Translations under genes and position numbers: made by a program
Shown here: positions 1 to 64,000 of the stretch, piece after piece
Position numbering within the stretch: the first letter of the stretch is position 1
How the letters are laid out: every line of letters begins with the position of its first letter
The notes under the pieces: generated by a model
The model's input: only the letters and a program-made list of their open reading frames with translations
Told to the model about the DNA's origin: nothing
Database searches by the model: none
NCBI RefSeq assembly: GCF_026344005.1
Contig: NZ_JAPKNH010000006.1
Span: forward strand, 186,001 to 250,000
Reading direction: 5' to 3'
Length of the DNA: 64,000 bases
DNA from: Kaistia terrae
Lineage (GTDB): Bacteria; Pseudomonadota; Alphaproteobacteria; Rhizobiales; Kaistiaceae

Positions 1-278
1 GCGCGGCCCAGCGCCGTGCCGCGGACATTGTAGCCCGACGCATCGCTCGGATTCTGGTTCACGACCGAGCTGAGCGACGAGATGTTCGCCTCGGAGCCCA
101 TGGCGCGGTCGACATTGTCGAAATCATGGGTGTTGGAAGCGGTCTGGCAGCCGGCAAGGGCCAGGGTGCCGAGCATTGCGGCCCAGAGCGGCGAGCGTCC
201 CCGCGACAACAGCCTAGTCGCGACGCTGGTCGCGTTCGAGGTCGTGTCCGCGAGCGAAAGGCTGCCAAGCGCCATCAT
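1..278 (-). CDS. TPR-type lipoprotein, N-terminal part (runs off the window)
   Basis: Reading the minus strand from an ATG at 278 gives an open frame to the window edge. It has a basic N-region, a hydrophobic stretch ending in the lipobox L-A-G-C near residue 43, and then a polar region (N-x-N-P-S-D-A-S-G-Y-N-V-R-G-T-A) that looks like the first helix of a tetratricopeptide repeat. The Cys of the lipobox would be lipidated and anchor the protein in the envelope. Rhizobial TPR lipoproteins of this shape are common and mostly uncharacterised. Two adjacent ATG codons (278 and 275) can both serve as start. Only about 92 residues are visible, so the full domain content is unknown. Confidence 0.6.
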   Translation of the reverse strand, partial: MMALGSLSLADTTSNATSVATRLLSRGRSPLWAAMLGTLALAGCQTASNTHDFDNVDRAMGSEANISSLSSVVNQNPSDASGYNVRGTALGR

Positions 279-329
279 GGCGTTGCTCCAGAATAAGCGC
301 CCATGACGATGAAGCGGGCGCAAAACCAC

Positions 330-360
330 AAAAGGAAACGAGCCCGAAACAACGGGCTCG
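330..360 (-). terminator. Intrinsic terminator of rpsU
   Basis: On the minus strand an 8-bp perfect stem (CGAGCCCG at 360-353 with CGGGCTCG at 346-339, 6-nt loop) is followed by the T-rich tract TTTCCTTTT. It lies about 60 bp after the rpsU stop and before the lipoprotein gene start. Confidence 0.85.
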
Positions 361-418
361 TCACCTTGAACTTCAAAGCTAGAAAGCAGGCGAAAGCAGG
401 GCGAGATGCCCTTGCTTA

Positions 419-649
419 TCAGCGCTTCGGCTTGGGAGCCGCAACGATGCCGCCTTCGCGCTGAGCGCGCTTGCGCGCCAGCTTGCGGGCACGACGAACG
501 GCTTCCGCCTTCTCGCGTGCCTTCTTCTCGGAAGGCTTCTCATAGAAGTTGCGAAGCTTCATCTCACGGAAGATGCCTTCACGCTGCATCTTCTTCTTGA
601 GAGCCTTAAGCGCCTGATCGACGTTATTGTCGCGAACGAGTACCTGCAC
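419..649 (-). CDS. rpsU: 30S ribosomal protein S21
   Basis: This is bS21, a small basic protein of the 30S subunit that helps base-pairing of the mRNA Shine-Dalgarno sequence with 16S rRNA. The translated product of 76 residues starts [20 protein letters not shown], the conserved family N-terminus, continues with [13 protein letters not shown], and ends in the long Arg/Lys/Ala tail typical of alphaproteobacterial S21. The open frame extends upstream to 754, but homology begins exactly at the GTG at 649-647. A GGACG a few bases upstream can act as ribosome binding site, so GTG is taken as the start. It is monocistronic, with its own terminator. Confidence 0.93.
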
Positions 650-754
650 GCGGGAGCGTCCTATCTTGATCCGGTCCGGATGAAATCTCGGGGGAGACGA
701 GGCAGGGCGACAGAAGCCGCTTATCAACACCGTCCCAATTGTGGTCGCTCTCAT

Positions 755-1207
755 AGCAGAAGCGGAGCGCCGATGTCAAAGAGGACAGCCGCCAAAACAA
801 GGTAAATTCTCGTTTTCGCCGGACCAGCGTGGCTTTTCGGCCCGTCCTTCGCGGTCACAAGGCCGGAATCACGAGGCGCTGAATGCGACGTCATCGAGAA
901 TCTGAACAGAATCGGCCCGCCCACGCAACTCTATGCGACCGAGTCGCGGCACGGGATCACGACATGCGGAGCGGATGGCGGCGATGAGGTCTCGTCGGGC
1001 CGCTACGTTTGGCGCGTCGGAAGCGCCTGGGCGGCGCTGTGTGGAAGCGTTCCCTCGGCAAGACGGGGCCTCGCCACACCCTCTCCGGCGAGCGGGCCAA
1101 TGCAAAAAAAAGGCCCCGCCCGGTGGGGCGAGGCCTTGGATCCTCTGGCGCCAAAAAGCGCCTGCGGGCGGGCTGGGCGGCAGGAGCCTCCCGGCGCTGC
1201 CCGGGCT
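755..1207. other. Intergenic region without a supported gene
   Basis: Between the rpsU upstream region and trcR there is no convincing coding sequence. Short frames on both strands (for example minus 869-1105) have no ribosome binding site and start inside the trcR terminator hairpin. The only clear element is that terminator at 1104-1135. The rpsU promoter should lie in the first 100 bp, but I see no strong -35/-10 pair. Confidence 0.5.
1104..1135 (-). terminator. Intrinsic terminator of trcR
   Basis: On the minus strand a GC-rich stem of 10 bp with one mismatch (GGCCTCGCCC with GGGCGGGGCC, 4-nt loop) is followed by seven Ts. It sits about 70 bp after the trcR stop codon. Confidence 0.88.
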
Positions 1208-1930
1208 TCAGCCTTCGTCTTCGTCCTCGTCGACGGGGCCCTTGAGCGACTTGAGCTTGGCAAACACCGCGTCGGCGTCCAACTCTTCGTCCTTGGGCTC
1301 TTCATGGCGATACGAGCGCATCGCGGCCGAAGCGAGGGCATCGGCGGCCGTCGTCTCTTCCGTCGGCAGCAGAACCTCGCCCTCGGCGCCGATTTCACGC
1401 GGCGGCGCGTTCTTGGCGGCCTTCTCGACTTCGAAATCGAGATCGATCTGCGAGCACAGGCCGAGCATGACCGGGTCGGACGGCGTCAGGTTGGTGGAAT
1501 TCCAGTGGCTGCGGCCACGGATCGAATCGATCGTCGGCTTGGTCGTGCCGACCAGGCGCATGATCGCCGCATCCTTGAGCTCGGGATGATTGCGCAGCAG
1601 CCAGAGAATGGCGTTGGGGCGATCCTGACGACGCGAGACCGGCGTGTAGCGCGGGCCCTTGCGCTTCTGGACGGGAACGCGGACCCGCGTCTCGGCCATC
1701 TTCAGGCGATACTTCGAATCCTTCTGCGCGCGCTCGATTTCCTCGCGCGTCAGCTGGCCGGTCGTCACAGGATCGAGGCCCTTGATCGTCTGGGCGGCCT
1801 CTCCGTCGGCGATTGCCTTCACCTCAAGCGGGTGGAGCTTGCAGAAATCGGCGATCTGATCGAAGCCGAGAGAGGTATTCTCGACGAGCCATACGGCGGT
1901 TGCCTTTGGCATCAGCGGGATAGTCGACAT
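1208..1930 (-). CDS. trcR: Cell-cycle transcriptional regulator TrcR (DUF1013)
   Basis: The 240-residue product begins MSTIPLMPKATAVWLVENTS, followed by LGFDQIADFCKLHPLEVKAIADG, the signature of the DUF1013 family, whose Caulobacter member TrcR is described as a cell-cycle transcriptional regulator. A helix-turn-helix-like segment lies around residues 10-40. A second conserved block (RPNAILWLLRNHPELKDAAIMRLVGTT, residues about 110-140) precedes an acidic C-terminal tail ending DEDEDEG. The open frame runs upstream to 2161, but homology and a strong AGGAGAG eight bases before the ATG at 1930 fix the start. It is a single gene with its own terminator. Association with the CtrA circuit is known for the family, not shown here. 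Confidence 0.85.
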   Translation of the reverse strand: MSTIPLMPKATAVWLVENTSLGFDQIADFCKLHPLEVKAIADGEAAQTIKGLDPVTTGQLTREEIERAQKDSKYRLKMAETRVRVPVQKRKGPRYTPVSRRQDRPNAILWLLRNHPELKDAAIMRLVGTTKPTIDSIRGRSHWNSTNLTPSDPVMLGLCSQIDLDFEVEKAAKNAPPREIGAEGEVLLPTEETTAADALASAAMRSYRHEEPKDEELDADAVFAKLKSLKGPVDEDEDEG

Positions 1931-2133
1931 AATTCTCTCCTGGTCGCTCTCCCGGTGGTCGGCCGGAGGAGCAAAGCAATCGTCTGAATGACGGGAATGG
2001 GCCGATATATAGACCGGTGCCTCCGGCGACGCAAACAATGCTTGTTCACGACGTCCGGCGTCGGCATCCGGCCGTTCGGCCTTCCTTCCAGCCAGCCCCG
2101 CGGCGCGCATTGGGCGGATCACTGAGTGAAGGA

Positions 2134-2166
2134 CAAAAGCCGGATGCGACAAAGGTCGCATCCGGC
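2134..2166 (-). terminator. Strong hairpin terminator after the PA-rich small protein
   Basis: A 12-bp perfect stem (GCCGGATGCGAC with GTCGCATCCGGC, 4-nt loop, arms 2139-2150 and 2155-2166) is followed on the minus strand by TTTTG. It lies 25 bp after the stop of the gene at 2192-2476. Confidence 0.85.
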
Positions 2167-2191
2167 AATCTTGTATTTGTGCTGCCAGCCC

Positions 2192-2476
2192 TTACGGGGC
2201 GGGGGTAGCGGGAGCCGGGGTCTCCGGAGCCGGGGTTGCCGGAGCAGGCTCGGGGGCCGGTGTTGCCGGGGCGGGCGTTGCCGGCGCGGGCTCGGGGGCA
2301 GGCGTTGCCGGAGCAGGCGCGGGAGCCGGGGTCGCCGGGGCGGGGGCGGGCGTGGACTGCTCGACAGCGGCCGGCGTCGGCGGCGCCACATGTGCGCGCG
2401 ACTTCCACCAGAAATAAGCGATCACCAGCACGATGATGGCGACGACGACCCAAACCCAAGTATTTTGGCGTTGCAT
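2192..2476 (-). CDS. Small single-pass membrane protein with Pro/Ala/Thr-rich tail
   Basis: The 94-residue product has one N-terminal membrane segment (about residues 7-24, VWVVVAIIVLVIAYFWW), a short basic flank WKSR, and then a low-complexity tail made of repeated APAT/PAPEPAP units from about residue 40 to the end. A good GGAGGG site lies upstream of the ATG at 2476, and a strong terminator follows, so it is very likely expressed as its own unit. The topology suggests an inner-membrane anchor with a periplasm-spanning or wall-contacting proline-rich tail. I do not recognise a named family, and the tail's GC-rich DNA repeats may vary in number between strains. Confidence 0.7.
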   Translation of the reverse strand: MQRQNTWVWVVVAIIVLVIAYFWWKSRAHVAPPTPAAVEQSTPAPAPATPAPAPAPATPAPEPAPATPAPATPAPEPAPATPAPETPAPATPAP

Positions 2477-2763
2477 GTTACCCTCCGGGGTGCGTGTTGC
2501 ACCAACGAACGCAATCTTACATCGAATCGACCCGATTTACGAAGAGGAAACGATGGGTTACGTTTCGTTGGCTCATGAAATCTACTGCATTGAGGCTAGG
2601 GCCGTCGCCATCGTGGCGAAGATCAGCCACCGTTCAGCCGATCTCGACAAGGGGCAGGCGAAATTTACGATGCTGTGTGCCTCGTCGCCGCCGACCCCTG
2701 TAGTGCAACGGCGTTCGGCCGTTCTGGTTTCACAACTTCGTCATTGAAACGAACCCGCTCGTG

Positions 2764-3762
2764 TCAAAGCGTGAGCACGATCTTGCCGATATGGCTTGAT
2801 GCTTCCATGCGTCGATGCGCTTCCGCTGCCTGTGCCAGCGGGTAGGTCGCGTCGATGCGGGGCAGGATCTGGCGCTTTTCCAGCAGCGGCCAGACTTTTT
2901 CGCGCAAGGCAGCGGCGATGCCGGCCTTGAAGGCGACGGAGCGGGGACGCAGCGTCGAGCCGGTCAGGGTCAGGCGCTTGACCAGCAGCCGGGTGAAATT
3001 GACATCGGCGATCGGTCCGTTGAGGAACGCGATCTGGGCGATATGGCCGTCAAACGCGGCGGCCGAGAAATTGCGTTCGATATAATCGCCGCCCACCATG
3101 TCGAGGATGACGTCGGCGCCGTGGCCGTCGGTGGCTTCCTTCACGACGTCGACGAAATCCTCCAGGTGATAGTTGATCGCGCGCGTGGCGCCGAGGTCGA
3201 CGCAGGCGGCGCATTTTTCAGGCGAGCCGGCGGTTGCCAGGACGGTGGCGCCAAAAGCCTTCGCCAACTGGATCGCCGTCGTGCCGATGCCGGATGTTCC
3301 GCCATGCACGAGGAAAACGTCGCCGGACTTCAATCCGCAGCGCTCGAAGACATTGTGCCAGACCGTAAAGAAGGTCTCGGGCAGGGCGGCGGCCTCGATC
3401 ATCGAAAACCCCTGCGGCACGGGCAGGGCGTTGGTCTCGTTGACGGTGACATATTCGGCGTAGCCGCCGCCGGCGACCAGCGCCGTTACCGCATCGCCGA
3501 CCGCGAAGCGCGTGCAATTGCGGCCGAGAGCCGCGACATGGCCGGCGACTTCCAGGCCGGGCAGGTCGGATGCACCCTTGGGCGGCGGATAGTGGCCCTG
3601 GCGCTGCGCGACGTCGGGCCGATTGACGCCGGCCGCTGCGACCCGGATCAGGATTTCATGCTCGAACGGGTGCGGTACGGGACGTTGGGTCGCCTGGAGA
3701 ACGTCCGGCCCGCCGGGCTCGGAAATGGCCATGGCCGTCATGGACTGGGGAATCGAAGTCAT
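2764..3762 (-). CDS. NAD(P)H:quinone oxidoreductase, PIG3/QOR type
   Basis: This is a 332-residue medium-chain dehydrogenase/reductase without the structural or catalytic zinc ligands, as in quinone oxidoreductases. The GroES-like N-terminal domain (residues 10-120) contains the family block AAGVNRPDVAQRQGHYPPPKG. The Rossmann domain carries the nucleotide-binding motif HGGTSGIGTTAIQLAKAFGA (about 150-170) and ends HIGKIVLTL. It should use NAD(P)H to reduce quinones or enones in the cytoplasm; the exact substrate cannot be told. It is divergent from the DUF1192 gene at 3859, with about 96 bp between the two starts for both promoters. Confidence 0.85.
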   Translation of the reverse strand: MTSIPQSMTAMAISEPGGPDVLQATQRPVPHPFEHEILIRVAAAGVNRPDVAQRQGHYPPPKGASDLPGLEVAGHVAALGRNCTRFAVGDAVTALVAGGGYAEYVTVNETNALPVPQGFSMIEAAALPETFFTVWHNVFERCGLKSGDVFLVHGGTSGIGTTAIQLAKAFGATVLATAGSPEKCAACVDLGATRAINYHLEDFVDVVKEATDGHGADVILDMVGGDYIERNFSAAAFDGHIAQIAFLNGPIADVNFTRLLVKRLTLTGSTLRPRSVAFKAGIAAALREKVWPLLEKRQILPRIDATYPLAQAAEAHRRMEASSHIGKIVLTL

Positions 3763-3858
3763 CGACGTCTCCTTGCGGTTCGGCCCTGGCTGGCAAAGGC
3801 CGATTCAATTTTGCTATCTTTGTATCAGGCGGGTCTCAAACACGAGATGGAGCGCAGC

Positions 3859-4050
3859 ATGGCCCTTTTCGACGACGTACCGGCGGAAAAGCCGGTGCCA
3901 CACCGTATCGGCGAGGATCTTTCGCGTCTTTCGATCGACGAACTGACCGACCGGATTGATTTGCTCGAGGGTGAAATCGGGCGATTGCGCGAGGCGATCG
4001 CTGCCAAGACGGCCTCGCGCGCCGCCGCCTCGTCGTTCTTCAAGCCGTGA
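3859..4050 (+). CDS. DUF1192 family small protein
   Basis: The 63-residue product starts MALFDDVPAEKP, contains the amphipathic helix LSIDELTDRIDLLEGEIGRLREAI (about 25-47) and ends ASRAAASSFFKP. This pattern defines the DUF1192 family, short coiled-coil proteins widespread in Alphaproteobacteria with no assigned function. The start at 3859 is preferred over the in-frame ATG at 3847 because a GGAG lies six bases before it and family members begin MALFDD. Just downstream come the CtrA box, the suhB-type sRNA and rcdA, so it neighbours a cell-cycle locus, but it is probably transcribed from its own promoter. Confidence 0.8.
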   Translation: MALFDDVPAEKPVPHRIGEDLSRLSIDELTDRIDLLEGEIGRLREAIAAKTASRAAASSFFKP

Positions 4051-4073
4051 GCGCAGACGCGCTGGGGTTGGTG

Positions 4074-4106
4074 TTAACCATCCATTAAGCTTTCGAGCGC
4101 GTTAAT
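4074..4106 (+). promoter_or_regulatory. CtrA box and promoter for the sRNA at 4110
   Basis: TTAA at 4074-4077 and TTAA at 4085-4088 are separated by exactly seven bases, a perfect match to the CtrA consensus TTAA-N7-TTAA. The site also contains the 8-mer TTAACCAT. A -10-like GTTAAT lies at 4101-4106, placing the box over the -35 region of a start near 4110-4113, the usual geometry of CtrA-activated promoters. It could serve the sRNA directly and perhaps rcdA by readthrough. Binding is inferred, not shown. Confidence 0.65.
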
Positions 4107-4109
4107 CAG

Positions 4110-4199
4110 GAGATCCAGCGATCTGGATGTGAGTGATACTCCTCTGTTGGTCTCCTCCCTCTATCGCCTCCAAGAGCCGTTCTTCACGGCTCTTTTTTT
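4110..4199 (+). ncRNA. suhB/alpha-r14-type small RNA with anti-Shine-Dalgarno motifs
   Basis: A transcript of about 90 nt can be read here. Hairpin 1 is ATCCAG-CGAT-CTGGAT (4113-4128). A roughly 43-nt unpaired stretch follows, rich in CUCC motifs (ACTCCTCT, GTCTCCTCCCTC, GCCTCCA). It ends with a 9-bp terminator (4172-4180 with 4186-4194) and a run of Ts. No open reading frame fits. Pyrimidine-rich CCUCC motifs in single-stranded regions plus a terminal hairpin characterise the alphaproteobacterial suhB motif and the related alpha-r14 (NfeR1-like) trans-acting sRNAs, which pair with ribosome binding sites. That it is an sRNA is well supported; the family name is from memory of the motif. Confidence 0.65.
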
Positions 4200-4291
4200 G
4201 ACTTCCGTCTCCGCAGCGGGCAAAATCCGGAAAAATTGCGCCCCGTTGGCACCCTGATGGGCAAGCGCGGCTGCGCAGCGGAATCGCTTTC

Positions 4292-4819
4292 ATGACAGAC
4301 GATAGCCCCAGGCCAATCGAGCCGCCGGTCGTTTTCGGCAGGCGGTTTGCATTTTCCGACACTTTCCGGGGACTCTTCCGGGAGGGGATGCAGCTTGTCG
4401 AAGAGACCGCCGCTTATCTCGACGGCGATGGTCGTGACGAGTCGCGCGACCTGGAACGCGCCGCCTCGCTCACCTACGCCACCGAATCGATGCGCCTGAC
4501 CACGCGACTGATGCAGATCGCGTCATGGCTGTTGCTGCAGCGCGCCGTCAACGAAGGCGAGATGACGTTCGAGCAGGCGGGGGCGGAAAAGGCCAAGGTG
4601 CGTCTGCGCGGGTTCGGCACCATGACCGAAGGGCCGAACTGGGAAGATCTGCCGATACGGCTGCGCGAACTGATCGAGCATTCCGTGCGCCTGCAGGAGC
4701 GCGTCATCCGGCTCGACGACGCCATGTACAACGCCGCCAATGCCGAACAGCCGGCCGAGAACCCGGTCAGCCTGCAGCTTGGCCAGTTGGCGCGCGCCTT
4801 CGGCTCCGGCAGCGAATAG
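4292..4819 (+). CDS. rcdA: Protease adaptor RcdA (DUF1465), CtrA degradation
   Basis: The 175-residue product is an all-helical protein of the DUF1465 family. It includes the conserved core FAFSDTFRGLFREGMQLVEE (about residues 16-36) and RLTTRLMQIASWLLLQRAVNEGEMTFEQA (about 70-98). In Caulobacter RcdA helps deliver CtrA to ClpXP at the G1-S transition, with CpdR and PopA. Here ctrA and chpT lie 57 kb away in the same window. The tail after residue 150 is low in hydrophobic residues, as in known RcdA. An upstream CtrA box and terminated sRNA lie between this gene and DUF1192. No good Shine-Dalgarno precedes the ATG at 4292. Confidence 0.82.
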   Translation: MTDDSPRPIEPPVVFGRRFAFSDTFRGLFREGMQLVEETAAYLDGDGRDESRDLERAASLTYATESMRLTTRLMQIASWLLLQRAVNEGEMTFEQAGAEKAKVRLRGFGTMTEGPNWEDLPIRLRELIEHSVRLQERVIRLDDAMYNAANAEQPAENPVSLQLGQLARAFGSGSE

Positions 4820-4927
4820 GGCGCCCTGCGCCTTCGCTGTCCTGCCGATCCTGCATCCAGAGCCTTGCTTGTCGGCGAGTGCTTTATGCGAACCGTGCCG
4901 CCGTCGCTCGAAAACGCCCCAGACAAA

Positions 4928-4958
4928 CAAAAACCCCGGCCAAAGACCGGGGTTTTTT
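4928..4958. terminator. Bidirectional terminator between rcdA and rpmE
   Basis: The stem AAACCCCGG (4931-4939) with CCGGGGTTT (4947-4955) is flanked by T-runs on the plus strand and by A-runs on the left, so it gives U-tracts in both directions. It separates the convergent genes rcdA (+) and rpmE (-). Confidence 0.88.
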
Positions 4959-4980
4959 CATTCCAGTACTTCGAACGGGC

Positions 4981-5208
4981 TTAGCTGTTGCCCATGAAGC
5001 CCTTGAACTTGTTGTTGAAGCGCGACACGCGGCCGGCGCGGTCGAGCAGCGTCTGGTTGCCGCCGGTCCAGGCCGGATGCGTCGACGGGTCGATGTCGAG
5101 GTTCATGACCGAACCTTCTTCGCCATAGGTCGACTTGGTTACATATTCGGTCCCGTTCGTCATCACGACCTTGATCGTGTGGTAGTCGGGATGAATGCCA
5201 TTCTTCAT
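4981..5208 (-). CDS. rpmE: 50S ribosomal protein L31
   Basis: The 75-residue product starts [20 protein letters not shown] and contains [15 protein letters not shown] and [12 protein letters not shown], the standard bL31 blocks. The CxxC zinc motif of the C+ type is absent, so this is the zinc-independent C- form usual in Alphaproteobacteria. bL31 bridges the two ribosomal subunits. The open frame extends 12 codons further, but homology starts at the ATG at 5208, with GAGGACC upstream. It is divergent from the ABC exporter at 5444, and the 235 bp between them must hold both promoters. Confidence 0.94.
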
Positions 5209-5443
5209 CGTCTGGTCCTCGCGGCTCGGTCCGTTGGACCGCATGGTCGTCGCTGCCGAAGCGGAAGCGCCGTCCTGTTCAATGGGGAAAACGGCTGCTT
5301 ATGGACTGCCGTCCTGTGGGGCGACGATATAGCCTAGCGTTCTGACCGGCACAAGAGGCGGCTTGTCTTGAAACACTGCCGCGCTCAGTGCATCTAGGCG
5401 CCATCGAGGCGATCGCCTCCACGAATGACCGAGACGGGTGCCG

Positions 5444-7246
5444 ATGGCGGACCGAGACGCGACAACGAGCGACGCCACAGGCGCTCAAAAAGCCGGGCGC
5501 CGCTCCTTGCGGCCGCTGGCCATGCTGCTTCCTTATGTACTGCGCCGCAAGCCGCAGCTGTTCGGGGCCATCCTGGCTCTAGTAATGGCCGCGCTTGCGA
5601 CATTGACCGTGCCGCTCGCTGTCCGTCGCATGATCGACCACGGCTTTACCGCCGACAGCGCTGGAACCATCAACGTCTATTTCATGGCGCTGATCGGCGT
5701 CGTCGCCGTCCTGGCGACCGCATCCAGCCTGCGATTCTATTTCGTGACCTGGCTTGGTGAGCGTGTGGTCGCCGACCTGCGCGCCGATGTTTTCCGCCAT
5801 CTCGCGGCGCTTGGCATCGACTTCTTCGATCGGAACCGCTCTGGCGAGATCGCCTCCCGGCTGACGGCCGACACGACGCAGATCAAGGCAGTCGCCGGCG
5901 CCAACATCTCGATCGCCTTGCGCAATCTGGTGATGTTCTTCGGCGGCGTGGCGATGATGATCGTCACCAGCCCCAAACTTTCCGGCCTGGTGCTGATCGC
6001 TCTGCCGATCGTCGTGCTGCCGCTGGTGGGTTTTGGCCGCCGGGTGCGGCTGCGCTCGCGCAAGGCGCAGGACATGCTGGCCGATGCCTCCGCCTATGCC
6101 TCGGAAGCGATCGGCGCGATCCGCATCGTGCAGGCGTTCACGGCCGAGGCGACGGTGGCGCGGCGTTTTGCCGACAGCGTCGAGGGCGCCTTTGTCGCGG
6201 CCCGCAATTCGACGGTGGCGCGCGCGGTGCTGACCGGCTTCGGCATCTTCATGGTCTTCGCCAGCATGGTCGCGGTTCTATGGTGGGGCGCGCAGGACGT
6301 GCTCGCCGGCAATATGACGCCCGGCACGCTCGGCCAGTTTCTCATCTATGCCGTGATCGGCGCCGGTGCTCTGGGCGAGCTTTCACAGGTCTGGGGCGAC
6401 ATCTCCAATGCTTCGGGTGCTGCCGAGCGATTGGCTGAAATCCTGGCGGAGCAGCCGTCGATCGCGGCGCCGGTGAATCCGGCGCGGCTGGCTGAGCCCG
6501 TGCGGGGTGCGCTAGCGTTCGAGCAGGTCGGCTTCCACTATCCCGAGGGCGGCCGCGGTGCGACACTCGAAAAGATCGCCTTCCGCGTCCAGCCGGGCGA
6601 GCGCATCGCCATTGTCGGCCCGTCCGGCGCCGGCAAGAGCACGCTCTTCAACCTGATCCTGCGCTTCTACGATCCGCAGCGGGGTCGCGTTACGTTGGAC
6701 GGCGTCGATATCCGCGATCTCGATCCGGTGGCGCTGCGCAGCCATATCGCCATCGTGCCGCAGGATACGGTTGTGTTCGCCGCCAGTGCTGCCGAAAACA
6801 TCGCCATCGGTCGTCCGGGCGCCGACCGCGCCGAGATCGAGCAGGCGGCCGTGTCCGCCCATGCGGACAGCTTCCTCAGCAATCTGCCCGATGGCTACGA
6901 GACGGAGCTTGGCGAACGCGGCGTAACGCTTTCGGGCGGCCAGCGCCAGCGCATCGCGATTGCCCGCGCCATCCTGAAAGACGCACCGATCCTGCTGCTC
7001 GACGAGGCGACCTCGGCGCTCGACGCCGAAAGTGAAGTCGCCGTGCAGTCGGCGCTGGACGAACTGATGGTCGGTCGCACGACGATCGTCATCGCACATC
7101 GGCTGGCGACGATCCTCAAGGCCGATCGCATCCTGGTGATGGATGGCGGCGAGATCGTCGAAGAGGGCACTCATGAAGCGCTTGTGCGCCTGGGCGGCCT
7201 CTATGCCCGGCTCGCCCGGCTGCAGTTCCGCGAGGATGCCGCCTGA
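5444..7246 (+). CDS. ABC exporter, fused membrane and ATPase domains (MsbA/multidrug type)
   Basis: This 600-residue half-transporter has six predicted membrane helices (about residues 25-310) followed by an ATPase domain. The Walker A GPSGAGKST lies near 391, the signature LSGGQRQRIAIARA near 496, and the Walker B ILLLDEATSALD near 518, with the switch His in IVIAHRLAT. It would work as a homodimer in the inner membrane, exporting lipids, drugs or other hydrophobic compounds. The substrate cannot be told from sequence. ATG 5444 is chosen over GTG 5438. A short copy of its Walker B region occurs as a remnant 400 bp downstream at 7645-7690. Confidence 0.88.
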   Translation: MADRDATTSDATGAQKAGRRSLRPLAMLLPYVLRRKPQLFGAILALVMAALATLTVPLAVRRMIDHGFTADSAGTINVYFMALIGVVAVLATASSLRFYFVTWLGERVVADLRADVFRHLAALGIDFFDRNRSGEIASRLTADTTQIKAVAGANISIALRNLVMFFGGVAMMIVTSPKLSGLVLIALPIVVLPLVGFGRRVRLRSRKAQDMLADASAYASEAIGAIRIVQAFTAEATVARRFADSVEGAFVAARNSTVARAVLTGFGIFMVFASMVAVLWWGAQDVLAGNMTPGTLGQFLIYAVIGAGALGELSQVWGDISNASGAAERLAEILAEQPSIAAPVNPARLAEPVRGALAFEQVGFHYPEGGRGATLEKIAFRVQPGERIAIVGPSGAGKSTLFNLILRFYDPQRGRVTLDGVDIRDLDPVALRSHIAIVPQDTVVFAASAAENIAIGRPGADRAEIEQAAVSAHADSFLSNLPDGYETELGERGVTLSGGQRQRIAIARAILKDAPILLLDEATSALDAESEVAVQSALDELMVGRTTIVIAHRLATILKADRILVMDGGEIVEEGTHEALVRLGGLYARLARLQFREDAA

Positions 7247-7280
7247 TCTTCAGTCCTGAAGCCTGCTGACTTGGCTCTGC

Positions 7281-7432
7281 CATCATCCTGAGGAGCTTCG
7301 CGTAAGCGAAGCCTCGAAGGAGGATCCAGTCTAGCATTCCAGTTTGAAGGCAAAGTTCGGCGGAATCCAGATCAAGGCGTTCCCTGGAGCCTCCTTCGAG
7401 GCCCGGCTTCGCCGGGCACCTCAGGATGATGG
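7281..7432. repeat. Intergenic palindromic repeat, CATCCTGAGG type
   Basis: The element starts CATCATCCTGAGGAGCTTCG and ends in the inverted counterpart CACCTCAGGATGATGG. An internal hairpin GAGCTTCGCGTAAGCGAAGC follows the left arm, and GGCCCGGCTTCGCCGGGC precedes the right one. The motif GCCTCGAAGGAGG in the left arm recurs as its complement on the right. Rhizobial genomes carry many such non-coding palindromic units between genes. Only one copy of this type is in the window. Confidence 0.7.
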
Positions 7433-7534
7433 TCGAGGTTTTGGGAGTGCGGCCTGGGAGGATACCCGGCGACCGAACTTGGCGCACCTGTCGACTGCTA
7501 GCCGTCCCGGATTCGGCAGATCGCCCAGACTCGG

Positions 7535-7635
7535 CGTCATCCCGGGCTTGGCCCGGGACCCATTCAGCCGCGCGATCGGGAGGTTCGCTCCCTAAGCCTC
7601 AGGCTGCATGGGTCCTCGCCTCCGCGAGGATAACG
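7535..7635. repeat. Intergenic palindromic repeat, GTCATCC type, copy 1
   Basis: The left end is CGTCATCCCGGGCTTGGCCC followed by GGGACCCATTCAGCC. The right end is GGCTGCATGGGTCC, a GAGG hairpin, and GGATAACGG. The same architecture occurs at 40604-40693 and 42437-42540, so it is a dispersed repeat family. Compared with the copy at 42437 it lies in inverted orientation. Confidence 0.75.
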
Positions 7636-7644
7636 GCGGCGTGG

Positions 7645-7690
7645 GAGGCGACCTCGGCGCTCGACGCGGCGTACGAAGTCGCCATGCAGA
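7645..7690 (+). pseudogene. Remnant of an ABC-transporter ATPase gene (Walker B region)
   Basis: The first 23 bases are identical to 7004-7026 in the neighbouring ABC exporter, and further stretches (GAAGTCGCC, TGCAG) also match in register. Translated, the segment reads EATSALDAAYEVAMQ, against EATSALDAESEVAVQ in the intact gene. Nothing recognisable precedes it (repeat element) or follows it. It looks like a leftover of a duplicated or deleted ABC gene, broken by the repeats at 7281-7635. Whether the source was this gene or a paralogue is not clear. Confidence 0.6.
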
Positions 7691-7725
7691 ATGGAGCGTT
7701 GAGGGACAACGTCCGGTCGGCTGGT

Positions 7726-8754
7726 TTACCGCTCCGTGAGCTTCAGCTCGATGCGGCGGTTGCGCGAGTAGGCGGCGTCGGTCGAGCCCGCCTCTAGTGG
7801 CTGGAATTCGCCAAACCCGGCGGCGACCAGATGGATCGGCTGGACGCCTTGCTCGACCAGGAAGCGCACGACGGCGATGGCGCGCGCCGCCGACAGTTCC
7901 CAGTTGTTGCGGAAGCGGCCGGAGCCGGAGAGCGGTCGAGCGTCGGTGTGCCCGTCGACGCGCAGCACCCACGCGATCTCCGGCGGGATCTCGCCTTCCA
8001 GCACTTTCAGCGCTTCGGCCAGCTTGGCCATCTCGACCCGGCCCTCGTCGTTGATCTCGTCCGAGCCGGATGGGAACAGCACTTCCGACTGGAACACGAA
8101 GCGGTCGCCGACGATGGTGATGTCCGGCCGGTTGCCAAGAATCTCGCGCAGGCGGCCGAAGAAGTCGGAGCGATAGCGCGACAGTTCCTGCACGCGCTGG
8201 GCCAGCGCCACATTCAGGCGGCGGCCGAGATCGGCGATCTTGGTCTGGCTTTCGGTGTCACGCTTTTCCGAGGCGCCGAGCGCATCTTCCAGCGCGCCGA
8301 TCTGGCGGCGAAGGGCGGCGATCTGCTGGTTCAGGATCTCGATCTGCGAGAGCGACTTCTGGTTGACGACCTTCTCGTTCTCGAGCGCCTTGGTGATGAT
8401 GGCGATCTGGCCCTCGGCCGAGCCGGCTGCGGCAGTCTGGGTGTCGGCGGCGCCCTTCAGCCGGTCGCGTTCGGCCATTGCCGTCTGCAGGCTAGCCTGC
8501 AGATTGGCGAGCTGGTCGGCGCTGTCCTGCTTGCCGGCACGCTCCATGGCGAGCAGCTCGGTCAGCTCCGCGATCTGGCTGTTCAGGCGGTTGAGCACCG
8601 TGTCCTTGCCGGTGATCTCGCGGGTCTGCAGGAATTGCAGCAGCGCGAAGATGGACAGCAGGAAGATGAAGACGAGCAGGAGATTCGACAAAACGTCGAC
8701 AAAGGCCGGCCAGACATCGCTCCTGGCCTCGCGACGGCGCCCGCGTACGGCCAC
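7726..8754 (-). CDS. MotB/OmpA-like peptidoglycan-binding protein with coiled coil
   Basis: The 342-residue product has one membrane helix near the N-terminus (about 15-40). It carries Asp20 in the motif WPAFVDVLSNLLLVFIFLL, the position of the proton-binding Asp of MotB. A long coiled coil follows (about 50-200), then an OmpA-like domain (about 215-342) with FPSGSDEINDEG, VDGHTDARP and NWELSAARAIAVVRFL, which binds peptidoglycan. The gene follows its MotA/TolQ-like partner after two bases, so the two form an operon and probably a proton-driven complex. It is not MotB of the flagellar operon nor TolR; those roles are covered elsewhere. The precise function is unknown. Confidence 0.78.
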   Translation of the reverse strand: MAVRGRRREARSDVWPAFVDVLSNLLLVFIFLLSIFALLQFLQTREITGKDTVLNRLNSQIAELTELLAMERAGKQDSADQLANLQASLQTAMAERDRLKGAADTQTAAAGSAEGQIAIITKALENEKVVNQKSLSQIEILNQQIAALRRQIGALEDALGASEKRDTESQTKIADLGRRLNVALAQRVQELSRYRSDFFGRLREILGNRPDITIVGDRFVFQSEVLFPSGSDEINDEGRVEMAKLAEALKVLEGEIPPEIAWVLRVDGHTDARPLSGSGRFRNNWELSAARAIAVVRFLVEQGVQPIHLVAAGFGEFQPLEAGSTDAAYSRNRRIELKLTER

Positions 8755-8756
8755 GC

Positions 8757-9767
8757 CTATTCTCCGGCCGGCTGCTTGAGGGCCTTGGCGATCACTTCAA
8801 GCAGCTGCTGCATGTCGCGCTGCTGGTCGGCCTGCTGCTCGACCCAACCGCGCACGACCTGCTGCTCGCTGCGCATATGCTGGACCAGCCCCTGAATGCC
8901 CTCGGCCAGATTGGCCATGGCGGCGGTGGAGCGCTGAGTCGATCCGCCGGCGCCGCCACCACCCTCGTGCACCGCTGCCGTGAGCCGCTCGATGGCGACA
9001 CGCAGGTCTTCGCCCGACGACGCGCCTTCGCGCACGTCCAGCATGCTCGGATCGAGATCGGTGACGGTGGAGAGCCAGTCTTCCAGCTCGGTGTAGAACT
9101 TGTTCTGCGCCTGGCCCGCCTGAAGATCGAGGAAGCCGAGGATCAAGGAGCCGGCGAGACCGAACAGCGAGGACGAGAACGCCGTGCCCATGCCCTTCAG
9201 CGGCGCTTCGAGGCCGGACTTCAGGTCCTCGAAGATCACGGAGCTGTCACCGGTGCCGACGTTGAGGCTGCGGATGGCGTCGGCGACGGCGCCGACCGTC
9301 TCCAGCAGGCCCCAGAAGGTGCCGAGCAGGCCGAGGAAGATCAGGAGGCCGGTCAGGTAGCGCGAGGTGTCGCGGTCTTCGTCCAGGCGCATCAGGATCG
9401 AATCGAGCACGGATCGCATCGTCTGCGTCGAGATCGACATGCGGCCGATGCGATCGCCGAGAATGGCGGCCATCGGCGCCAGCAGGACCGGGGCGCGGTC
9501 CATCTCGATCGAGCGGTCGGCGTTGCGGAAGCCGTTGACCCAGCGAATTTCCGGGAAGATGCGGATCACCTGCCGGAAGGCCAGCAGGATACCGATGAAC
9601 AGGACGCCGATGATGACGCCGTTCAGGGCCGGGTTGGCAAGGAAGGACGAATAGACCTGGCGGTAGAGGATGAGCGCCACGAAGGCGGCAATGACCAGGA
9701 ATATGGTCATACGCCACAGATAGACCTGTGGGCTGGCAAGCTTGTAAGGATCGAAGTCTCTTGCCAT
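8757..9767 (-). CDS. MotA/TolQ/ExbB-family proton channel protein
   Basis: The 336-residue product begins MARDFDPYKLASPQVYLWRM. It has four predicted membrane segments: about 20-42, 48-68, a conserved pair-forming segment around 135-160 (TGLLIFLGLLGTFWGLLETV), and about 195-218 (SSSLFGLAGSLILGFLDLQ). The TFWGLLETVG and GMGTAFSSSLFGLAGS blocks are the channel signature. A cytoplasmic tail of about 110 residues follows. A GGAG lies before the ATG at 9767, which is preferred over the upstream in-frame start at 9809. It is the first gene of a two-gene unit with the OmpA-domain partner. The pair sits next to fba, away from flagellar genes. Confidence 0.8.
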   Translation of the reverse strand: MARDFDPYKLASPQVYLWRMTIFLVIAAFVALILYRQVYSSFLANPALNGVIIGVLFIGILLAFRQVIRIFPEIRWVNGFRNADRSIEMDRAPVLLAPMAAILGDRIGRMSISTQTMRSVLDSILMRLDEDRDTSRYLTGLLIFLGLLGTFWGLLETVGAVADAIRSLNVGTGDSSVIFEDLKSGLEAPLKGMGTAFSSSLFGLAGSLILGFLDLQAGQAQNKFYTELEDWLSTVTDLDPSMLDVREGASSGEDLRVAIERLTAAVHEGGGGAGGSTQRSTAAMANLAEGIQGLVQHMRSEQQVVRGWVEQQADQQRDMQQLLEVIAKALKQPAGE

Positions 9768-10034
9768 CGTTCTCCGCCGGATCACGCTGCGTCTCGTTTT
9801 GGTCAGCACGCCTTGGCCAGAAGAAATCAGTGCTGGCCGATAGCCGTGCCGAAATCCTGCTCAAGAAGCTGGTCTCGTTTGCGAGAGCCAGTCTTGTTCC
9901 AGAATGCGGCGCAACCGTGCCGCGCCGCATCCTGTCGATCAAGGTTTAACGTGATTTGACAGAGGATAGAAAGGCCCTAACGCATCGCGTCGCAACCATA
10001 GGGCGATTTCCCCTCTGTCGTTCGCACAGCGGTG

Positions 10035-11066
10035 TCAGGCGAGCTCGCGTTCTCTCTCCGTCGTCCACTGACCGAGCGAGGCCAGGCCGTTCATCTGGCA
10101 GCGGTGGAGGAAGGCGTTCTGGCCGGCGACGACGTTTTCCGCCTTGCCGCCCCATGCCTTGAGGGCAGCTGCCTGCAGCGCGCGGCCATAGGAGAAGGTG
10201 ATGGCCCAGGGGCGGTTCGGAACCTGGTTGATCAGTGACAGGTTCTCGGTCGCCAGCACGTCTGCTTGGCCGCCGGAGAGGAAGGCGATGCCGGGAACGC
10301 TGGTCGGCACGGTGGCGTGGAACACGGCCACGGTGCGCTCGGCGACTTCCTCCGAGGTGGCGTGCTGGCCGCTGTCCCGTCCGGGAACGACCATGTTCGG
10401 CTTCAGGATCATGCCGGTCAGGTCGACGCGGGCCTTTTCCAGTTCCTCGAACACGGCGTGGAGGGTGGCCTCGGTCACCTTCTGGCAGGTCTCGATGGTG
10501 TGGGTCGCGTTCGGATTGTCCATCAGGACCTCCGGCTCGACGATCGGGACGATGCCGTTTTCCTGGCAAAGCGCCGCATAGCGGGCCAGCGCATGGGCAT
10601 TGGCCGAAAGCGCGCCCGGGGTCGGCAGGTTCTCGCCGATGGTGATCACGGCGCGCCACTTGGCGAAGCGAGCGCCGAGCTTGTGATATTCGATCAGCCG
10701 CTCGCGCAGGCCGTCGAGGCCTTCGGTGACGGTTTCGCCGGGATAGAAGGCGAGGGGCTTGGCGCCCATGTCGACCTTGATGCCGGGGATCGAGTCGTTT
10801 GCCTGAATCAACTGGACCAGCGTCCGGCCGTCGCGGGCCGACTGGCGGATCGTCTCGTCGAACAGGATGACGCCCGCGATGTGCTCGCGCATCGCGGTTT
10901 CAGCGGAGAACAGCATCTCGCGATAATCACGGCGGTTATCCGCCGTGGATTCGAGAGCGATCCCGTCGAAACGCTTCTTGATCGTGCTCGAGCTTTCGTC
11001 AGCCGCGAGGATGCCCTTTCCGGGAGCGACGAGACGACGGGCAATATCCTGAAGGCTTTCGGTCAT
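10035..11066 (-). CDS. fba: Class I fructose-bisphosphate aldolase
   Basis: The enzyme cleaves fructose 1,6-bisphosphate to glyceraldehyde 3-phosphate and dihydroxyacetone phosphate through a Schiff base. The 343-residue protein is of the animal/plant-like class I family: it starts MTESLQDIARRLVAPGKGILAADESSSTIKKR and has GMILKPNMVVPG around residue 220 with the Schiff-base Lys. FHATVPTSVPGIAFLSGGQ and PWAITFSYGRALQ follow. No class II metal motif is present. It is the last gene of the minus-strand block tkt-gap-pgk-fba. A twin palindromic operator lies 76-145 bp before its start, so it may be regulated separately from pgk. Confidence 0.93.
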   Translation of the reverse strand: MTESLQDIARRLVAPGKGILAADESSSTIKKRFDGIALESTADNRRDYREMLFSAETAMREHIAGVILFDETIRQSARDGRTLVQLIQANDSIPGIKVDMGAKPLAFYPGETVTEGLDGLRERLIEYHKLGARFAKWRAVITIGENLPTPGALSANAHALARYAALCQENGIVPIVEPEVLMDNPNATHTIETCQKVTEATLHAVFEELEKARVDLTGMILKPNMVVPGRDSGQHATSEEVAERTVAVFHATVPTSVPGIAFLSGGQADVLATENLSLINQVPNRPWAITFSYGRALQAAALKAWGGKAENVVAGQNAFLHRCQMNGLASLGQWTTERERELA

Positions 11067-11141
11067 GCAGAACGATCTCTTCCTGAACGCGGACCCGGAC
11101 TGTCCAGGCCGCCCGCAGGCTGCATAGCGCGTTGGGTTAGG

Positions 11142-11211
11142 TTTTGCACTGCAAAATTAAACGTCCCCGAACTTATAGAACTCGGGAGTTGTTTAATTTT
11201 ACAGCGCAAAA
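11142..11211 (-). promoter_or_regulatory. Twin palindromic operator between pgk and fba
   Basis: TTTTGCACTGCAAAA at 11142-11156 is a perfect palindrome around a central C. A related copy, TTTTACAGCGCAAAA (11197-11211), matches it at 12 of 15 positions. With the flanking ATTAAAC/GTTTAAT the two form inverted arms of 21 bp with two mismatches around a 28-bp spacer. The spacer itself contains CCCGA...TCGGG. Two spaced sites suggest a repressor that loops DNA. The TTGCAxTGCAA core resembles what I recall for alphaproteobacterial PhaR/AniA regulators, which is a guess only. Confidence 0.5.
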
Positions 11212-11254
11212 TATCGACAACAACGTAGCGTTGCTATCGTGCGGCGCGGGATAC

Positions 11255-12454
11255 TCAGGCGTTCCGGCGCAGAACTTCGACGCCGGGGAGGGGCTTGCCC
11301 TCCAGCCACTCCAGGAAGGCGCCGCCCGCTGCCGAGACGTAGGTGAAATCTTCGGCAACACCGGCATGGTTCAGGGCTGCAACGGTATCGCCGCCGCCGG
11401 CGACCGAAAGCAGCTTGCCGGCCTTGGTGCGCTTGGCCGCATGACGGGCCGCCTCAACCGTGCCGCGATCGAACGGCTCCATCTCGAAAGCGCCGAGCGG
11501 ACCGTTCCAGACCAGCGTCGCCGCATCGTCGATGGCAGAGTTGATGCGCTCGATCGACAGGCCGCCGACATCGAGGATCATGCCGTCTTCGGGAATGGCG
11601 TCGACGCCATAGGTCTGTGTCGGCGTATGCGCCTGGAAGTGATAGGCGACCGTCGCATCGACCGGCAGGATGATGGCGCAGTTGGATTCCTGGGCCTTGG
11701 CCATGATGCGGCGCGCGGTGTCAGCCAGGTCCTTCTCGCAGAGCGACTTGCCGACGGACAGGCCCTGGGCGTGCAGGAAGGTGTTGGCCATGCCGCCGCC
11801 GATCACCAGCGCGTCGACCTTGGTGACGAGGTTTTCGAGCAGGTCGATCTTGGAGGAGACCTTGGCGCCGCCGACCAGGGCGATCACCGGACGCTGCGGG
11901 CTGGTCAGCGCCTTCTCCAGCGCTTCCAGCTCGGCCTGCATGGCGCGGCCTGCATAGGCCGGCAGCTGGTGGGCGATGCCTTCGGTCGAGGAGTGGGCGC
12001 GGTGGGCGGCCGAGAACGCGTCGTTCACATAGAGATCGCCAAGCTCGGCGAGCGCCGAGGTGAAGATGGGATCGTTCTTTTCTTCGCCCTTGTGGAAGCG
12101 CGTGTTTTCCAGCAGCAGCACGTCGCCATCGGACATCTTGGCGATGGCCGATGCGGCGTCGTTGCCGATGCAGTCATTGGCGAAGGCGACCGGGCGGCCG
12201 AGCAGCGTCTCCAGCGCCGGCACGACGGGCGCGAGCGACATGTCGGCGACGCGCTCGCCCTTGGGGCGGCCGAAATGCGCCAGCAGGATCGCCTTGCCGC
12301 CACGCTTCGACACGTCGCGGACGGTCGGCAGGATGGCGCGGATGCGGGTGTCGTCGCTGACGATGCCATCCTTCATCGGCACGTTGAGATCGACACGGAT
12401 CAGGACGCGCTTGCCTTTGATGTCGGCGTTATCGAGGGTCCGGAAGGTCGACAT
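11255..12454 (-). CDS. pgk: Phosphoglycerate kinase
   Basis: The 399-residue enzyme transfers phosphate from 1,3-bisphosphoglycerate to ADP in glycolysis and works in reverse in gluconeogenesis. It starts [20 protein letters not shown] with [10 protein letters not shown], the PGK signature. [15 protein letters not shown] appears near residue 200 and a nucleotide-binding GGGDTVAAL near 360. The frame extends 23 codons upstream to 12523, but homology and an AAGGAGAGA site before 12454 mark the start. It lies downstream of gap, separated by a terminator hairpin at 12494-12524, so it probably has its own promoter in that gap or is reached by readthrough. Confidence 0.95.
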
Positions 12455-12493
12455 GCGCGCTCTCTCCTTGTGGGCATGGAATGCCCTCAGATG

Positions 12494-12524
12494 TGAAAAT
12501 GGCCCGGAGTGCGTCCGGGCCATT
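12494..12524 (-). terminator. Terminator after gap
   Basis: The 11-bp perfect stem AATGGCCCGGA (12498-12508) with TCCGGGCCATT (12514-12524) has a 5-nt loop. On the minus strand it is followed by TTC, and the T-rich flank starts inside the stem. It lies 58 bp after the gap stop codon and about 40 bp before pgk, so partial attenuation between the two is possible. Confidence 0.7.
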
Positions 12525-12582
12525 CTGTTCTAGTGATCTGCTTTCGCCGGATCAAATCGTCTTTCCGGCGATCCCGTCGGGA

Positions 12583-13590
12583 TCAGATGGTCTTCGCGAA
12601 ATAGGCCGTCATATCGGCCATGCGGTTCGAGAAGCCCCACTCATTGTCGTACCAGGCCAGCACGCGGACGAACGTACCGTCGATGACCTTGGTCTGGTCG
12701 AGGTGGAACGTCGCCGAATTCGGGTCGTGGTTGAAGTCATGCGACACGTTCGGCTGGTCGGTGATCGCGAGCACGCCCTTGAGCGGGCCGGCGGCTGCCG
12801 TCTTCATCGCCGCGTTGATCTCGTCGATGGTCGTTGCGCGCTTGGCGACGAACTTCAGGTCGATCAGCGAGACGTTCGGCGTCGGGATGCGGATCGAGGA
12901 ACCGTCGAGCTTGCCCTTCAGTTCCGGAATCACAAGGCCGATCGCCTTGGCGGCGCCCGTCGAGGTCGGGATGGCGGACAAAGCCGCCGCGCGGCCGCGG
13001 TAGAGGTCCTTGTGCATGGTGTCGAGCGTCGGCTGGTCGCCGGTGTAGGAATGCACCGTCGTCATGAAGCCGTGCTCGATGCCGACCGTCTCCTGCAGGA
13101 CCTTGGCAACCGGCGCCAGGCAGTTGGTGGTGCAGGAACCGTTCGAGATCACCAGGTGGTCCTTGGAAAGGCCCTCGTGGTTGACGCCGAACACGGCGGT
13201 GTAGTCGGCGCCGTCGCAGGGAGCCGAGACGATGACGCGCTTGGCGCCGGCCGTCAGATGGGCGGCGGCCTTTTCGCGGGTCGTGAAGATGCCGGTGCAC
13301 TCGAGCGCGATGTCGATGTCGAGCTCCTTGTGCGGCAGCTCGGCCGGGTTCTTGATCGCGGTGACCTTGATCCGGCTCTTGCCGATCACCAGCGTGTCGC
13401 CGTCGACGATCACTTCATGCGGGAAACGGCCATGGACCGAATCGAAGCGGAGCAGGTGGGCGTTGGTCTCGACCGGACCCAGATCGTTGACCGTGACGAC
13501 TTCGATATCGGTCCGGCCCGACTCGATGATCGCACGAAGGATGTTCCGGCCAATTCGGCCGAAGCCGTTAATAGCAACCCGCACCGCCAT
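12583..13590 (-). CDS. gap: Glyceraldehyde-3-phosphate dehydrogenase, type I
   Basis: The 335-residue enzyme oxidises glyceraldehyde 3-phosphate to 1,3-bisphosphoglycerate. The Rossmann motif INGFGRIGRNILRAI is at the N-terminus. The catalytic Cys lies in SNGSCTTNCLAP (around residue 153), and the substrate loop TVHSYTGDQPTLD and NEWGFSNRMADM follow. Asn-Asp after the second strand (VTVNDLGPVE) fits a preference for NAD. The protein ends AYFAKTI. It lies between tkt and pgk on the minus strand with 91 bp to the tkt stop; that gap holds a GC-rich hairpin at 13632-13653 without a T-run. Confidence 0.95.
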   Translation of the reverse strand: MAVRVAINGFGRIGRNILRAIIESGRTDIEVVTVNDLGPVETNAHLLRFDSVHGRFPHEVIVDGDTLVIGKSRIKVTAIKNPAELPHKELDIDIALECTGIFTTREKAAAHLTAGAKRVIVSAPCDGADYTAVFGVNHEGLSKDHLVISNGSCTTNCLAPVAKVLQETVGIEHGFMTTVHSYTGDQPTLDTMHKDLYRGRAAALSAIPTSTGAAKAIGLVIPELKGKLDGSSIRIPTPNVSLIDLKFVAKRATTIDEINAAMKTAAAGPLKGVLAITDQPNVSHDFNHDPNSATFHLDQTKVIDGTFVRVLAWYDNEWGFSNRMADMTAYFAKTI

Positions 13591-13681
13591 ATTCGATCTC
13601 CTTGAGGCGCGCGACGCGCCTTCGTCCGTTTCGGCCGGGCGCGTGCCCGGCCGTGGTTCAGTTCAAAAGTTCAGGCTCGGC

Positions 13682-15664
13682 TTACTTCAGCCGCGCCAGC
13701 GCCGCCTCGGCGGCGTGCTTCGCGGTGATACCGAAATACTCATAGAGCTGATCAGCCGGGGCGCTGGCGCCGAAGCCGTTCATGCCGATGAAGATGCCGT
13801 CGGTACCGATGAAACGGTCCCAGCCGAGACGGATGGCCGCCTCGATGCCGACGCGAACCTTCGAATTGCCGATGGTCGCCGCCTTGTAGGCGTCACCCTG
13901 CTCTTCGAACAGCTCGAAGCTCGGGACAGATACGACGCGGGCCGTACGGCCGGCTGCCTCGATCAGGGCCTTGGCGTTCACGGCGATCTCGACCTCGGAA
14001 CCGGTCGCGAACAGCGTCACGTCCGCGGTCTCGGGGCCGGCGATCAGGTAGGCGCCCTTGGCCGACTTGTTTTCCGAGACATGCTCGGTGCGCAGCGTCG
14101 GCAGGTTCTGGCGCGACAACGCCAGGACCGATGGGTTGTGCGGGCTCTCGATGGCGATCTGCCAGACTTCCGCCGTCTCGACGGCGTCGGCCGGACGGAA
14201 GACGCGCAGGTGCGGGATCGCCCGCAGCGCCGCGACATGCTCGACCGGCTGGTGGGTCGGGCCGTCTTCGCCAAGGCCGATCGAGTCATGCGTCATGACA
14301 TAGATCACGCGCTCGCCCATCAGCGCCGAAAGGCGGATGGCCGGACGGGCGTAGTCGGTGAAGACCAGGAATGTGCCGCCATAGGGGATGAAGCCGCCAT
14401 GCAGCGCGATGCCGTTCATCGCCGCCGACATGCCGAATTCGCGGATGCCGTAATGGATGTACCGGCCCGAATAATCATCCGGCGTCAGCGGGATCTGGAT
14501 CTTTGCCCGGGTCAGGTTGGAGCCGGTCAGGTCGGCCGAACCGCCGGCCAGTTCCGGCACGACGGTCGCCAGCATGTCCAGCGCCATTTCGGACGACTTG
14601 CGGGTCGCGACCTTCGGCTTGGTCTCGGACAGGGTCTGCTTGTAGGCGTTGACGGCGGCGTCGAGGCCAGCCGGCAGTTCGCCCTTCATGCGACGCTCGA
14701 ATTCCGAACGAACGGAGGCGTCGACGGCAGCCAGGCGCGCTTCCCAGCCGGCGCGCGCGCCGGACAGCTTCGCAGCCGCGGCATGCCAATCGGCATAGAC
14801 GTCTTCCGGGATCTCGAAGGGCGCGTAGGGCCAGCCGAGCGCCTCGCGGGCGCCGGCGATTTCCTTGTCGCCAAGCGCCGAGCCATGCGAGGCATGGCTG
14901 TCGGCCTTGGTCGGTGCGCCGTAACCGATGATCGTCTTGCAGGCGATCATGGTCGGACGGTCGGAATTGCGGGCGCGCTCAATGGCGGCTGCGACTTCTT
15001 CCGGATCGAGGCCGTCGACGCGCTCGGCGTTCCAGCCGCTCGCCTTGAAGCGCGCAACCTGGTCGACCGAGGTGGAGAGGTCGGTGTGGCCGTCGATGGT
15101 GATGCCGTTGTCGTCGAACAGCACGATCAGCTTGTTCAGCTTCAGATGGCCGGCGAGGTCGATCGCCTCATGGCTGACGCCTTCCATCAGGCAGCCGTCG
15201 CCGGCGATCACATAGGTGTAGTGATCGACGAGGTCGTCGCCATATTCGGCGTTCAGCATGCGCTCGGCGAGCGCGGAGCCGACGGACATGGCGAGGCCCT
15301 GGCCGAGCGGGCCGGTCGTCGTCTCGACGCCCGGCGTCACGAAGTTCTCGGGATGGCCCGGCGTCTTCGAGTGAAGCTGGCGGAAATTCTGCAGCTCGCT
15401 GATCGGCAGTTCCTTGGAGCCGAGCAGGTGCAGCACGGAATAGAGCAGCATCGAGCCATGGCCGGCCGACAGGATGAAACGATCCCGGTCGGGCCAATGC
15501 GGCTGGCTGACGTCGAATTTCAGGAAGCGCGTAAACAGCACCGTGGCAACATCGGCCATGCCCATCGGCATGCCGGGATGGCCGGACTTGGCCTTCTCGA
15601 CCGAGTCCATCGCGAGCGCACGGATGGCGTTCGCCATGCGCTTGTGGGTGTCAGGAGCTGTCAT
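13682..15664 (-). CDS. tkt: Transketolase
   Basis: The 660-residue thiamine-diphosphate enzyme exchanges two-carbon units between sugar phosphates in the pentose phosphate pathway. Visible signatures are [18 protein letters not shown], the cofactor-binding [20 protein letters not shown] with LFDDN (about 150-185), and [20 protein letters not shown] (about 465). The Trp/Tyr-rich middle domain and the C-terminal domain with [17 protein letters not shown] are complete. The frame allows a GTG start four codons earlier, but GGAAG eight bases before the ATG at 15664 decides for the latter. It is the first gene of the block tkt-gap-pgk-fba, linking the pentose phosphate pathway and lower glycolysis. 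Confidence 0.95.
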
Positions 15665-15953
15665 CTTTGCTTCCACGCTTGTGGGCCAGGCCGCTGCTCA
15701 CGGGTCAAGCAGCGAGCGGCCTCGTTGTTTTGTGGGGGTCTATACCCGGCCGCCGGACCGTCGCGGAAAGGCGCTGCGACAAATAACAGACCCCCTTTGT
15801 GAGTCAATCTCGTGACCGCGCGTCGCAACTTACGCGCGCCCCCGGAAATCACCGAAAATGTGCGTCGCCGGATAGGCCATTGACGCCCTGTTTCGGGCCT
15901 GCCTAATGTCCGGAACGATTTCTGACCGGCTGCATGAGGGAGATTCCGCCACA

Positions 15954-16235
15954 ATGCGAGGGGCGTCGCCCATTGACGGTGCGTTGCGGCGCTTGAGCAC
16001 GGCGCTGGACGGGTTGGAAGGCGCGGTCGATCGCCGGCTGAATGCCGGTGCGCGTCTCGGCGAGATCGAATCGGAAATGCAGCGCATCGGCCTCGACCGG
16101 TCGCGACTGGCGCAATCCGTCGACGCGGCGGAAGCCCGTTCGGAGCGCCTGGAAGAAGCCAACAAGGAAGTTTCCCGTCGCCTCGTCGCCGCCATGGAAA
16201 CGATTCGCTCCGTGCTCGAACGGCGCGACGGCTGA
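15954..16235 (+). CDS. DUF4164 coiled-coil protein
   Basis: The 93-residue product MRGASPIDGALRRLSTALDG... is almost entirely alpha-helical with heptad-like Leu/Ala spacing (SRLAQSVDAAEARSERLEEANKEVSRRL). It fits the DUF4164 family found directly upstream of zapA in rhizobia. A frame start at 15906 exists, but GAGGGAG ten bases before 15954 and family length favour the later ATG. The stop is 11 bp before zapA, so the two are co-transcribed. A role next to ZapA in division is suggested only by this linkage. Confidence 0.72.
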   Translation: MRGASPIDGALRRLSTALDGLEGAVDRRLNAGARLGEIESEMQRIGLDRSRLAQSVDAAEARSERLEEANKEVSRRLVAAMETIRSVLERRDG

Positions 16236-16246
16236 CGGGAGAGACC

Positions 16247-16618
16247 ATGCCGCAAGTCAACGTCACGATTAACGGCAAGACCTACCGCATGGCCTGCGAT
16301 GACGGTCAGGAGGCTCATCTCGAGGGGCTGGCCGACCGTCTCAATGAAATCATCGGCCAGTTGCGCCAGAGCTTTGGCGAGATCGGCGACCAGCGGCTGA
16401 CCGTGATGGCCGCCATCACCATGGGTGACGACCTGGCCGAGTCGCGTCGGCGCATCGGGCTGCTGGAGGCGGAACTCGCCGCCATCAACGATACCAAGGC
16501 CGCTGTCATCTCGCGCTATGAGGAATCGGAAGCCGGGGTTGCCCGCGCCATTGAACAAGCGGCCGGTCGGCTGGAAAGCCTGGCCGAAAAGCTCGTGGCC
16601 GGCGTCAAACGCGACTAG
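16247..16618 (+). CDS. zapA: Cell division protein ZapA
   Basis: ZapA binds FtsZ and bundles its filaments at mid-cell. The 123-residue protein starts MPQVNVTINGKTYRMACDDG, the ZapA beta-strand head, followed by EEAHL-like GQEAHLEGLADRLNEII and a long helix (DQRLTVMAAITMGDDLAESRRRI) that makes the coiled-coil dimer stalk. The family's head domain and stalk are both present. GGGAGAG lies before the ATG. Upstream is DUF4164; downstream come the 6S RNA and fau, the same order known from many proteobacteria. Confidence 0.9.
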   Translation: MPQVNVTINGKTYRMACDDGQEAHLEGLADRLNEIIGQLRQSFGEIGDQRLTVMAAITMGDDLAESRRRIGLLEAELAAINDTKAAVISRYEESEAGVARAIEQAAGRLESLAEKLVAGVKRD

Positions 16619-16796
16619 TCCCGCCCGTCGGTCGGACGGAACCGATCCGCCGCTGTCGCTCCTGGATACGTAGCGAGCCCGGTCAAAAAAATCTTCCTGC
16701 GCACATTGCGTCGAGATCTCTGGCTATGCGGCCCGCGGTTCCCTATATTTGATCTCGGCGAGACTGCGCGGTGCGACAGGAGCTCACAATTCCCCG

Positions 16797-16910
16797 GGGC
16801 CTTATCGATCCAAACGGGGGCTGTCCCTGACTGGAGCCGTGGTTCCGGACATATGGCTCCCACCTACACTGTAGGTTCCCTGGGATCGATCACTCCATCG
16901 GCCCATCGTG
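16797..16910 (+). ncRNA. ssrS: 6S RNA
   Basis: The RNA lies between zapA and fau, the classic 6S location. The sequence folds as a closing stem ATCGATCC (16804-16811) with GGATCGAT (16883-16890), extended by GGGCC/GGCCC (to 16904). There is a large internal bubble and an apical stem GGAGCC/GGCTCC (about 16833-16860). The 3' side of the bubble holds a small hairpin CCTAC-ACT-GTAGG followed by TTCCCTGGG, as in other 6S RNAs. It mimics an open promoter and holds sigma-70 polymerase in stationary phase. A -10-like TATATT sits at 16744-16749; the true 5' end could therefore be nearer 16756. Confidence 0.72.
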
Positions 16911-16948
16911 GCTCGCCACCTTATCCTTCCTTCCAGCTTTCCGTTGCC

Positions 16949-17521
16949 GTGACGAACAAGAACCAGCTTCGCGCAGCCGCCCTTGTCCGACGCGACGCCG
17001 TCGGGCCGTTGGCACGCGCAGCGTTCACGACTGGCAGCCTTCGCAATGCGGGCGGCCTGTTCGATCAGCCCGGCCGGATCGTTTCCGGCTATTGGCCGAT
17101 CCGCAGCGAGGCCGATCCGAGGCCGCTGCTGGAACAGGCACGTCTTGCCGGCGCTTCGATCGCACTTCCCGTCCTGCTCGATGCCGAGACCCTGCGCTTC
17201 CGCCGCTGGGAACCCGATTCGGTTCTGGAGCCAGCCGGCTTCGGTACGCTCGGGCCCGCCGCCCATGCGCCTTTCATCGTGCCGGACATCGTGATTTTGC
17301 CGCTCAGCGCCTTTGATCGGCGAGGGCACCGCATCGGCTATGGCAAGGGTCACTACGACCGCGCGGTGGCGCAGCTGTTCGCATCCGGCGCACAACCTTT
17401 GCTGGTTGGGCTTGCCTTCGCGGTGCAGGAGGTCGACAAAGTTCCCTTTGAGCCGCACGACATCCCCCTCGATTACATCCTGACCGAGGACGAACTGATC
17501 GCTGCGCCAAAGCTTGGCTGA
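16949..17521 (+). CDS. fau: 5-formyltetrahydrofolate cyclo-ligase
   Basis: The 190-residue enzyme converts 5-formyl-THF to 5,10-methenyl-THF using ATP. The N-terminal KNQLRAAALVRRD, the middle VSGYWPIRSEADPRPLLEQA and the C-terminal substrate and ATP motif DRRGHRIGYGKGHYDRAVAQL (around residues 128-148) are the family signature. The open frame extends back through the 6S RNA gene, so the coding start must lie after it. The GTG at 16949, giving VTNKNQLR, matches family length. Its ribosome binding site is weak. The YmdB gene follows after 19 bp. Confidence 0.88.
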   Translation: MTNKNQLRAAALVRRDAVGPLARAAFTTGSLRNAGGLFDQPGRIVSGYWPIRSEADPRPLLEQARLAGASIALPVLLDAETLRFRRWEPDSVLEPAGFGTLGPAAHAPFIVPDIVILPLSAFDRRGHRIGYGKGHYDRAVAQLFASGAQPLLVGLAFAVQEVDKVPFEPHDIPLDYILTEDELIAAPKLG

Positions 17522-17540
17522 CCGATCGAAGGGAATTTGC

Positions 17541-18362
17541 GTGCGACTTCTGTTTTTGGGCGACATCGTGGGCCGATCCGGCCGTAACGCCGTTATCGAA
17601 CGGCTGCCGGGCCTGATCGACCGCTACAAGCTCGATTTCGTCGTCATCAATGGCGAGAACGCGGCCGGAGGCTTCGGCATCACCGAGGAGATCGTGCGCG
17701 ATGTGCTCGATGCCGGCGCCGATGTCATCACAACCGGCAACCACGCCTTCGACCAGCGCGAGGCGCTCGTCTTCGCCGAACGCCAGCCGCAATTCCTCCG
17801 TCCCGTCAATTATCCGCTCGGCACGCCCGGACGCGGCGCGAACCTGTTCATCGCCCGCAACGGCGCGCGTGTGCTCGTCGTCAATGCGATGGGCCGGATC
17901 TACATGGACGCGCTCGACGATCCCTTCGCCGCCATCGACCGCGAGCTTGCCGCCTGTCCGCTCGGCGAGCAGGCCGATGCGATCGTCATCGATTTCCACG
18001 CCGAGGCGACCAGCGAGAAGCAGGCCATCGGCCATCATCTCGACGGCCGCGTCACGCTTGTCGTCGGCACGCACACCCATGTGCCGACCTCGGATTGCCG
18101 GATTTTGTCGGGCGGAACCGCCTATCAGTCGGATGCCGGCATGTGCGGCGATTATGATTCCGTGCTCGGGATGGACAAGGAGGAACCGGTCCGCCGTTTC
18201 CTGACCAAGATTCCGTCCGGGCGGTTCCAGCCGTCCCATGGCCCGGCGACTCTGTGCGGCCTCGCCGTCGATGTCGATGACGCCACGGGCCTGGCTCGCT
18301 TCGTCTCGCCGCTTGCCATCGGCGGGGTCCTTGAAGAGCGGTTGCCGACCTTCTGGGGTTGA
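17541..18362 (+). CDS. YmdB-type metallophosphoesterase (TIGR00282)
   Basis: The 273-residue product starts VRLLFLGDIVGRSGRNAVIE. It keeps the full set of metal ligands of the family: Asp in GDIVG, NGEN in VVINGENAAGG, GNH in ITTGNHAFDQ, HAE in IDFHAEATSEKQ and the HTH in GTHTHVPT. Members such as Bacillus YmdB hydrolyse 2',3'-cyclic nucleotides and affect RNA turnover and developmental decisions. The GTG start at 17541 is chosen for the GAAGGGA eight bases before it. It lies in one transcription direction with fau and the SuhB-like gene. Confidence 0.86.
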   Translation: MRLLFLGDIVGRSGRNAVIERLPGLIDRYKLDFVVINGENAAGGFGITEEIVRDVLDAGADVITTGNHAFDQREALVFAERQPQFLRPVNYPLGTPGRGANLFIARNGARVLVVNAMGRIYMDALDDPFAAIDRELAACPLGEQADAIVIDFHAEATSEKQAIGHHLDGRVTLVVGTHTHVPTSDCRILSGGTAYQSDAGMCGDYDSVLGMDKEEPVRRFLTKIPSGRFQPSHGPATLCGLAVDVDDATGLARFVSPLAIGGVLEERLPTFWG

Positions 18363-18475
18363 CGCCGGTCGTCATTCCGTGATGGGAGAGGCAAACGCTT
18401 CCCCCAATTCAGATTTGCTCCGTCCGGGTGCGGTTCGCCTCGACACCGCCGGACGATGCTGCAGGAGTTTCCGCC

Positions 18476-19270
18476 ATGGCCCGCTCGGCCCTTCTCAATG
18501 TCATGGTCAGCGCCGTCACCAAGGCAGGCCGTCCGCTCGCGCGCGACTTCGGCGAGATCGAGAACCTGCAGGTTTCCATGAAGGGCCCGGCCGATTTCGT
18601 TGTCGCCGCCGACCGCAAGGCTGGCCAGGCGCTGATCGCCGAACTCACCAAGGTGCGCCCCGGCTATAGCTTCCTGACCAAGGATCGCGGCCTGCTTCCC
18701 GGCAGCGATGAAAGCCATCGCTGGATCGTCGACCCGCTCGCCGGCTCGACCAACTTCCTGCACGGCATTCCGGTTTTCGGCGTTTCGCTGGCGCTGGAAC
18801 GTGAAGGGCAGATCGTCGCGGCTGTCGTGTTCAATCCGGTGACCAACGACCTCTACGTCTCCGAGCGTGGCGGCGGCGTGTTCATGAATGACCGCCGCCT
18901 TCGTGTCGCCGGCCGCACGGCGCTTGCCGATTGCGTGGTTGCGACCGGTCTGCCGCATCTCGGCACCCCGGATCATCCGGGCGCCGTCCGCAAGCTCCAG
19001 GCTGTGATGATCGAAGTGGCCGGCCTGCGCTCCAGCGGTTCGCCCGTGTTCGAGCTCGCCTCGGTCGCCGCCGGCCGTATCGACGCCTATTGGCAGGAAG
19101 GCCTGCAGCCCTGGGACATCGCAGCCGGTGCGCTGTTCGTCCGTGAAGCGGGCGGCAAGAGCTCCGATCTCTGGGGCGGCGAGAACATGATCGATACCAA
19201 GACCATCTGCGCCGGTAACGAGAAGATCCAGGGCCGTCTGCTGACGGCGCTGACGACCGCTCGCGGCTGA
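18476..19270 (+). CDS. Inositol monophosphatase-family (SuhB-like) protein lacking key metal ligands
   Basis: The 264-residue product has the complete IMPase fold length and many family blocks (SALLNVMVSAVTKAGRPLARDF, VFNPVTNDLYVSERGGGVFMNDRRLRV, PWDIAAGALFVREAGG). The catalytic motifs are altered: the Gly-Glu-Glu loop reads T68-K69-D70, and the DPLDGTTNF motif reads D86-P-L-A89-G-S91-T-N-F, so the second metal Asp is Ala. Asp86 and the C-terminal Asp214 remain. Loss of the Glu and Asp89 should abolish Mg-dependent phosphatase activity. E. coli SuhB also acts non-enzymatically with NusA in rRNA transcription, so a structural role is possible. The start has GGAG upstream. The gene is intact, so it seems to be under selection. 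Confidence 0.8.
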   Translation: MARSALLNVMVSAVTKAGRPLARDFGEIENLQVSMKGPADFVVAADRKAGQALIAELTKVRPGYSFLTKDRGLLPGSDESHRWIVDPLAGSTNFLHGIPVFGVSLALEREGQIVAAVVFNPVTNDLYVSERGGGVFMNDRRLRVAGRTALADCVVATGLPHLGTPDHPGAVRKLQAVMIEVAGLRSSGSPVFELASVAAGRIDAYWQEGLQPWDIAAGALFVREAGGKSSDLWGGENMIDTKTICAGNEKIQGRLLTALTTARG

Positions 19271-19360
19271 CCCCGCCTACCGCCGCGCGCGACGGCTTGA
19301 ATGCCGTCGTGCTTTCGCCATAAGGCTGTGGCGTTTTCTTAAGCGTTGTTGAAAGCGATC

Positions 19361-20029
19361 ATGGCCAAGAAGAAAAAAGCCCCTCCGCCAGAGCCGTTCG
19401 CGCGCCTCTGCCTCGTCACGCCGGCCGGCCTCGATCCCGAGACCTTTGCGCCGGTTCTCGACGAGGTGCTGAAGGCCGGCGACGTCGCGACGCTGTTCGT
19501 TGCGTCGGAAACGTCGAGCGCCGCCGAATTGCAGCGCATCGCCGAAGCGTTGGTGCCGGTGGCGCAGGCGAATGGCGTCGCGGTGATCGTGCCGAACGAT
19601 ACGCGCCTGTTCGGCCGCTCCGGCGCCGATGGCCTGCATGTCGATACCGGCCTTGCCGATCTCAAGGATGCCATGGAGACGCTGAAGCCGGACCATATCG
19701 TCGGCGCAGGCGGCGTCACGACACGGCACGACGCGATGCTCGCGGCCGAGGCGGACTGCGACTACATCTTCTTCGGCCGTTTCGACGGCGACACCACCGA
19801 CGAAATCTTCGACAAGGCGTTCGACCTGGCTTCCTGGTGGTCGGCGGTGTTCGAGATCCCGGCTGTCGTCATGGGCGGACGGGCGATTGCCTCGGTCGAA
19901 GCGGCCGTCGATGCCCGCGTCGAGTTCGTCGCGCTGCGCTCGGCGATCTGGGACCATCCGGCAGGCCCCGTTGCCGCAATCACCGAGGCGACCCAGTTGA
20001 TCGCCGCACGCCAGGCTGAAGTCGACTGA
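19361..20029 (+). CDS. ThiE-like thiamine phosphate synthase family protein
   Basis: The 222-residue product begins with a lysine/proline-rich tail MAKKKKAPPPEPFARL followed by a TIM-barrel like ThiE/TenI. It has CLVTPAGLDPETFAPVLDEVL, ALVPVAQANGVAVIVPNDTRLFGRSGADGLHVD (the substrate-binding region), VGAGGVTTRHDAML, YIFFGRF and VVMGGRAIASVEAAVDARVEFVALRSAIW. True ThiE joins HMP-PP and THZ-P, but the usual HLGQ-D-P and GGI-ST phosphate-loop motifs are only partly kept (GLHVD, MGG). Enzyme activity is therefore uncertain. Its stop overlaps the alternative start of the next gene, indicating co-transcription. Confidence 0.7.
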   Translation: MAKKKKAPPPEPFARLCLVTPAGLDPETFAPVLDEVLKAGDVATLFVASETSSAAELQRIAEALVPVAQANGVAVIVPNDTRLFGRSGADGLHVDTGLADLKDAMETLKPDHIVGAGGVTTRHDAMLAAEADCDYIFFGRFDGDTTDEIFDKAFDLASWWSAVFEIPAVVMGGRAIASVEAAVDARVEFVALRSAIWDHPAGPVAAITEATQLIAARQAEVD

Positions 20030-20055
20030 TGACCGGGCAGAGAGCGATATCGACA

Positions 20056-21141
20056 ATGAAGTCTGCGATTCTCGCGGCTCTTCTTGTTGCCGTCGCGCTG
20101 CCGGCGCAGGCGCAGCAGGCCAAGCCTCCCGCCGCGAAGCCCGCTCCTGCCACGACGGGGTCTACCGACAAGGCAGGCGCCGACAAATCGATCGGCGTCG
20201 CGCCTGTCCTTGGCTCGTCCGGCACGCTGGGCGTTCCGCCGCCTGCCGCCGGATTGCTGCCGAGCGCCGATGAACTGCTTAAATCGGGCCGCGCACTCAC
20301 GGACGAAGGCGAAGGCGACCTTGCCTTCGGCGCCTTCCAGCGTGGCCTGTATCTCACCGCCTTCCAGATCGCGATGAGCCGCGCCCAGCGTGGCGACGGC
20401 GTTTCGGCAACATTGGTTGGCCGGCTCTATGCCGAAGGCCTCGGCGTCAAGCAGAGCGACAAGGCGGCTGCCGCCTGGTACCAGCAGGGCGCGCTTGGCG
20501 GCGATCCCAATGCGCAGCTGGCGCTGGGTCTTCTCTATCTCGATGGACGCGGACTGAAGAAGGATCGCGCCAAGGCGGCCGACGCGTTCGAGCAGGCGGC
20601 CGAGTGGAACGAGCCCCAGGCGCTCTACAATCTCGGTTTGCTCTATCTCGACGGCACGGCGCGGCCACGCGACGCGGAGAAGGCGGCCTCGCTGTTCAGC
20701 AAATCCGCCGGTCAGGGCAATATCGACGCGCAGTTCGCGCTGGCGCAGCTCTATGCCGAAGGCGAGGGCGTGCTGCTTGATGACGGTATCTCGACCATGT
20801 GGATGGCGAAGGCGGCCAAGTCCGGCCATGCCGACGCGGCAGTCGAATACGGCATCCGCCTGTTCAACGGCATCGGCACCAAGAAAGACATCATCGCGGC
20901 GGCCGGCTGGTTTCAACGCGCGGCAGAAGCCGGCAATGCGGTCGGGCAAAATCGTTATGCCCGGATTCTTGCCAGCGGCATGGGAGCGGACCCCGATCCA
21001 GTCGCTGCCGCCAAGTGGCATCTGATCGCCGAGAAGCGCGGCGCCAAGGACGAATGGCTCGACGAATTCGTCGAGAAGTTGCCCGAAAACGAGCGCAAGG
21101 CCGCCGAGATCGCAGCGGAACGCTGGCCTGCCGGCCACTGA
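20056..21141 (+). CDS. Exported Sel1/TPR-like repeat protein
   Basis: The product (361 residues from 20056) has a signal peptide [21 protein letters not shown], a Pro/Ala-rich linker to about residue 60, and then at least five Sel1 repeats. Examples are [52 protein letters not shown] and [26 protein letters not shown]. Sel1 repeats form a helical solenoid for protein contacts; in the periplasm such proteins often serve envelope assembly or signalling. An in-frame ATG at 20029 overlaps the stop of the upstream gene and would add nine residues. The later start is chosen because it begins a canonical signal peptide. Confidence 0.82.
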
Positions 21142-21227
21142 GCCGACTTTATTTCGAGCCTTCTTGCCCCTATAAGCGTGGCGATCGCGCGGCCCGCGCC
21201 GCCATTTGCTTCAATAGGACGCCCCAG

Positions 21228-21977
21228 ATGGCCGGACATTCCCAATTCAAGAACATCATGCACCGCAAGGGTGCCGCCGACGCCAAGCGCTCGAAGGCCT
21301 TCGCCAAGCTGGCGCGTGAAATCACCGTTGCGGCCAAGCTCGGCCTGCCGGACCCGAAGATGAATTCGCGCCTGCGCCTGGCCATCCAGAACGCCCGCGC
21401 GGAAAACATGCCCAAGGACGTTGTCGACCGCGCCATCAAGAAGGCGGCCGGCGCCGACGGCGAGAACTATGACGAGATCCGCTACGAGGGCTACGGTCCC
21501 GGCGGCATCGCCGTCGTCGTCGAGGCGCTGACCGACAACAAGAACCGCACGGCGAGCGCGGTGCGCTCCTATTTCACCCGCTCCGGCGGCGCGCTGGGTG
21601 AAACCGGCGCCGTGTCGTTCATGTTCGATCACGTCGGCCAGATCCTCTACAAGGCCGAGGTCGGCTCGGCCGACAAGGTGCTCGACGCTGCGATCGAAGC
21701 CGGCGCCGACGACGTGCAGAGCAGCGAAGAAGGCCACGAGATCCTCACCTCGTTCGAGACCCTCGGCGATGTCGCCAAGGCGCTCGAGGAGACGCTGGGC
21801 GAGCCTGAATCCGTCAAGGCGATCTGGAAGCCGCAGAACCTGATCCCGGTCGACGAGGAGAAGGCGGTCGGCGTCATGAAGCTGATCGACGCGCTCGACG
21901 ACGATGACGACGTCCAGAACGTCTATACGAACTTCGAAGTCTCCGACGAAGTCATGCAGAAGCTGACCGCCGCCTGA
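21228..21977 (+). CDS. yebC: YebC/PmpR-family transcriptional or translational regulator
   Basis: The 249-residue product starts [20 protein letters not shown] and has the family blocks [61 protein letters not shown] and [21 protein letters not shown]. Family members bind DNA upstream of quorum-sensing or other genes, and recent work links YebC to easing ribosome stalling on proline stretches. The real start at 21228 is set by homology, with AGGAC upstream; the frame itself opens far earlier. It lies just before ruvC in the same direction, as in many bacteria. Confidence 0.93.
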
Positions 21978-21990
21978 GCTTGCTTCCTTC

Positions 21991-22015
21991 GCCGGCCCGG
22001 GACGCCCGGGCCGGC
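21991..22015 (+). terminator. GC hairpin after yebC
   Basis: The 11-bp perfect stem GCCGGCCCGGG-ACG-CCCGGGCCGGC begins 14 bp after the yebC stop. There is no T-run (CTCATTCG follows), so efficient intrinsic termination is uncertain. It may protect the 3' end or pause polymerase. Confidence 0.5.
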
Positions 22016-22101
22016 CTCATTCGTCGCAAGCCGGCTCGACTCTCGTGCCGCCCGCTCTAGTTGCTGTTCCGCGATAACCGCGTCCGGCCCTGGAGTGCAT
22101 C

Positions 22102-22704
22102 ATGCGACTGGTAGTTCTGGCTTCCGCTTTCTTCCTCGTCTTCGCCTCCGGCACCGCATTTGCCCAGCAGGACGCCATGCCCGATCGTGTCGGCGGCACG
22201 GTCGAGAGCTTCGTGGGCGACGTGCTGACCCTGAAGACCAGTGGCGGTCAGACCCGGGCTATTATTGTGCCGGCCGAGATCCGCGTCACGGCGCTGCAAA
22301 ACCGCAAGCTGAGCGACATCAAGGCCGGCGATTATGTCGGCTCCGCCGCCGTGCAGGGCCCCGATGGCAAGCTGCATGCGCAGGAAGTGCACATCTTCGC
22401 CGAAGCCATGCGCGGCGCGGGCGAGGGCCATCGGCCGATGTCCGGCGCCAGCCGCTCGATGACCAACGCAACCGTCACCACCGTGATCGCCGATCCGAAG
22501 GGCCAGACGCTGCGCCTTACCTACAAGGGCGGCGAGCAGGATATCGAAGTCGGTCCGGACGTGCGCATCGTCGCCATCGTCCCCGGCGATCGTTCGTTGC
22601 TGAAGCCGGGCGCGGCGGTCTCCGTCCTCGTGATCAAGGGGGCGGACGGCAGCCTGACAGCCCGCGGCGTGCAGGCTGAAAAGGACGGCGTGAAGCCGCT
22701 TTGA
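22102..22704 (+). CDS. Periplasmic protein of unknown function (DUF5666-like)
   Basis: The 200-residue product has a clear signal peptide ([23 protein letters not shown]). Two similar beta-rich segments follow: [36 protein letters not shown] and [37 protein letters not shown]. Each ends with a statement-like loop ([12 protein letters not shown] / [13 protein letters not shown]), which is the pattern of small OB-like folds in DUF5666-type proteins. No catalytic residues stand out. It lies between yebC and ruvC and could be transcribed with either. The function is not known. Confidence 0.72.
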
Positions 22705-22796
22705 CGCGACGGGAGACCTGCGCGAGAGGCTGGCTTTCCGCTCGATGTTCCCCGAATGTTCTTCCCAATCGGGCGCGTGTCGGCTACGGATTCGGC

Positions 22797-23306
22797 ATGA
22801 CACATACGATTCGCATCATCGGCATCGATCCCGGACTCCGACGTACCGGCTGGGGCATTGTCGAAAGCCGGGGCAATGCGCTTTCCTTCGTGGCGTCGGG
22901 AACGGTGAAGGCGCAGCTCGATGGCGAACTGGCGCATCGGCTCGTCACGCTGCACCGGGGCCTGACGGAAGTCGTGCGCCAATACGTGCCCGATGAGGCG
23001 GCGGTCGAGCAGACCTTCGTCAACAAGGACGCCGGCGCGACGCTGAAGCTTGGTCACGCGCGCGGCATCGCGCTGCTGGTGCCAGCGCTCGCGGGGCTCT
23101 CCGTCGCGGAATATTCGCCCAACTCGGTCAAGAAGACGATCGTTGGCGCCGGCCATGCCGGCAAGGACCAGATCCGCATGATGGTGAAGGTGCTGTTGCC
23201 CAAGGCCGAGTTCGACACCGACGACGCCGCCGATGCGCTCGGCATCGCCATCTGTCACGTTCATCACCGCGTCTCGCTTGCCCGTATCATGCGGGCGGTG
23301 GGCTGA
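22797..23306 (+). CDS. ruvC: Holliday junction endonuclease RuvC
   Basis: RuvC cuts Holliday junctions symmetrically during recombination repair, guided by RuvAB. The 169-residue product has the four acidic catalytic residues of the RNase H-like fold: Asp in [15 protein letters not shown], Glu in [21 protein letters not shown], and two Asp in [19 protein letters not shown] 22797 starts at [13 protein letters not shown] and agrees with family length. The frame upstream is shadow. It is followed by ruvA after 72 bp and by ruvB, so the three subunits of the resolvasome are encoded together. Confidence 0.95.
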
Positions 23307-23378
23307 CATTTCGTCTCGACGCATGACCCGGGAAGCCCGTCCCTTTCCGGTTGGTCGTTTTCGGAGGCTGGGGAAAGC

Positions 23379-23996
23379 ATGATCGGCAAGCTCAAGGGTA
23401 TCGTCGACTCCTTCGGCGACGACTGGGTGATCCTGGACGTCGGCGGGGTTGGCTATCAGGTGCATTGCTCCAGCCGGACGCTGCAGGCGCTTCCGGCCCC
23501 CGGCGAAGCGGCGCAGCTCGCCATCGAGACCTATGTCCGCGAGGACATGATCAAGCTGTTCGGCTTCGGCGCGGATGTCGAGCGGGAGTGGTTCCGCCTG
23601 CTGATGACCGTGCAGGGCGTCGGCTCGAAGGTGGCGCTGGCGATCCTCGGTATCCTGAAGCCCGCTGATCTCGCCAACGCCATCGCCTTGCAGGACAAGG
23701 CGCAGGTTTCGCGCGCTCCGGGCGTTGGTCCAAAGGTCGCGGCCCGTATCGTCGCCGAACTTCGCGACAAGGCGCCGGCCTTCTCGACAGCCGATCCCAC
23801 CTATATCGCCCTGCAGAACGAACTGCATGACAAGCGCGCGCCGCAGCCGGTCGCCGACGCTGTCTCGGCGCTGACCAATCTCGGCTATGCGCAATTGCAG
23901 GCGAGCGCCGCGGTGGCTGCCGCCGCGCGGACGGCCGGCGAGGATGCGACGACCGAAACGCTGATCCGGCTCGGACTGAAGGAACTGGCACGATGA
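23379..23996 (+). CDS. ruvA: Holliday junction branch migration protein RuvA
   Basis: RuvA forms tetramers that hold the four-way junction in a square-planar form and load RuvB. The 205-residue product has the N-terminal OB domain ([28 protein letters not shown]), two helix-hairpin-helix motifs around [14 protein letters not shown] and [14 protein letters not shown], and the C-terminal RuvB-binding domain starting about residue 145 ([18 protein letters not shown]), ending [11 protein letters not shown]. Length and order are standard. Confidence 0.95.
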
Positions 23997-24042
23997 GCGA
24001 CGCCGTCGCGCGGATTGCCTGGATGAAAGTCGTTTCGCCGTG

Positions 24043-24510
24043 ATGGGGATTCGCGCGGCGCTGTTCCGGCGCTGGCCAACCATCGTGATCTTCATGCTGC
24101 TCGGCCCGCTCCTCTTCATGTTTTTCGACATGACCCTTGAGCAGATCAGTCAGTATGACGGGCTGACATTCGCCCGTCTGCGGAGCTGGATCGTCGAGGA
24201 CATTTTCTTCGTGCCACGCCTCGTCTTCATCGTCTGCGCGCTGCCGGCCGGCCTGCTCGGCGCGCTGGTCGCCTGGCGCGATTCGCGTGGTCTCGAGTCC
24301 GCCCAACTGACGCTGATCTTGCTGGGTGGGATGGGGCTGGCGACGGCGATCTTTTTTGCCCGCAACCTGTTCGTCTTCACGCCGCCGCCTTTCGGCGCTC
24401 AACTGGGGATCGGGGGCAGGGCGTTTGTCAGCGTGGTCCTCGCGGGCGTCGTCTGCTACGGACTGAGCCGACCATTCGCGCGGCCCGTGTTGTCGCAGGA
24501 GAAACCATGA
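24043..24510 (+). CDS. Small integral membrane protein between ruvA and ruvB
   Basis: The product of about 155 residues has four hydrophobic segments (about 13-33, 58-80, 92-112 and 126-145), with a charged loop around DSRGLESAQ. It reads like a conserved rhizobial membrane protein inserted in the ruv operon. The upstream GTG at 24040 is in frame; the ATG at 24043 is used. Its last bases overlap the ruvB start (ATGA arrangement), so translation is coupled. I do not recognise the family or a function. Confidence 0.7.
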
Positions 24511-25541
24511 GCGACAGCCGTCTGATTGCACCGGAACCGCAGAGCGAAGACTTCGACCGTACGCTGCGGCCGCAGGTGCTCGCTGATTTCGTCGGCCAGC
24601 AGCAGGCCCGCGCCAATCTCTCGGTCTTCATCGAGGCGGCGCGTTCGCGCAAGGAAGCGCTCGACCACGTCCTGTTCGTCGGCCCTCCCGGTCTCGGCAA
24701 GACGACGCTAGCGCAGATTGTTTCTCGCGAGCTCGGCGTCAATTTCCGCGCGACCTCCGGCCCGGTCATCGCCAAGGCCGGCGATCTCGCCGCGCTTCTG
24801 ACCAATCTGGAAGACCGTGACGTCCTGTTCATCGACGAAATCCACCGCCTGAGCCCGGCGGTCGAGGAAATTCTCTATCCGGCGATGGAGGACTTTCAAC
24901 TGGATCTGATCATCGGCGAGGGGCCGGCGGCGCGTTCGGTCAAGATTGATCTGGCGAAGTTCACGCTGGTCGCTGCGACCACCCGTCTCGGCTTGCTGAC
25001 GACGCCGCTGCGCGACCGCTTCGGCATTCCCGTTCGGCTGCAGTTTTATACGGTGCCGGAGCTGGAACACATCGTTTCGCGCGGCGCGAAGATGATGGGC
25101 ATCGGCATGACGCCGGATGGCGCGACCGAGATCGCCCGCCGCTCGCGCGGCACGCCGCGCGTCGCCGGCCGCCTGCTGCGCCGCGTGCGCGACTTTGCGC
25201 TTGTCGAAGGACCGGGCACGATCAACCGCGAGGTTGCGGATGGCGCGCTGCTGCGGCTGGAAGTCGACAGCATGGGATTTGATTCGCTCGACCGGCGCTA
25301 CATGTCGACGATTGCGGTCTCGTTCGGGGGAGGGCCTGTCGGTATCGAGACGATCGCCGCCGCGCTGTCGGAGCCGCGCGATGCGATCGAGGAAATCGTC
25401 GAGCCCTATCTGATCCAGCAGGGCTTCGTGCAGCGCACGCCGCGCGGCCGCATGCTGACGCCGCATGCGTTCCGCCATCTCGGCCTTTCCGTGCCGAACA
25501 GCGCCATCGTCGAGCAACCACTGTTCGACCTAGACAACTAG
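24507..25541 (+). CDS. ruvB: Holliday junction helicase RuvB
   Basis: RuvB is the hexameric AAA+ motor for branch migration. The 344-residue product has Walker A in [17 protein letters not shown] (about residue 55), Walker [13 protein letters not shown], sensor 1 [10 protein letters not shown], the Arg-finger region [14 protein letters not shown] and the C-terminal winged helix ending FRHLGL. It starts [23 protein letters not shown] with the ATG overlapping the stop of the upstream membrane protein. The ruvCA-x-B order gives the complete resolvasome. Confidence 0.96.
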
Positions 25542-25604
25542 CCCGTTCGCGGGAAATCGACCCGCGTCGGTGCGTGAGCCGGCGTTGGCAGGAGACAGCA
25601 TCGA

Positions 25605-26072
25605 ATGAGTCCGAACGACGTTCCCGAAACCTATCCCGACCTTGCCGGCCGGCATACGCCGGATGGGCACGTCTTGCCGGTGCGGATCTATTTCGAGGAC
25701 ACGGACTTTTCCGGCGTCGTCTACCACGGCTCCTATGTCCGCTTCCTTGAAAGGGGGCGGAGCGACTATGTCCGCCTGCTCGGCGTGCATCATAGCGAAC
25801 TGCACGCCGGCGAGACCGGCGAGTCGATCGCCTTTGCCGTGCATCGCATGGAAATCGACTTCAAGCGGCCGGCGCGAATCGACGACATCGTCGAGGTGCT
25901 GACGCGTCCGAAGGAGGTCCGTGGCGCGCGAATTTTGCTGTCGCAGACGATCCGCCGCGGCTCGGAAGTGCTGATCGAGGCGGTTGTCACCGTCGTGCTG
26001 GTCAACGCCGCCGGCAGGGCGCAGCGAATTCCCGACAGCCTGGCCAAACGCTTTGCTACAGCACCGAAATAA
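25605..26072 (+). CDS. ybgC: Tol-Pal-associated acyl-CoA thioesterase
   Basis: The 155-residue hot-dog-fold enzyme hydrolyses short-chain acyl-CoA or acyl-ACP and is associated with phospholipid metabolism at the inner membrane. LPVRIYFEDTDFSGVVYHGSYVRFLERGRSDYVR contains the catalytic Asp of the YbgC family. FAVHRMEIDFKRPARIDDIVEVLTRPKEVRGARILLSQTI follows. GGAGA lies upstream of the ATG. It opens the tol-pal cluster, but the near-CtrA-box promoter at its 3' end suggests that tolQ can be transcribed separately. Confidence 0.92.
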   Translation: MSPNDVPETYPDLAGRHTPDGHVLPVRIYFEDTDFSGVVYHGSYVRFLERGRSDYVRLLGVHHSELHAGETGESIAFAVHRMEIDFKRPARIDDIVEVLTRPKEVRGARILLSQTIRRGSEVLIEAVVTVVLVNAAGRAQRIPDSLAKRFATAPK

Positions 26073-26101
26073 CCATTGCTTAACCATACCGACGCTATAG
26101 A
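26069..26101 (+). promoter_or_regulatory. Near-consensus CtrA box with -10 element before tolQ
   Basis: ATAA (26069-26072), seven bases, then TTAA (26080-26083): one mismatch from TTAA-N7-TTAA. The second half extends to TTAACCAT. TATAGA at 26096-26101 lies exactly 12 bases after the box, the same spacing as in the promoter at 4074-4106. It would start a transcript near 26108 with an approximately 195-nt leader before tolQ. Confidence 0.5.
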
Positions 26102-26137
26102 GAGAGCGTCGTGGCAGCATGGGCAAACTGGCGGAAA

Positions 26138-26165
26138 CGCCCTCAAATGAACAAATTTGAGGGCG
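26138..26165 (+). other. Stable hairpin in the tol operon leader
   Basis: CGCCCTCAAAT (26138-26148) pairs perfectly over 11 bp with ATTTGAGGGCG (26155-26165) around a 6-nt loop. There is no T-run after it, so it is not an ordinary terminator. It lies about 140 bp upstream of tolQ in a region with no gene. Confidence 0.55.
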
Positions 26166-26302
26166 AGACACCCAGTCGGATTGTTGTACTCGGCCTGATG
26201 CTTGCAAGGACATGTTCCAAGGCGGGGATCGGCGCCAGGTGCGCGTCCTGACCTCGCTAGCTGCGAGATGCGAGAGATCAACTCCGAGAGGTTGTAAAGC
26301 GA

Positions 26303-27013
<711 letters not shown>

Positions 27014-27016
27014 ACC

Positions 27017-27469
27017 ATGGGCATGTCGGTCGGCGGACGGTCGGGAGGCGGTGGACGCGGCGGACGCCGGCGTCGGCGCTCGACCGGTGTCATGAGCGAA
27101 ATCAACGTCACGCCCTTCGTGGACGTCATCCTGGTGCTGCTGATCATCTTCATGGTCTCGGCGCCGCTGCTGACCGCTGGCGTGCCGCTCGACCTGCCAC
27201 AGAGCCAGGCCAAGGCGCTGACCGCCGACAAGGATCCGATCTCCGTCAGCGTCGACGCATCGGGCAAGATCTTCCTGCAGGAGACCGAGATTACCCTCGA
27301 CGAGATGGTCCCCAAGCTGAAGGCGATCGCCGCCAACGGCTATGAGGAGCGCATCTTCGTGCGCGGTGACAAGACCAGCAATTACGGCGCGATCATGAAG
27401 GTCATGGGCGCGATTTCCAGTGCCGGCTATCGCAATATCGGGCTCGTCACTGAGGCGACGGACGGCTGA
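27017..27469 (+). CDS. tolR: Tol-Pal system protein TolR (ExbD family)
   Basis: The 150-residue product has a Gly/Arg-rich cytoplasmic N-terminus (residues 1-22), then MSEINVTPFVDVILVLLIIFMVSAPLL with Asp36, the proton-relay residue of ExbD/TolR. A periplasmic domain with a peptidoglycan-contacting end (ERIFVRGDKTSNYGAIMKVMGAI) follows. It works as a dimer inside the TolQ pentamer. Its stop is 3 bp before tolA. Confidence 0.93.
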   Translation: MGMSVGGRSGGGGRGGRRRRRSTGVMSEINVTPFVDVILVLLIIFMVSAPLLTAGVPLDLPQSQAKALTADKDPISVSVDASGKIFLQETEITLDEMVPKLKAIAANGYEERIFVRGDKTSNYGAIMKVMGAISSAGYRNIGLVTEATDG

Positions 27470-27472
27470 TCC

Positions 27473-28459
27473 ATGCGCGCCGGGCTCGCCTTTTCCGTCG
27501 CTGCCCACCTCTCGGTTTTGGCCTGGGGTCTTTTCGGGCTGCCTGACAGCAAGCCGTTCGACACCACTTCGGTCGAATCGATGCCTGTCGACCTCGTGCC
27601 GATTTCCGAGCTGACGAGCCTGCAGAAGGGCAAGAAGACCGCCGAGGTCAAGAACAAGCCATCTCCGAACAAGCCTTCGGAGAAGGAGACGCCGAAGCCG
27701 TCGCCTGCGCCGCCCAAGCCGGCACAGCCCTCGACGCCGCCGCCTCCGCCACCACCACCCCCGCAGCCGAAATCGGAACCGACGCCTCCCGCGCCGACGC
27801 CGCCTGAGCCGACGCCTGCCAAGCCCGAGCCGACGCCGCCGGAGCCCGCGACGCCCGAACCGGCCGAAGTGAAGCCTGAGCCTACTCCCGAGCCCGCGCC
27901 TGTTCCCACCGAAGCCGAGGCGACACCGCCCCAGCCCGCTCCCAAGCCGCGTGTAAAGCCGCAGCCGCCGAAGCCTGTAGAAACAGCCGAAGCACCGAAG
28001 AAGCCCGAGAAGCCAGCTACGCAGCCATCGCAGAGCACGACGCCGTCCGATTTCGATCCGGACAAGATCGCCGCGTTGCTGGACAAGACCAAGCCGACGG
28101 GCGGCGAGACGCGGAGCCAGGAGCCGGAATCCTTCGGCGCGGAGGAAGAGCGCAATCCAAGCGCGGTGATGACGCAGAGCGAGATCGATGCGCTGCGCTC
28201 GCAGATCCAGCGCTGCTGGAACATTCCCGTCGGCTGGACCGACCCGAAGGACGTCACGGTGACGATTCGCTTCAAGCTGAACCAGGACGGTTCGGTGAAC
28301 GGCGTGCCTTCGATCCAGCAATATCCCGCCAGCCAGTACGGCACGGTCGCAGCCGACCGCGCGGTCGGCGCCGTGCTCCAGTGCGGCCCCTATCAGCTGC
28401 CGGTCGAGAAGTATGAACTCTGGAGCGAGGTCCAGATGCGATTCTCTCCGCAGGGATGA
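27473..28459 (+). CDS. tolA: Tol-Pal system protein TolA
   Basis: TolA spans the periplasm between TolQR and TolB/Pal. The 328-residue product has an N-terminal membrane helix (about 3-20), a long linker of Pro, Lys and Glu units ([16 protein letters not shown], residues about 60-190) instead of the helical linker of E. coli, and a C-terminal globular domain (about 230-328) with [30 protein letters not shown] and the conserved QCGPYQLP. The proline linker should give an extended rod. The ATG at 27473 follows the tolR stop directly. Confidence 0.9.
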
Positions 28460-28541
28460 TAATCGCCGTCGTCACCGCTCTGCCGTTATCTTCGGTCACA
28501 ACCGAACCAGCACAAAAGATTTGGATTACAGGAACAGCACC

Positions 28542-29921
28542 ATGACGGTTCACGCCCTCGATAATGGCGCCGCGGCCGGTCCGCGTCGCTTCACCCGAAT
28601 GTCCTTCGGAGCGGCCCTGCTTTTCGCCGCTGCCTTCGTCGTGGCGACCGTCCCGTTCACCCAGCGCGCCGAAGCTCTGATTGAGCTCGATGTGACGCAG
28701 GGCAATGTCCAGCCGCTGCCGATCGCCATTCCCACCTTCATCGGCGGCACGCCGGCGGATGCGCAGCTGGCGGCGGACGTCTCCGGCGTGATCGCAGCCG
28801 ATCTGAAGCGTTCGGGCCTGTTCCTGCCGCTCGACCAGGCTTCATTCATCGAGAAGATCACCAACGCCAACCAGACGCCGAACTTCCAGAGCTGGACGGT
28901 GATCAAGGCGCAGGCGCTCGTCACCGGCGGCGTCACCCGCCAGTCGGACGGCCGTCTTCGGGCCGAGTTCCGCCTCTGGGACATCTATGCCGGCCAGCAG
29001 ATGGCGGGCCAGCAATTCTACACGACGCCGGAAAACTGGCGCCGCGTCGCCCATATCATCGCCGACGCGATCTATGAGCGGCTGACCGGCGAGCAGGGTT
29101 ATTTCGACAGCCGCGTCGTGTACGTCGACGAGAGCGGCCCGAAGGACAAGCGCGTCAAGCGCCTGGCCATCATGGACCAGGACGGCTTCAACTCGCGCTA
29201 TCTGACCCGTGGCAATGATCTCGTGCTGACGCCCCGCTTCAGCCCCGCCGCGCAGGAAGTCGTCTACATGTCCTACGGCTCGGATCAGCCGAGGGTCTAC
29301 CTGCTCAACATCGAAACCGGACAGCGCGAACTGGTCGGCAATTTCCCCGGCATGACCTTCGCCCCGCGCTTTTCGCCGGATGGCCAGCGCATCGTCATGA
29401 GCTTCGAGGATCAGGGCAACGCCAACATCTATGCGATGGACCTGCGTTCGCGCCGGACGACGCGGTTGACCAACTCCGCCTCGATCGACACCAGCCCGTC
29501 CTATGCGCCGGATGGCTCGCGGATCGTCTTCACCTCGGATCGCGGCGGCAGCCAGCAGCTCTACGTGATGGGCGCGGACGGCGCCAACCCGCAGCGTATC
29601 TCCTTCGGCCAGGGCTCCTATTCGACCCCCGTATGGTCGCCGCGCGGCGACCTGATCGCCTTCACGCGTCAGTCGTCCGGCGGATTCGCCATCGGCGTGA
29701 TGAAGCCGGACGGTTCGGGGGAGCGCATCCTGACCGAGGGCTTCCACAATGAAGGCCCGACCTGGTCGCCAAACGGTCGCGTGCTGATGTTCTTCCGCGA
29801 CACGCCCGGCGCCAATGGCGGACCGCAGCTCTGGTCGGTCGACCTGACCGGCTACAACGAGTTCAAGGTGCCGACGCCGGCCTTCGGTTCGGATCCGGCC
29901 TGGTCGCCTCTGATCAACTGA
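28542..29921 (+). CDS. tolB: Tol-Pal system beta-propeller protein TolB
   Basis: The 459-residue protein has a signal sequence with a long N-region (hydrophobic core about residues 21-40, processing after QRAEA). The N-terminal TolB domain ([20 protein letters not shown]) follows, then a six-bladed propeller of repeats such as [44 protein letters not shown] and [26 protein letters not shown]. It binds Pal in the periplasm. AGGA precedes the ATG at 28542; the frame extends further but homology begins here. A terminator follows at 29961. Confidence 0.94.
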
Positions 29922-29960
29922 GTCTGCGCTTGATCATCGGCCCCTGAGTGGGTAGTTTCC

Positions 29961-29992
29961 AGCCGCTGGCGCCTCGCGCCGGCGGCTTTTTT
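29961..29992 (+). terminator. Terminator after tolB
   Basis: The 12-bp stem with one G-T pair (AGCCGCTGGCGC with GCGCCGGCGGCT, 3-nt loop) is followed by TTTTTT. It separates the tolQRAB transcript from pal, which should have its own promoter in the next 200 bp. Confidence 0.88.
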
Positions 29993-30197
29993 CATCGCCG
30001 TGCGTATTTCGGTAACGATGTTCCCGCCCCTCGTTAGGCATGTGGGAATCAAGGCCGGCCCTTGGTTTTTCCGGTACCGCTTCGCTCAAACGGCAGAGAC
30101 GTTAACCTCCTCTCAACCACGTTTTTCAACCCGCACTTAACCAACGGGCTGCTAAGACCGCCTCATGTCCGAGTATGGTGGACAAGGAGTTATCTTC

Positions 30198-30713
30198 ATG
30201 ACGAATACTCACCCCATTCTGCGCGGCGCCAAGTTCGTCGTGTTCCTCGGTGCAGCGCTCGCGTTGGCAGCCTGCGCCAATAAGCCCGGTGCCGGCGGTG
30301 CTGGTGGTGCTGGCGGATTCGGTTCTGGCGTTGGTTCGGCGAGCCCGGGCAGCGCCCAGGATTTCGTCGTCAATGTCGGCGACCGCATCTTCTTCACGAC
30401 CGACCAGACCGAAATTTCGAACGCCAACCGCGCGACCCTCGACAAGCAGGCTCAGTGGCTGCAGCAGTATCCGCGCTACCAGGTCACGATCGAAGGCCAT
30501 GCCGACGAGCGCGGCACGCGTGAATACAACATCGCGCTGGGCGCACGTCGCGCCACCAACACCAAGAATTATCTCGCTTCGCGTGGCATCAACCCCGCTC
30601 GTATCCGCACGATCTCCTACGGCAAGGAACGGCCTGTCGCCGTTTGCAATGACATTTCCTGCTGGTCGCAGAACCGTCGCGCCGTCACCGTGCTGAACAA
30701 CGCCGGCTCGTGA
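30198..30713 (+). CDS. pal: Peptidoglycan-associated lipoprotein Pal
   Basis: The 171-residue product starts MTNTHPILRGAKFVVFLGAALALAACANK. The lipobox L-A-A-C at about residue 29 is followed by a Gly-rich linker. The OmpA-like domain (about 60-171) contains IFFTTDQTEISNANRATLDKQA, VTIEGHADERGTREYNIALGARRA and RIRTISYGKERPVAV, which bind meso-diaminopimelate. Pal ties the outer membrane to peptidoglycan and to TolB. AGGAG lies upstream of ATG 30198. It is cut off from tolB by a terminator and followed by another. Confidence 0.95.
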   Translation: MTNTHPILRGAKFVVFLGAALALAACANKPGAGGAGGAGGFGSGVGSASPGSAQDFVVNVGDRIFFTTDQTEISNANRATLDKQAQWLQQYPRYQVTIEGHADERGTREYNIALGARRATNTKNYLASRGINPARIRTISYGKERPVAVCNDISCWSQNRRAVTVLNNAGS

Positions 30714-30735
30714 TCTCGGTCCACCATACGGTTTG

Positions 30736-30771
30736 ACGGAAACGGCGGCCTCTGGCCGCCGTTTCTGTTTG
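30736..30771 (+). terminator. Terminator after pal
   Basis: The perfect 11-bp stem AAACGGCGGCC (30740-30750) with GGCCGCCGTTT (30754-30764) is followed by CTGTTTG, a short T-rich tail. It lies 27 bp after the pal stop. Confidence 0.82.
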
Positions 30772-30867
30772 TGCGACGCCGCAATTTGGCCGAACTCGAC
30801 CCGCCCAGATAGAGTGAGACGCGATGCGGCGGGTCCGACCCGCGACGATCCTCCAACGGATGGGCTG

Positions 30868-31821
30868 ATGAAACACAGAATTCCAATCCTGACCGCGGTG
30901 CTGTTCGCAGCTGGACTGACCTTCGCCACGACGGGCCCGGCCGATGCCGGCTTGTTCGATCGGCTGAAGCGCGGCCCCGAAGAGCAGGTCCCGCCCGGCG
31001 GCGTCGGCGATGGCGGGGTTTCTTCGGCGCAGGCGTCCCAGAACGAGGGGCAGGCAGGCATGCGCATGGACCGGATCGAGCAGCAGATGCGCGACATGAC
31101 CGGCCAGATCGAACAGCTGACCTTCCAGGTGCGCCAGTTGCAGGAGCAGCTCCAGCGTGCCCAGGGCGGCGCGGGCGATGCCGGCAAGCGTTCCGAGGCG
31201 CCGCCGCTTCGGGCGCGCGTTCCCTCTCGCGCCGCGGAGGCTCCGCCGCCAGCCGCCGCTGGTGGCGATCCGATCAGCGAGGCGATCGGTTCGACCGATG
31301 GCGAGATGGAAGGCAGCGTGCCAGTCGGGCAGGGGGCTCCGCCCCGCGCGCTTGGCCAGCTGTCGATCGACCCGAACGCGCCGATCGATCTTTCGCAGGG
31401 CGGCGGCGCGCCAGCCGGCGACGTTCCCCCGCCCACCGGCAGCGCGCGCGGCGACTATGACGCTGCCTATGGGCTCGTGCTCAAAGGCGACTATGACGTC
31501 GCCGAGACGTCCCTCCGCCAGTTTCTGCAGCAGTATCCGCGCGATCCGCTGGCGGCCGACGCGCAGTATTGGCTCGGCGAGAGCCTTTTCGCCCGCCAGG
31601 ATTTTCGCGGTTCCGCCGATGTGTTCCTCGCCGGCTACAAGCAGTACCCCAAGAGCGGCAAGGCGCCCGACATGCTGTTGAAGCTGGGCATGTCGCTTGC
31701 CGGACTGAATCAGCGCGAAGCCGCCTGCGCCACCTATGCCGAAGTCCTCAAGCAGTACCCGAAGAACTCGAATTCGCTGATGCAGCGGATCAAGCAAGAA
31801 CAGGCCAGTGCCAGCTGCTGA
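30868..31821 (+). CDS. cpoB: Cell division coordinator CpoB (YbgF)
   Basis: The 317-residue product has a signal peptide (MKHRIPILTAVLFAAGLTFA, cleaved after ADA). A trimerising coiled coil follows (about 60-105, DRIEQQMRDMTGQIEQLTFQVRQLQEQLQ), then a Pro/Ala-rich linker to about 190, and a C-terminal TPR domain (YDAAYGLVLKGDYDVAETSLRQFLQQYPRDPLAADAQYWLGESLF). CpoB links peptidoglycan synthesis with outer-membrane constriction through TolA. The start at 30868 is chosen for its signal peptide. Its end overlaps tilS by 14 bp. Confidence 0.92.
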   Translation: MKHRIPILTAVLFAAGLTFATTGPADAGLFDRLKRGPEEQVPPGGVGDGGVSSAQASQNEGQAGMRMDRIEQQMRDMTGQIEQLTFQVRQLQEQLQRAQGGAGDAGKRSEAPPLRARVPSRAAEAPPPAAAGGDPISEAIGSTDGEMEGSVPVGQGAPPRALGQLSIDPNAPIDLSQGGGAPAGDVPPPTGSARGDYDAAYGLVLKGDYDVAETSLRQFLQQYPRDPLAADAQYWLGESLFARQDFRGSADVFLAGYKQYPKSGKAPDMLLKLGMSLAGLNQREAACATYAEVLKQYPKNSNSLMQRIKQEQASASC

Positions 31822-33151
31822 GACCTCGTCGTGGATTTCTGACACGGCACTCGAGGCGCGGTTCGCGCCGTTTGCCGAGGTTGGCCATTTGGCACTCGCC
31901 GTCTCCGGCGGCGCCGATTCCCTTGCCCTACTCCTCCTTGCCCAACGCTGGCGCTCCGCCCGTGCGTCCGGTCCGCAACTGCTGGTGCTGACCGTCGATC
32001 ACGGCCTTCGTCCCGAATCGGCAGCCGAGGCGCGCTTCGTTGGCGAGGTCGCTGCCCGCTACGGGCTCGCATTCCGGTCACTGCGCTGGGAAGGCCCCGC
32101 GCCGACCGCCGGTGTCGAGGCGGCGGCCCGGGCCGCGCGCTATTCTCTCCTGCTGGATGCAGCGCGCATGGAGGGAGCCACCCGCCTCGCGACCGCCCAT
32201 CATCGCGACGATCAGGCTGAAACATTCCTGATGCGGCTGGCGCGCGGGTCCGGCGTCTACGGGCTCGCCGCGATGAGCTCCGATGTCGACCGTGATGGCA
32301 TCCGGCTGGTTCGTCCGCTGCTCGATGTGCCGCATGAGCGGCTGGTGGCGGTTGTCCGCGACGCCGGCCTGACCGCCGTCGAAGATCCCCACAATGCCGA
32401 TCCCGGCTTTGACCGCGTTCGCTTTCGCCAGTTGATGCCGGTGCTGGCAGCCGAAGGGCTGGACGCGGCGACGCTCGCCGCTACCGCGCGCCGCCTTGGC
32501 CGCGCTGCGGCGGCTCTCGACACCTATGTCGGGCGATTGTTTGCTGAAGCCGCGGAGGTCGACGCCTATGGCGCGGTCCGCCTCAAGGCAGATGGCTTGT
32601 GTGGAGAGCCGGAGGAAGTTCGCCTGCGGGCGCTTGCCCGGATCGTGCGCGCCGTTGGTGGCGGCGCCTATGTGCCGAGGCTGGAAAGCCTCGAAGCCCT
32701 GGAGGCGGCCATGCGCCGCGCCGCGCAACCTCCTGGCGGGGGGCAGGGGGAGGACAAGCTTGTCCGTACCCTCGCCGGTGTGGTGATCGATCTCCGGAAG
32801 GGCAGCTTCCGCTTCCAGCGCGAGCTGGGGCGGGCGGGATTGGCCGAAATTTCCATGCAATCGGGCTTTGCGGGCGTTTGGGACGGGCGTTTTGCGGTCC
32901 GCGCCACGCTCGCGGGCGACGGCTCGTTTACCATCGGCGCACTTGGACCGGAGGGACGGCGACAATTTGCCATCTGCGTGCCGAAGGGTATGCCGCGCGC
33001 CATCGAAGCGCTGCCCGCCCTACGCAGAAATGGCGCAATCCTTGCGGTTCCGGGCCTTGATGTCGCTGCGGAAACAGCGGCGGGCGTCCGCTTCGAGGCA
33101 TCCTCGCTGGTTGCAGCGCGGATGCTGGAACCGGCCCGATCGACCGATTGA
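31808..33151 (+). CDS. tilS: tRNA(Ile)-lysidine synthetase
   Basis: TilS attaches lysine to C34 of tRNA-Ile(CAU), changing its decoding from AUG to AUA. The 447-residue product has the PP-loop ATPase motif LALAVSGGADSLALLLL (around residues 28-45), LTVDHGLRPES, RLATAHHRDDQAETFLMRLARGSGVYGL and LVRPLLDVPHERLVAVV. C-terminal TilS domains follow. It starts with GTG at 31808 inside the end of cpoB and is probably translated by coupling. The ftsH gene follows after 138 bp. Confidence 0.92.
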   Translation: MPAAETSSWISDTALEARFAPFAEVGHLALAVSGGADSLALLLLAQRWRSARASGPQLLVLTVDHGLRPESAAEARFVGEVAARYGLAFRSLRWEGPAPTAGVEAAARAARYSLLLDAARMEGATRLATAHHRDDQAETFLMRLARGSGVYGLAAMSSDVDRDGIRLVRPLLDVPHERLVAVVRDAGLTAVEDPHNADPGFDRVRFRQLMPVLAAEGLDAATLAATARRLGRAAAALDTYVGRLFAEAAEVDAYGAVRLKADGLCGEPEEVRLRALARIVRAVGGGAYVPRLESLEALEAAMRRAAQPPGGGQGEDKLVRTLAGVVIDLRKGSFRFQRELGRAGLAEISMQSGFAGVWDGRFAVRATLAGDGSFTIGALGPEGRRQFAICVPKGMPRAIEALPALRRNGAILAVPGLDVAAETAAGVRFEASSLVAARMLEPARSTD

Positions 33152-33289
33152 AGAGCCGGATCTAAACCATTGCCGCATTTTCCGCGCTTTCATTGCCATA
33201 GCTCATATTGGCTTAAGCGGTCGGGCCACCTATCTTAGCTTTCAAATGAGCGGCACCTCGGCCGCAATCCTGCCCTTGAAGGGATTCTG

Positions 33290-35206
<1,917 letters not shown>

Positions 35207-35224
35207 TCGAACTCGCATGAACAC

Positions 35225-35260
35225 AAAAAGGGCGGAACCTCGCGGTTCCGCCCTTTTTCT
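35225..35260 (+). terminator. Terminator after ftsH
   Basis: AAAAAGGGCGGAACC pairs with GGTTCCGCCCTTTTT over 15 bp, closing a short loop, and continues into TCTTT. The A-rich left flank would also give a U-tract for minus-strand transcripts, so it can act for the convergent pseudogene as well. Confidence 0.92.
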
Positions 35261-35277
35261 TTGCGCGGATGCGCGGC

Positions 35278-35838
35278 TCAGGCGGCCTTGTTGATGGACG
35301 CCCCGATCAGGGTTTCGGAGTCGGTGATCGTCGCGCCATAGATCGTGCGCAAATATTCGATCGCCGCCGCGTTATCGACGCCGTCGAAGACGCAGACGCC
35401 ATCCGTCGGAACTTCGATGCCATGGCCGCGAATGAAGGCGCCATAGCTCGAATGGCGGACGCAGTAATGGGTGTGCTGGCCGACGATCACCACGTCGGTG
35501 ACGCCATAGCCCTGCAGGATCTCATGCAGGCCGGTTTCGTCGAAGGCGCCATAGAAGCGCTTCGGTGACACGATCTCGCGGGCCGCGCCGATCGGCGTCA
35601 GCGCGTCGATGACGTCGGCACCCCGGGTGCCCGCCATGGCATGTGGCCCCCAGACTGCGATCTCGGCGTCGTCGGCGCGATGCGCATCGTTGGAATAGAC
35701 GACCATCCACTCCGGATTGTTGCGCGCGTGATCGATCAGCTTCGCGATGACCGGGACGATCTTCTATGCGTGCATTTCATTCTGTAGGACGCCCGAGTAG
35801 AAGTCGTTCAGCATGTCGACGATGATAAGGGCCTTCAT
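35278..35838 (-). pseudogene. Isochorismatase/nicotinamidase-like cysteine hydrolase broken by an in-frame TAG
   Basis: From ATG 35838 (AGGAG upstream) the frame reads MKALIIVDMLNDFYSGVLQN, then EMHA, a TAG at 35766-35764 (codon 25), and continues without shift KIVPVIAKLIDHARNNPEW...VVYSNDAHRADDAEIAVWGPHAMAGT. It runs to the stop at 35278 (187 codons). The triad of the family is intact: Asp8 in IIVDMLNDF, Lys in PKRFYGAF and Cys in GQHTHYCVRHSSYGAF. An internal GTG/ATG could start only a fragment without Asp8. It is either a recent single-base pseudogene, a sequencing error or, less likely, a suppressed codon. It lies between ftsH and glmM on the opposite strand. Confidence 0.78.
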
Positions 35839-36128
35839 AACCTGCTCCTGATGCGGGAAAGGAAGCCCCCATTGCCATCCGGCCTGGCGCAAGGGAAAGC
35901 ACATTGCGTATCCCGCTGAAATATTCGACTGCCGAACCAATTGGCATCCAGTTTTTACGAATTGCTCAATGAAAACTGAACCTTATGGTCAATGAATTAG
36001 GATGGGCCCCGTCGCTGCCGACGTCGATCGCGTCGTCGCGGGCGGGCTTGTAACAACTGCTTATGATTTTTGAACTGTTTCGCCGCAATGCTGGTTTATG
36101 ACTGCCGGCGATTAGGAGACGAATACGC

Positions 36129-37472
36129 ATGGCACGCAAATTTTTCGGTACGGACGGCATTCGCGGCAAGGCCAACGCCTTTCCGATCACCCCGCAGCTC
36201 GCGTTGCAGGTCGGGATCGCTGCGGGGCTGGCGTTCCGGAATGGCGGCCATCGCCACCGGGTGGTGATCGGCAAGGACACGCGCCTATCCGGCTACATGA
36301 TCGAGCCGGCGCTGACGGCGGGCTTCACGGCGGCTGGCATGGACGTGTTCCTGCTGGGCCCGATGCCGACCCCGGCCGTCGCCATGCTGACGCGTTCGCT
36401 GCGCGCCGATCTCGGCGTCATGATCTCCGCGTCGCACAACCCTTATGAGGACAACGGCATCAAGCTGTTCGGTCCCGACGGCTACAAGCTCTCCGATGAG
36501 ACGGAGGCCAAGATCGAGGCGATGCTGGAGGAAGACCTTTCCGGTCGCCTCGCCGCGTCGCCGGACCTTGGCCGCGCCAAGCGCATCGACGGCGCGCAGG
36601 AGCGCTATGTCGAGTTCGCCAAGCGGACGCTGCCGAAGACACTGGATCTAGCCGGGCTGCGGATCGTGGTCGACTGCGCCAATGGTGCCGCCTACAAGGT
36701 GGCGCCGAATGTGCTCTGGGAGCTGGGCGCCGAGGTGATCACCATCGGTGCCGAGCCGAACGGCTACAATATCAACCTGGATGTCGGCTCGACGGCGCCG
36801 GATGCCTTGCGCCGGAAAGTGCGGGAGGTCCGCGCTGATATCGGCATCGCGCTTGATGGCGACGCCGACCGCGTCATCATCGTCGACGAGAATGGCGAGG
36901 TCGTCGACGGCGACCAGTTGATGGCCGTCGTCGCCCAGTCATGGGCCGAGGAAGGGCTTCTGTCGCAGCCGGGCATTGTGGCCACGGTCATGTCCAATCT
37001 CGGCCTGGAGCGCTTCCTGGGCTCGCTGGGCCTGTCGCTCGTCCGTACCAAGGTGGGTGATCGCTACGTCGTCGAGCACATGCGCCAGCATGGCTACAAT
37101 GTCGGTGGCGAACAGTCGGGCCATCTGGTCCTGTCCGATTTCTCGACGACCGGCGACGGCCTCGTCTCGGCGCTGCAAATTCTCGCTGTCGTGCGCAAGA
37201 CCGGCAAGCCGGTCAGCGAAGTGTGCCGGCGTTTCGAGCCTGTGCCGCAGATCCTGAAGAATTTGCGCTTCGGTGGCGGCAAGCCGCTGGAGAATGTGAA
37301 CGTCAAGGCGGCGATCGCCGATGGCGAGGCGCGCCTCGGCCAGTCCGGCCGCCTGGTGATTCGTCCCTCCGGCACCGAGCCGCTGATCCGGGTCATGGCG
37401 GAAGGCGACGATCACGCTTTGGTTGAGGCGGTGGTCGACGACATCATCGGTGCGCTCAAGCAGGTCGCCTGA
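36129..37472 (+). CDS. glmM: Phosphoglucosamine mutase
   Basis: GlmM converts glucosamine 6-phosphate to glucosamine 1-phosphate for UDP-GlcNAc, the precursor of peptidoglycan and lipid A. The 447-residue product starts [19 protein letters not shown], has the active-site phosphoserine in [20 protein letters not shown] (about residues 97-116), the Mg-binding DGDADRVI (about 243), GGEQSGHLV and the C-terminal [12 protein letters not shown] phosphate-binding loop. The usual rhizobial order tilS-ftsH-glmM is interrupted here only by the broken hydrolase gene on the other strand. Confidence 0.96.
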
Positions 37473-37637
37473 GCGGCCGGCCGTCGCACTTTTTTGACGC
37501 GTGGCGGCGGAGAAGGCTGCCGCACGTTTTCGGCTTCGATGATGGAATCCTTTCGCCTGTACTTCATCGATGCGAGAGGCTGTTGCGGTGCGTCTTTCCT
37601 TGCCTTGCGGAAGGTCAGGTGAATGCCGCCGATTATG

Positions 37638-37674
37638 CTTAACCTTCCGTTGCAACGGAATGATTGTGGTTAAG
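37638..37674. promoter_or_regulatory. Nested inverted repeat upstream of the outer-membrane protein
   Basis: The core TTCCGTTGCAACGGAA (37645-37660) is a perfect 16-bp palindrome. It is flanked by CTTAACC (37638-37644) and GGTTAAG (37668-37674), which are also inverted. Such twofold symmetry suggests a protein operator. It lies 100-140 bp before the start codon, just upstream of the CtrA box. The rest of the 302-bp gap after glmM shows no gene. Confidence 0.5.
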
Positions 37675-37682
37675 AGTTGTAG

Positions 37683-37697
37683 TTAATCCGATGTTAA
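37683..37697 (+). promoter_or_regulatory. CtrA box upstream of the outer-membrane protein
   Basis: TTAA (37683-37686), seven bases, TTAA (37694-37697): a perfect TTAA-N7-TTAA match, 78 bp before the ATG at 37775. No clear -10 hexamer follows at the 12-base distance seen at the other two CtrA-box promoters of this window. Confidence 0.6.
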
Positions 37698-37774
37698 AGG
37701 GTTCTGGTTGAAATTCCCGCCATGAGAGTTTCGGGATCGCGCGCGCCGTGGTCCGACCTTCGATGGGGGATAGG

Positions 37775-38563
37775 ATGACCAAATCTCGGATAGTGGCTCT
37801 GGCGATCGCCGCAGGCCTTGGTTGCGGAATCTCGGCCGGTGCGGCTGTGGCGGCGGACCTGCCCTATGTGGAGCCTGTCCCGCTGGCAACAGGCGGCTGG
37901 TATCTTCGTGGCGCGATCGGCATGAGCAACCAGCGCCTCGACAACCTCGAGTATCAGTATTTCGAGGCGCCCGGTTATGCGACCTCCTGGATCAACGAGG
38001 GCGACTTCTCTTCCGCCCCGACCTTCAGCCTCGGCGCCGGCTACAAGTTCAACGACTGGTTCCGCGCCGACCTGACCGGCCAGTATCGCGCCAAGGCCAA
38101 TTTCAACGCGACGCAAAGCGTCGTGGACCTGCGCAATCCTTCTGTTCCGGTCTACTACACGGACGATTATACCGCGCGTAAGTCGGAATGGCTGTTCCTG
38201 GCCAACGGCTATGTCGATCTCGGCACCTATCGCGGGATTACCCCTTATCTCGGCGCCGGCATCGGTACGTCGCGCAACACGATCTCGGGCTTTCGCGACG
38301 TGAATCCCGAACTCGGTGGATCCGGCTATGCAGACTCCAAGTCGCAGTGGAACTTCGCCTGGGCGCTGCATGCCGGCCTTGGCTTCCAGGTGACGGAAAA
38401 CCTGATCTTCGATCTCGGCTACAGCTTCGTTGATCTGGGCAATGCCAAGACCGACACGGCCTACAATTCCGACCCGCAATGGTCGCGTGCGAACGATGGC
38501 TTCAAGTTCAAGAACATCACCTCGCACGACGTGAACTTCGGCATCCGCTACCAGTTCAACTGA
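37775..38563 (+). CDS. Outer-membrane beta-barrel protein (Omp25/Omp31-like)
   Basis: The 262-residue product has a signal peptide (MTKSRIVALAIAAGLGCGISAGAAVA, cleaved before ADLPYVEP). A series of amphipathic beta-strands follows (GWYLRGAIGMS, FSLGAGYKFNDWFRADLTGQYR, WLFLANGYVDLGTYRGITPYLGAGIGTS, WALHAGLGFQVTENLIFDLGYSFVDLG). The protein ends VNFGIRYQFN, a C-terminal Phe-x-Asn pattern near the BAM signal. This fits the OmpA-like 8-stranded barrels called Omp25/Omp31 in rhizobia and Brucella. ATG 37775 has GGGGGA upstream. A CtrA box and a large palindrome precede it; it ends in its own terminator. Confidence 0.85.
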   Translation: MTKSRIVALAIAAGLGCGISAGAAVAADLPYVEPVPLATGGWYLRGAIGMSNQRLDNLEYQYFEAPGYATSWINEGDFSSAPTFSLGAGYKFNDWFRADLTGQYRAKANFNATQSVVDLRNPSVPVYYTDDYTARKSEWLFLANGYVDLGTYRGITPYLGAGIGTSRNTISGFRDVNPELGGSGYADSKSQWNFAWALHAGLGFQVTENLIFDLGYSFVDLGNAKTDTAYNSDPQWSRANDGFKFKNITSHDVNFGIRYQFN

Positions 38564-38579
38564 TATCTTCGCCGTCCTG

Positions 38580-38616
38580 AAAAGGCGCTCCGTGGCAGCA
38601 CGGCGCGCCTTTTTGC
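38580..38616 (+). terminator. Terminator after the outer-membrane protein
   Basis: The stem AAAAGGCGC (38580-38588) with GCGCCTTTT (38605-38613) is continued by an inner CCGTG/CACGG helix with a GCAG loop. The T-run belongs to the right arm. Confidence 0.85.
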
Positions 38617-38683
38617 GTTTCGAAGGGCAGCTGTCTTTCTGCTAGGCTCCCGGAGCCCTTGTTGGTGGCATGGGGAGCGGTGA

Positions 38684-39154
38684 ATGCGGCAGCCCTGGAT
38701 CATTCCGTTCGTCGTCGCGCTTCTGGTCGCTGCCAGCCTTTCGTGGGTGACGGCGGCGGATGCGACCTCCGACGAGGCGCTGATACGGGCACGGCTTCAA
38801 GGCTGGGCCGATGCCTTCAACGCGCGCGACGCCGAGGCTGCCTGCGACCTGTTTGCGGATGACGTGATCGCCACCGTTCGCGGAACGCCCGACAGCGGCA
38901 AGGCGGAGATATGCGGTCGCCTGCGCCACGCGCTGGCCAAGCCCGACCAGACCATGTCCTACACACCCGACATAGCGGAGGTGCTGGTCTCAGGCGATCT
39001 CGCGGTGGTTCGATTGACCTGGACGCTGAAGGTCGTGCGGGGCGGCAAGGTCGCGTTCTCGCAGGAGAAGGGGATGGACCTCTTCAAGCGAGACGCAAGC
39101 GGCACGTGGCGCATCCTTCGCTTCATCGCCTTCGCGACCGAGAAAGACGATTGA
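38684..39154 (+). CDS. Exported SnoaL/NTF2-like protein
   Basis: The 156-residue product has a signal peptide or N-terminal anchor (MRQPWIIPFVVALLVAASLSWVTAAD). A SnoaL-like domain follows: ALIRARLQGWADAFNARDAEAACDLFADDVIATVRG, the typical SgcJ/DUF4440 opening helix pair, then strands to WRILRFIAFATEKDD. The fold is a cone-shaped barrel used for small-ligand binding or catalysis. No known substrate is evident. It sits between two terminator-bounded units, downstream of the outer-membrane protein and upstream of the serC leader. Confidence 0.75.
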   Translation: MRQPWIIPFVVALLVAASLSWVTAADATSDEALIRARLQGWADAFNARDAEAACDLFADDVIATVRGTPDSGKAEICGRLRHALAKPDQTMSYTPDIAEVLVSGDLAVVRLTWTLKVVRGGKVAFSQEKGMDLFKRDASGTWRILRFIAFATEKDD

Positions 39155-39309
39155 GCCCATTTGTCGCGGTTTGAGCGCGCTCGGTCCGGCGCGGCAGCCC
39201 TGCACGGCCCCTGCAACTCCAATCCGGGGTGGCGTCCAAGGCGACGCCCGGCGGCTTGAAAGGTCGCTTGCATTCCGTCCGGCCGAGGCGTAAACGCGTC
39301 GGCGGGACA

Positions 39310-39350
39310 CGCCTCCCCAACGAGGCGCTTACTATCTGTGAGGATAGACT
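39310..39350 (+). promoter_or_regulatory. serC leader RNA motif
   Basis: Two hairpins directly precede the serC start: CGCCTC-CCCAAC-GAGGCG (39310-39327) and CTATC-TGTGAG-GATAG (39332-39347). The ribosome binding site GAGGA (39340-39344) lies inside the second one, and the ATG is at 39351. An alphaproteobacterial serC motif with two hairpins just before this gene is known; match to it is by position and shape from memory. Masking of the Shine-Dalgarno site suggests control of translation initiation. Confidence 0.65.
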
Positions 39351-40523
<1,173 letters not shown>

Positions 40524-40538
40524 TTTTCCAGCGCTTTC

Positions 40539-40561
40539 TGGCCGGGGCAATACCCCGGCCA
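40539..40561 (+). terminator. GC hairpin after serC
   Basis: TGGCCGGGG pairs over 9 bp with CCCCGGCCA around CAATA, 16 bp after the serC stop. There is no T-run after it, so it may only weaken readthrough into serA or stabilise the serC message. Confidence 0.45.
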
Positions 40562-40603
40562 TCATTCCCATTCCCCGTTTGATGCGCCAGCTTGTCCCGT
40601 TGG

Positions 40604-40693
40604 CGTCATCCCCGCGAAGGCGGGGATCCATACAGCCCCAGGCTTCGGCTGAATGGATCCCGGATCTACGCTTCGCTTCGTCCGGGATGACGA
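40604..40693. repeat. Intergenic palindromic repeat, GTCATCC type, copy 2
   Basis: Left end CGTCATCCCCGCGAAGGCGG then GGATCCATACAGCC; right end GGCTGAATGGATCCCGGA, a TACGCTTCGCTTCGT hairpin and GGGATGACG. It shares architecture with 7535-7635 and 42437-42540. It sits between serC and serA, just before the serA start. Confidence 0.8.
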
Positions 40694-40732
40694 CCGATGG
40701 TGACGGCGGCGAACCCGAAGGAACCATTCAGC

Positions 40733-42319
40733 ATGGCACCGCGCGTTCTCATTTCCGACAAGCTTTCCAAGACCGCCGTCCAGATCTTCAAGGATCGTGG
40801 CGTCGAGGTCGACTACCTGCCGGACCTCGGCAAGGACAAGGAAAAGCTGCTCGAGATCATCGGCAATTATGATGGTCTCGCCATCCGCTCGAATACCAAG
40901 GTGACGGAAAAGGTCATCGCTGCCGCGAAGAATCTTCGCGTCATCGGCCGCGCCGGCATCGGCGTCGACAATGTCGACATCCCGGCCGCGACCGCCAAGG
41001 GCATCATCGTGATGAACACGCCCTTCGGCAATTCGATCACCACGGCTGAACACGCCATCGCGATGATCTTCGCCACCGCCCGCCAGATCCCCGAAGCCAA
41101 TGCCTCGACCCAGGCCGGTAAGTGGGAGAAGAACCGCTTCATGGGCGTCGAAGTGACGGGCAAGACGCTCGGCATCATCGGCTGCGGCAATATCGGTTCG
41201 ATCGTCGCCGAGCGCGGCGTCGGCTTGCGCATGCGCGTCATCGCCTTCGATCCCTTCCTGTCGCCGGAGCGCGCCATCGATCTTGGCGTCGAGAAGGTCG
41301 AGCTGGAAGAGCTGTTCCGCCGCGCTGACTTCATCACCCTGCACACACCGCTGATCGACAAGACGCGCGGCATCATTGATGCCAAGGCGATCGCGACGAT
41401 GAAGGACGGCGTCCGCATCATCAATTGCGCGCGCGGTGGTCTGGTCGTCGAAAAGGATCTGGCCGAGGCGCTGAAGTCCGGCAAGGTTGCCGGCGCCGGC
41501 TTCGACGTGTTCGAGGAAGAGCCCGCGACCGAGAACGTCCTGTTCGGCCTGCCCAACGTCGTCGCGACGCCGCATCTCGGCGCTTCGACCACGGAAGCGC
41601 AGGAAAACGTCGCTCTGCAGGTCGCCGAGCAGATGGCCGACTATCTGGTCAAGGGTGCTGTTTCCAACGCGCTGAACATGCCGTCGATCACGGCCGAGGA
41701 AGCGCCGCGCCTGACGCCATTCATCAAGCTCGCGGAGCAGCTCGGCTCGTTCGCCGGCCAGCTCACCGAGACGGGCATCACGGCGATCAAGTTCGAATAT
41801 GAAGGCGATGTCGCGAACATGAACGTTCGCGCGCTGACGGCAGCGGCGCTCGCGGCGGTTCTGCGCCCGCAGCTGCAGTCGATCAACATGGTCTCGGCCC
41901 CGGCAATCGCCAAGGAACGCGGCATCGCGGTTGAAGAAGTCCGCCGCGAGCAGCAAGGCGCCTATGAAAACTACATCCGCCTGACGGTGACGACGGAGCG
42001 CCAGCAGCGTTCGGTGGCTGGTACGGTGTTCGGCGACGTCAAGCCGCGCATCATCCAGATCAAGGGCATCAACATGGAGGCCGAGCTCGGCCCCCACATG
42101 CTCTATGTCACCAACAAGGACAAGCCGGGCTTCATCGGCCGCTTTGCCAGCCTGCTCGGCGCCGAGGGCATCAACATCGCCACCTTCAACCTCGGCCGCC
42201 AGGCCGCCGGCGAGGATGCGATTGCGCTCATCGAAGTCGACGAGGCGATCTCGGATAGCGTCATCGACCGCGTCAGCGCGCTCGAAGGCGTCGTACAGGC
42301 CAAGCGCCTGTCGTTCTGA
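40733..42319 (+). CDS. serA: D-3-phosphoglycerate dehydrogenase
   Basis: SerA catalyses the first step of serine synthesis. The 528-residue product is the long form: a substrate/NAD domain with GKTLGIIGCGNIGSIVAERG (about 140-160), catalytic Arg and Glu regions in NCARGGLVVEKDLAEAL and VFEEEPA, and His in VATPHLGAST. An intervening domain follows (about 320-450), then a C-terminal ACT domain (HMLYVTNKDKPGFIGRFASLLGAEGINIATFNLGR) that usually binds serine for feedback inhibition. The start MAPRVLISDKL has GAAGGA upstream; the frame is open before it. The gene lies next to serC, with a palindromic repeat between them. Confidence 0.95.
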   Translation: MAPRVLISDKLSKTAVQIFKDRGVEVDYLPDLGKDKEKLLEIIGNYDGLAIRSNTKVTEKVIAAAKNLRVIGRAGIGVDNVDIPAATAKGIIVMNTPFGNSITTAEHAIAMIFATARQIPEANASTQAGKWEKNRFMGVEVTGKTLGIIGCGNIGSIVAERGVGLRMRVIAFDPFLSPERAIDLGVEKVELEELFRRADFITLHTPLIDKTRGIIDAKAIATMKDGVRIINCARGGLVVEKDLAEALKSGKVAGAGFDVFEEEPATENVLFGLPNVVATPHLGASTTEAQENVALQVAEQMADYLVKGAVSNALNMPSITAEEAPRLTPFIKLAEQLGSFAGQLTETGITAIKFEYEGDVANMNVRALTAAALAAVLRPQLQSINMVSAPAIAKERGIAVEEVRREQQGAYENYIRLTVTTERQQRSVAGTVFGDVKPRIIQIKGINMEAELGPHMLYVTNKDKPGFIGRFASLLGAEGINIATFNLGRQAAGEDAIALIEVDEAISDSVIDRVSALEGVVQAKRLSF

Positions 42320-42346
42320 GACACGGCTTTCTTATCGGAATGAAGA

Positions 42347-42378
42347 GGGGCGACGGGCAACCGTCGCCCCCTTTTTTT
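42347..42378 (+). terminator. Terminator after serA
   Basis: The 10-bp perfect stem GGGGCGACGG (42347-42356) with CCGTCGCCCC (42361-42370) around GCAA is followed by CTTTTTTTG. It lies 28 bp after the serA stop. Confidence 0.92.
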
Positions 42379-42436
42379 GTTTTGGTCGGGGGGGGGGGCG
42401 TCGGTGCAGGGGGCGCGATCGGCTTGGCCCAACCTC

Positions 42437-42540
42437 CGTCATCCTCGCGTAGGCGAGGATCCATACAGCCGCACCATCGGGCGTTTCGCGCGGCCGAAAA
42501 CCCGGCTGCATGGATCCCGGGTCTCCGCCCGGGATGACGG
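42437..42540. repeat. Intergenic palindromic repeat, GTCATCC type, copy 3
   Basis: Left end CGTCATCCTCGCGTAGGCGA then GGATCCATACAGCC; right end GGCTGCATGGATCCCGGGTC and GGGATGACGG. Between them lies a short variable core. It is the clearest copy of the three. Confidence 0.82.
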
Positions 42541-42613
42541 CGAGGGTGGGGTGAGGACGGAGCAAGGCAACGCCGTCGACCGCCCCTCGACGAGAGCGGA
42601 ATGACCGGCGACC

Positions 42614-43543
42614 CTACCGTCCAAACGACCGAATTCTCGCCAGGCTCAGCTGTGCCAGGGCGATGCCGCCAATGATCAGCGCGTAGCCGGCGCCATGATA
42701 CCAGCGTGGCTGTTCGCCCAGAAAGAGGATGGCGATGATCGAGCCGAATACCGGCAGCAGGTGGAAGAACGGGCCGGAGCGGTTGGGGCCAATCAGCGCG
42801 ACGCCGCGGTTGAAGAACATGTAGGCGACGACGGACGGGATCACGACGACATAGGCTAGCACGGCGAAGGTCAGCGGCGTCGCGTGCATGACCTTGCCGC
42901 TGGCGGCTTCCCAGACCCAGAAGGGCAGGACCATCGCCGCGCCGGCCGGAATGGTGAAGCCCAGCATCGACAGGTAGTGGATGCGCGGCCCCTTCTTCAG
43001 GAGCGCCGAATAGAAGCCGTAGCAGCTGATCGCCACCAGCATGATGATGTCGCCGACGTTCAGCGTCATGTGAAGCAGCACGGCCGGATCGCCCCGGCAG
43101 ATGATCAGGATGACACCGCAGAGCGACAGGCAGACACCGGTGATCTGGGCTGCCGTCATGCGGTCGCGGAAGAGAATCAACGACCAGATGCCGATTACCA
43201 GCGGCGCGATCGACTGCATCAGCAAGCCGTTCAACGCCTCGGTATATTGCAGTCCGTAATAGGCGAGCGTGTTGTAGGCGCCGATGCCGGATGCCGCCAG
43301 CAGCAGCATGACGGCGAGGCTGCCGCGAATGGCCGGCCAGTCGCGCCTCAGATGCGGCCAGGCGAAGGGCAGGATGATCAGCGACGCGCCGGCCCAGCGC
43401 ACCTGCGCCAAGGCGACCGGCGGGATCGTCCCGGCGACATAGCGGCCGAGCACGATGTTGATCGCCCAGAACAGGAAGGTCAGCGCGAGCAGGAGATAGG
43501 GCCGGTTGAACAGCCAGGCAAAGGCCCGCGATAGCAATGACAT
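42614..43543 (-). CDS. EamA/DMT-family transporter
   Basis: The 309-residue inner-membrane protein has ten predicted helices in two repeats of five (for example LLALTFLFWAINIVLGRYV and SLILFRDRMTAAQITGVCLSLCGVILII). The EamA signature occurs near the end of each repeat (YTEALNGLLMQSIAPLVIG and GPNRSGPFFHLLPVFGSIIAILFLGEQP). Such transporters export metabolites or amino acids. The substrate cannot be inferred. The start at 43543 (MSLLSRAF) is set by the membrane topology; the frame runs further upstream over the ClbS-type gene region. It is divergent from the gene at 43707. Confidence 0.85.
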   Translation of the reverse strand: MSLLSRAFAWLFNRPYLLLALTFLFWAINIVLGRYVAGTIPPVALAQVRWAGASLIILPFAWPHLRRDWPAIRGSLAVMLLLAASGIGAYNTLAYYGLQYTEALNGLLMQSIAPLVIGIWSLILFRDRMTAAQITGVCLSLCGVILIICRGDPAVLLHMTLNVGDIIMLVAISCYGFYSALLKKGPRIHYLSMLGFTIPAGAAMVLPFWVWEAASGKVMHATPLTFAVLAYVVVIPSVVAYMFFNRGVALIGPNRSGPFFHLLPVFGSIIAILFLGEQPRWYHGAGYALIIGGIALAQLSLARIRSFGR

Positions 43544-43706
43544 GAATGGGTCCCGGTCAGCAGAACGTCTGGATAGCCCTGTCGGGCCGTCGCTGCCAAG
43601 CGGGATCTGCCGGCCGTGTAGGGGAAGATCCGCCCGATCCGGCGTTTGCGAACTGGGCGGTTGGTGGATATGTCCTTTCGCAATCGAAGATGGAGGAGGC
43701 GGCTCG

Positions 43707-44219
43707 ATGGCAGTTCCGGCCAGCAAGGATGGGCTTCTGGAGGCGATCCACAGCAGCTATGCGAAGCTGATGAAGGATCTCGCGACCGTGCCGGAAGATC
43801 GGACCGGAGAACAAACGCTCGAAGGCCATGCGCGGGATACGCAGATGAGCGTGCATGACCTCGTCGCCTATCTGACGGGATGGAACGAGCTGGTGCTGAA
43901 GTGGCACGCGGGGCGGGAGGCGGGTGCTGCCGTCGATTTTCCCGAGACCGGCTACAAATGGAATCAGCTCGGGCAACTCGCGCAGAAATTCTATGACGAT
44001 TATGCGGACGTGCCGTTTCCACGGCTGCTGGAGCGTTTCGCGGCGGCCAAGGATCGTCTCGTCGATCGGATCGAGCGCTACGACGATGCCGCCCTGTATG
44101 GCGCGCCCTGGTATGAGAGCTACACCATGGGCCGGATGATCCAGTTCAACACATCCTCGCCCTATGCCAATGCGCGCGGCCGATTGCGCAAATGGAAGAA
44201 GGAAAACGGCATCGCCTGA
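43707..44219 (+). CDS. ClbS/DfsB-family four-helix-bundle protein
   Basis: The 170-residue product (MAVPASKDGLLEAIHSSYAKLMKDLATVPEDR) belongs to the DUF1706/DfsB family. HDLVAYLTGWNELVLKWHA and KWNQLGQLAQKFYDDYADVPFPRLLERFAAAKDRLVDRIE match its helices, as does WYESYTMGRMIQFNTSSPYANARGRLRKWKK. ClbS of E. coli hydrolyses colibactin; DfsB proteins act on related thiol or aldehyde adducts. The function of this one is open. A strong GGAGGAGG precedes the ATG. It starts 164 bp from the divergent EamA gene. Confidence 0.83.
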   Translation: MAVPASKDGLLEAIHSSYAKLMKDLATVPEDRTGEQTLEGHARDTQMSVHDLVAYLTGWNELVLKWHAGREAGAAVDFPETGYKWNQLGQLAQKFYDDYADVPFPRLLERFAAAKDRLVDRIERYDDAALYGAPWYESYTMGRMIQFNTSSPYANARGRLRKWKKENGIA

Positions 44220-44355
44220 CCGTTTGGCCGCTGTTTTCACGCAATCCACGCAATTGTGGCGCGGCGATACCACAATCTCGCGTTATGCGGCAGGAACCTG
44301 CGCCGGCTGATTCATGGCTGGCGGCAGATCATCCTGCAGGGGAAGCCATCCGGCC

Positions 44356-46011
44356 ATGAAGATCCTCGCCCTCACGCTCGCGGCCCTGGCCGCTTCCGGC
44401 GCCCACGCCTTCGCCGCAGACCTGCCCTTGAGCAGCCGCATCACCAGCGTCACCGTGCATCCGCAGGGTGCCGCCGTGCTGCGCGAGGCGGCGTTCTCGG
44501 TGCCGCCGGGTGTTAGCGTCCTGGTGGCGGATGACTTGCCGGCCGACATGGTCGCCGACAGCCTGCGCGTCGATGGGCTCGCGGTCGGCGGCGTCACGAT
44601 TCGCTCGGTCGAGACGCGGCCGGGCAAGGTCGATCCCGAGGCCGATCCGATCCGGCAGGCGATCGCCGCCGAGATCGAGACTTTGCGCGACAAGATCGGC
44701 TCCCTCGACGACCGGTTGGCGGCGCTGGATCTCCGCGTCAAGTTCATCGACCAGCTGGCGGAGAGCGTGCCGCAGGGATTGGCGAAGGGTATCGCCGAGG
44801 GCAAGTCGATCGGCGACTGGGTCCAGACCGCGGAAGGGCTCGGGCTCGAGCGCGAGAAGATCGACCAGCAGCGTAGCGCGACCCGCATCGAGCGGCGCGG
44901 CGTCGAGAAGCGGATCGACGAGCGCCAAAGGGCGTTGGACGCGCTGCCGCCGGTGCTGCCCAAGCTGATGGCGCGAATCGAACTGATGGCCAATCAGGCG
45001 GCGACCGGCAATCTGAGCCTCGGCTACCGTACGTATTCTGCCGGTTGGAGCCCGGCCTATGACATTTCGCTGGCGCTGGGCGAGGCGGCGGATGAGCCGA
45101 AGATGGAGCTTATCCGCCGGGCCGAGCTGCACCAGGAGACGGGCGAGGACTGGGCGGGCGTGGCGCTGTCCCTCTCCACCACCCGGCCCGCCGAAGGCAC
45201 GCAGGCGCCCGATCTCTCTGAAAGCGTGGTTCGTTTCGCGCCCCGCTTCGCCCAGGACGAGGCGAGCGAATCGATGCAGCTGGCGCGACCGGCGCCTGCT
45301 CCGACCGCGCGCTACAAGATGGAGGCGGAGGTCGGTGGCGGCGCGGATGCCGTCGTCCAGTCCGAAGCAGTCGCCGATTTTGGCGATTTTCGCGCCGAAT
45401 ACCGCATTGCCGAGCCCGTATCCGTCGCTTCGGGCGAGGGCAGCCGTTCGGTACGGATCGCGAGCGAGGCGGTTGCGCCTGCTATCGAGGTGCGGGCCGT
45501 ACCGGCTGTCAGCGACTCGGCCTTCCTCACCGCGCGCTTCAAGAACAAGTCCGGCGCGCCCTATGTCGGCGGCAATGCGGTGCTCTATCGCGACGGCGCC
45601 TTTGCCGGAACGGTGCCGCTGGCCTTCACCGCTCCGGAAGCCGAGCTGACGCTTGGCTTCGGCATCGATGACAAGGTCGGCGTCACCCGCACGACGCTGG
45701 ACCGCAAGACCGGCGAGCGCGGGCTGATCTCGTCGGAGAAGACCGACGAACTGCGCTACAGGATCAAGGTCGAGAACCGGCACGCGCGGCCGATCTCCAT
45801 CGTGGTCCTTGACCAGTTGCCCGTTCCCGAGGCGAAGACCATCACCGTTCAGTCTCTGGCAGAGGCGACGCCGCCGACCGAGAGCGCCGTCGACGGCAAG
45901 CGCGGCGTGGTCGCGTGGCGTTATGATTATGCCGCCGGCGAAACAAAAGAGATCATTCATGCGTTCGCAATCCGCTGGCCGGCCGATCAGGACGTATTCT
46001 GGGAGAATTGA
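44356..46011 (+). CDS. DUF4139 / mucoidy-inhibitor-like exported protein
   Basis: The 551-residue product has a signal peptide (MKILALTLAALAASGAHAFAADL) and the N-terminal DUF4140 region (ITSVTVHPQGAAVLREAAFSVPPG). Two coiled-coil stretches follow (about 100-210, ETLRDKIGSLDDRLAALDLR and EKIDQQRSATRIERRG). A large C-terminal beta-rich DUF4139 domain starts near 220 (GYRTYSAGWSPAYDISLALG) and ends AFAIRWPADQDVFWEN. The family is known as mucoidy inhibitor A-like; no biochemical role is established. The protein should sit in the periplasm. The frame is open further upstream; the signal peptide fixes the start. Confidence 0.82.
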   Translation: MKILALTLAALAASGAHAFAADLPLSSRITSVTVHPQGAAVLREAAFSVPPGVSVLVADDLPADMVADSLRVDGLAVGGVTIRSVETRPGKVDPEADPIRQAIAAEIETLRDKIGSLDDRLAALDLRVKFIDQLAESVPQGLAKGIAEGKSIGDWVQTAEGLGLEREKIDQQRSATRIERRGVEKRIDERQRALDALPPVLPKLMARIELMANQAATGNLSLGYRTYSAGWSPAYDISLALGEAADEPKMELIRRAELHQETGEDWAGVALSLSTTRPAEGTQAPDLSESVVRFAPRFAQDEASESMQLARPAPAPTARYKMEAEVGGGADAVVQSEAVADFGDFRAEYRIAEPVSVASGEGSRSVRIASEAVAPAIEVRAVPAVSDSAFLTARFKNKSGAPYVGGNAVLYRDGAFAGTVPLAFTAPEAELTLGFGIDDKVGVTRTTLDRKTGERGLISSEKTDELRYRIKVENRHARPISIVVLDQLPVPEAKTITVQSLAEATPPTESAVDGKRGVVAWRYDYAAGETKEIIHAFAIRWPADQDVFWEN

Positions 46012-46162
46012 GGGGCTGACATGCTCTGCCGGGGGTCGCGCCGGCGGTATGGAGTCTATATAGTCCGCGCGCTTCGTCCTGGCAGTTCGCCGGGCCGAAG
46101 CCTATCGCTCGCCGCGTATCGCGGCATAAGCTGTGGCTGGACGTCGAAAAGGGAAGTTCTCA

Positions 46163-47455
46163 ATGGCGAATGTAGTCGTCGTCGGATCGCAATGGGGCGA
46201 CGAAGGCAAGGGCAAGATTGTCGATTGGCTTTCGGAGCGCGCTGACATCGTCGTGCGCTTCCAGGGTGGACATAATGCCGGCCATACGCTCGTCATCGAC
46301 GGCGTCTCCTACAAGCTCAGCCTGCTGCCGTCCGGCGTCGTGCGTCCGGGCAAGATGGGCGTTATCGGCAACGGCGTGGTTGTCGATCCGCATGCGCTGA
46401 TCGCCGAGATCGGTCGTCTTGCTGCGCAGGGTGTCGCGGTCTCGCCCGACAATCTCCGCATCGCCGAGAACGCCGCGCTGATCCTGTCGCTGCACCGCGA
46501 CCTCGACGCTTTCCGCGAGAACAGCAATACCGGCACGCGCATCGGCACCACCAAGCGTGGTATCGGCCCTGCCTATGAAGACAAGGTTGGTCGTCGCGCC
46601 ATCCGCGTGATGGATCTTGCCGACCTGCCGGCTCTGCGTGAAAAGATCGAGCGGCTGCTGGCGCACCACAATGCGCTGCGCCGTGGCCTCGGCCAGGAAG
46701 AAATCCTGGCCGAGACGCTTTACGAAGAGCTCGCATCGGTCGCCGACAAGGTGCTGCCGTTCATGGATTCGGTCTGGCAGCTGCTCGACCGCGAGCGTCG
46801 CGCCGGCAAGCGCATCCTGTTCGAAGGCGCCCAGGGCGCTTTGCTCGACATCGACCACGGCACCTATCCGTTCGTCACCTCGTCCAACACCGTCGCCGGC
46901 CAGGCCTCGACCGGTTCAGGCGTCGGCCCGGGCGCGGTCGGCTATGTACTCGGCATCACCAAGGCCTATACGACGCGCGTCGGCGAAGGTCCGTTCCCGA
47001 CCGAGCAGACCGGCGAAGTCGGCGATTTCCTCGGCACGCGCGGCCATGAATTTGGCACGGTAACGGGGCGCAAGCGTCGTTGCGGCTGGTTCGACGCCGT
47101 GCTGGTTCGCCAGACGATCCGCACCTCCGGCATCACCGGAATCGCGCTGACGAAGCTTGATGTTCTCGACGGCCTTGAAGAAATCAAGATTTGCGTTGGA
47201 TATAAGCTGGATGGTCGTGAGATCGACTATCTTCCGGCTTCCCAGGCCGCGCAGGCCCGGGTCGAACCGATCTACGAGACGCTGGAAGGTTGGAAGGATA
47301 CGACCGCCGGTGCCCGTAGCTGGAACGATTTGCCGGCGCAGGCCGTAAAGTATGTTCGCCACGTCGAGGAATTGATCGGTGCGCCCGTTGCGCTCCTGTC
47401 GACCAGCCCGGAACGTGACGATACAATTCTGGTTCAGGATCCGTTTCAGGACTGA
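46163..47455 (+). CDS. purA: Adenylosuccinate synthetase
   Basis: PurA joins aspartate to IMP using GTP, the first step to AMP. The 430-residue product starts [28 protein letters not shown], with the P-loop-like GDEGKGK, and shows [63 protein letters not shown] and [19 protein letters not shown] lies seven bases before the ATG. It is followed after 52 bp by the large membrane protein. Confidence 0.96.
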
Positions 47456-47507
47456 GGGTGTCGATCACAGGCGCCGGTTCGGACGTGTCAGTTAGTAGAA
47501 TGAGACG

Positions 47508-49310
47508 ATGACCGACTATTACGCGGTATTGAAAAAGGCGGTTTCCGGGTTCGAGAGCGAATCCGGAGATGCGCGTCGTTCAGTTTACGACAAGGCGCGC
47601 ACGGCGCTGATCGGACAGCTGAAATCCATCGACCCACCACTGACGACCTCCGAGATTTCTCGCCAGCGCTTGGAATTGGAAGAGGCGATCCGCAAGGTTG
47701 AACGCGAGGCTAGCGCCGCGCGTCCGGCCCCTGCGCGCGTCAGCGCCGCGGCGGCCGTCGCCGAGGCGCTCGCCGTGCCGGAAGAACCGGCCGAGCCGGA
47801 ATACGTCGACGAACCGGAAGACGATCTGGAAGAGGAAGTGGCTGTGCCCACGCCGCCGCCGGCTCCGCCGGTTGCCGCGGCCCGGCCGCGTCCGGCCGCC
47901 GCAGCACCGGTGCCGCCGCCGGCGCCGATCCCCGCGCCTCCGCCGATACCCGAGCCGGTGGACGATATCCTCGACAGCTACGACGACCACGCAGACGACG
48001 AGCCCGGGCGAGAGCCTGATTGGCACGAGCCGGAACCGCGCCAGGCGCCGCCCGTGCAGCCGCAGTGGCCGCAGGTATCGCCGACCAAGCCGACCGCTTA
48101 TGATCGCGCCGCCCCGCAAGGCCGTCGCGAGCCGCCGATGATGCCGGCGACCCCGGTAGACGAACCGCGTTTCGAGGCGGATTCGGATAGCGATGACGTT
48201 CGTCACTTCGGCGCCGATGCCGATTGGGCGCCCGAGCCGTTGCGCGCGACGCCCATGAGCGGCGATGTGTTTGACGAGCCGCGCGAACGCCGTCCGACGC
48301 GCCGCGAGCGTAATGGCGATGCAGAGCGGCCTGCAGCAGCGTATGTGGAGCGGGCCAAGCCGTCTCGCCTGCCGACCCTGATCCTTCTGTCCCTGATCTG
48401 TCTGATGCTGGCTGGCATCGCGGCGTTGGCCTGGACCCAGCGCAGCGTCGTCAAGGACGTGATCGGCGATATCATTTCCTCGAATGACGGCGGCGCCAAG
48501 CCGACGTTGAGCGAGGATCCGATTCCGACCGCGCAGGCTCCCAGCAAGAATGCCGACCGCCTGGGCGGCGCGCCGGAAGAAGCGGCCAAGACCGTGCGCA
48601 CGGTCGATGCCGAACCTGCCGCCGATGGCGAAGAAGCCGATCCGCTTGCCGGTGTGATGGCGCCGGAAGGGACGCGCTCGGTTGCCGCCGCACCTGAACC
48701 GGCCCCCACCACCGATGCGGAGGCTCCCGCAGCGTCGCCGTCTGCTCCGGCGGCCGCCGGAAGCGCCGATGAATCGCTTGTGGCCCAGAAGGCTATTCTC
48801 TACGAACAGCCGACCGATGGCAGCCAGAACGTCAAGGTGGTCAATGCCAACGTGACGTGGAAGTTCGTCGCAAACTCGCCGAACGGCCCCGAAATCCAGG
48901 CCAATCTGGAGGCCCCGGAAAAGGGCCTGAAGGCGACGTTGACCATCCGCAAGAACAACGACTCGGCGCTGCCGGCGAGCCATCTCGTCGAAATCGTCGT
49001 CGACACGCCTGCCAACTTCGCAGGCGGTGGCGTCAAGTCGGTTCCGGCGCTGGTGATGAAGCCGACGGAAGAATCGCGCGGCCAGCCGCTCGATGGCGCC
49101 GCGGCCAAGGTCGCCGACGGCTTCTTCTGGATCGCGTTCTCGAACGATGCAGGCCCGCAGGCCCAGAACGTCGCGCTGATGCGCGAGCGCAACTGGATCG
49201 ACCTGCCGCTGGTCTACAACAATGACCAGCGTGCGATCCTGACCTTCGAGAAGGGGACGCCGGGTCAGCGCGTCTTCGACAAGGCCATGACTGCCTGGGG
49301 TAGCCAGTAG
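47508..49310 (+). CDS. Large proline-rich single-pass membrane protein of unknown function
   Basis: The 600-residue product has an N-terminal helical part (1-75, YYAVLKKAVSGFESESGDARRSVYDKARTALIGQLK, repeated DR-x-Y in family members). An acidic and proline-rich cytoplasmic region runs to about 280 (PPPAPIPAPPPIPEPVDD). One membrane helix follows (about 290-310, LILLSLICLMLAGIAALAW), and then an exported part. The exported domain includes a conserved beta-rich block from about 425 to the end (ILYEQPTDGSQNVKVVNANVTWKFV ... RNWIDLPLVYNNDQRAILTFEKG). Rhizobial genomes carry such a gene after purA. The periplasmic block may be a ligand or wall-contact domain. No catalytic motif is seen. Confidence 0.7.
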   Translation: MTDYYAVLKKAVSGFESESGDARRSVYDKARTALIGQLKSIDPPLTTSEISRQRLELEEAIRKVEREASAARPAPARVSAAAAVAEALAVPEEPAEPEYVDEPEDDLEEEVAVPTPPPAPPVAAARPRPAAAAPVPPPAPIPAPPPIPEPVDDILDSYDDHADDEPGREPDWHEPEPRQAPPVQPQWPQVSPTKPTAYDRAAPQGRREPPMMPATPVDEPRFEADSDSDDVRHFGADADWAPEPLRATPMSGDVFDEPRERRPTRRERNGDAERPAAAYVERAKPSRLPTLILLSLICLMLAGIAALAWTQRSVVKDVIGDIISSNDGGAKPTLSEDPIPTAQAPSKNADRLGGAPEEAAKTVRTVDAEPAADGEEADPLAGVMAPEGTRSVAAAPEPAPTTDAEAPAASPSAPAAAGSADESLVAQKAILYEQPTDGSQNVKVVNANVTWKFVANSPNGPEIQANLEAPEKGLKATLTIRKNNDSALPASHLVEIVVDTPANFAGGGVKSVPALVMKPTEESRGQPLDGAAAKVADGFFWIAFSNDAGPQAQNVALMRERNWIDLPLVYNNDQRAILTFEKGTPGQRVFDKAMTAWGSQ

Positions 49311-49360
49311 CAATCATCGTTTCATGGAAGCGCCGAACGCTGCCGGCGTCTTCGACGCCG

Positions 49361-50077
49361 TCAGGCCTTGAACGAATACATGCGGAAGAGGTCCGACGGC
49401 GCGGCGTAGACTTCCAATACGCTACCATAGCCGCTGCTATCCCCGAGAGCGCGCCAACTGGCGTCCGTCTCGGGGAAGTCCGCCGCGTGAACATGGTCCC
49501 GCATCGTGTTCCACTCCAGATCGTCGTAGGCTGACCACGTCGATCGCTGGCGGTCCCAGCGTTTCAGCCAGCCGTCGCGATCTTCTCCATCCGGCATCGT
49601 GTTTTCGTAGATCAGGAGCCGTCCGCCCGGCGCCAGAAGTCGACGGATCGTGCCCATGAACGCGCCCTTTTCCGCCGTGCGCAGGTGATGCAGGGAAAGT
49701 CCGATCCATACGATATCGACAGGCGCCGATCGGGCTGAGATCGAAGATACGAAATCGCCTTCCTCGAACGATGCCGGACAGGCGAGACGCCCGCACGCAT
49801 CCCGCGCAAGCGCCAGAGCGGCTGCCGAGAAATCGAGGCCGTGATAGTGCGCGACCTGCGTCCCGACCAAGGCGCTGGCACTCGCGCTCGCATCGCCGCA
49901 GGCGATATCCAGGAAATCGAATGGGCGTGCGACGTCGCTCAAGAGGATCTCGTGCAGGCGCGCATAGGCCTCACGATGGAAGAGGAAGTTGTTGTCGACC
50001 ATCTTGCGGTAGATCTTCCATTGGTCCTGGAAGAGCGCCTGCGTGGAGGAGGCGGCATTCATGTCAGTTTCATGCAT
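49361..50077 (-). CDS. Class I SAM-dependent methyltransferase
   Basis: The 238-residue product has the SAM-binding motif I FDFLDIACGDASASASALVG (around 53-72), motif II LDFSAAALALARDA (about 80), VDIVWIGLSLHHLRTAEKG with the conserved aromatic-His, and LAPGGRLLIYENTM. The substrate is unknown; similar proteins act on small molecules or lipids. ATG 50077 has GGGGAAAGG close by and is kept, although the in-frame ATG at 50062 is also possible. It is divergent from the thiX riboswitch region. Confidence 0.78.
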   Translation of the reverse strand: MHETDMNAASSTQALFQDQWKIYRKMVDNNFLFHREAYARLHEILLSDVARPFDFLDIACGDASASASALVGTQVAHYHGLDFSAAALALARDACGRLACPASFEEGDFVSSISARSAPVDIVWIGLSLHHLRTAEKGAFMGTIRRLLAPGGRLLIYENTMPDGEDRDGWLKRWDRQRSTWSAYDDLEWNTMRDHVHAADFPETDASWRALGDSSGYGSVLEVYAAPSDLFRMYSFKA

Positions 50078-50220
50078 GGCCTTTCCCCATTTCGAGAAGA
50101 CACTTCTGAGACCGACTGTCGCCTTATCCTAGCAGATTTGGCTCCGGCGTTCACGTTGCCGCCTGAGCCGGCTTGTCGCTCCTCTTGCGTCCTCAGCCGT
50201 CCTCGGTCATGTTCCTTTCA

Positions 50221-50310
50221 TTCCGAGGGGTGTTCGCGGACGCGAGCTGAGATGGCCTAGGGCCGAACCCTTCGAACCTGATCCGGGTCATGCCGGCGAA
50301 GGGACGGGAA
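50221..50310 (+). promoter_or_regulatory. TPP riboswitch (THI element)
   Basis: The conserved blocks are present in order: GAGGGGTG, GAGCTGAGAT, GAACCCTTCGAACCTGATCC and GGGTCATGCCGGCGAAGGGA. P1 is formed by TTCCG at the start and CGGGAA at the end. Thiamine pyrophosphate binding usually switches off genes for thiamine synthesis or transport. The downstream genes are a two-gene transporter (ThiX, ThiY), which agrees. Confidence 0.93.
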
Positions 50311-50355
50311 GCTGGTTCACGACGTTTGCTCGTTCCCATTGCTATAGCGCATGGC

Positions 50356-50376
50356 CTCGTCCGTATTCCGGAGGAG
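50356..50376 (+). promoter_or_regulatory. Likely Shine-Dalgarno-sequestering hairpin of the TPP riboswitch
   Basis: CTCGTCCG (50356-50363) can pair with CGGAGGAG (50369-50376) with one mismatch, a TATTC loop between. The right arm holds the thiX ribosome binding site GGAGGAG, ten bases before the ATG at 50387. It would give translational control. Confidence 0.55.
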
Positions 50377-50386
50377 CGGCTTCGCC

Positions 50387-51184
50387 ATGGTGGCAAGGGC
50401 TGAGTTTGAGACAGAGGGCGAGCAGCGCGGCTGGATGGGCGGCGTCTTGCGCGGCGTCGTCGTCGCCGTGGCACTCGTGGCGATCTGGCAGGCTGTCATC
50501 CTCGTCTTCGCGCCGCCACCCTTCATGCTGCCGCCGCCGGCCCGCGTTTGGCGCGCCCTCGTCGAGCGGCCGGATCTCTGGCGCCGCGACGCCGTCACCA
50601 CGCTGATCGAGACGATCTCCGGCCTGATCACGGGCTCGCTGGCCGGCATTCTCCTGGCGTTGATCATGACCTTCGTGCCGGCGATCCGCCGCATCCTGAT
50701 GCCGCTGCTGATCGTGACCCAGGCCTTTCCGGTCTTCGCCATTGCGCCGCTGTTGGTGCTCTGGTTCGGCTTCGGCATCGGCTCGAAGATCGTGATGGCG
50801 ACCATCGCCATCTTCTTCCCCGTCGCCTCCGCCTTCCATGACGGGCTGACCCGCACCGAGGCAGGGCTGATCGACCTGAGCCGCCTCTACCGGGCGAAGC
50901 GCTGGCAGGAAATTCTCTATTTTCGCGTTCCGGATGCGCTGCCGGCACTGGCGTCCGGTCTGCGCGTGGCGGCCGTCTACGCGCCGGTTGGCGCGCTGAT
51001 CGGCGAGTGGGTCGGCGCGTCGTCCGGGCTTGGCTACGCCATGCTGATGGCGAACGGCCGGGCACAGACCGACGTCGTTTTCGCCGCGCTCGCGATCCTC
51101 GCCGCCATGGCCGTGCTGGTGCGCGCCGCCGTCGAGATTCTTACGCGCCGCATCGCTCCCTGGGCGCCCGAAACACTCCGCTAA
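50387..51184 (+). CDS. thiX: ThiX-like ABC transporter permease
   Basis: The 265-residue permease is of the nitrate/taurine/thiamine-pyrimidine type, with six membrane helices (about 17-35, 75-98, 108-128, 135-150, 190-210, 225-245). The cytoplasmic EAA loop is in GLTRTEAGLIDLSRLYRAKRWQEILYFRVPDALPALASGL. ThiXYZ carries formylaminopyrimidine, an HMP precursor, into the cell. The start MVARAEF at 50387 is set by the strong GGAGGAG; an upstream ATG at 50351 has no such site. No ATPase gene (thiZ) follows, so the ATPase must be encoded elsewhere. Confidence 0.82.
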   Translation: MVARAEFETEGEQRGWMGGVLRGVVVAVALVAIWQAVILVFAPPPFMLPPPARVWRALVERPDLWRRDAVTTLIETISGLITGSLAGILLALIMTFVPAIRRILMPLLIVTQAFPVFAIAPLLVLWFGFGIGSKIVMATIAIFFPVASAFHDGLTRTEAGLIDLSRLYRAKRWQEILYFRVPDALPALASGLRVAAVYAPVGALIGEWVGASSGLGYAMLMANGRAQTDVVFAALAILAAMAVLVRAAVEILTRRIAPWAPETLR

Positions 51185-51210
51185 CTCACGACACTGCAAA
51201 GGAAATATGC

Positions 51211-52155
51211 ATGAAACCCTTCATCCGGCTCGCGGCGCTCGGTCTTGCGATGTCCCTGGCGATCGGCCCGGTCCAGGCTGCGGACAAGCTGACGGTGCTG
51301 CTCGACTGGTTCTACAATCCCGACCATGCGCCGCTGGTGATCGCCAAGGAGGGCGGTTTCTTCGAGAAGCATGGCCTCGATGTCGAGATGATCGCGCCGG
51401 CCGATGCCAGTGCGCCGCCGCGCCTGGTCGCAGCCGGCCAGGCCGACATCGCCGTCACCTACCAGCCGGATCTCATGCTGCAGGTGAAGGAGGGGTTGCC
51501 GCTCACCCGCATCGGCACGCTGATCGAGACACCGCTCAACGCGCTGATCGCGCTGAAGGACGGGCCGATCAAGACGCTCGCGGATCTGAAGGGCAAGAAG
51601 ATCGGCTATTCGGTCGCAAGCCTGCAGAACGCCTATATCGGCACCATCCTGCAATCGGTCGGCCTCACCGAAAAGGACGTTGAAATGGTCAACGTCAATT
51701 TCAACCTGTCGACCTCGCTGATGTCAGGGCAGGTCGATGCCGTCATAGATGGCTATCGCAATGTCGAGCTGATCCAGCTCGGCATCGAGGGCAAGCCGGG
51801 CATCGCCTTCTTCCTGGAGGAACACGGGGTGCCGGCCTATGACGAACTGATCTATGTGACGCGCAACGAACTGCGCGAGGATCCGCGCATGGTTCGCTTC
51901 CTTGCCGCCGTCGAGGAGGCGACGATCTTTCTGACCAACCATCCGGACGAAGCGCTGGCGATGTTCCTGAAGTCGCACAAGGATCTCGACGACAAGCTGA
52001 ACCGGGAGTCGTTCTTCGCGACGCTGCCGCGTTTTGCCAAGCGTCCGGCCGCTCTCGATATCGGCCGCTATGAGCGGTTCGGGGAATTCATGAAGACCAA
52101 GGGTTTGCTCGAGACAATCCCGCCAATCGACAGCTACGCCATCGCGCCGCGCTAA
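51211..52155 (+). CDS. thiY: ThiY-like substrate-binding protein (NMT1/THI5 family)
   Basis: The 314-residue product has a signal peptide (MKPFIRLAALGLAMSLAIGPVQAADK). The NMT1/THI5-like domain follows, with TVLLDWFYNPDHAPLVIAKEGGFFEKHGLDVEMI, VTYQPDLMLQVKEGLPLTRIGTLI and DGYRNVELIQL. It should bind formylaminopyrimidine in the periplasm and deliver it to ThiX. AAAGGAAA lies before the ATG at 51211. It lies 26 bp after thiX in one riboswitch-controlled unit. A large palindromic repeat follows. Confidence 0.85.
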   Translation: MKPFIRLAALGLAMSLAIGPVQAADKLTVLLDWFYNPDHAPLVIAKEGGFFEKHGLDVEMIAPADASAPPRLVAAGQADIAVTYQPDLMLQVKEGLPLTRIGTLIETPLNALIALKDGPIKTLADLKGKKIGYSVASLQNAYIGTILQSVGLTEKDVEMVNVNFNLSTSLMSGQVDAVIDGYRNVELIQLGIEGKPGIAFFLEEHGVPAYDELIYVTRNELREDPRMVRFLAAVEEATIFLTNHPDEALAMFLKSHKDLDDKLNRESFFATLPRFAKRPAALDIGRYERFGEFMKTKGLLETIPPIDSYAIAPR

Positions 52156-52168
52156 GTCAGGAAAGTGA

Positions 52169-52269
52169 GGCCCTCACCCAACCCTCTCCCGCCAACGGGC
52201 GAGGGCTTTTGGGCGGCGGCGCTCGGGGGGCTCCCTCTCCCGTTCACGGGAGAGGGCTGGGGTGAGGGG
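52169..52269. repeat. Intergenic palindromic repeat, CCCTCACCC type
   Basis: CCCTCACCCAACCCTCTCCC at the left end is the inverted complement of GGGAGAGGGCTGGGGTGAGGG at the right, with an internal GGGCGAGGGCTT and CTCCCTCTCCCGTTCACGGG block. It is a large imperfect palindrome between the convergent thiY and the cyclase gene. It may also act as a transcription barrier. Confidence 0.75.
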
Positions 52270-52280
52270 CTTTCCAGCCT

Positions 52281-54092
52281 CTATTCCTCCGGCAAGCCGG
52301 CCAATCGCAGGCCTTCCATGTATCGCTCTAGCGGCGCGCCCGTCAGGTTCTGGATGGCGGCGCCAAGGCTGGCGACCGTCAGCCCTGGCGTCTCCGCCAG
52401 AAGCCGGCGCACGGCGCTGCGGGCCAGTGACGTCTGCCCTGAAAGGGCGGCCGAGGTTGCCAGCAGGCGATAAGCCCAGACCATGCCCGGGCGTCCGTGC
52501 AGGGCTTGGGCGGCCCAATGCGCCGCCTCGGCATAGTGGCCAAGCAGGAAGTGACAGGTGGCGAGGCCCGCGAACGCGTTGAAATGGATCGGATCTTCCG
52601 GACTCAGCGCGATCGCCTTTTCAAAGCTCTCCATCCCCAGTTCGGGGCTGCCCGAATAGGCCTGTGCATAACCAAGCCGGGTCCAGGCCCAGGCAAAGGT
52701 GGTGTCGAGCGCGATCGCCCGCTCGATGAAGAGCAGAGCGCGCGACTGGTCGGCATGCAGGATCGAGTATGTCGCGCCGATCGCCGTGAAGACGAGCGGG
52801 TCGGGCTCCGCCTGCTCGGCCGCTAGTTCGGCGAGGGCCAGGGCATCGGCCCGGTCACGTACCGGATCCTCTGACCAGAGATAGCTGATCTGCTGGCTCA
52901 GGCACCACGCTTTCAGGCTGAGCGCGGCGCCGGAGCGCGGGTCGGAGGCGAGCGCTTTCTCCAAAAGCCCCAGCGCAAGCGCATTGTCCTCGCGCCGATG
53001 GGCCCAGAAGTGCGGCATGGCGCGCAGGACCAGGTCGTGCGTCTTCAGCGTCTCGGCCGCCTTGCGGCGGGCGCGCTCGATTTCCGCGGTGCGGATGGCA
53101 GGCCGGAGTGCCCCGGCGACCAAGGTCGCCACATCGTCCTGCAGCGTCAGCGTGTCGTGCACTGTGCCGTCCTTGCGACCTGACCAGAGATGGGCACCCG
53201 TGTCGGCATCGACCAGCTGGGCGGTGACGCGCAGCACGTCGCCAGCCTGCCGAACGCTGCCCTCGATCACATAGCGCACGCCGAGATCGCGCCCGAGCGA
53301 TCGCACGTCGGTCGGCTTGCCCTTGTAGGTGAAGGCGGAGTTGCGGGCGATGACGCGGATATCGCGGATGCGCGACAGGGTCGCCGTCATCTCCTCGACG
53401 ACGCCATCCGCAAAGGCTTCATGGTCGCGGCGCGGCGACATGTCGTCAAAGGGCAGGACGACCGTGAGGGGGCGCAGTTCCGGCAGCTCCGCGCGCGGCA
53501 GGTCCGGCACCGCCAACGATCCCGGCGTCAGCATCTGGCTCGGCGTCGGCACGCGCGGCGGCAGGGATCGGCCCTCCGGCATCCAGAACCACGCATCGAC
53601 GGGGTAGGGGACACTGCGCAAGGTGAGAAATCCCGCCGGCTTGAAGGCGGCCGCCGGTTCGCCGAGCAGCTGCCAGCGCACGGAATGGGTGATGGCGATG
53701 CCACCGGGCGGCGCTGCCGTCTGTAGCCGCATGGCAAAGCCGATCGCCGCGCCAAATCGATCATCGTCGGTGAGGATGATATCGGCCAGGACGATTGCCG
53801 CGCGGACTTCGATCGGCGGTTTATCCCGCGAGGCGTTGCGGGCGGCCATGCCGTTCTGGAACGCCATCGTCCATTCGACGGCGTCAAGCACGCTGGCAAA
53901 CTCGATCAGACCGCCATCGCCCATCGTCTTGATGATGTGCGCGCCAAAACGCGAGATCGTCGGACGCACCAGATTGCGATAGATGGCGCGTACGTCGCGG
54001 ATCGCGCCAAGCTCGTCCCGCTGGATCAGCTCGGAATAGCCAACCACATCCAGCGCAGCAATGACGGTCAAACGACGACGCGGGCGCGCCAT
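52281..54092 (-). CDS. Adenylate/guanylate cyclase domain protein with TPR repeats
   Basis: The 603-residue protein starts with a class III cyclase domain. AALDVVGYSELIQRDELGAI has the metal-binding Asp. KTMGDGGLIEFASVLDAVEWTMAFQ has the second Asp, and ADIILTDDDRFGAAIGFAMRLQTAAPPG follows. The middle segment (about 195-330) has a FlgO-like opening, LRPLTVVLPFDDMSP, then EEMTATLSRIRDIRVIARNSAFTYKG. The C-terminal half contains TPR-like helices (AWTRLGYAQAYSGSPELGMESFEKAIALSPED). It may make cAMP or signal through contacts; activity cannot be judged without the full catalytic-residue check. It is transcribed alone. Confidence 0.82.
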   Translation of the reverse strand: MARPRRRLTVIAALDVVGYSELIQRDELGAIRDVRAIYRNLVRPTISRFGAHIIKTMGDGGLIEFASVLDAVEWTMAFQNGMAARNASRDKPPIEVRAAIVLADIILTDDDRFGAAIGFAMRLQTAAPPGGIAITHSVRWQLLGEPAAAFKPAGFLTLRSVPYPVDAWFWMPEGRSLPPRVPTPSQMLTPGSLAVPDLPRAELPELRPLTVVLPFDDMSPRRDHEAFADGVVEEMTATLSRIRDIRVIARNSAFTYKGKPTDVRSLGRDLGVRYVIEGSVRQAGDVLRVTAQLVDADTGAHLWSGRKDGTVHDTLTLQDDVATLVAGALRPAIRTAEIERARRKAAETLKTHDLVLRAMPHFWAHRREDNALALGLLEKALASDPRSGAALSLKAWCLSQQISYLWSEDPVRDRADALALAELAAEQAEPDPLVFTAIGATYSILHADQSRALLFIERAIALDTTFAWAWTRLGYAQAYSGSPELGMESFEKAIALSPEDPIHFNAFAGLATCHFLLGHYAEAAHWAAQALHGRPGMVWAYRLLATSAALSGQTSLARSAVRRLLAETPGLTVASLGAAIQNLTGAPLERYMEGLRLAGLPEE

Positions 54093-54275
54093 GGCGACAC
54101 CTCGACCTTTGTTTACGAGCCATGAAATCCCAACCCATAGCTTACGCTAGGGGAGGTCATCCAAGCCGCATACAGCATCGCCGGGATTTTCGCAACGGTT
54201 TCGTTTTGTCGCCAAGACGAACGTTCATCGCGTGGAGGTGAAAAAGTGGCGTGAGTCGACAGGCGCCCGCTGGAC

Positions 54276-55193
54276 TCAGGCGTCTGTCGCTTCGAGTTCG
54301 TCGTCGCCATGATTGCGCTCGAGGTCCCGAGCGCCGCGCTTGACGGCCTTTTGTACCTTTTCGAAAGCGCGCACCTCGATCTGGCGGACACGTTCGCGGC
54401 TGACGCCGAACTCGCCGGAGAGCTCCTCGAGCGTCATCGGGTCTTCCGCAAGGCGGCGTGCCTCGAAGATGCGGCGTTCGCGTTCGTTCAGGACGCTCAT
54501 CGCATCGCGCAGGAGCTGGCGACGATTGTCGGCCTCTTCCTGATTGGCGAGGATGGTTTCCTGGTTGTCGCTGTCGTCGACCAGCCAGTCCTGCCATTCG
54601 CCGCCTTCGACATCGGCGCGAAGCGGTGCGTTCAGCGATGCATCGCCGCCGAGGCGACGGTTCATCGAGATGACGTCCTCGGTGGTCACGCCCAGCTTGG
54701 TCGCGATCTGCTCGACCTGGTGCGGCTTGAGATCGCCTTCCTCCAGCGCCTGGATCTGGCTCTTCATCTTGCGCAGATTGAAGAACAGGCGCTTCTGGTT
54801 GGCGGTCGTGCCCATCTTGACCAGGCTCCACGACCGCAGGATGTACTCCTGGATCGAGGCCTTGATCCACCACATCGCATAGGTCGCGAGGCGGAAGCCC
54901 TTTTCGGGCTCGAACCGCTTCACGGCCTGCATCAGCCCGACATTGCCTTCGGAAATCACTTCGCCGATCGGCAGGCCGTAGCCGCGATAGCCCATGGCGA
55001 TCTTGGCGACGAGACGCAAATGGCTCGTCACAAGGCGGTGAGCCGCGCTGCGGTCGTCATGCTCCTTGTATGCCTTGGCCAGCATATATTCTTCATCCGG
55101 CGCGAGCATGGGAAAGCGGCGGATGTCGTCGAGATAGCGTGAAAGTCCAGCCTCGCCGGACGCGATGACAGGAAGACTTGCTCTGGCAGCCAT
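54276..55193 (-). CDS. rpoH: RNA polymerase heat-shock sigma factor RpoH
   Basis: The 305-residue product has region 1.2 (GLSRYLDDIRRFPMLAPDEEYMLAKAY), region 2 (RLVTSHLRLVAKIAMGYRGYGLPIGEVISEGNVGLMQAVKRFEPEKGFRLATYAMWWIKASIQEYILRSW) and the RpoH box (QKRLFFNLRKMK). Region 4 has LSGEFGVSRERVRQIEVRAFEKVQ. It turns on heat-shock genes. The start MAARASL at 55193 has GGAGGGG upstream; the open frame extends 23 codons further. It lies after rluD on the same strand. Its turnover is usually through FtsH, whose gene lies at 33.3-35.2 kb. Confidence 0.95.
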   Translation of the reverse strand: MAARASLPVIASGEAGLSRYLDDIRRFPMLAPDEEYMLAKAYKEHDDRSAAHRLVTSHLRLVAKIAMGYRGYGLPIGEVISEGNVGLMQAVKRFEPEKGFRLATYAMWWIKASIQEYILRSWSLVKMGTTANQKRLFFNLRKMKSQIQALEEGDLKPHQVEQIATKLGVTTEDVISMNRRLGGDASLNAPLRADVEGGEWQDWLVDDSDNQETILANQEEADNRRQLLRDAMSVLNERERRIFEARRLAEDPMTLEELSGEFGVSRERVRQIEVRAFEKVQKAVKRGARDLERNHGDDELEATDA

Positions 55194-55316
55194 ATGTGCC
55201 CCCTCCATTCTTGCCGGCATTGCCCGAAGGCCAATGCCGGTCGCGGCCATGTTGGCCCGCATGGGGATATATAGGCACGAAAGACAAGTTTAACAGGACC
55301 GATCGGTCCTGCCCGA

Positions 55317-56327
55317 TCACAGTCCGGTGAAAGACTCGATCAGATTGGCCAGATCCTGCGGCGGTTCGCTCTCGAAATGCATCGTTTCGCCCGTGGTCGG
55401 ATGTTCGAAGCCGAGCAGCCATGCATGCAGCGCCTGGCGCTGGAAGGCGGCGATCGCCGAGCGCGCCGGTTCTGGGATCAGGCTCAGCTTGGTGAGGAAG
55501 CCCTTGCCATATTCCTGGTCGCCGATCAGCGGATGCGACAGCGCCGCCATATGCACGCGGATCTGGTGCGTGCGGCCGGTCTCCAGACGGAGATCGATCA
55601 GGCTGGCGATCGGGTTCGTCTTGTCGCCGAAACGTTCCTGCACGGTGTAGTGCGTGATCGCTTCCTTGCCGCCCGTCTTCAGGATGGCCATCTTCAACCG
55701 GCTGGTCGGCGACCGGCCGATCGGCGCGTCGACGAGCCCGTAGGGTAGCGACGGTACGCCCCAGACGATGGCGCGATAGCCGCGCTCGAGCGGGCCGGTG
55801 CGGCCATGGTCGGCGAACTGGTTGGCGAGGCGCTTGTGGGCGCGGTCGTTCTTGGCGACCACCATCAGGCCGGTCGTGTCCTTGTCGAGCCGGTGCACGA
55901 TGCCCGGCCGGCGGACGCCGCCAATGCCGGAAAGGCTGTCGCCGCAATGGGCGATCAACGCGTTGACCAGCGTGCCCGACCAGTTGCCGGCGGCCGGATG
56001 CACGACGAGACCGGCCTGCTTGTCGATGACGAGCAGGTCGCTGTCCTCATAGACGACGTTGAGCGGGATCGGCTCGCCTTCGGGCTCCGGCGCGATGGCC
56101 GGCGGCACGGCGACGCGGATGACGTCGCCCGCGTTGACCGACTTTTTGGCCTCGACTATGGTCACGCCGCCGATAGAAACGTGGCCGGCCTCGATCAAGG
56201 CCTTGAGGCGGCTGCGGGAAAGTTCGGCGATCGTGGCAGCCAGATAGGCATCGAGGCGACGGCCTGCCACGTCCGGTTCGACCACGAGGTCGACGATTTC
56301 CTCGCCGTCATCCGGAAACTGATCCAT
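55317..56327 (-). CDS. rluD: 23S rRNA pseudouridine synthase RluD
   Basis: The 336-residue RluA-family enzyme makes pseudouridines in 23S rRNA helix 69. The S4-like domain is at the N-terminus ([34 protein letters not shown]). The catalytic motif [19 protein letters not shown] has the essential Asp. [32 protein letters not shown]-like blocks follow. The ATG at 56327 is read opposite to a neighbour starting at 56326, so the two start codons overlap. It is followed by rpoH 123 bp later. Confidence 0.93.
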   Translation of the reverse strand: [336 protein letters not shown]

Positions 56328-56718
56328 GATAAGCCCTACTTCCTCTCCGGTTTCAAACCCGCCTGTCCCGCCCCACGGACAGGAGACACCACTCGATCCT
56401 GCGGTCGAACGCGTCCGGCAAAAGCTGAAACGGCTGATTGTTGTGTCGAGCTTGACGGTGCTTCTTGGCTTCGTCGCCGTGCTCTTTGCCGTCATCTATC
56501 GGATCGGGCCGGGCGGAAGCAAGTCCGGTCTTGTCGCATCCTCGGCCGAGACCCGAATCGAGCAGGCAATTCCGGCCGGCGGTCGCGTCGTTTCCTCGTC
56601 GCTGAACGGCGATCAGCTGGCCCTGACGCTTGACGTTGGCGGTGTCACACGCGTGATAATCCTCAACATCAATTCCGGTAAGCTGCTGCGCACTATCACG
56701 CTCGGCACGACGCCTTAG
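56326..56718 (+). CDS. Small membrane protein (DUF6476-like) divergent from rluD
   Basis: The 130-residue product has a polar Pro-rich N-terminus (MISPTSSPVSNPPVPPHGQETP), one membrane helix (about 37-58, LIVVSSLTVLLGFVAVLFAVIY) and an exported C-terminal beta-rich part (GGRVVSSSLNGDQLALTLDVGGVTRVIILNINSGKLLRTITLG). It matches the kind of small protein often found divergent from rluD in rhizobia; I recall it as DUF6476 but am not certain. Its start codon overlaps that of rluD by two bases, so its promoter must lie inside rluD. The function is unknown. Confidence 0.68.
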   Translation: MISPTSSPVSNPPVPPHGQETPLDPAVERVRQKLKRLIVVSSLTVLLGFVAVLFAVIYRIGPGGSKSGLVASSAETRIEQAIPAGGRVVSSSLNGDQLALTLDVGGVTRVIILNINSGKLLRTITLGTTP

Positions 56719-56853
56719 TCGGATCGACCGTTTTCCGCGCTTTTCCTTCGTGTGACAAAGTTCTGCACAGGGAGTTTCAAAGAACCTTGGCAAGATGACT
56801 TGCCAAGGTTCCGATCAGCCGGTATATCGCCGTCATCCGCAGCAAACGGATAT

Positions 56854-56928
56854 GCGCCCTTCGTCTAGCGGTCAGGACGTCGCCCTCTCACGGCGAAAGC
56901 AGGGGTTCGATTCCCCTAGGGCGCACCA
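56854..56928 (+). tRNA. tRNA-Glu (anticodon CTC)
   Basis: The 75-nt gene folds as a full cloverleaf. The acceptor GCGCCCT pairs with AGGGCGC, and the encoded ACCA tail follows. The D-loop is TCTAGCGGTCAGGAC. The anticodon arm is TCGCC-CTCTCAC-GGCGA with anticodon CTC (reads GAG). The T-arm is AGGGG-TTCGATT-CCCCT. The loop, stem lengths and identity elements fit tRNA-Glu. CCA is encoded in the gene. Confidence 0.96.
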
Positions 56929-57010
56929 AAAATTTGCAACCCCCTCCGAAACTGAATTTTTGTCCCTGACCGATCGCTGATCGCGATGTGCGTCTCGTTT
57001 TTTCGCTTTG

Positions 57011-57913
57011 TCAGCGAGCGATCGCCTTTCCGGCGACATAGGCACCGAGCCCGGCCACGAGATGGTCGAAGGCGAGCCGCATCCGCCGCACCGTGCGCAA
57101 ATCCTCGTGCATCGCCACCCAGCAATCGAGGGGATAGGCGAAATCGCGCGGCACCAGCCGGACCAGATCCGGATTCAGCGCGGCCAGCGGACTTTGACAG
57201 ACACCGACGCCAAGCCCGGCGCGGATGGCGGCCAGTTGCGCCGTGTCGCTGTCGGTGCGGATCGAAAACATCTCGCGCGTCAGCGGCAGCCCGAGTTTCT
57301 GCATCGCGCGGACGGCGGCCGTTTCCCGGTCGAAGCCGATCAGTGCGTGGCCTGCCATCTCGGCCAAGGTTTCCGGCGTGCCTCGCCTTTCGAGATAGCG
57401 CCGGTGCGCGTGCAGCCCCAGTTCGACTGCGCCGATGCGACGCGCCAGCAGGGCCGTCTGCGTCGGGCGGATCATCCGGACCGCGATATCCGCTTCCCGC
57501 CCCAGCAGGTCTTCGTTGCGGTTTGAAACGACCAGTTCGATCGCGATGCGGGGATGCTTCTCCTGGAAGCCGGCCAGTAGCGGCGGCAGGATTTCGACGC
57601 CGACGATCTCGCTGGCGGTCAGTCGGACCGTACCTCGATCCTCCTCGGCCTCGCCGGAGGCCGCGCGCACCAGCGCTTCGGCCGCCGCAGCCATGGTTGC
57701 CGCATGCGGTCGAAGCTCCAGGGCTGCCTCGGTTGGCGTCAGCCCGGCGCGGGAGCGGGTGAACAGCACCACGCCGAGCGATTGCTCCAGTTCGTCTATG
57801 TGGCGACCGATCGTGGGCTGGGTCAGGCGCAGGCTGCGCGTCGCGCCCGACAGGCTGCCGTCGCCAAGTACGGCGAGGAAGGAGCGAAAATGATCCCAGG
57901 ATGGCGTCATCAT
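57011..57913 (-). CDS. LysR-family transcriptional regulator
   Basis: The product (about 300 residues from 57913) has an N-terminal winged helix-turn-helix (WDHFRSFLAVLGDGSLSGATRSLRLTQPTIGRHIDELEQSLGVVLFTRSRAGLTPT). A substrate-binding domain follows (about 90-295), with SEIVGVEILPPLLAGFQEKHPRIAIELVVSNRNEDLLGREADIAVRM. The frame allows starts at 57934, 57926, 57913 and 57910; none has a strong ribosome binding site. It is divergent from the gene at 58008, with about 94 bp between them, so that neighbour is its likely target. Confidence 0.85.
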   Translation of the reverse strand: MMTPSWDHFRSFLAVLGDGSLSGATRSLRLTQPTIGRHIDELEQSLGVVLFTRSRAGLTPTEAALELRPHAATMAAAAEALVRAASGEAEEDRGTVRLTASEIVGVEILPPLLAGFQEKHPRIAIELVVSNRNEDLLGREADIAVRMIRPTQTALLARRIGAVELGLHAHRRYLERRGTPETLAEMAGHALIGFDRETAAVRAMQKLGLPLTREMFSIRTDSDTAQLAAIRAGLGVGVCQSPLAALNPDLVRLVPRDFAYPLDCWVAMHEDLRTVRRMRLAFDHLVAGLGAYVAGKAIAR

Positions 57914-58007
57914 ACAAAAATGCATGACGACCATTCGAAGTTCAACAATTTAAAGCGAACCAAGATTGGACGATCTTTCCGTCATCAGCATGGCAAGGAG
58001 CCGGATC

Positions 58008-58979
58008 ATGACGCAGGAAAAGATCGCATTGGTGGTTGGGGCTACGGGCGGTGTCGGCGGTGCGGTGGCGCGCGTGCTGGTCGGGCGCGGCTGGACCGTG
58101 CGTGGATTGAACCGCGATCCGGCCGTCGCAGCGACGAAGGCCGGCGGGGAGGGCATCGAATGGGTCAAGGGCGACGCCATGAACGCAGGCGACGTCGTTG
58201 CGGCGGCGCAGGGCGCCTCGATCATCTTCCATGGTGCCAACCCGCCCGGCTATCGCAACTGGAAAGGGCTTGCGCTACCGATGCTGGAGAGCACGATTGC
58301 TGCGGCGAAGGCGGTTGGCGCGCGTATCGTGTTCCCCGGCACTGTCTATAATTTCGGGCCCGACGTGCTTCCTTTGATCGATGAAGGTTCGCCGCAGAAG
58401 CCAACCACCCGCAAAGGAAAAATCCGGGTCGCCATGGAGGATCGGCTGCGCGAGACGGCGGCAGCCGGCACGCCGGTGCTGATCGTTCGCGCCGGCGACT
58501 TCTTCGGACCGCATGCCGGCAACAACTGGTTTGCCTCCGGCATCGCCGCAGCCGGTGCGCCGGTGAAGGTCATCCGCTACCCCGGCAAGCGCGATATCGG
58601 CCATGATTGGGCCTATCTGCCGGACCTGGCCGAAACGATGGTGCAACTGATCGAGCGCGCTGACGAATTGGCGCCGTTCGAGGTGTTCCATTTCCGCGGC
58701 CACTATTTCGAGCGCGGCGTCGATATCTCGAGGGGCGTCGCGGCGGCGATCGGCCGGCCGGAAATGAAGATCCGCGCTTTCCCGTGGTTCGCCGTCTATC
58801 TCGGCTCGCCGTTCGTCGAGATGTTCAAGGAACTGATCGAGATGCGCTATCTCTGGATGGAGCGGCTCGAACTCGACAATCGCAAGCTGGTGTCGTTCCT
58901 GGGCAAGGAACCGCACACGCCCTTGTCCGAAGCCCTGCGGACGACTCTCATCGGCATGGGGGCGATGCAGCGGGCCTGA
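58008..58979 (+). CDS. NAD(P)-binding oxidoreductase/epimerase family protein
   Basis: The 323-residue extended-SDR-like product starts MTQEKIALVVGATGGVGGAVARVL with the glycine motif GATGGVG. GRGWTVRGLNRDP contains the Arg that contacts NADP. It has VFPGTVYNFGPDVLPLIDEGSPQKPTTRKGKIRVAMEDRL, close to the atypical YxxxK region in this family (Tyr and Lys spaced differently), and a NmrA-like C-terminus. AGGAG lies upstream. The divergent LysR gene is its likely regulator. Confidence 0.8.
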   Translation: MTQEKIALVVGATGGVGGAVARVLVGRGWTVRGLNRDPAVAATKAGGEGIEWVKGDAMNAGDVVAAAQGASIIFHGANPPGYRNWKGLALPMLESTIAAAKAVGARIVFPGTVYNFGPDVLPLIDEGSPQKPTTRKGKIRVAMEDRLRETAAAGTPVLIVRAGDFFGPHAGNNWFASGIAAAGAPVKVIRYPGKRDIGHDWAYLPDLAETMVQLIERADELAPFEVFHFRGHYFERGVDISRGVAAAIGRPEMKIRAFPWFAVYLGSPFVEMFKELIEMRYLWMERLELDNRKLVSFLGKEPHTPLSEALRTTLIGMGAMQRA

Positions 58980-58985
58980 GGCGTT

Positions 58986-60104
58986 TCAGAGGCTGCCGGC
59001 GTGCTGAAGGGCGCGGATACGGTCGGCCAGACCCGTCGGCGCCGCGTCTTCTTCTTCCGGCGGAGGTGGGGGCAACAGGGTGACAAGGCTCGGCCCCTCG
59101 TGCCGTTCCTGCGCCATGCGCGCCACGGCGGCGCCAAATTCGATCAGCTTGCCGCGCAGCAATGCCGTTTCTTCGGCGCTTGCCGTTCCCGCGTGCTGCT
59201 TGAGGGTGTCGATCTTGGTCTCGAGGGTGTGGTTCACGCCTTCCAGCACGGTAATCCGCTGTTCCAGGTCGCTTTTTTCGTCGCGCAGCGCCAGCCCACC
59301 CATCACGGCCGCTTCGGCGTCGACGAGGCGGAGGGATAGATCCTGAATCTTGGCATGGGCCTCCGAGAGGTCGGCCTCGCGAAGCTTCAGTTCGGCGATC
59401 GCGGCGCGCATGGTCGCCCCGCTCTCCGTCTCGCGCTCGCTCTGTTCCTCGATGCGGCGCCGCTCGATCGCCAGATTGGCCTTGAGCGTCGACATCTCGC
59501 TCTCGAAGCCGGCGCTCGCGACCTCATCCACGGTCGTCGTCATCTTCACGGCAGCCAGGGCGTCGCGCAGATTGTCGAGCTCGGTGTCGCGGGCGATGAT
59601 CTCCAGCCGCTGTGTCTCGCGCTCGGCCGTCAGATCGCGCAGCGTCTCTTCGGCAACGGCCAGCTTCTGACGGATCTTGTCGAGGCGCTTTTCGTTGGTG
59701 GCGCGGTCGGTCGCGGCGGTGGCGGAGGCCAGTTCGGCCGCGGCTACCCGCGCTTCCAACTCGACGCGACGGGTTTCCAGCGCGACGATATCATCGGCGG
59801 AAAGCGTTCCCTGCGCGGTCAGATGGGTGATGACTTCGCGCTTGCGGTTGATGTCGATCCACTGCTCGGTCACCTGCGCCTTGAGGCGCTCGATCGTCTG
59901 GTCGTGGCTACGCGTGGAGAGCGCAAAGCTGGCGCGGATCTGGTCCTTTTCCGCCTGGATCTCGGCCCGCGTCATCGGCAGGGTCTGCTCGATATGGCGA
60001 CGGGTAAGGCGGAGCGCCCGGCGCCAGATCGGGGGACCCACAACCAGAGCAAAGATTCCCGCCGACAAAAAGCCGAGTGCGAAATACATCAGAGCTGCAA
60101 TCAA
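58986..60104 (-). CDS. Membrane-anchored coiled-coil protein of unknown function
   Basis: The 372-residue product has one N-terminal membrane helix (about 3-27, MYFALGFLSAGIFALVVGPPIWRRALRL). A very long alpha-helical coiled coil follows (about 45-330) with heptad spacing (EIQAEKDQIRASFALSTRSHDQTIERLKAQ). The tail contains PPPPPEEEDAAP and ends RIRALQHAGSL. It resembles cytoplasm-facing scaffold proteins. The gene is convergent with the oxidoreductase and only 6 bp from its stop. I do not recognise a named family. Confidence 0.68.
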   Translation of the reverse strand: MIAALMYFALGFLSAGIFALVVGPPIWRRALRLTRRHIEQTLPMTRAEIQAEKDQIRASFALSTRSHDQTIERLKAQVTEQWIDINRKREVITHLTAQGTLSADDIVALETRRVELEARVAAAELASATAATDRATNEKRLDKIRQKLAVAEETLRDLTAERETQRLEIIARDTELDNLRDALAAVKMTTTVDEVASAGFESEMSTLKANLAIERRRIEEQSERETESGATMRAAIAELKLREADLSEAHAKIQDLSLRLVDAEAAVMGGLALRDEKSDLEQRITVLEGVNHTLETKIDTLKQHAGTASAEETALLRGKLIEFGAAVARMAQERHEGPSLVTLLPPPPPEEEDAAPTGLADRIRALQHAGSL

Positions 60105-60291
60105 CGGACCGTCTCCGGATGTCGGCTGCGCCTGGGGACATCCGGCCAGCTTGCCAGCGCCCGCCCGCGCGCATGCTTCCTAATGACATCGTCCGAAGCC
60201 GAGAGTCCAGCCACAAGCGTGTGTCGAAGGGTGACCACTATCGGTTCCTGCGACCGTGTTGCACCGCTGCCTTGCGGCTCCCGCCTATAGA

Positions 60292-60867
60292 TCAGAAGGG
60301 GTTCCAGGTCTGGCGGTCGGTGAACTTCAGGTAGCCGACATTGAGACCGAGACGCGCGCCGAGGCCGGAGACGATCGGGACGATGAAGACGTCATCGCGT
60401 GAAAGCACCGTCATGCCGATGCCGCCGACCAGGAATGCCGAGCCGTTGACGCCGCCAAAGCGCGAATAGATCGCGTTGATGGAGGGCAGATTGTAGACCA
60501 GCATCATGACGCGCGAGCCTTCGCCGCCAATGTCCCATCCCAGCGACGGGCCCTGGAAGAAGACCTGATGCTGGCCGGCATTCTTGGTGTAGAGCGTGCC
60601 ATTGCCATAGCGCAGGCCGGCGAACAGCGCGCCCGAACCCTGCTCGCCGAGGACATAGCCATTCGGCTGGCCGTATTTCGATACAGCGTGCTCGACGACG
60701 GAGGCCAAGCCGCCGGAAACCTCGCCGAAGAACTTGTGGCCGGTATTGACGAGCTCGTCCGAGGAATATTGCTGCGGGCTCTGCGCGAAAGCGGGCTGAA
60801 GGGCGAAGAGGGGCGCGGCCAGCGCGATCAGCGCGAGAAGGAAGGAAAGGCGCAGGCTGCGGGTCAT
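60292..60867 (-). CDS. eipA: Envelope integrity protein EipA (DUF1134)
   Basis: The 191-residue product has a signal peptide (MTRSLRLSFLLALIALAAPLFA, cleaved near AFAQ). The DUF1134 core follows: YSSDELVNTGHKFFGEVSGGLASVVEHAVSKYGQPNGYVLGEQGSGALFAGLRYGNGTLYTKNAGQHQVFFQGPSLGWDIGGEGSRVMMLVYNLP-like blocks. Brucella EipA is a periplasmic protein that supports envelope integrity and is under CtrA control. Here I see no TTAA-N7-TTAA box in the 261 bp up to chpT, so such control is not shown. It is divergent from chpT. Confidence 0.85.
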   Translation of the reverse strand: MTRSLRLSFLLALIALAAPLFALQPAFAQSPQQYSSDELVNTGHKFFGEVSGGLASVVEHAVSKYGQPNGYVLGEQGSGALFAGLRYGNGTLYTKNAGQHQVFFQGPSLGWDIGGEGSRVMMLVYNLPSINAIYSRFGGVNGSAFLVGGIGMTVLSRDDVFIVPIVSGLGARLGLNVGYLKFTDRQTWNPF

Positions 60868-61128
60868 GTCGGTCGGCTCTCCTTGGCGCGGCTTCTGTCA
60901 TGGCACGGAACCGATCCCGATGGGCGGAAACCGGCGTTAGGCGCGCGAATCACTCCATATGAGTGTAATTCAAAAAAGGGCGGCATCTTGGCATGCAACG
61001 CCGCAACGGGTTGCTGTCCCAGCAATGGCTGGTGGTTGGGCTGGCGGTTGGCAGCATCGCTGGGCCGGTGTATCCCCAACGCTCCTTTTCCATGCGTTGA
61101 TTCGTGCAAATCAAGGGGATGATGCGTC

Positions 61129-61914
61129 ATGACCAATGAGATCGAACTCGAAGCCCTCGATCTCGCGGCGCTCCTCTGCAGCCGCGTGTGCCACGACATC
61201 ATTTCGCCGGTCGGCGCCATCAACAATGGCCTCGAAGTTCTCGACGAAGAGACCAGCGAAGAGATGAAGGCCTTTGCCTTCGACCTGATCCGCAAGAGCG
61301 CCCGCCAGGCGTCCGCCAAGCTGCAGTTCGCCCGCCTCGCTTTTGGCGCGGCGGGTTCCGCCGGCGCCGAGATCGACATCGGCGACGCGGAGAAGGTGGC
61401 GCGTGGCTACATGGATGGCGAGAAGGCCGAGTTTTCGTGGACAGCGCCGCGCGTGCTGATGCCGAAGAACCAGGTCAAGCTGATCCTCAACCTGGTGCTG
61501 ATGGCGACGGCTGCCGTACCGCGCGGCGGTTCGATCAAGGTGACCATCGAGGGCGAACCGACGAAGCCCGACGTCACGTTCCATTGCACCGGCCCCAGCG
61601 CTCGTATCCCGGCCGCCTTCGCGACGCTGATCCCCGGCACCATCGTCGACGTCAACATCGATGCCCACGCCGTGCAGCCCTATTACGCCGGCCTGCTGGC
61701 GCGCAGCTGCGGCATGAAGGTCGCAGCCGTGCTCGAGGGCGCGGACGTCATCATCACGGCGCGCTACGCCGAGCCGGCGCCCGTCGTGGAAGAGACTCCG
61801 GTCGAAGCATCGGCGCCTGAGACGATGCTCGCCGACGCACCGGATACGGTTGTCGACGCCGCTGAGCCGGTCGCAGTCGCCGCCGTGGCGGACGAGACCA
61901 CAAGCCAGGCCTGA
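61129..61914 (+). CDS. chpT: Histidine phosphotransferase ChpT
   Basis: ChpT takes phosphate from the hybrid kinase CckA and passes it to CtrA and CpdR. The 261-residue product has the phospho-accepting His22 in LLCSRVCHDIISPVGAINNGLEVL, the first helix of the helical hairpin. A degenerate HATPase-like domain follows (about 75-200, LMPKNQVKLILNLVLMATAAV). The C-terminal tail (about 210-261) is Ala/Glu/Pro-rich and probably disordered. It is convergent with ctrA: their terminators (61958 and 62045) lie back to back. Neighbouring ctrA and chpT place the phosphorelay components together. Confidence 0.9.
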   Translation: MTNEIELEALDLAALLCSRVCHDIISPVGAINNGLEVLDEETSEEMKAFAFDLIRKSARQASAKLQFARLAFGAAGSAGAEIDIGDAEKVARGYMDGEKAEFSWTAPRVLMPKNQVKLILNLVLMATAAVPRGGSIKVTIEGEPTKPDVTFHCTGPSARIPAAFATLIPGTIVDVNIDAHAVQPYYAGLLARSCGMKVAAVLEGADVIITARYAEPAPVVEETPVEASAPETMLADAPDTVVDAAEPVAVAAVADETTSQA

Positions 61915-61957
61915 TCGCCTTCCGGACGCGCTCGTCGCGTCCCTGTCGAACCATAAG

Positions 61958-61993
61958 AAAACCGCGCGGATCGGCTGATCGGCGCGGTTTTTT
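61958..61993 (+). terminator. Terminator after chpT
   Basis: The 10-bp stem AAAACCGCGC (61958-61967) with GCGCGGTTTT (61982-61991) is followed by TTG. It carries its own T-run and A-flank, so it may act in both directions. Confidence 0.88.
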
Positions 61994-62044
61994 GTTGTCC
62001 GGATTTTGCCGGCCACAGCGAAGTTCGGCCTGGAAATTCGCGCA

Positions 62045-62076
62045 AGAAAAAAGCCCCGCCGAGGCGGGGCTTTTCA
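62045..62076 (-). terminator. Terminator after ctrA
   Basis: On the minus strand AAGCCCCGCC-TCG-GGCGGGGCTT is followed by TTTT. The stem is 9-10 bp with a 2-3 nt loop. It lies 25 bp after the ctrA stop. Confidence 0.9.
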
Positions 62077-62100
62077 AGTTTCAGCCGGGGGAGGGCCGGC

Positions 62101-62802
62101 TTATGCGCTTGCGCGCATCTGGGCTTCATCGGGCTCGCGCAGCACGTAGCCGCGGCCCCAGACGGTCTCGATGTAGTTGAGGCCCTGGGTCGCCGTCGCC
62201 AGCTTCTTGCGCAGCTTGCAGATGAAGACGTCGATGATCTTCAGTTCGGGCTCGTCCATGCCGCCATAGAGATGGTTCAGGAACATCTCCTTGGTCAGGG
62301 TCGTGCCCTTGCGGAGCGAAAGCAGCTCCAGCATCTGGTATTCCTTGCCCGTCAGATGCACGCGGCTGCCATGAACCTCGACCGTCTTGGTGTCGAGATT
62401 GACCGTCAACTCGCCGGTGATGATGACCGACTGGGCGTGGCCCTTCGAGCGGCGCACGATCGCATGGATGCGCGCAACGAGCTCGTCCTTGTGGAAGGGC
62501 TTGGTCATGTAGTCATCGGCGCCGAAGCCGAGGCCGCGCACCTTGTCCTCGATTCCGGCAAGACCGGAGAGGATCAGGATCGGCGTCTTCACCTTGGCGA
62601 CGCGCAGCGACCGCAGAACCTCGTATCCCGACATGTCGGGCAGGTTCAGGTCGAGCAGAATGATGTCGTAATCGTAGAGCTTGCCGAGATCGACACCCTC
62701 TTCGCCGAGATCCGTCGTGTAGACGTTAAAATTCTCGGACTTGAGCATCAACTCGATGCTCTGCGCCGTGGCGCTGTCGTCCTCGATCAGCAGAACTCGC
62801 AT
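62101..62802 (-). CDS. ctrA: Cell-cycle response regulator CtrA
   Basis: CtrA is the master OmpR/PhoB-type regulator that controls division, flagella and replication in many Alphaproteobacteria. The 233-residue product starts [20 protein letters not shown], has the phospho-acceptor Asp51 in [12 protein letters not shown], Lys in TKPFHKDEL, and a winged-helix DNA-binding domain (about 125-230) with [49 protein letters not shown]. The C-terminus ends ASA; small end residues are part of ClpXP degradation signals in CtrA. fliJ lies divergently. GANTC and half-CtrA sites precede it. RcdA and ChpT are in the same window. Confidence 0.97.
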
Positions 62803-62878
62803 ACCAATCCCCTCAATTGCCTATCCTGGGCTTGGCGCTCCGGCCTCGAAAACCGGTGCTTGGAAAACGGCTCACCCC

Positions 62879-63047
62879 GATTCGAAGGCTAACACTTAAT
62901 GGTTAACAAATTCTGATTCGTGCTCACAAGGGGTTCAGGCGAATTATTCGGAAATCGCCCAAGCTCTTTGAGATTCCGAACGAATTGGGTGTGGATTGTA
63001 CCCAAACGTTCGAATGCACCAGATCCGGTAACCAATTGGTCGGACTC
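62879..63047 (-). promoter_or_regulatory. ctrA promoter region with GANTC and CtrA half sites
   Basis: Four GANTC (CcrM methylation) sites occur at 62879-62883, 62915-62919, 62972-62976 and 63043-63047, 77-245 bp before the ctrA start. Between the first two lies TTAACCAT (62906-62899 on the minus strand) followed in the complement by TTAA, a CtrA half site. In other Alphaproteobacteria the ctrA promoter is methylation-controlled and autoregulated. TTAA half sites nearer fliJ (63090, 63111, 63155, 63181) have no N7 spacing. The region 62803-63263 contains no gene. Confidence 0.55.
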
Positions 63048-63263
63048 ACGGAATTAGGATGAAGGCACCGCAGATGGGTTTACCCACCCTTAAGCCCTCA
63101 TGCGCCATGATTAACGCGAGACGTAAACGAAAGGTTAGCGCGAGGTCGTCGGCTTAAGGTTTTGACAAGTTTGATGGCCGTTAACCACAGCGGCGACGGA
63201 AAACGTCCCGAGGCCGTCGGCATCGCAGCGCGTCTACGTCTCAGGGTTCAGGGAGTAATGAGT

Positions 63264-63674
63264 ATGAAGTCGCGTGATGGAATCATTCGGCTAAAGCGGT
63301 TCCAGGCCGAAGAAAAGCGGCGCCAGGTCAACCAGATCCAGACCATGGTCGCCGAATTCGAGCGGATGGCGCGGGATCTCGAAGACCAGATCAATGTCGA
63401 GCAGGATCGCGCCGGCATTCGCGATACGTCGCATTTCGCCTATCCGACCTTTGCCAAGGCGGCGATGGCGCGGCGCGACAATCTTCGCGCTTCGGCACAG
63501 GAACTGGAGGCACAGCTCGCGGCGGCGCAGGCCGATCTCGACCTGGCGCTCAGCGATCTCAACAAGGCCGAGCAGATGGCGGCCCGCGATCAGGAGCGCA
63601 GCGCCGCTGTCGACCTTGCCGTGACCCGTCGTCCGGCTCGCACGGCCACGGGTGCCGAGCGTCGTTCCTGGTAG
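63264..63674 (+). CDS. fliJ: Flagellar protein FliJ family
   Basis: The 136-residue product MKSRDGIIRLKRFQAEEKRRQVNQIQ is a long alpha-helical coiled coil (ERMARDLEDQINVEQDRAGI, then NLRASAQELEAQLAAAQADLDLALSDL) with basic and polar heptads, as in FliJ-like export chaperones beside ctrA in rhizobia. HFAYPTFAKAAMARR is a conserved block of this branch. GGGAG lies eight bases before the ATG at 63264; an ATG at 63258 is too close to it, and the open frame from 63162 has no such site. It is divergent from ctrA. Confidence 0.82.
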   Translation: MKSRDGIIRLKRFQAEEKRRQVNQIQTMVAEFERMARDLEDQINVEQDRAGIRDTSHFAYPTFAKAAMARRDNLRASAQELEAQLAAAQADLDLALSDLNKAEQMAARDQERSAAVDLAVTRRPARTATGAERRSW

Positions 63675-63676
63675 GG

Positions 63677-63703
63677 GTTAACGGCGATCCCCGTCGTTAA
63701 CCT
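63677..63703. other. Short inverted repeat between fliJ and the acetyltransferase
   Basis: GGTTAACG (63677-63684) pairs with CGTTAACC (63696-63703) over 8 bp. There is no T-run on either side. It lies right after the fliJ stop and between convergent genes, so it may be a weak terminator or a binding site; both are possible. Confidence 0.4.
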
Positions 63704-63731
63704 TCTGTAACCCTTCCGCTGCCGGTTTGGC

Positions 63732-64000
63732 TCAGGCGGTGGTTTTCGATTCGATCAACGCGACATGCGGGCCTGCCGTTCGGGGCAGGTGGCCGTCGAG
63801 GCGCGGATCGGTCGACACCTCGATGGCGAACTTGAACGGGGTGAAGCCGGATCGCCTGTAGAAGCGCAGGGCGGCCGGATGGTCGAACGAGCAGGTATGG
63901 AGCCAGACGCGCTCCGTATCGCCGTCCCAGGCGACGGCAAGCGCCGCGTTCATCAATTCGCGCGCTGCCCCCGTGCCGGTCGCCTCCGGCACCACGCCGA
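63732..64000 (-). CDS. GNAT-family N-acetyltransferase, C-terminal part (runs off the window)
   Basis: The minus-strand frame enters at the window edge and ends at 63732. It reads GVVPEATGTGAARELMNAAL (acetyl-CoA loop, VxPxxxGxGxA), then RVWLHTCSFDHPAALRFYRRSGFTPFK and ends HVALIESKTTA. The FYRRSGF motif is typical of motif B in GNAT enzymes. The start lies beyond the right edge, so the substrate domain is missing. It is convergent with fliJ. Confidence 0.85.
   Translation of the reverse strand, partial: GVVPEATGTGAARELMNAALAVAWDGDTERVWLHTCSFDHPAALRFYRRSGFTPFKFAIEVSTDPRLDGHLPRTAGPHVALIESKTTA

Follow-up and report, generated by a model that had tools for sequence, protein, structure and literature searches.

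A conserved CtrA-type box precedes a small RNA gene related to BjrC1505 beside rcdA in Kaistia terrae

The gap between the DUF1192 gene and rcdA in Kaistia terrae almost certainly contains a separate small RNA (sRNA) gene, which its sequence relates to BjrC1505, an Rfam family of sRNAs from Hyphomicrobiales. The explanation that best covers the locus as a whole, and which we consider likely, is that of an independent BjrC1505-type sRNA gene which is activated by CtrA, the master cell-cycle regulator of alphaproteobacteria, and acts in trans. The window refers here to the whole stretch of DNA analysed (64,000 nucleotides of contig NZ_JAPKNH010000006.1), and Kaistia coordinates are positions within it. 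The anatomy of the locus, the family relationship, the conserved promoter box, the RNA structure and the synteny are established by analysis of the sequence.

All features of the locus lie on the + strand. Upstream is the DUF1192 gene (3859..4050; PF06698, 79.5 bits, cut-off 25.5) and downstream is rcdA (4292..4819), identified by PF07323 (198.8 bits), the DUF1465 domain of RcdA, the adaptor of CtrA proteolysis; its closest relative among the named genomes is the RcdA of Kaistia defluvii (92% identity). Between the two genes are a CtrA-type box, TTAACCATCCATTAA, with a perfect TTAA-N7-TTAA (4074..4088), recognised by motif match and by its conserved placement 5′ of the RNA, and a -10-like GTTAAT (4101..4106) which starts 12 bases past the box, is seen in the letters and coincides with a weak conserved block of the family. 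These are followed by the sRNA gene of approximately 90 nt (4110..4199), delimited by covariance matches and with a predicted start at about 4110-4114. The gene has a hairpin SL1 (4113..4128, ATCCAG-CGAT-CTGGAT, six pairs in the window copy), recognised from the letters and from SL1 of the family, an anti-Shine-Dalgarno-like stretch CTCCTCCC visible in the letters (4152..4159) and an intrinsic terminator of nine pairs followed by T (4172..4199), the corresponding helix being 94.6% paired in the family. Its 3′ end lies 92 nt before the start of rcdA. The fold of 4108-4199 has a z of -3.02, with 3 of 200 shuffles equally good, and the compact terminated gene of the preliminary description, with its box, -10-like element, hairpin and strong terminator, is confirmed in each of these parts. 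The gene for the presumed regulator, ctrA, is found in the same window (62104..62802, - strand), its product having response-regulator domains and 82% identity to the Caulobacter CtrA query.

At Rfam gathering thresholds the window has four matches, none of them at the sRNA locus, these being 6S RNA (16758-16917), the serC leader (39300-39352), a TPP riboswitch (50216-50321) and a tRNA (56854-56925). With relaxed thresholds, the best match at the locus is BjrC1505 (RF02356) at 4068-4199, aligned over its full length (model positions 1-140 of 140; E-value 1.5e-6 for the 401 bases searched and 4.9e-6 for the genome), and this is the sole match to the model in the Kaistia genome. Its score of 41.2 bits is under the gathering cut-off of 50, and the window RNA is a diverged, sub-threshold relative of BjrC1505, not a member by Rfam's rule. 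The preliminary description had assigned the RNA to the suhB type, and a suhB/MmgR sRNA does have a CCUCCCU stretch and a terminator in common with it. However, the covariance model of that family (RF00519) gives just 23.7 bits (E-value 0.0084), under its cut-off of 41, with BjrC1505 reaching its full-length match in the same search, and the related copies have a BjrC1505-type neighbourhood. Membership of suhB/MmgR was rejected on this score, and we consider that reading scarcely credible. No function for BjrC1505 was found in the literature searched, full text included (most subscription papers lie outside the search), where one paper has the name as a table entry. At its 5′ end the RF02356 consensus reads UUuAC-N6-UUaac, and the curated RNA would thus seem to contain its own promoter. 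Model positions 1 to about 40 apparently treat a CtrA-type promoter as folded transcript, and this boundary may need revision.

Related loci were collected from the RcdA side: named genomes have 519 places that encode RcdA, of which the best 80 were taken, with three loci added from a plasmid collection (S. meliloti Ak57, Shinella and Methylobacterium; L112, L113 and L114). The 83 upstream regions yielded 56 segments with a T run after CTCCC or CCTCC, or 57 with the window; removal of two misfits (L017, L080) and of duplicates left 53, of which 44 were aligned for a model termed R1, all segments starting 3′ of the box. With R1, 73 of the 80 named loci have the RNA before rcdA, always on the rcdA strand; 40 of the 73 had served for training and 33 had not. 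The window (4110-4199, 66.4 bits) and the three added loci are also positive, all four being training sequences, which brings the total to 77 loci. Together with the 30 best RF02356 loci, 28 of which have an RcdA match within the fetched stretch, they give 107 copies, and in 104 of these a co-directional rcdA begins 66-358 nt past the RNA. R1 has no match at seven of the 80 named loci (L003, L006, L011, L037, L068, L069 and L080), although terminator-like remains are present in L003, for which just 321 nt were available 5′ of rcdA, and in L011. The sRNA is absent from the Kaistia-type loci L003 (before 322; RcdA 90% identical) and L006 (before 2501), so it is dispensable there, and since L003 retains terminator-like remains and the rcdA promoter described below, decay of the RNA seems to be under way in parts of the lineage.

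Of 61 genomes of K. terrae and relatives, 51 match RF02356 itself, 44 of them over the cut-off; so do 166 of 199 genomes of the order (138 over the cut-off) and 25 of 240 class-wide genomes (11 over the cut-off), the 25 including K. terrae and one other genome of the order. The model has no match in any of the 14 control genomes of each survey, a Caulobacter genome being among them, or, with stricter filters, in five of 13 further genomes of the genus. Copies are also found in other orders with no RcdA near (L222 1539-1630, L223 1565-1657 and L225 1553-1644); by eye these precede a sulfhydrylase-like ORF, and each has a perfect TTAA-N7-TTAA upstream.

The pattern TTAA-N7-TTAA is a published CtrA motif (PMC12403871). 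It occurs at two places in the window and at none in 100 shuffles, and at 17 places in the 5.59-Mb genome against 24 for a reversed control pattern; it is rare, yet without genome-wide enrichment. By arithmetic from the genome count, the chance of finding one within a given 50-nt stretch is about 1.5e-4. The second perfect copy in the window, TTAATCCGATGTTAA (37683-37697), sits approximately 210 nt past a GlmM-like ORF, as judged by eye.

As R1 was built without the box, the 77 RcdA-found loci, the window included, provide a fair test of it. A perfect box lies at -38 to -34 of the R1 start in 53 of them, and a box matching 7 or 8 of the 8 letters in 71, against means of 0.06 and 0.55 (maxima 2 and 4) in 200 rounds of dinucleotide shuffling of the same 60 nt; the loci are mutually related and not independent, many being from Microvirga and Pleomorphomonas. 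Paired TTAA motifs occur at spacing 7 in 53 loci; every other spacing between 4 and 11 is seen in one locus at most. In the 94 sequences possessing a site of at least 7 letters, a selection to which the high half-site values are partly due, the spacer varies (0.07-0.91 bits), and at constant distance past the box comes a weaker -10-like block. Box and block are set at a constant distance from the first hairpin but not from rcdA. Each of the 13 copies without adjacent rcdA is preceded within 60 nt by a site of at least 7 letters; six of these sites are perfect, and their positions spread from -20 to -50. Among random 60-nt windows of the loci, 100 of 5300 have such a site. Two of the 13 copies (L028 and L236) have rcdA 1.1-1.5 kb off, and since 12 of the 13 came from the box-covering Rfam model they are supporting evidence only. 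The ctrA gene is present in 27 of the 30 genomes searched, the three misses being assemblies 67-88% complete. The proposal that the box is a promoter element of a separate sRNA is thus upheld by its conserved, fixed place upstream of the RNA in relatives, which renders CtrA control well supported by sequence and apparently family-wide, and we consider CtrA control of the sRNA very likely.

The fold of a single member (L027) supplied the family structure, which was scored on the 44-row alignment, where 89.0% of cells are paired (84.3 in shuffles), 52 cells are doubly changed (14.0 in shuffles, sd 3.5) and covariation is 0.228, against 0.149 in shuffles and 0.055-0.092 for slid structures, over which a structure drawn from one member has an advantage. 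SL1 is 94.5% paired with both-side changes in four of its five pairs, SL3 is the weakest hairpin (76.8% paired), and RNAalifold on its own retained just SL1 and the terminator. In this modelled structure the family possesses three hairpins and a terminator, with covariation. The loop of SL3 in the family fold contains GCCUCCCU, and of the 107 copies examined, 97 have CUCCC, which predicted folds leave over 70% unpaired in 87. In the window copy, SL1 and the terminator are present, SL2 is short and SL3 is not clear. The CCUCC-rich stretch was originally described as unpaired; it is indeed present, but folding predictions with different assumed 5′ ends leave CUCCUCCC just 29-54% unpaired, which makes "unpaired" doubtful for the Kaistia copy.

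From these features we infer CtrA binding and activation, the ends of the Kaistia transcript, trans action and the existence of targets. CtrA most likely binds TTAA-N7-TTAA, covering the -35 region, and most likely activates transcription of the sRNA from about 4110-4114, and the transcript would stop at its terminator, upstream of rcdA. The sRNA would then act in trans, its CCUCCC stretch probably pairing with ribosome-binding sites of mRNAs, in which case activation by CtrA would also entail post-transcriptional repression.

With respect to targets, the preliminary description had suggested feedback on the CtrA pathway, with the rcdA, ctrA and fliJ leaders as candidate targets. Cognate pairing is no better than shuffled with 104 rcdA leaders (mean z -0.11, 6 below -2), with 26 ctrA leaders (mean z -0.25, 3 below -2; split G027 pieces excluded) or with 29 of 30 gcrA leaders, one start not being found (mean z +0.32, none below -2). 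Feedback by pairing was rejected on these results, and sRNA feedback on CtrA proteolysis is speculation. By raw duplex energy ctrA ranks 5th of the 54 open frames of the window, a rank which is discounted because the comparative leader test fails. Allowing at most one mismatch, the complement of the conserved stretch has 62 matches listed in 61 genomes against 4 for the reversed control, of which a manual count places 33 inside the sRNA gene and the other 29 outside it; of six match loci inspected, one (L159) is the sRNA gene, and the other five show no ribosome-binding site as judged by eye from open frames. Codon usage is our guess for the excess over the control. The pattern AACAGGGAGGC-N2-9-ATG gives 34 rows in 29 of 121 genomes (control 2), with one place occurring twice and two in the sRNA gene, and among its 30 loci just one pair of encoded proteins is related (25% identity). 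Neither pattern search brings out a recurrent target gene. As for the suggested anti-Shine-Dalgarno repression, most related copies expose CUCCC in predicted folds; pairing with the rcdA, ctrA and gcrA leaders is unsupported. The mechanism is proposed from sequence and predicted accessibility, and on balance the case for trans action through CCUCCC is evenly poised.

The locus has a probable counterpart in Sinorhizobium meliloti. The sRNA Sm84 (2986421-2986520 of strain 1021) is encoded on the + strand between the + strand genes SMc03988 and SMc03989 (PMC2573895, PMC2873474); it was detected by Northern blot (approximately 80 nt) and microarray, is up on phosphate starvation, and its authors found no conserved regulatory sites upstream of the loci they studied (PMC2573895). 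RNA-seq gives 100 nt for Sm84/SmelC671 (PMC2873474). In S. meliloti Ak57, the gap between DUF1192 and rcdA has two perfect boxes, one before the sRNA (L112 2165-2179) and one before rcdA (L112 2339-2353), and an R1 match of 103 nt, where RF02356 scores just 27.2 bits against its cut-off of 50. By locus numbering, SMc03988 and SMc03989 presumably flank this same gap, and with strand order and the distance to 6S RNA this indicates that Sm84/SmelC671 is probably the S. meliloti copy; since that distance differs (12.8 kb in Ak57, 14.2 kb in strain 1021), the identity is kept at probable. The Ak57 record used (CP090106.1; L112, L115, L219) is a 3.7-Mb "plasmid pSymB" with rcdA, 6S and cpdR1 that looks like a mislabelled chromosome. 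No prior report linking the sRNA with CtrA and rcdA, or Sm84 with CtrA, was found in the accessible text of the literature searched, most subscription papers lying outside it.

The strict synteny with rcdA on the same strand could also mean that the RNA is an attenuated 5′ leader of rcdA, that is, one CtrA-driven transcript mostly ending at 4199, with read-through as the rcdA mRNA and no trans role. A second CtrA-like site between the sRNA and rcdA is perfect in 10 of 104 loci and has at least 7 letters in 51 (2.96 in shuffles), so rcdA is likely to be a CtrA target itself in about half of the loci; the other 53 have no second site of this quality, as such a leader would allow. In the window the best such site has 4 of 8 letters, and Kaistia rcdA is probably not a CtrA target in this way. 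It probably has a promoter of its own, TTGACT-N17-CAAAAT (4198..4226), which starts inside the T tract of the sRNA and is kept in all five aligned Kaistia-type loci, among them L003, which has lost box and RNA. This speaks against a leader, as does the persistence of a CtrA-type site in copies away from rcdA, and the conservation of the hairpins and CCUCCC loop exceeds the needs of a terminator. In S. meliloti, moreover, CtrA ChIP-seq shows a site upstream of rcdA but rcdA is unchanged on CtrA depletion (PMC4433202). Overall, we regard the leader as unlikely.

Alternatively, the box could serve mainly rcdA or another factor, the sRNA arising from an unrelated promoter or by processing of the DUF1192 mRNA. 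In agreement with this, rcdA has been predicted to be under CtrA control in a comparative study (PMC2877005) and bound in the ChIP-seq study (PMC4433202), and sm84 is annotated with a sigma-70 promoter (PMC2573895). However, box and -10-like block track the first hairpin and not rcdA, and boxes persist where rcdA is not adjacent, which leaves this alternative improbable. A box that is the promoter of the sRNA could explain why S. meliloti CtrA is bound ahead of rcdA while rcdA expression does not respond to it, a simple account of the puzzle of a ChIP signal without CtrA-dependent rcdA expression (PMC4433202), and part of the predicted rcdA-CtrA signal may be the sRNA promoter (PMC2877005). 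The several rcdA transcription starts and possible CtrA site reported in three agrobacteria (PMC10469942) would fit with two promoters.

Returning to the CtrA-activated sRNA gene, we lean towards a wider reading in which BjrC1505 would be an order-wide CtrA-regulon sRNA of Hyphomicrobiales, usually single-copy and beside the gene for the CtrA-proteolysis adaptor, by means of which CtrA would repress mRNAs post-transcriptionally; in many species the "CtrA site" that earlier regulon predictions gave to rcdA would be the promoter of this sRNA, alone or in addition. If true, symbionts, pathogens and environmental species would have an RNA layer in common within their CtrA networks.

To our knowledge, CcnA of Caulobacter is the only CtrA-linked sRNA promoter known. 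Like the window RNA, CcnA of C. crescentus has an upstream CtrA box, and its C-rich loop acts on ribosome-binding sites (PMC8959179); unlike it, CcnA sits at the replication origin and targets ctrA and gcrA, whose leaders gave no sign of pairing here. The rhizobial sRNAs EcpR1 and GspR of Sinorhizobium also have cell-cycle ties, but their loci differ, being beside divK-pleD and between SMc03844 and SMc03845 respectively, and the accessible text names a CtrA promoter for neither (PMC4414408, PMC5928217). With suhB/MmgR (RF00519) the strong terminator is shared along with the C-rich stretch, but the hairpins differ. Sm84/SmelC671 resembles the window copy in its 100 nt, + strand and two + strand flanking genes, and differs in that no CtrA site is named for it in the accessible text of its authors. 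The closest Rfam family is BjrC1505 (RF02356), to which the window copy corresponds in its full-length match, the box-like 5′ end of the model, hairpin SL1 and a short SL2, a C-rich stretch, terminator and rcdA neighbourhood, and from which it departs in its sub-cut-off score, changed CCUCCC region and unclear third hairpin.
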